Shown: positions 1 through 19,203 of the stretch, in pieces
How positions within the stretch are numbered: the stretch's first letter is position 1
Layout: every line of letters starts with the position of its first letter
Assembly (NCBI GenBank): GCA_016930435.1
Contig: JAFGGQ010000099.1
Location: forward strand, 1 to 19,203
From: a bacterium
Lineage (GTDB): Bacteria; UBP14; UBA6098; JAFGQG01
DNA length: 19,203 nt
Direction: 5' to 3'
Position numbers and translations under genes: made by a program
Notes under the pieces: model-generated
The model's input: only the letters and a program-made list of their open reading frames with translations
Database searches by the model: none
What the model was told of the DNA's origin: nothing

Positions 1-29
1 AAGAATAATCTAAATTCAGGAGGTTTTCG

Positions 30-1763
30 ATGAAAAAGTGGGTTCTTATTATCATTCTGATATTAATTGTTGTCTTTGCAGGAGGGCTATTCCTGATGCA
101 TTGGGGAATAAAAAATATGGGTAACCTGGAAACCTCGGTAAAGATCAAGGAAGAAAGTTACGTAAAGCTGGATTTGTCTGAATCTATCCCCGAAAAAAGC
201 TCCTATAGCTTTGAGGGATTTACCTTCAGGAAAGGACCCAACTTTCTGGACCTTTTAACCTCCATTAAAAATGCGGGTGAAGATAGCAGGATAAAGGGTA
301 TTATTCTTGAACCAGGTGCGTGTGCAGTTTCCATGTCCCAAGCGGAGGAAATACTAAATTCACTCGCCGAATTCAAGGCTAACGGCAAGGAAATAATCGC
401 TTTTCTTGAATCGGTATCTCTAAGGTCTTTGCATCTCACTTCCGTCGCTGATAAAGTCTATCTGGTACCTACCGGAAGCGCAATAATGCCCGGTTTCAAT
501 ATCGAGGGATTATTTCTCAAAAACGCCATGGATAAGTTAGGGGTCAGCTGGAATGTCATTCAGATGGGGAAATACAAAGGGGCTATGGAGATATTCACAG
601 ATGATACCTTTACGGCACCCACCCGGGAGGTTTACAATTCTATCCTGGACGATCTGATGGCCAACCTATTATCACACATGGAGGCCATAAACCCTGATTA
701 CGATCGGGAGAAAATCAACGCGGCAATGGATAAAGCCATTCTTAACGGTCAGGAGCTGGTAAAAATGGGGTTTGTTGACAGCCTGCTTTACTACCGTGAA
801 TTCAAGGAAATGCTGGAACTTGATGAGGAAAAAAACCTTGTAAGTATGAAGGATTATATAAGCAGTACTCAATCCAAAAAGGGTGGTGACAAGAAGGTAG
901 CGATCCTCTATGCATTAGGAGGCATTCATACTGGCAAAAGTGAATCATCCCCATTCGGTGGCCGTCAATCAATCGGCTCCGCTACCTTATCCAGAGGCAT
1001 ATTGGAAGCTGCCGAAGATGATGAAATCGAAGCTATTATAATGCGTGTGGAAAGCGGCGGCGGATCAGCTCTGGCCTCGGATATAATCTGGGACGCCATG
1101 AACAAGGCCAGGGAAAAGAAACCAGTGGTAGTGACAATGGGCGGCGTTGCGGCTTCAGGAGGCTATTACATTTCCATGGCTGCTGATTCTATCCTGGCCG
1201 ACCCATCTTCCATTACCGGTTCTATCGGGGTTATCTTCGGACAACCCAATCTAAAAGGACTATACAACAAACTTGGAATAACCAAGCAATCCATCTCCCG
1301 GGGAAAACATGCAGGGATGTTCTCCGATTATAAAAACCTTTCTACCGAAGAACGTGGAATTTTAACTGCTTACCTTGAAGAAATTTATAATGACTTCGTT
1401 TCCAAGGCTGCCGCCGATCGTGAAATGGCCTATGAAGACCTTGAAGTACTCGCACAGGGACGGGTGTGGACAGGCAACCAGGCCGCTGAATTGAAGCTGA
1501 TCGACCGCACGGGCGGGTTTATGGACGCTATTAATGTAGCTAAAAAATTGATCGGTGTACCCCTCCAGGAAAAAATAAAGCTGGTGGAATTCCCCAAAAA
1601 GAAAGGCGGGTTTCAGTTTAAGTTTAATCTGGGAATAAAAACCTGGATGAGGGGCTTTATCTTCAACCCCGACCAGCAGGACATACTGAATCTGCTCTGG
1701 GAAACATCTCTTTATCCCGAGAATGAACCACTGGCACTAATGCCCTATAGATTCAGGTTCTAA
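30..1763 (+). CDS. sppA: Signal peptide peptidase SppA, long (67K-type) form
   Basis: Membrane-bound serine protease of family S49 that cleaves remnant signal peptides after export. The 577 residues begin with one hydrophobic segment (about 4-25) that would anchor the protein in the inner membrane with the catalytic part outside the cytoplasm. The protein has the duplicated layout of the long E. coli type. The N-terminal half carries the catalytic lysine in GKYKGAMEIF (Lys183). The C-terminal half carries RVESGGGSALASD and the nucleophile in MGGVAASGGYYIS (Ser376), followed by SSITGSIGV. These pairings follow the E. coli SppA Lys/Ser dyad, so the enzyme should be active. An AGGAGG ribosome binding site at 18-23 lies six bases before the ATG and fixes the start. 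The upstream gene or promoter is outside the window. It converges on the giant C25 protease gene with only 18 bp between stop codons and no hairpin terminator there. Confidence 0.95.
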   Translation: MKKWVLIIILILIVVFAGGLFLMHWGIKNMGNLETSVKIKEESYVKLDLSESIPEKSSYSFEGFTFRKGPNFLDLLTSIKNAGEDSRIKGIILEPGACAVSMSQAEEILNSLAEFKANGKEIIAFLESVSLRSLHLTSVADKVYLVPTGSAIMPGFNIEGLFLKNAMDKLGVSWNVIQMGKYKGAMEIFTDDTFTAPTREVYNSILDDLMANLLSHMEAINPDYDREKINAAMDKAILNGQELVKMGFVDSLLYYREFKEMLELDEEKNLVSMKDYISSTQSKKGGDKKVAILYALGGIHTGKSESSPFGGRQSIGSATLSRGILEAAEDDEIEAIIMRVESGGGSALASDIIWDAMNKAREKKPVVVTMGGVAASGGYYISMAADSILADPSSITGSIGVIFGQPNLKGLYNKLGITKQSISRGKHAGMFSDYKNLSTEERGILTAYLEEIYNDFVSKAAADREMAYEDLEVLAQGRVWTGNQAAELKLIDRTGGFMDAINVAKKLIGVPLQEKIKLVEFPKKKGGFQFKFNLGIKTWMRGFIFNPDQQDILNLLWETSLYPENEPLALMPYRFRF

Positions 1764-1781
1764 CCGAAAGTAATGCACTAT

Positions 1782-4700
1782 TTAGTATAAGTGGATCTTC
1801 ACCATCACGGTTACCAATATCTCAAGGGGAGTGACATAGATTGAAGATTCCGTGGGGGCATTGAACTGGAACCAAAGGTTCTCATTAGTGCCCGAAGATA
1901 GGTTTGTACCTCCCGGTCCGTAAATGCCATCATCCCCTTCGGTAGCCCACCTTAAACTTGCTCCGACAAGATCGCGAACCTGATGAAAGGATGTCGGCGG
2001 CACCCCGAAATCGTTAAAGATAGCCTTCAATACAAATTGATCCTCACTGGGCAGGTAAGCCGCTGACCAGGCAACCGTATCACCGGTCAAGGTATCGATA
2101 ACCGTATCGAACCGCAAACCCAGATCCACCGGTAAAACCGTTTCATTGGAGATGACGACGACCTCCCGATCCTCCATGGTAACCGTCTCGAACAGACCTA
2201 TAAGGCCGATATCCCACCAGTCATGGTCCAGACTGATCTCCAGGGTGACCGGGTTATACAGCGCTACATAAGTAGTACATCTATTCAGTGGATCGATGGT
2301 CCGGTATGCAGGATCCCGGGAATCGGTCCATTCATAGAACTCCCAGGCTTCAAATTCCCCCACATCATACTGACTGACCTCCACATTATAAACCGATCCT
2401 TCGAAACCCCAAAAACTAATCTCGGATACATTATTATAGGCTGAACCCCCCACAGAAATCCAACCCAAACTCTCGGCGGGAGCCTTGGCGATGGTAATCA
2501 GATACTGCTTCTGATAAGTTGCTGTAAAGTTCCGTGGACTCCTGATCGGGCCTACCATCCGCATAGACACCGGGCTGCTGTCCTCCCAGAATAGAAATTT
2601 ATAGCGTTCACAATCAGAGGTATCCACATAGTCCGGAGAACTGGTCCGAATAATATAGACACTGTCCTCTGCCAACCAGAAATCATGGCTCGCTGAAGCT
2701 GCGCCTTCAATATGAATAGTGTCCACCTCCAGCCAGCCGAACGGCTCCGGGGGTAATTTACTGACATTACAACGATACCTTGTACGATAATAAGCGGTAT
2801 AATCCGAGGGACCCAGAACCGGCGAGGTAGTGAAGGCCGGACTGGAAATGCTGTCGTCCCAGTGTAAAAAAGTGTACATGGTATCGCCTATAGAATCAGG
2901 ATCGCTGACCATTATTTCGTATGTGGAGTCCTTCCAAGCCCACATTATCAGGAAGAAAATTCCATCATGAACTGTACCATTCACCGAGATCCATCCCAGG
3001 TCCTGAAAAGGCTGCTTTTTTATGGTCATCCGATACTTGGCATTGTAGTATGCGGTATAAGTGGATGGCCCGGTAATGGGTCCTATATCCCGGTATGAAT
3101 TGACATCGGCATTCTCCCATTCTTTAAACCGGTAAAACTCCCAAGCGGTAGTATCCCTGAAACTGACATCTACCTCATGATAACTCCCCTCTTCCCACCA
3201 GAAGGAGCGTTCTGCGGATTCCTCCCGGAACCAGCGGGTTCGATCCACTTCCAGCCAACCAAGGGTTTCCGGCGGGTCCTTCTGAATCGTGCAAAAAAAC
3301 ATACGGTCATAGAATGCTGTGAAAACAGTATCCCCGAAAACCGGCCCTACGGTAATAGTTGCCGTAGTGTCCCCGATATCCCAATGCGAAAAATTAAACA
3401 TCACAAGCGCGGTTGAATCATGGGTGCTTACACCGATCGTATGTATGCTCCCTTCTCTCCAGGCTACGGTTACATTAGACACACCGGCGATAGGTACCCC
3501 ATCGACTACGATATTTCCGGCAGTATGAGCTGGATCCTTATAAATAGTGCAGAGTACCTGCTGCATATATTCGGCATCGATGCTACATGAGTTAGCTACA
3601 AGTACTGAGGTACTGGCATCGGTGGAATCCAGAATGGGCAGCCCGGAATGCCAGAATGCAAAGGTGTAATCCCATTCCGGACCAGGAACCGTAGATTGGG
3701 TAACGATCGAAGCCCAGGTTCCCTCTTCATACCAGCCTTCACCTATCTGCCAGGGGACCAGGCTGTCCGTGCGTGAATATGTTAAAGAGATATAATATTC
3801 GGTGAACCATAACCAGGTGAGCGTGGAATTCTCCTCAATTATGAAGCTGACTATTGATGAATCACCGATTGACGGGATAGAGCCTGACCCGCTCCATCCC
3901 AGGCATACATGCCGTTCTCCGGGCAGGATAATGCTATCATTGACCCAGGCGGTTATCGGTGTTCCCGGCGCATAGTAATAGAGCCCCTCAGGGGGGTCCG
4001 GAACACCATATTCGGATACAACCTCCAGTTGAAGCACTTCACTCTCCCCTATCCAAACCCATTCAACGCCGGAAATCCGGTCAATAATAAAGTCGAAACT
4101 AAGCTCATAAGCGCTATCAAGAGCCCCCCAGCCTTGATAACCAAAACAATACATGGTGTCATCAACACCCACATTGCTTCCGGTCACCTCAGCTCCCGTC
4201 TCATACCAGTGAATACCCTCACCAGGATCTGGAAGGCCCCAACCCCCTGGATTTAATACAATAAACGGATACCTTTCAATTTCATCCCATAACCAGAGCA
4301 TTACGCTATTTTCGGTGATAACGAAACCGAGCTCATTACTGCTTCCTGTCGGGGGTACGGAACCGTACCCCAACCACCCGGTGCAATAATGCCACAAGGA
4401 GTCCGTAAAAACGGAGTCCTGTATATAAGCATAAACATTTGTCCCAATGGGGTAGATCAGCGTTCCTTCCGGATGGGGTGATCCAAATGGTGAATATACA
4501 ACGAGTTCAACCACTCCGCCTGCGCCGGACGACCAGCGCCATTCCAGAATTGTGGGCTCATTCAGGTTGAATTCAAACCAGTTTTCCGATGAACTGTCGG
4601 GAAGCGAACCCCAGCCATAATAACCAATACAGTACATCGTATCATCGGGTGAAAGTGCGTAACCTTCAACCAGAGCGCCTTCATCATACCAGTGTATCCC

Positions 4701-7700
4701 TTCCGGGGGGACGATGGCTGACGGGCCGCCGGGATTGCTGACCATGAATGGGAAACGGATCAAACCGGCCCACTGCCAGACAATTACGCTGTTTTCGGTC
4801 AGTATAAAATCTACCAGGTTGGAATCCCCGTTCGGGGGCACTGAACCGTAACCAATCCAGCCGGTGCAATAATGCCATGTTCCCCCTTCGAAGACCGAAT
4901 CAGACACCCATGAGTAAATATTAGTGCCTTCAGGAAAATAATGGACGGTTTCCCCTGCTGGATGTGGATTTCCGTATTCCGAGTAAACGGTGAGACTAAC
5001 CACCCCGCCAGCCCCGGATTCCCAATGCCAGGTTATACTGGAGGGGCTAAAAATGAGGAAGTCAAATTCGGTTTCCGTTCCCGATGGTGCCGAGCCGGTA
5101 CCAGTATAACCCACACAATACATGGTGATATCCGGTGAATCCGCATGACCTGTAACACTGTCCCCGCTGCTGTACCAGTGAATTCCCTCGCCTGGGATCA
5201 CCGGACCATAGCCACCTTCACTGTGAATAATCAGGGGGAACTGAAGGAAAATATCCCATTGCCAGACAATAGACGTATTTTCAGTAATGGTAAAATTGAA
5301 ACTGGAGGTATCCCCAGCCGGGGGAGCGGAACCATCCGCCCACCAACCGGTGCAATACTGCCAGCGGCCATCTCCATACGCGGAATCATCCACATATACT
5401 ACTATATTCATTCCGGCTGGGAAAAGGGTAGTGTCTGAGGGATGGGGGTCTCCGTAACGTGAATATACTACTAATTGAACCATGCTGCTGGCTCCTACCC
5501 AGCGCCATTGAATAGAAGAAGGTTCCTCAAGCATGAAGTTAAAGTTGGTCTCAAAAGCGCTGTCCGGAGCCGAACCCGTACCATAATATCCGATACAGTA
5601 CATCGTATCATCCGGGGAGGTTACGAATCCTCCTATCGGACAGCCCGGTGAAAACCAGTGATCCCCCTCCCCGGGGACAGGGCTATCATAACCACCGGGA
5701 TTGAAAACCTGCAGCCGGTATTGATGGATATATTCCGCGGTAAGCGTAGTATCCCCGTAAGCAACCACAGTATCCACAATGCCGGCATAGTCGCTCCAGG
5801 ATGTAAACTGGTACCGTTCCCCTTCGGAAAGATAGCAGAATGAATCAACTTCTATGATATGTTGGCTCCCCGGTGCCCAGGTTGCATTATATGGTGAGGG
5901 ATAAGCGATACCATCCACTGTAACAGAATCACCGCCAAAACTGGTCTGCACGGTTACATTGCTGTAAGCAGCATATACGATAGTATCCCGGAAAGCGGAA
6001 AACACCGTCCAGGAAGTGGTATCCAGGGCTACCCGGGGAGGGCTGCTGAGCGTAGTATCGCTAAAGGTTAACTCGCTCCCCCTGTCGGTCCACTCATACC
6101 ATTCTCCGAATAATCCCCCCTCAAGATGGGAAGCTCCGAATTGAACGTGGTTAATGGTTTGAACCGGATGAGCGGCATCCGTACCCAATAAGGTAATATG
6201 GGGATAATATTGGTGGTAATAAGTGATGATGTAGGTTTCTCCTGGTGTATCCACGGTATAATTAAGGTCTTCGCCAGCCGCATTCTCCCGCCATCCCTGG
6301 AATGAGGTAGTAGCCTGAGTGTAGCCGCTGACAGTCAGGTTACTTCCGCTATCCAGCCAGCGTGTCCAGGTTTCGTAGAAGAATTCCGGAGCGCTTGCGC
6401 CAAAGACCTGCCGGGTAACAACTGCCTGGTTGGTATCATTCAAGGCCAGCCCACCCGGAGCAACCTGCGGTTCAATGGTAATCTGGTACTGTTCGGTATA
6501 ATCCACATAAAAGGTATCCGCGCCGCTGACGGTCCATGAGGTGGAATCCTGGGTGGCATATCTGACATTGGAAGCGCCGGGCACGGGTTGCTCTATGGAA
6601 ACCACGGTCCCCACCTGGCAGGAATCTTCCCAGGTTCCAAAAGTGCTGGCTGTTTGAGGTCCGCTGTCATCCACATAATTTATCTGGGCAGGATACGATG
6701 CGTTCAGGCCGCTGGTTACTATGGTAATGGGCATCAGTTGTTGAAAGCGCCATGTAACTGTCCAATCCTGAAGGTATGGTGAACCCCCCACATCTGAAAA
6801 ATCGCCCAGTATCCTGATTATTCCATAAGTAGCCGGATTCAGGGCATTCAGGTCAACCGGCGAAACATCCTGGTTGACCACCGTACTATTCTCCCAGCTA
6901 TCACCATCCCAGTACTGGATAGAATATTTTATATCCCCGGTAGTCTCGTTGTCGCTGAAAAGGAGTTCATCCCAACCCACGGAACCGAACACCCAGGAAT
7001 GATTAATCGTCTGAGAGACAATGGTTCCGGTTTCACTCCCGCTCTCGTAAGAGATCCCTGGAATAATGTATTTATGGTCAGATTGGCTCGCTCCGGTAGG
7101 AACATTGCTATCAAGGGTGTTATTGGAGCTTTGGTAATAACTGCCCACCCCATTCGGTGGATAACCGCTGCAGTTTGAGTTTTCATCCCGGTAAATCCGG
7201 TAAAAAGAACCGCTCGTAGGCGCAATCCCGACCCAGTAACTGGAACCAAGTGTAATTTCAAAGGGAGTGGTAACATCCGCACCGATCCATCCTACCGCAT
7301 CGGCGCCTGTAACCAATGCCTGAGAACCCGCTATCATTCCGTAACCGCTCCCGTTCTGATATAAGGCAATATGTATCTGATCTCCCGGGTCAATAGAAGC
7401 ATTTCCGTCGTAGATCCAGATCCTGGTAACCGTAACTGTACCGGAACCCGGAATGGTCCAGAGGCTGTAAAATTCGTAGTTTGCGCCATAAGTGTAATAA
7501 GCGTCCGCGCAAGAGGGGTCCACACCAGCAGTGCCGGATACTCCACCCTGCAACCTGACCTGGTCGCTCCCATAGGTCTCGGTGTCGGTCATAATATCCC
7601 TGTCGAATTGTTCATCGGTTGTCTGATGCCAGGCGAAATTTGAATAGCTATTGTCGATGGTGAAGCTGAATGAATCGGACCAGGGGCCGTAAGTACCGGA

Positions 7701-10037
7701 GAGGGTGCTGTAGGGAGCGACCCGCCACCAATAGGTCTGGCCATTGGTCAGGGCGCCCTCGCCCTGGCTGTTCACTACATAGGCGCACACCCCAGTACCT
7801 TCCGGTATTGGCGGAGCCGGAGTAAAACCGGCGGTATTGGTTCGGCTTTCAATTGTGGCAAGCGGTGATGAAAAATCAGCATCGTTGTCCCATTCTACCT
7901 TGAAATGAAAGCTTCCTCCGCCCGGATTATCGGGGACATCCCAAACCAGAGTAGGAGTGGGAGAACTGCCTGCCTGGCCAATCTTGGCATTGTCAAAGGG
8001 CCGGATCAGCGAAGCGGCTCCCATGCTTGCTACAGTGATAGTACATTGAAAAGCCTGGTAATTATGCTTTGAAACGGTGAGTATCAACTGCCCGGCAGTA
8101 GTTGGCTCAACATTTACCAGGGCATGACCTGATGCATTACTGTAAGCAACCCCCTGAGTATCACCCGCTTTGTAGCCGCATACCAGCGCATCCTGTATTG
8201 GAGCCATCGCCGAGGCAGTACTTACCGTTATATCCAAAGTCTGAGGGCCCGTATAGATGGAACTTGGATAATTCACTACCATTTCCTGCGGGATGGCGGT
8301 ATAAAGATCGAATGTGGGATCACCGAGAATATTGTACATTTCATAGTAGCGGTGGGTATATCCACCCCCGCCATAAGCATTGTAAAGCTGAAGTTTGGCA
8401 TAATCACACATCCCGGAGAGCCATGTGATATGCTGTGAGAATACTCCATCAAAGAAGCGTCGCTGGAGAATATCGTCTTCATCCCAGAGGGATGTAACCG
8501 ATGAGCCCCAGAAATTAGCAGCGCCCTTGTTAGAAGCCCTGATCCAGGTCTCCCCGAAACATTCAGAGGAATGGGCTATATCACCGGTGAGGCAGGCATG
8601 ACTGCAGATTAGTGGATAGCGGTTCGAGTTGGTGAGTGAATTCACATTTGCCTGGGAGAAAGGAGGTCCTCCCCAGGCAGTTTCAGAACCATGTCCGGTA
8701 TAGACAGCTATGGTCCGGCCATTGTTGATCGCCGTGGCTACCGCGGTTCCGGAACCATAATAATAATAAAGGGAATCACAGGTCATTCCGGCAGACCGGC
8801 TTACTGAAATACAATAATTGTTAGTAGCCTCCGCAACGCCATGAAAGGAACCGTCATTGGAAGCCATAAAATAAGCGTTATCCAGAAAACCCGAACCTGA
8901 AGGATAATAATTGGTCTCGTAGCCAACTATCTTTGAAACTATAGCTTGGGTTTGGGCCAGACTATTAACGGAGAACCGGCCGATACCAACATCCGGGAAA
9001 TAATCACTACCCTCCAGGGTAGCATAATAGAGATCGGTAGGAGGATTATCGGCCTGGGTGCCGGTATGACAATTCACATACTCGACATCACCCACGATGA
9101 GGACAAATGATGGCGGGATAGTCCAGCTATCATAAGCATTCTGAATATAATTTTTAACCAAAGCAGTGGATGAACCCCCAATAGTAGCCGTGGTCGCCAA
9201 AGTTACATAATATCCCTTTTGGGTTTTCCATTCTACATAGGGCTGCATTCCAGGCTCAAAAGTGGTGGTGGTAATAATCAGTAGGCCTGCCGGGATATCG
9301 GGAACAGCCAATGGTTCAAATGCAGCGTAATTAATTACCGTCCGCTCAAGGAGATAATCGAAATAGGGATTGTAATATCGCTCCGGGATGATTTCAACCG
9401 GGCCAGAGGAAGACTTCTGGAAATCGATATTAAAGGTTATGCTGGTGAGCACTATTAATTTCTTCTGAACAGGGTTATATTTTATCGGGGCAATCTCCAG
9501 TCTGGCAAGGTGATGACCTCGCATGATTCCCCCTTTAGCCACACTGATAAAATCAGAAGGTGAATAATCATCATTGTTATAGGCCTTTTCGTCGATGATG
9601 AACTTTATATCCTTTTCGGCACCGGGAATTTTGGGAACTGAAGGCTGCAGGGGAAATACCCTTTCCGCCATTCCCAACTGGGATAAGGAGATCTGCTGAT
9701 ACTGAACAGATACTACCTGCCAATTCAACTCACATTCTGAGGGTATCTCCAGTAATTGCCGGTAAACGGGCAATCGGGGAGCACCCTGAGTAATACTGTA
9801 ACTGCAACCAGGGATTTCCGCCTCCAGAAAGGTACCCCCGGAAACAACAGTTTCCCTGTATTCGAACCCCCCGAAAAGAAGTTGCGCTGAAAACATCATC
9901 GGGGTGGAGTTAAGAATATCCAGAACCGGTTGGGAATTCGGCTGTCCTCCTTCAAGGGGATACCAGTCCGCGTTAACCAATAAGAACGCTCCCGCAATTA
10001 AAATGATGATCAAACCAAGATTTATTTTATTCCACAT
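1782..10037 (-). CDS. Giant secreted gingipain-type (peptidase C25) cysteine protease with long repeat stalk
   Basis: Exported protease of 2751 residues, about 300 kDa. Order of parts: signal peptide (1-23, hydrophobic core then VNA before DW); gingipain-type propeptide (about 60-235); C25 catalytic domain (about 250-578) with His449 in YTGHGSETAW and Cys482 in SHACLTGD, the expected His/Cys dyad; an Ig-like segment (580-672); an Fn3-like segment (about 675-798); a beta-rich stretch (about 800-1100). Then come about 18 modules of roughly 80 residues: four InlB-B-like (1102-1438), eight of two alternating types (1440-2078), one linking, and five C-terminal (2159-2595). The last 150 residues form a separate beta-sandwich-like end ending in NLWFQFNAP and a hydrophobic strand. 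I see no canonical type IX sorting tail. The ATG is preceded by GAGGAG (10043-10048) at five bases. The role is probably extracellular protein digestion or cell-surface adhesion; the substrate is unknown. Family assignment is firm, function inferred. Confidence 0.9.
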   Translation of the reverse strand: MWNKINLGLIIILIAGAFLLVNADWYPLEGGQPNSQPVLDILNSTPMMFSAQLLFGGFEYRETVVSGGTFLEAEIPGCSYSITQGAPRLPVYRQLLEIPSECELNWQVVSVQYQQISLSQLGMAERVFPLQPSVPKIPGAEKDIKFIIDEKAYNNDDYSPSDFISVAKGGIMRGHHLARLEIAPIKYNPVQKKLIVLTSITFNIDFQKSSSGPVEIIPERYYNPYFDYLLERTVINYAAFEPLAVPDIPAGLLIITTTTFEPGMQPYVEWKTQKGYYVTLATTATIGGSSTALVKNYIQNAYDSWTIPPSFVLIVGDVEYVNCHTGTQADNPPTDLYYATLEGSDYFPDVGIGRFSVNSLAQTQAIVSKIVGYETNYYPSGSGFLDNAYFMASNDGSFHGVAEATNNYCISVSRSAGMTCDSLYYYYGSGTAVATAINNGRTIAVYTGHGSETAWGGPPFSQANVNSLTNSNRYPLICSHACLTGDIAHSSECFGETWIRASNKGAANFWGSSVTSLWDEDDILQRRFFDGVFSQHITWLSGMCDYAKLQLYNAYGGGGYTHRYYEMYNILGDPTFDLYTAIPQEMVVNYPSSIYTGPQTLDITVSTASAMAPIQDALVCGYKAGDTQGVAYSNASGHALVNVEPTTAGQLILTVSKHNYQAFQCTITVASMGAASLIRPFDNAKIGQAGSSPTPTLVWDVPDNPGGGSFHFKVEWDNDADFSSPLATIESRTNTAGFTPAPPIPEGTGVCAYVVNSQGEGALTNGQTYWWRVAPYSTLSGTYGPWSDSFSFTIDNSYSNFAWHQTTDEQFDRDIMTDTETYGSDQVRLQGGVSGTAGVDPSCADAYYTYGANYEFYSLWTIPGSGTVTVTRIWIYDGNASIDPGDQIHIALYQNGSGYGMIAGSQALVTGADAVGWIGADVTTPFEITLGSSYWVGIAPTSGSFYRIYRDENSNCSGYPPNGVGSYYQSSNNTLDSNVPTGASQSDHKYIIPGISYESGSETGTIVSQTINHSWVFGSVGWDELLFSDNETTGDIKYSIQYWDGDSWENSTVVNQDVSPVDLNALNPATYGIIRILGDFSDVGGSPYLQDWTVTWRFQQLMPITIVTSGLNASYPAQINYVDDSGPQTASTFGTWEDSCQVGTVVSIEQPVPGASNVRYATQDSTSWTVSGADTFYVDYTEQYQITIEPQVAPGGLALNDTNQAVVTRQVFGASAPEFFYETWTRWLDSGSNLTVSGYTQATTSFQGWRENAAGEDLNYTVDTPGETYIITYYHQYYPHITLLGTDAAHPVQTINHVQFGASHLEGGLFGEWYEWTDRGSELTFSDTTLSSPPRVALDTTSWTVFSAFRDTIVYAAYSNVTVQTSFGGDSVTVDGIAYPSPYNATWAPGSQHIIEVDSFCYLSEGERYQFTSWSDYAGIVDTVVAYGDTTLTAEYIHQYRLQVFNPGGYDSPVPGEGDHWFSPGCPIGGFVTSPDDTMYCIGYYGTGSAPDSAFETNFNFMLEEPSSIQWRWVGASSMVQLVVYSRYGDPHPSDTTLFPAGMNIVVYVDDSAYGDGRWQYCTGWWADGSAPPAGDTSSFNFTITENTSIVWQWDIFLQFPLIIHSEGGYGPVIPGEGIHWYSSGDSVTGHADSPDITMYCVGYTGTGSAPSGTETEFDFLIFSPSSITWHWESGAGGVVSLTVYSEYGNPHPAGETVHYFPEGTNIYSWVSDSVFEGGTWHYCTGWIGYGSVPPNGDSNLVDFILTENSVIVWQWAGLIRFPFMVSNPGGPSAIVPPEGIHWYDEGALVEGYALSPDDTMYCIGYYGWGSLPDSSSENWFEFNLNEPTILEWRWSSGAGGVVELVVYSPFGSPHPEGTLIYPIGTNVYAYIQDSVFTDSLWHYCTGWLGYGSVPPTGSSNELGFVITENSVMLWLWDEIERYPFIVLNPGGWGLPDPGEGIHWYETGAEVTGSNVGVDDTMYCFGYQGWGALDSAYELSFDFIIDRISGVEWVWIGESEVLQLEVVSEYGVPDPPEGLYYYAPGTPITAWVNDSIILPGERHVCLGWSGSGSIPSIGDSSIVSFIIEENSTLTWLWFTEYYISLTYSRTDSLVPWQIGEGWYEEGTWASIVTQSTVPGPEWDYTFAFWHSGLPILDSTDASTSVLVANSCSIDAEYMQQVLCTIYKDPAHTAGNIVVDGVPIAGVSNVTVAWREGSIHTIGVSTHDSTALVMFNFSHWDIGDTTATITVGPVFGDTVFTAFYDRMFFCTIQKDPPETLGWLEVDRTRWFREESAERSFWWEEGSYHEVDVSFRDTTAWEFYRFKEWENADVNSYRDIGPITGPSTYTAYYNAKYRMTIKKQPFQDLGWISVNGTVHDGIFFLIMWAWKDSTYEIMVSDPDSIGDTMYTFLHWDDSISSPAFTTSPVLGPSDYTAYYRTRYRCNVSKLPPEPFGWLEVDTIHIEGAASASHDFWLAEDSVYIIRTSSPDYVDTSDCERYKFLFWEDSSPVSMRMVGPIRSPRNFTATYQKQYLITIAKAPAESLGWISVGGSAYNNVSEISFWGFEGSVYNVEVSQYDVGEFEAWEFYEWTDSRDPAYRTIDPLNRCTTYVALYNPVTLEISLDHDWWDIGLIGLFETVTMEDREVVVISNETVLPVDLGLRFDTVIDTLTGDTVAWSAAYLPSEDQFVLKAIFNDFGVPPTSFHQVRDLVGASLRWATEGDDGIYGPGGTNLSSGTNENLWFQFNAPTESSIYVTPLEILVTVMVKIHLY
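2253..3563 (-). repeat. Five C-terminal ~87-residue stalk modules of the C25 protease
   Basis: Residues about 2159-2595 contain five units. Each opens with (C/M/L)TI.K.P...LGW(L/I)(E/S)V, continues with FWW.EGS.Y.V.VS and Y.F..W.D, and closes with GP...P..YTA.Y. The pattern W.D...........(F/Y)TA.Y followed by a new beta strand is typical of InlB-B-like or Listeria-Bacteroides-type repeats in bacterial surface proteins, so a rod-like spacer is likely. The units differ too much in DNA to be a recent expansion. Confidence 0.75.
3805..5722 (-). repeat. Eight alternating ~80-residue modules (four A-B pairs) inside the C25 protease
   Basis: Residues about 1440-2078 consist of four pairs of related modules, period about 160 residues (about 480 bp). 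Type A modules carry NPGG, PGEGIHWY, DDTMYCIGY and G.GS.PDS, and end in W.W. Type B modules carry VVYSEYG.PHP, P.GTN, WHYCTGW, GYGS.PP and TENS...WQW. Both contain one Cys-G-(Y/W) core and a closing Trp-X-Trp, so A and B are probably ancient duplicates of one fold. At the DNA level the pairs are still alike: near-identical stretches around ATACAGTACATCGTATCATC occur near 4628 and 5594, two periods apart. The fold resembles divergent InlB B-repeat stalk modules, by inference. Confidence 0.8.
5723..6734 (-). repeat. Four InlB-B-like modules, first part of the stalk of the C25 protease
   Basis: Residues about 1102-1438 hold four divergent modules of about 84 residues. Each begins with a strand such as MPITIV, QYQITIEP, YYPHITLL or NVTVQTSF, and ends with a Trp-containing strand and DT..V.Y. 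They look like a more diverged set than the alternating A/B pairs that follow in the protein. Borders are approximate because they were read by eye. Confidence 0.6.
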
Positions 10038-10481
10038 CTTTGCTCCTCAATATTATTAAAATCGTGAATTTTTTTTCAGATATTTATTAATATTCCAAAA
10101 TATCAAATTAAATTCTATTATTAAATTTAATTTTCATAAATAACTAAAGTAAATGAAAAAAAATTAATTTCAATCTAAATAATTAGGAAAATTAGAAATA
10201 TGAATTTTTCAATATGACGTAACCCACGATTTTGGATATATTCTGAAACGAATCAGGAGCTTTTTGGGGCAATTTGCTCTGAATCACATATACTACGCCC
10301 GTTTTATGCAGTTGCAATTATCTATAATGCCTGAAATATCGAAAAACAGGATATTAGAATATATACTCCGGAATAAAATTTGCATACGTCCTACAAAAAG
10401 TTCTCTTTCATCGATTTTAAAACATAATGCTTCTGCTATTTCATTTGTCTGTTTTTCGTCAGTAGTGAAACGTTGATCTAT
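10038..10481. other. AT-rich intergenic region upstream of the C25 protease gene
   Basis: 444 bases with no convincing gene. The half nearest the protease (10050-10220) is extremely AT-rich and presumably contains its promoter, but I could not single out a -35/-10 pair. The half nearest the HsdS-like gene continues that gene's reading frame past its stop without another stop until 10293-10295, which is described as a finding. No intrinsic terminator is visible for the upstream operon. Confidence 0.6.
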
Positions 10482-11417
10482 TTATTTCAGCAGTTCATCC
10501 ATTCCTTTTTTAAGTCCCTTCTCAAGCTCGCTGATCTCGCTCTTATACTTATTAATTGCCAGAAATTTCTGCTTGTACAAAGCCTGTACCTTGGCTTCTT
10601 CCCCTTCGGTCAGCAGGGGTATTTCCAGTTTCATCAGTTCGGAGGGATGGATCAACAATATAAATCGCCCGTGCTTAAGCATTTCCAGTTGCCTTCTGCC
10701 AAGGTGCGTATATTCCAGGTAAAGCTTAAGAAATTCCGGAGATACTACTCTATCGGTATAGATCAACTTTGCCACACTACGGTCGTAGATTGCCCCCTCA
10801 AGCTCACTGTCAGCTATCAGTATCTTTGTGCCGAACCTTGTACCGCCCCTCAGGGGGATAAGTATATCTCCCTTGTTGATGATGTGTTTTTTAGCTATAT
10901 AGCGTTCGTATTTCGGTTTGAGATAGCGGAAGAAATTCTCGAAATCTTCGAAGATGAGTCTCCGGTTAACCACGAGACGTTCTTTGGGCTCGGGAGTCAA
11001 CCATGACAGACGGATCTCCGGGCCCACTTCAATCCTGGCAAAATCACCAAGGGTCAAAAACTTCCGGTGCGGAATGGTCTCCTTCTCCTTCTCTACCTCC
11101 TGATGCTGCTTTTCCTTCTCCTTGAACAATTGTACTATCTCATCCAATTTAAGGCCGAATTTATTCAGGTCCCTAATCAGATTGATCTTGCTTACCGTCT
11201 CCTGACGGTCGAAATATTGATAACCGGAATCCCTGGTTACCTTTGGCTTGATCAATTTCTGCTCAACATAATAGAGAACCGTGACCGGATTCACACCGGT
11301 GTCCTTGGCTATAACCGATTTGGTTACCAGTTCCGGTTCATTTTTATGGGCCCTGTCCGTATCAGCATTGGGTTCCTTACCGGGTTCTCCCCTGTTGAGT
11401 ATCCGCCTTTTATTCAT
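10482..11417 (-). CDS. MerR-type HTH fused to a half-HsdS (type I restriction specificity) domain
   Basis: 311 residues. After a polar, charged N-terminus, residues about 30-100 form a MerR-type winged HTH: KSVIAKDTGVNPVTVLYYVE, then KLIKPKVTRDSGYQYFD, a helix LIRDLNKFGLKLDEIVQLF and a Lys/Glu-rich coiled linker to about 116. Residues about 118-270 resemble one target recognition domain of a type I specificity subunit: LTLGDFARIEVGPEIRLSWL at the start, KKHIINKGDILIPLRGGT, IADSELEGAIYDRSVAKLIY, SPEFLKLYLEY and KLEIPLLTEGEEAKVQ. Residues 275-311 are a charged helix (KFLAINKYKSEISELEKGLKKGMDELL) like the conserved coiled-coil spacer of HsdS. It has half the usual HsdS length, so a dimer would be needed for a bipartite site. 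The ATG lies one base after the stop of the ClpX-like gene, with a strong ribosome binding site inside that gene. No HsdM or HsdR is present. Likely a DNA-binding regulator; the target is unknown. Confidence 0.8.
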   Translation of the reverse strand: MNKRRILNRGEPGKEPNADTDRAHKNEPELVTKSVIAKDTGVNPVTVLYYVEQKLIKPKVTRDSGYQYFDRQETVSKINLIRDLNKFGLKLDEIVQLFKEKEKQHQEVEKEKETIPHRKFLTLGDFARIEVGPEIRLSWLTPEPKERLVVNRRLIFEDFENFFRYLKPKYERYIAKKHIINKGDILIPLRGGTRFGTKILIADSELEGAIYDRSVAKLIYTDRVVSPEFLKLYLEYTHLGRRQLEMLKHGRFILLIHPSELMKLEIPLLTEGEEAKVQALYKQKFLAINKYKSEISELEKGLKKGMDELLK

Positions 11418-11430
11418 CTTAATATCCTCC
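11415..11430 (-). promoter_or_regulatory. Ribosome binding site of the HsdS-like gene, coded in the last codons of the ClpX-like gene
   Basis: On the minus strand the end of the ClpX-like gene reads AAA GGA GGA TAT TAA, then one base, then ATG of the next gene. The AAAGGAGG sequence is a near-perfect Shine-Dalgarno site with suitable spacing. It also codes the C-terminal Lys-Gly-Gly, so the two genes are expected to be translated in a coupled way. Confidence 0.85.
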
Positions 11431-12951
11431 TTTTGCCTTACTTGAAATATTATTGGAACAGTATTTTAGTCCATTATTCTTAGTTCTTTTCCCGTCATTA
11501 TTTTCTGACAGATATTCCAGATCGATGACCAGTCTTTTAGGCTTGATTCTATAAGCACCCTTGAAGAATTCGGGATAAATGATATCGTTAATGACCCTTC
11601 TTAATGCACGGGCGCCGGTATTATAGAGGCTTGCCTGAATTGCAATGTACTCCAGGGCTTCTTCGGTAAACTCCAGCTGCAGGTTATATGATTCCGCAAG
11701 TTTCTGATATTCACTGATCACCGGGCAGTGGGGATTGGTCAGAATGGCTTTCAGATTATCCGTTGACAACCTGTTAAACTGAAGTATCATGCCAAATCTT
11801 CCCAGAAACTCAGGGATTATCCCATAATTGACAAGATCAGCAGTAGTGAACCTAACCCCGGAATGTGATGTATCATCATGACATTCATAACCAATCCTGG
11901 ATTTTTGCTTATTATCGCCAATTAGGCTCATGTCGGAGAATGCTCCACCTGCGATGAACAGAATCCTGGAAGTATCCACCACTTTTCCGGGATAGCGGGA
12001 ATTTGACCATTGAGAATAATCACTCCTTTGCTTAGTGCCATCGATTATGGTTAACAGCTCTTCCTGAACACTTCTACCCGAAACATCCCTGTTGCTGAAA
12101 TGACCAAAATGCGAGGACTTACAGCCTATCTTGTCAATTTCATCAATATAAATAACCGCCTTTTCGGCAAGGTCAATGTTCCCCTTCGTCAGCTTATAGA
12201 GCTCAGGAATAATCTCATGAACATCCCGGCCAACATAACCGGTCTCCGAAAATTCATTGGCATCTAATATAAGGACCGGTATCCCCAAATAGCCTTCCAG
12301 TAATTTCAAGATATAGGTTTTTCCGCATCCGGTAGGTCCCACAAAAAACAGATTGCTCTTTTGCGGGGAGATTTCATCGCGGGTATTGCTCCTCAGGTAA
12401 TGATTAGCGAACTCCACTGAGACCATTTTCAGTACACTATCCTGACCAATCACATTTTTCTTTAAATAATTATAAATTCTATTGACCGAAATCGTCTCAG
12501 TCTTCCCCATTTCAGTCTTCGCCTTATTATGATTCAATTTTTCTTTGAATATCCCCCTATTTTCGAACAGTACCCATTCGATAACCTTTTCTGAAAGCCT
12601 AAAGCTGAATGCAAACCCTTTTTCTTTAACCAGGATACCGTTCTGAACCAGCGCACTATCATCGGCAAAGAATTTCAGAAAGAAGGCGTCTTCTTTATTG
12701 AATATATGCTTGAGTATCTTAATGATATCGGATATATGATTAGAATTACGGAAATAAGTCCAGCAGAACGCGATTTTCAATATTTCCAATTCATATTTAT
12801 TCAGGTCAAAATATTTTTTGATTTCAGAAATTCGTTCAAACAGCTTGTCATTGATTAAATCATCAAATTCTAGCTGATCATTTATATTGTGATTATTTGG
12901 ATTCACAATACCTTTATAGTACTTGTTAATTTCTTCAAAGTAGCTTTTCAC
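11419..12951 (-). CDS. ClpX-like AAA+ unfoldase with an atypical, zinc-finger-free N-terminal domain
   Basis: 510 residues. The AAA+ core (about 155-475) is of the ClpX type: IGQ near 168-170, Walker A GPTGCGKT (205-212), pore loop TGYVGRDV (GYVG at 238-241), Walker B VIYIDEIDKI (266-275), RDVSGRSVQEELL (288-300), DTSRILFIAGGAF (326-338), arginine finger in PEFLGRFG (Arg385) and sensor 2 in GARALRR (448). The ClpP-docking loop, IGF in E. coli ClpX, appears as IGY (353-355). The usual N-terminal Cys4 zinc domain is absent. Instead residues 25-135 form a helical region (FDLNKYELEILKIAF, GILVKEKGFAFSFRLSEKVIEWVL) that resembles the winged-helix N-domains of some other bacterial AAA+ proteins, by inference. 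The C-terminus has a polar Asn/Lys-rich tail of about 30 residues. The start is GTG, with GGAGG four bases upstream. It is the first gene of the operon with the HsdS-like protein. It is a paralogue, not the housekeeping ClpX. Confidence 0.88.
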   Translation of the reverse strand: MKSYFEEINKYYKGIVNPNNHNINDQLEFDDLINDKLFERISEIKKYFDLNKYELEILKIAFCWTYFRNSNHISDIIKILKHIFNKEDAFFLKFFADDSALVQNGILVKEKGFAFSFRLSEKVIEWVLFENRGIFKEKLNHNKAKTEMGKTETISVNRIYNYLKKNVIGQDSVLKMVSVEFANHYLRSNTRDEISPQKSNLFFVGPTGCGKTYILKLLEGYLGIPVLILDANEFSETGYVGRDVHEIIPELYKLTKGNIDLAEKAVIYIDEIDKIGCKSSHFGHFSNRDVSGRSVQEELLTIIDGTKQRSDYSQWSNSRYPGKVVDTSRILFIAGGAFSDMSLIGDNKQKSRIGYECHDDTSHSGVRFTTADLVNYGIIPEFLGRFGMILQFNRLSTDNLKAILTNPHCPVISEYQKLAESYNLQLEFTEEALEYIAIQASLYNTGARALRRVINDIIYPEFFKGAYRIKPKRLVIDLEYLSENNDGKRTKNNGLKYCSNNISSKAKGGY

Positions 12952-13019
12952 AATGCCTCCGTTGAATCTAATGCCATCTAATTCTTACTAAAGGTAAACC
13001 GTTAAGTAATCATCGTTGG

Positions 13020-13052
13020 TTGACAATATATAGAGAGATCCTGATTTGTCAA
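13020..13052. promoter_or_regulatory. Dyad TTGACAA-N19-TTGTCAA overlapping the operon promoter, candidate operator
   Basis: A perfect 7-bp inverted repeat (13020-13026 and 13046-13052) with a 19-bp spacer brackets the predicted -35 and -10 elements. The right arm is the -35 box itself and the left arm touches the -10. Such an arrangement suits a dimeric repressor, plausibly the MerR-HsdS protein (autoregulation). That link is a guess. Confidence 0.35.
13025..13052 (-). promoter_or_regulatory. Predicted sigma-70-like promoter of the ClpX-like/HsdS-like operon
   Basis: Read on the minus strand, TTGACA (13052-13047) is followed after 16 bases by TATATT (13030-13025). This gives a perfect -35 and a five-of-six -10. 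Transcription would start near 13018, leaving a leader of about 65 bases before the GTG start of the ClpX-like gene. No experimental support. Confidence 0.5.
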
Positions 13053-13239
13053 TGGAAAAGTGCGGATAATCAATTATATTAAGGGATAGAGCGATTCATC
13101 CCGGTAATTAAATTGGTATTCCGTCTAAATAATATCTGTACAATATCAGATTTACCGATCGGTTGTCTCCCCGTGTTCTTTAAAGCAGATGTTATCCTGA
13201 GTGATCTTATACAGAGTTTAATTATTATTTTTGGTTCAT

Positions 13240-13256
13240 ATGCAATTTAGTTGCAT
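13240..13256. promoter_or_regulatory. Dyad ATGCAA-TTTAG-TTGCAT
   Basis: A perfect 6-bp inverted repeat with a 5-bp centre. The inner arms TGCAA/TTGCA and the spacing are shared with the dyad at 13482-13496, and the two are close reverse-complement matches (TGCAACTAAATTGCA against TGCAACTAATTTGCA). Candidate protein-binding site. Confidence 0.35.
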
Positions 13257-13416
13257 GGTATTATTTGAAATTTACTATAACTGCCACTTAATTAATGGAT
13301 GGTTGCTCTCCTGTATTGTTGAGTGATGATTGTTCTTGTTAAGAATTTAAGGTATTTCTTTATATCTATTTTTATTGATCAAGGTTTTTACAAGATTTTA
13401 GTGACGTTTTTCCAGC

Positions 13417-13440
13417 CATCCAAGCATCCAGTCATCCATT
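13417..13440. repeat. Three tandem 8-bp units, CATCCANN
   Basis: CATCCAAG, CATCCAGT and CATCCATT follow each other without gaps. The first six bases are constant and the last two vary. It lies in the middle of the divergent intergenic region. It could be a short iterated binding site or chance slippage. Confidence 0.4.
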
Positions 13441-13481
13441 TGTTTAATTTACTTGAAATAATATCCTTAGTACTTTATTTT

Positions 13482-13496
13482 TGCAACTAATTTGCA
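13482..13496. promoter_or_regulatory. Dyad TGCAA-CTAAT-TTGCA, second copy
   Basis: A 5-bp inverted repeat with a 5-bp centre, matching the dyad at 13240-13256 in the opposite orientation. A degenerate form, TGCGA-CTAAT-TCGTA, recurs at 15539-15553 with similar flanks, so the motif may instead be part of a dispersed repeat. Confidence 0.35.
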
Positions 13497-13759
13497 CATG
13501 ATCCTTATTTTTCAATATGGTAATAACAAGTATGAAACTTTTTCTTACATAAACCTTAAAATTAAAACCCCGGCCTTGTTCTCATACAGCGGACAGCCTT
13601 CTGATCAATGTATTCAGAAAACGCGAATAATTAACCAGTTATCTTGGGGAACCTGAAACCCTCTACTTAATATTATTCACTTTTTCTATTTTTAGGACTT
13701 GCTTAAACCCAGAAAATGAATATATTACTAATTAATTTTTTTACTGTGATTTTTTTTAA

Positions 13760-13778
13760 AATATACCTTCAGTATATT
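13760..13778. promoter_or_regulatory. Dyad AATATAC-CTTCA-GTATATT before the orphan gene
   Basis: A perfect 7-bp inverted repeat with a 5-bp centre, ending 46 bases before the ATG at 13825. That is where a promoter would be expected. Possible operator for the orphan gene; it is AT-rich, so chance symmetry is not excluded. Confidence 0.35.
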
Positions 13779-13824
13779 ACACTTATGGCGTTTAATCTAT
13801 TAAGATGCCGCAAGGGGATTTAAA

Positions 13825-15291
13825 ATGAAATCGAATGATAGCAACTTGAATATAAAAATCGAGAAGACGGGAAATAAAAGGATAATCTCACTGCAGATAG
13901 AGGAGATTCCCGGGATATCAGAGCCCCTGTCCGCTTATATCCGTTCTGAATTTAAAGATGGTTATCTTGTTTACATGAAGGCTTCGGGAGGCGAATTTAA
14001 AGATAATGCAGTATTTACTTTTGAAGTTTTATCCAGGGATATCCGCAGCAATCAGGAAATAGAACGATCATTAATGAATAAGCTCAATTACTTGATCGAG
14101 AATATCCACTTTGCCCAAAGGGTGATAGCCGCCTCGGACCTGCCCCGGCGTCTGGACCTTTTCCGTAATGTACTATTGCAGTTGTCATCTCTACCCTATG
14201 ATCCTGAATATATTCGGGTTGAATCGGAAAGGTTCTTTCTGCACAGGACTCCTGAATATCTGTATGACAGGGGACCGCATAACTTAGCCCGGGAGATAAT
14301 GCTTAACATCAAGATCGGAATAGAAGGATTACCGCAATCTTCGATTCCCTTTATCGAACTTTATAACAATACTGACTGCGCCGAACTAAACAGCGTTATT
14401 CACATAGCTACCAGGGATGTCGATGCCGGTTTTTTCCTGGATCAGATAAATAAATTCAGGGAATGTACAATAAGCTATGTCAAACAATTCTTTTTCAGGA
14501 AGCAACCCGATAATGTCCTGGTCATTCATATTGAGTTCAAGGGAAAAGAAGGCGAACAATTATCCGAAAACGAGCTTCAGGAACTCAAACATCAAATACT
14601 ATCGAATATACAAAAAAACTACTTGGTCGATTATACCCGGTTCGATGTTTACCTGAAGACTTATTACCCTCAATTTTTAAAAGAGGTAAGGGAATCGGGC
14701 AAGCCCCAGGCAATCTTTCTGCCGATCACATTTTCTCCAAAAACATTTTCCCTGTTCGCGTTATTCCCTGATAATTCTCAGGACCGCATAAAAGAGCTGT
14801 TAAATGATATGAGGATCAAACCCTATCTCGTTTCCATATCTTGGGAGATCTGCGCTTTCAATACTGTAGCCATCAAGCTTTACCTTTTAACTCCCAATGA
14901 AATGGCCTCGGAGGATCTTGATGATATTCTGGAGAATCACCATAATGTCCGGGTATTCGATCGTGGTTCCCGGGTTATCGCGACATCACTGCTCAAAGAG
15001 ATCCATAAAAATTTCCCGAGCCTGATCGCCTTCCCCAGTGCCAGGTTCCTGGTTGATCTTGCAACCCAGCAGGATAATCAGCTTCAGATATTCATGAGTA
15101 AGTTAAAGGAATTTATTGATAAAGAGAAAAAGCTCCAAAAGTATTCCCTTAAACGGTATGCAGTAGAATTAAAACGAATTTCCTCAGATCAGGCATTTCA
15201 GGAGATTGATACCCCGAAAACCGGCCAGTTCCATTTCTGCTTTCAAATCGACGAAAGGTGGTATATCAATATCAGAGTAAAGCAGAAATAA
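13825..15291 (+). CDS. Orphan cytoplasmic protein, 488 residues, function unknown
   Basis: I do not recognise a family. There is no signal peptide, membrane segment, P-loop, metal-binding Cys cluster or HTH. The sequence alternates short strands and charged helices. At least three stretches have the strand-helix-strand rhythm of small alpha/beta (ACT-like or ferredoxin-like) modules: about 15-95, about 225-280 (NVLVIHIEFKG then a helix and DYTRFDVYLK) and about 295-390. A helix-rich part follows (about 400-450) and the protein ends in strands (QFHFCFQIDERWYINIRVKQ). Such serial regulatory modules recall the N-terminus of large NAD-dependent glutamate dehydrogenases, but no catalytic domain follows and I do not claim homology. 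The start is ATG with AAGGGGA (13812-13818) six bases upstream. It is transcribed divergently from the ClpX-like/HsdS-like operon, so a shared control region is possible. Normal codon and amino-acid use indicates a real gene. Confidence 0.85.
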   Translation: MKSNDSNLNIKIEKTGNKRIISLQIEEIPGISEPLSAYIRSEFKDGYLVYMKASGGEFKDNAVFTFEVLSRDIRSNQEIERSLMNKLNYLIENIHFAQRVIAASDLPRRLDLFRNVLLQLSSLPYDPEYIRVESERFFLHRTPEYLYDRGPHNLAREIMLNIKIGIEGLPQSSIPFIELYNNTDCAELNSVIHIATRDVDAGFFLDQINKFRECTISYVKQFFFRKQPDNVLVIHIEFKGKEGEQLSENELQELKHQILSNIQKNYLVDYTRFDVYLKTYYPQFLKEVRESGKPQAIFLPITFSPKTFSLFALFPDNSQDRIKELLNDMRIKPYLVSISWEICAFNTVAIKLYLLTPNEMASEDLDDILENHHNVRVFDRGSRVIATSLLKEIHKNFPSLIAFPSARFLVDLATQQDNQLQIFMSKLKEFIDKEKKLQKYSLKRYAVELKRISSDQAFQEIDTPKTGQFHFCFQIDERWYINIRVKQK

Positions 15292-15681
15292 ATAATAGCG
15301 GCACTTCCACACCCATTGTGAGAAGAATGCTCCAATCTGCTATTTGATTGATGGGCTAATTTCACATGATCCCCTATGGGATTATATAACAAGGTAAATC
15401 AATAGTGATTACCCGAAGGGGTAATTTCGTATAAACCGGGGCAACGCCCCGGGTGTCAACAGAACAAATCATATAAGCCCTGAAGGGGCGAAGTGAAACA
15501 AACATGAAGTGGAATAGCGAAAGATAAATACAATATTTTGCGACTAATTCGTACATAAACCACATTTAGATTGGCAGCGTGTAGCAAGGTATATGTATAA
15601 TTGAATCTTCCAATGCCATCCTGCGGGAAAAAACCCGGTTCTCCAATTCCCCATGGAGCAATGCTTCTTTCACTTTTCAGG
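15292..15681. other. Intergenic region between the convergent orphan and response-regulator genes
   Basis: 390 bases. The centre is the hairpin cluster. The part near the response-regulator stop has one further weak stem, CGGG-A6-CCCG (15624-15637), which reads CGGG-T6-CCCG on the minus strand and is not a standard terminator. A 63-codon open frame on the minus strand across the hairpins is a by-product of the repeat and is not annotated as a gene. Confidence 0.6.
15365..15565. repeat. Cluster of four short hairpins, REP-like intergenic element
   Basis: Between two convergent genes lie ATCCC-CTAT-GGGAT (15369-15382), ATTACCC-GAAG-GGGTAAT (15408-15425), CCGGGGC-AAC-GCCCCGG (15436-15452) and GCCC-TGAAG-GGGC (15477-15489). 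The block ends with TTTTGCGACTAATTCGTACAT, which resembles 13479-13499. The GC-rich hairpins stand out against AT-rich surroundings and resemble the dispersed CCCGGGGC/GCCCC palindromes common between genes in FCB bacteria. They may also end transcription from both sides, although no U-tract follows them. Confidence 0.6.
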
Positions 15682-16896
15682 CTAAAGCGTGCCTAAATAG
15701 TTCTGCAGACCGGTATTATTATTCAGAAGGTTTAGTTTCTTACGAATATTGCTCCGGTGATTATCCACCGTCCTCTTGGAAATATTCAACAACTTTGAGA
15801 TCTCCCTGGTAGTCATTCCATTGGAAATACAATTGCAGATCTCGATCTCCCGCTGCGTCAGATTATACTCAGTTTCAGAAATAGAGATACCGAAAGAGGA
15901 TGTTATGTTTTTGAGATTGGTCTGGAGGATTTTCAACTTGGCCTTCAGCCCTTTAGTACTTTCAGCAATAAGCTGGTTAACGAGCGGCAAAATCAATCGA
16001 TTGGCATTTTGGGTGATTCGATTGCGAAGCTCCTTCTTCTCTTCTTCCAGCTGGTTCAAAATCTCCTTCAGGGCGATATTTTTCTCGTTTAGCCTGGCAT
16101 TGTTCTGAGCTAACAATTCCTGACTCTCCAATAATGCCATTTCGGTATCCTTATAGGAAGATATATCCCTGATAATACATATATAGTCCTTATCTTTGGA
16201 ATGACCCCATTGGCAAATAGAATATTCTACCGGAAATTCCCTGCCATCTTTATTAAAACCCAATGCCTCATTTACCGGTAATGAGTCATCTTTATGCTTG
16301 GTGTCCCTAAAAAACTTGATCTTTTTTCCATCACTTTCCCGGATTAACTTGTGAATAGACTGAGTTTTGATCTCCTCCGGAGAATATCCGAACATATTGA
16401 CCGCTGCTTGATTCCAGAAAATTATCTGCCCTTCACCATCAAAAGAAAATATGGCATCGAAAGCATTTTCAACCAGGGTACGGTATTTTTCCTCGGAGTG
16501 CCGTAGTTTCTGATCCACCTTATTTTTATAAAGAGCTATCATTATAGAAGCATTTAAATCATCCTCACGGAAAGGTTTGATCAGATATCCAAAGGGCTCG
16601 GCAAGTTTGGCCTCATTTATATAATAGTCATCTCCGTAAGCAGTCATAAAAATCACCGGAATTTGAAATCGATCCTTGATTTCCCTGGCGGCTTCAATTC
16701 CATTGATATTACCGGGCATTTCGATGTCCATAAGCACCAGATCAGGATGATGATTTTTCACCATATCTATCGCTGCATCCCCTGAATTTACAACTCCTAC
16801 CACTGAGTAGCCTAACCTTTTCAACTGCTCTTCAAGGTGAAAAGCGATAACCTCTTCATCCTCTACTACCAGTATTTTGTTTTGATTCATGGTCAC
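15682..16896 (-). CDS. Response regulator with REC, PAS and LuxR-type HTH domains
   Basis: 404 residues. The receiver domain (about 7-122) has the acidic pair Glu12/Asp13, phospho-acceptor Asp57 in LVLMDIEMPG, Thr85 in FMTAYG and Lys107 in YLIKPF, so it should be phosphorylatable. A PAS domain follows (about 133-250: EEKYRTLVENAFDAIFSFDG, WNQAAVNMFGYSPEEI, KDGREFPVEYSI, CIIRDIS), then a coiled coil (255-295, NIALKEILNQLEEEKKELRN) and a linker. A LuxR/GerE HTH ends the protein (343-404: LTQREIEICNCISNGMTTREISKLLNIS, TVDNHRSNIRKKLNL). A transcription factor integrating a kinase signal with a PAS-sensed cue is expected. No partner histidine kinase is in the window. The start is GTG at 16896 with AAGGG six bases upstream; an ATG two codons later (16890) is possible but less well spaced. 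The gene lies 526 bases downstream of the OmpA-like gene on the same strand and is probably transcribed separately. Confidence 0.92.
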   Translation of the reverse strand: MTMNQNKILVVEDEEVIAFHLEEQLKRLGYSVVGVVNSGDAAIDMVKNHHPDLVLMDIEMPGNINGIEAAREIKDRFQIPVIFMTAYGDDYYINEAKLAEPFGYLIKPFREDDLNASIMIALYKNKVDQKLRHSEEKYRTLVENAFDAIFSFDGEGQIIFWNQAAVNMFGYSPEEIKTQSIHKLIRESDGKKIKFFRDTKHKDDSLPVNEALGFNKDGREFPVEYSICQWGHSKDKDYICIIRDISSYKDTEMALLESQELLAQNNARLNEKNIALKEILNQLEEEKKELRNRITQNANRLILPLVNQLIAESTKGLKAKLKILQTNLKNITSSFGISISETEYNLTQREIEICNCISNGMTTREISKLLNISKRTVDNHRSNIRKKLNLLNNNTGLQNYLGTL

Positions 16897-17422
16897 CCAT
16901 TTCCCTTCTTATCATAAATTTAATATTTTATTATCGTATTAACCACATAGAATTTTGCAAAAATATAGATACACGTCATCCCCTTATAATGAAAATAATT
17001 CCCATTATGCATCAGGGATAGTAATCTATATTTTACTCTATCCTTTATTAATAGTATTTTCAATTAAACAGAAGCAAAAAACCCAGATAATCATATAGAT
17101 ACTTATTAAATAATTATAATCTAATTACAATTTATTTTTCTATAGAAATATCGCAAGTTTTTTTTTGAAACATCCCTGCTAATTTTTGATTTTTTTTATC
17201 CTTTCCGCCAGCAGATTGAAACTAAATTGAAGTTGGACCAGATTGTTCAATTGCCCTGCTTCAAGAAAGGAGACTATCAACATAAATCAGGCGAACCGAA
17301 AGTTCTCTTCCCCAATCAAATGAGTTATCAGGACAATTTACCCAAGAGCGAGAATCAAATTCAAATTTTGGAATTAGTTGTGGAATTGTAATCTCAGGGA
17401 ATATCGAATTAGCCGGGATTTA
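16897..17422. other. AT-rich gap upstream of the response-regulator gene
   Basis: 526 bases. 16910-17160 is very AT-rich and likely carries the response-regulator promoter, although no clear boxes stand out. 17179-17419 is less AT-rich. On the minus strand it holds two abutting stop-free frames (52 codons from 17419 to 17264, then 34 codons from 17283 to 17181) with coding-like composition but no ribosome binding site. They are listed as a possible gene remnant under findings. No terminator hairpin is seen after the OmpA-like gene. Confidence 0.55.
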
Positions 17423-19009
17423 TTATTTGGAGATTATATGGAATTCGGTGCGTCGGTTCAGGCGTCTTCCCTCCGCAGTCAGGTTGGGTGCTACAGGGTT
17501 AGCGATTCCGAATCCCTGTGCGGAAAGCCGGTCCTGAGATACGCCCTTGTCAAGAAGATAATTCATTACTGCTTCAGCTCTGGTTTGGGACAGCCACAAA
17601 TTATAGGCTTCATGTCCAACGCTGTCTGCGTATCCCTGAATCTCGATCTTGAGATTAGGATATTTATTAAATAACTGGATTACCCGATTCAGTTCTGATT
17701 CCGACTCAGGCTTTATCTCCGATTTATCGAAATCGAAGAAGATGTTGTTTATAACTATCTTTTCGCCAACTTCCACTGGTTGCAGTTCGAACTGCCAGTG
17801 CAACTCTTTGTACCCTTCTGCAGGCTGAATCTCGAAGGTATTGGTGGAAAAAACATAACCTTCAGCGGAGACGCTAACACTATACTGTTCCCCTGCCGGA
17901 AGGACTACCAGGTATTCCCCTGTCTCCGGATTCGTGGATAAATGCGCCAGTTCTTCACCTGTGGATAATCTTTCCACCAGAACTTCAGCATCCAGTGGTT
18001 CGCTGCTGTTCTTATCGATCACTTTCCCTACTACCGTGGCTACGATCTTGGGTTGAAGGGCTTCTTCCAGGCCAACACGGTAGATATCGCTGTTGCCGAA
18101 ACCACCTTTCCGGTCAGAAGCGAAGTAAACGAATTCCCCGGACGCGGGTATAGACAGGAAGTAATCGTTCTGGGCGGTATTGAGGGGGGAGCCCAGGTTA
18201 ACCGGTAAGGACCACTTGCCATTCTCTTCCAGGGTGGTTTTGAAGACATCCAGGCCTCCCAGTCCCCCGTGTCCGCTGGAGGAAAAATACATAGTCTTAC
18301 CATCCGAATGAATAAATGGACAGGTCTGGTCCCTGGCATTATTGATCGGGTATTCAAGCATTTTTGCCGGCGCCCAGTCGTCCCCGGTTTTAACCGAATA
18401 GTAAATATCAATACCTCCATAACCATCGAACTGCCGGGAGGCAAAATAAAGTGTCTTACCGTCCGGCGATATTGAGGGATGAGCTTCCCAGGAACTGCTG
18501 TTTATGGTCATACCCAGGTTGACCGGTTCGGTCCAGCCACCCCTTTCCCGACGGGAGTAATAGAGATCGCATCCACCATAAGAATCATCACGGCCACATA
18601 CCGTGAAGTACATCTCATTCCCATCCGGGGTAATGGTCAGGGAACCCTCGTTCGCCCCTGTATTGATGGGAACTCCAAGATTCTGAGGGTCGGTCCAACC
18701 CCGTTCGCTGCTACGGGCAAACCAGATATCCTCTCCCCCTTTACCACCAGTCCGGGATGTAGAAAAAAACATCAGGTTACCGCTTGCCATAATATAAGGT
18801 GCAAAATCAGCACATTTGGAATTAAGCTGAGACAGGTTGACCGGCTGAACAATTTCAAAAAGATCCACTTTCTTTATACCGATATCTGATGAATCAAGCT
18901 CCCCGGAAGGAATAACTTCAGAAGGAGAAATCTCATCCTGAGCACCTGCTGTTATAAGACTCACAGCTATGATCAGAATTAAAAATAACCGAAATTTGTA
19001 TTTTGCCAT
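17423..19009 (-). CDS. PD40 propeller / carboxypeptidase-regulatory-like / OmpA-C protein, PorE-like architecture
   Basis: 528 residues. A Sec signal peptide (1-23, cut after AGA before QDE) has no lipobox Cys. Residues about 55-312 contain five PD40-type blades, each with a D(I/L)(W/Y) strand and SPDG-like turns (TPDGNEMYFT, SPDGKTLYFASR, HSDGKTMYFSSSG, SGEFVYFASDRKGGFGNSDIY), forming a periplasmic beta-propeller. About 322-408 is a carboxypeptidase-regulatory-like beta-sandwich (VVGKVIDKNSSEPLDAEVLV). About 416-526 is an OmpA C-terminal peptidoglycan-binding domain (FFDFDKSEIKPES, GYADSVGHEAYNLWLSQTRA). Asp462 and Arg477 have the spacing of the diaminopimelate-binding pair. The propeller-CRD-OmpA order is that of PorE of the Porphyromonas type IX system, minus its TPR and lipid anchor, so a periplasmic scaffold holding an envelope machine to peptidoglycan is plausible. 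The ATG lacks a clear Shine-Dalgarno site and has an A-rich leader. TAA is followed directly by a second in-frame TAA. Confidence 0.9.
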   Translation of the reverse strand: MAKYKFRLFLILIIAVSLITAGAQDEISPSEVIPSGELDSSDIGIKKVDLFEIVQPVNLSQLNSKCADFAPYIMASGNLMFFSTSRTGGKGGEDIWFARSSERGWTDPQNLGVPINTGANEGSLTITPDGNEMYFTVCGRDDSYGGCDLYYSRRERGGWTEPVNLGMTINSSSWEAHPSISPDGKTLYFASRQFDGYGGIDIYYSVKTGDDWAPAKMLEYPINNARDQTCPFIHSDGKTMYFSSSGHGGLGGLDVFKTTLEENGKWSLPVNLGSPLNTAQNDYFLSIPASGEFVYFASDRKGGFGNSDIYRVGLEEALQPKIVATVVGKVIDKNSSEPLDAEVLVERLSTGEELAHLSTNPETGEYLVVLPAGEQYSVSVSAEGYVFSTNTFEIQPAEGYKELHWQFELQPVEVGEKIVINNIFFDFDKSEIKPESESELNRVIQLFNKYPNLKIEIQGYADSVGHEAYNLWLSQTRAEAVMNYLLDKGVSQDRLSAQGFGIANPVAPNLTAEGRRLNRRTEFHIISK

Positions 19010-19045
19010 GAAATTTTATACTGGTTTATTGTTCTTATAATTTTC

Positions 19046-19073
19046 TTGACTTACAACTATATTCTGATTTAAT
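19046..19073 (+). promoter_or_regulatory. Weak candidate promoter for the right-edge gene
   Basis: TTGACT (19046-19051) is followed after 16 bases by TTTAAT (19068-19073); each box matches the sigma-70 consensus at five of six positions. A perfect TATAAT at 19079-19084 lies nearby without a -35 at the right distance. The 152-bp divergent gap is so AT-rich that such matches are easy to find. Confidence 0.25.
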
Positions 19074-19161
19074 TTATATATAATTATCTGATTTTGTCAA
19101 ATAAAAATATATCTCTGTAAAAATATGTATCATCTCTTAGCGTGCATAGGAGGAATTCGCA

Positions 19162-19203
19162 ATGTCGAGGAAAGCATTATTTATTATTCTGATGCTCCTA
19201 TTC
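19162..19203 (+). CDS. N-terminus of an exported protein, cut by the window edge
   Basis: ATG at 19162 with a perfect AGGAGG (19148-19153) eight bases upstream opens a frame that runs off the window after 14 codons: MSRKALFIILMLLF. A short basic start followed by a hydrophobic run is the beginning of a signal peptide or membrane anchor. It is transcribed divergently from the OmpA-like gene across 152 bp. The product cannot be identified. Confidence 0.7.
   Translation, partial: MSRKALFIILMLLF

What the first reader, a model, noticed from the sequence alone, without database searches (positions are those of the whole stretch)
10482..11417. MerR-type HTH fused to a half-length HsdS target-recognition domain
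Seen: a clear MerR HTH (about residues 30-100) is joined by a charged helix to a segment with HsdS hallmarks (LGDFARIEVG start, KGDILI, SPEFLKLYLEY, LEIPLLTEGEEAKVQ and a terminal Lys/Glu coiled coil). Known: MerR proteins dimerise through a coiled coil and bind promoters; type I specificity subunits read bipartite sites with two recognition domains kept apart by coiled coils, and half-size versions act as dimers. Inference: a regulator with two independent DNA-reading modules per chain, able to bind a composite site. I know of no characterised protein with this fusion.
Basis: partly seen in the sequence, partly recalled or inferred. Interest (0 to 1): 0.82.

Follow-up and report, generated by a model that had tools for sequence, protein, structure and literature searches.

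The report
MerR regulator fused to restriction-enzyme DNA reader
One bacterial gene joins the DNA-binding head of a MerR-type gene regulator to half of the DNA-reading subunit of a restriction-modification enzyme, sits directly behind a second ClpX-like protein-unfolding motor, and belongs to a genome with no detectable partner methylase, so a restriction-system DNA reader seems to have been reused for another job that is still untested.

Summary
ORF 10482-11417(-), 311 aa, has a MerR HTH (residues ~30-104; Pfam MerR_1 E 7.4e-9, above its cut-off) and a C-terminal half of a type I specificity subunit: one target-recognition domain (TRD, 118-270) plus one conserved-region helix (271-311). The TRD core, tested without either coil, matches 15 PADLOC Specificity_I models and mad5 (best 1.4e-7). 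Shuffled copies match none. A TRD profile built without this protein aligns to it (hhalign 94.7%, E 6e-8) and itself finds solved HsdS structures. The nearest relatives of the TRD are TRDs at the ends of N6-adenine methyltransferases. I found no second MerR-TRD fusion, although the searches were not exhaustive. New here: the gene is the second of a tight pair (1-nt gap, AGGAGG) behind a second, divergent, zinc-finger-less ClpX-like AAA+ ATPase, private to this genome within its phylum sample. The genome shows no Methylase_S and no N6_Mtase hit, so this is not an ordinary specificity subunit. Most likely it is a dimeric DNA-bound regulator with two reading modules, remodelled by its ClpX-like partner. 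The anatomy is secure; the mechanism is inferred. AlphaFold failed (pLDDT 36-37), so the fold was not tested.

The parts
10482..11417 (-). MerR-TRD fusion gene, 311 aa
   Evidence: the ORF listing/translate; MerR and HsdS profiles
11106..11330 (-). MerR-type winged HTH and start of the dimerisation helix, residues 30-104
   Evidence: Pfam MerR_1 E 7.4e-9; CueR by sequence E 1e-5. Arg of the 'RYY' motif is Leu48 and the wing Arg is Gln67
11067..11147 (-). charged linker helix, residues 91-117, where the MerR coiled coil would lie
   Evidence: helix 91-114 in the low-confidence model; sequence
10608..11066 (-). single HsdS-type target-recognition domain, residues 118-270
   Evidence: 16 PADLOC HsdS/mad5 models, shuffles none; hhalign 94.7% to TRD profile
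10485..10607 (-). HsdS conserved-region-like long helix, residues 271-311
   Evidence: mad5 match runs to residue 305; helix 271-310, with the only well-predicted stretch of the model near the C-terminus
11426..11431 (-). AGGAGG ribosome-binding site of the fusion gene, inside the end of the upstream gene
   Evidence: sequence
11419..12951 (-). second, divergent ClpX-like AAA+ ATPase, 510 aa (GTG start), with a 150-aa N-terminus unlike ClpX; first gene of the pair
   Evidence: NCBIfam ClpX 277 bits, below the 359 cut-off; alignment with the genome's ordinary ClpX
13025..13052 (-). sigma-70-like promoter TTGACA-16-TATATT upstream of the pair, overlapped by inverted repeat TTGACAA-N19-TTGTCAA (13020-13052)
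   Evidence: promoter scan 11/12; exact repeat; inverted repeats as a group not above chance

Best explanation
The protein is a MerR-family DNA-binding protein whose usual effector domain has been replaced by half of a type I specificity subunit (one TRD and one conserved-region helix). It probably works as a homodimer held by the MerR helix and the C-terminal helix, so that two HTHs and two TRDs contact DNA, either at one composite site or at two sites it brings together. It is made from a two-gene operon with a specialised ClpX-like unfoldase. The most likely scheme is that the dimer sits at its site(s) as a regulator, including its own promoter, and the ClpX-like partner pulls it off or remodels it, or is brought to that DNA by it. 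Shown: the two domains, the gene pair, the intact ATPase motifs of the partner, and no detectable HsdM/HsdS genes. Inferred: dimerisation, DNA binding, the promoter as target, and physical contact with the ClpX-like protein.
For: Domain profiles and independent profile alignment. No Methylase_S or N6_Mtase hit in the own genome, with both searches ringing in control genomes. Gene pair with a 1-nt gap and AGGAGG. The ClpX-like partner keeps Walker A GPTGCGKT, Walker B, the GYVG pore loop and the GAR sensor-2 motif, has IGY in place of the ClpP-docking IGF, and lacks the zinc finger. It is additional to the normal ClpX at G000:C114, and each other phylum genome with a hit gave one match, at ordinary-ClpX identity. 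Literature precedents: half-HsdS can dimerise into a full reader, and the MerR-family protein BmrR was noted to resemble HsdS (PMC6158711); ClpXP acts on type I restriction complexes assembled on DNA (PMC12707154).
Against: No relative with the same domain pair was found, so conservation of the architecture and of the ClpX pairing cannot be tested. No fold was obtained (pLDDT 36-37). The two arginines usual in MerR helix 2 and wing are Leu48 and Gln67, so HTH-DNA contact may be altered. The promoter repeat is not significant as a class.
Confidence: 0.42

Rival explanations
1. A small defence or epigenetic-sensing module: the MerR-TRD protein recognises specific, perhaps unmethylated, DNA on incoming elements and directs the ClpX-like ATPase as effector.
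For: Best C-terminal matches are MAD5 of the MADS defence system, and the HTH weakly matches mad1. The gene pair is accessory. In another genome a half-HsdS lies next to MoxR AAA+ and VWA genes (L050, L051).
Against: The surroundings (SppA, C25 protease, PD40-OmpA, PAS-LuxR regulator) do not look like a defence island. No N6_Mtase hit, so MAD2 is missing. The MAD5 score is 35 bits against a cut-off of 400.
Confidence: 0.2
2. It is the specificity subunit of a methyltransferase encoded elsewhere in the cell, with an added HTH.
For: The TRD plus conserved-region layout is that of functional half-HsdS; its closest relatives belong to N6-methyltransferases.
Against: No N6_Mtase or Methylase_S hit in a genome estimated 90% complete. 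No such gene in the window.
Confidence: 0.12
3. The TRD no longer reads DNA and serves as a protein-binding or stabilising domain of a MerR regulator, or the whole gene is a decaying singleton.
For: Divergent copy: Pfam Methylase_S is silent, it carries extra loops against relatives, and no orthologue was found.
Against: Open frame with a strong ribosome site and intact TRD core motifs (GDILI, LKHG, IPLL) in alignment.
Confidence: 0.2
4. An assembly chimera joined two unrelated genes.
For: It is a singleton from a fragmented assembly of 180 contigs.
Against: The join is in frame, falls between domains inside a helix, and sits in continuous coding sequence without a step in composition.
Confidence: 0.04

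Closest known systems
MerR-family regulators with C-terminal effector domains (CueR, BmrR, Mta, EcmrR)
   Same: N-terminal MerR winged HTH followed by a long helix that dimerises in the family
   Different: The C-terminal domain is an HsdS TRD, not a ligand-binding domain; Leu48 and Gln67 replace common arginines
Type I R-M specificity subunit HsdS (EcoKI S, S.BsaXI) and half-HsdS
   Same: One TRD followed by one conserved-region helix, as in half-size HsdS
   Different: A MerR HTH at the N-terminus; no HsdM-type methyltransferase and no other HsdS detected in the genome
N6-adenine methyltransferase-TRD fusions (L003, L012, L019, L054, L055)
   Same: Closest TRD sequences found, 23-28% identity
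   Different: There the TRD is fused to the methyltransferase; here to an HTH
MADS defence system, MAD5 and MAD1
   Same: Best profile for the C-terminal half (MAD5) and a weak match of the HTH (MAD1)
   Different: Score far below the family cut-off; no MAD2-type methyltransferase; genes fused and next to a ClpX-like ATPase
ClpX (partner gene)
   Same: AAA+ core with Walker A/B, GYVG pore loop and GAR sensor 2
   Different: No zinc-binding domain, RKH loop replaced, IGY for IGF, own 150-aa N-terminus

Membership tests
MerR family | MerR winged-HTH profile above curated cut-off | tested here: met
   36 bits against 21.6
MerR family | Conserved arginines of helix 2 (RYY) and wing (GYR); common, not strictly invariant | tested here: not met
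   Leu48 and Gln67. Several other MerR proteins in the set also vary at the first position; the second is nearly always R/K
MerR family | Coiled-coil homodimer binding an operator between promoter elements | not testable with these tools
   AlphaFold failed; no binding data
Type I specificity subunit (HsdS) | TRD sequence similarity | tested here: met
Type I specificity subunit (HsdS) | Two TRDs and two conserved regions in one chain | tested here: not met
   One TRD and one conserved-region helix only; this is the half-HsdS layout
Type I specificity subunit (HsdS) | Partner HsdM (N6_Mtase) in the genome | tested here: not met
   No hit at E 0.01 in the own genome, about 90% complete; control genomes ring
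MADS defence system | MAD5 at curated cut-off and MAD2 methyltransferase present | tested here: not met
   35 bits against 400; no N6_Mtase
ClpX (partner gene) | AAA+ core motifs | tested here: met
   Alignment with genomic ClpX
ClpX (partner gene) | N-terminal zinc-binding domain and ClpX equivalog score | tested here: not met
   No Cys cluster; 277 bits against 359

The most novel reading that the evidence does not exclude
A restriction-system DNA reader has been recruited into a MerR regulator that is paired with a dedicated ClpX-like unfoldase, giving a two-gene switch in which sequence- or methylation-dependent DNA reading by a TRD controls transcription and the motor resets it.
Probability: 0.25. 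Interest if true: 0.8.

Novelty: new variant of a known kind. Interest (0 to 1): 0.52.

Why it matters
TRDs are known as the interchangeable address labels of restriction-modification enzymes. A TRD on a transcription-factor head, in a genome with no detectable partner methylase, would show that these readers can move into gene regulation. It would make testable the published suggestion that half-HsdS dimers and MerR-type dimers (BmrR) are alike (PMC6158711). A regulator that senses adenine methylation through a TRD, or is cleared by a dedicated ClpX, would be new as far as I know. The value is limited for now because it is a single example.

Tried and rejected
AlphaFold of the full protein (single sequence, pLDDT 37) and of the TRD with two relatives (pLDDT 36) both failed, so no fold search was run. 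Scans for close relatives in viral and genome contigs found no fusion; the last genome scan gave only methyltransferase-TRD proteins. Genome searches gave single-domain matches only: 17 genomes of the phylum, 386, 388 that overlap the former, 398 of another phylum, and two tiny phyla. The partner's N-terminal 150 residues have no convincing relative; L043 and L048 were not convincing on inspection. An HspR-like heat-shock reading (MerR protein at the end of a chaperone operon) was considered; the HspR profiles score only 17 bits, so it stays an analogy. No text on Esub1 (8vsq/8vsr) was found.

Full report
What is there. The minus-strand ORF 10482-11417 encodes 311 residues from an ATG preceded by AGGAGG at 8 nt. 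Residues 36-100 match Pfam MerR_1 at 36 bits, above its cut-off of 21.6, and CueR structures by sequence. Residues 105-305 match type I specificity subunits: NCBIfam MADS5 E 6.8e-9, PADLOC mad5 E 1e-9 and many Specificity_I models, best 2.3e-7.

Is the HsdS match real? Coiled coils can give false matches, so the TRD core 118-270 was tested without either coil: it still hits 15 Specificity_I models and mad5 (best 1.4e-7), while two shuffles of residues 118-311 hit none. Full-length relatives of the C-terminal half are N6-adenine methyltransferases with a C-terminal TRD (L003, L012, L013, L019, L054, L055). A profile of such TRDs plus two half-HsdS proteins, built without the window protein, aligns to it with hhalign probability 94.7% and E 6e-8 over 133 columns. 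The same profile finds EcoKI HsdS, the 1yf2 S subunit and S.BsaXI among solved structures. Pfam Methylase_S does not reach the window protein directly, so it is a divergent copy. AlphaFold gave no usable model for the full protein (pLDDT 37) or for the TRD with two relatives (pLDDT 36), so the fold itself is untested and no fold search was made.

Architecture. HsdS has TRD1-CR1-TRD2-CR2 (PMC12707154); here there is one TRD and one CR-like helix, the half-HsdS layout. Half-HsdS proteins can dimerise into a working reader (PMC6158711). The MerR head keeps the family signature, but two commonly conserved arginines are Leu48 and Gln67, so its DNA contacts may differ.

Neighbourhood. The gene follows a 510-aa ClpX-like ATPase with a 1-nt gap. 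The ATPase keeps Walker A and B, the GYVG pore loop and the GAR motif, has IGY where ClpX has the ClpP-docking IGF, lacks the zinc-binding domain and the RKH loop, and has its own N-terminus. The genome has an ordinary ClpX as well. Of 17 genomes of the phylum sample, only this one gave two matches; the others gave at most one, at the identity of ordinary ClpX. The pair is therefore accessory. A promoter-like TTGACA-16-TATATT lies upstream, within an exact TTGACAA-N19-TTGTCAA repeat, but inverted repeats in that region are no more frequent than in shuffles.

What it is not. The own genome shows no Methylase_S and no N6_Mtase hit, although both searches ring in control genomes. A specificity subunit of a resident type I enzyme is thus unlikely, with the caveat that the assembly is about 90% complete. 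It is not a MADS member by score (35 against 400 bits) or by gene content (no MAD2-type methyltransferase).

Uniqueness. No second MerR-TRD chain was found in the phylum, in two overlapping samples of 386 and 388 genomes, in 398 genomes of another phylum, in plasmids or phages, or in contig scans. Those scans rest on short peptides or on sampling and do not prove absence. Paper searches found no description of such a fusion.

How it may work. My best explanation (0.42) is a dimeric DNA-bound regulator whose TRD replaces the usual MerR effector domain, acting with and probably reset by the ClpX-like unfoldase. Precedents are the stated likeness between BmrR, a MerR-family protein, and HsdS (PMC6158711) and the action of ClpXP on DNA-assembled type I restriction enzymes (PMC12707154). 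Domain identity, gene pair, ATPase motifs and lack of detectable methylase genes are shown; dimerisation, DNA binding, target and contact with the ATPase are inferred.

Verdict. The function remains open. The example is single, so interest is moderate (0.52), rising to about 0.8 if the regulator-plus-motor scheme were shown.

Noticed in passing
L050 5576-6226 (-) and L051 2252-2962 (+), genome G045: A stand-alone half-HsdS (216-236 aa, Pfam Methylase_S E 1e-12) lies beside MoxR-type AAA+ and VWA genes with no methyltransferase recognised among the ORFs read; its best solved match is Esub1 (8vsr). Two copies in one genome. Another case of a TRD next to an AAA+ ATPase outside classic R-M.
   Followed up: partly
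window 1782-10037 (-): A 2751-aa gingipain-like C25 peptidase with propeptide and many repeated modules of the type 'GEGIHWY...'.
   Followed up: partly
window 13825-15291 (+): A 488-aa protein with no significant Pfam, NCBIfam, PADLOC or PHROGs match, divergent from the ClpX-like gene across an 870-nt AT-rich gap.
   Followed up: no
window 12505-12951 (-): The N-terminal 150 residues of the ClpX-like protein have no convincing relative in 386 genomes.
   Followed up: partly
L054 1478-3827 and L055 209-2400: An N6-methyltransferase-TRD gene is followed by a 181-217 aa protein ending in GTHCHLRNEFYE, probably a type II restriction enzyme without a family model (the L055 copy and the L004 homologue were scanned against NCBIfam).
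   Followed up: partly
G082:C105 16648-17481 (L009, L023, L026): Three short MerR-like HTH ORFs in tandem (85-88 aa), among the closest HTH relatives of the window protein.
   Followed up: no
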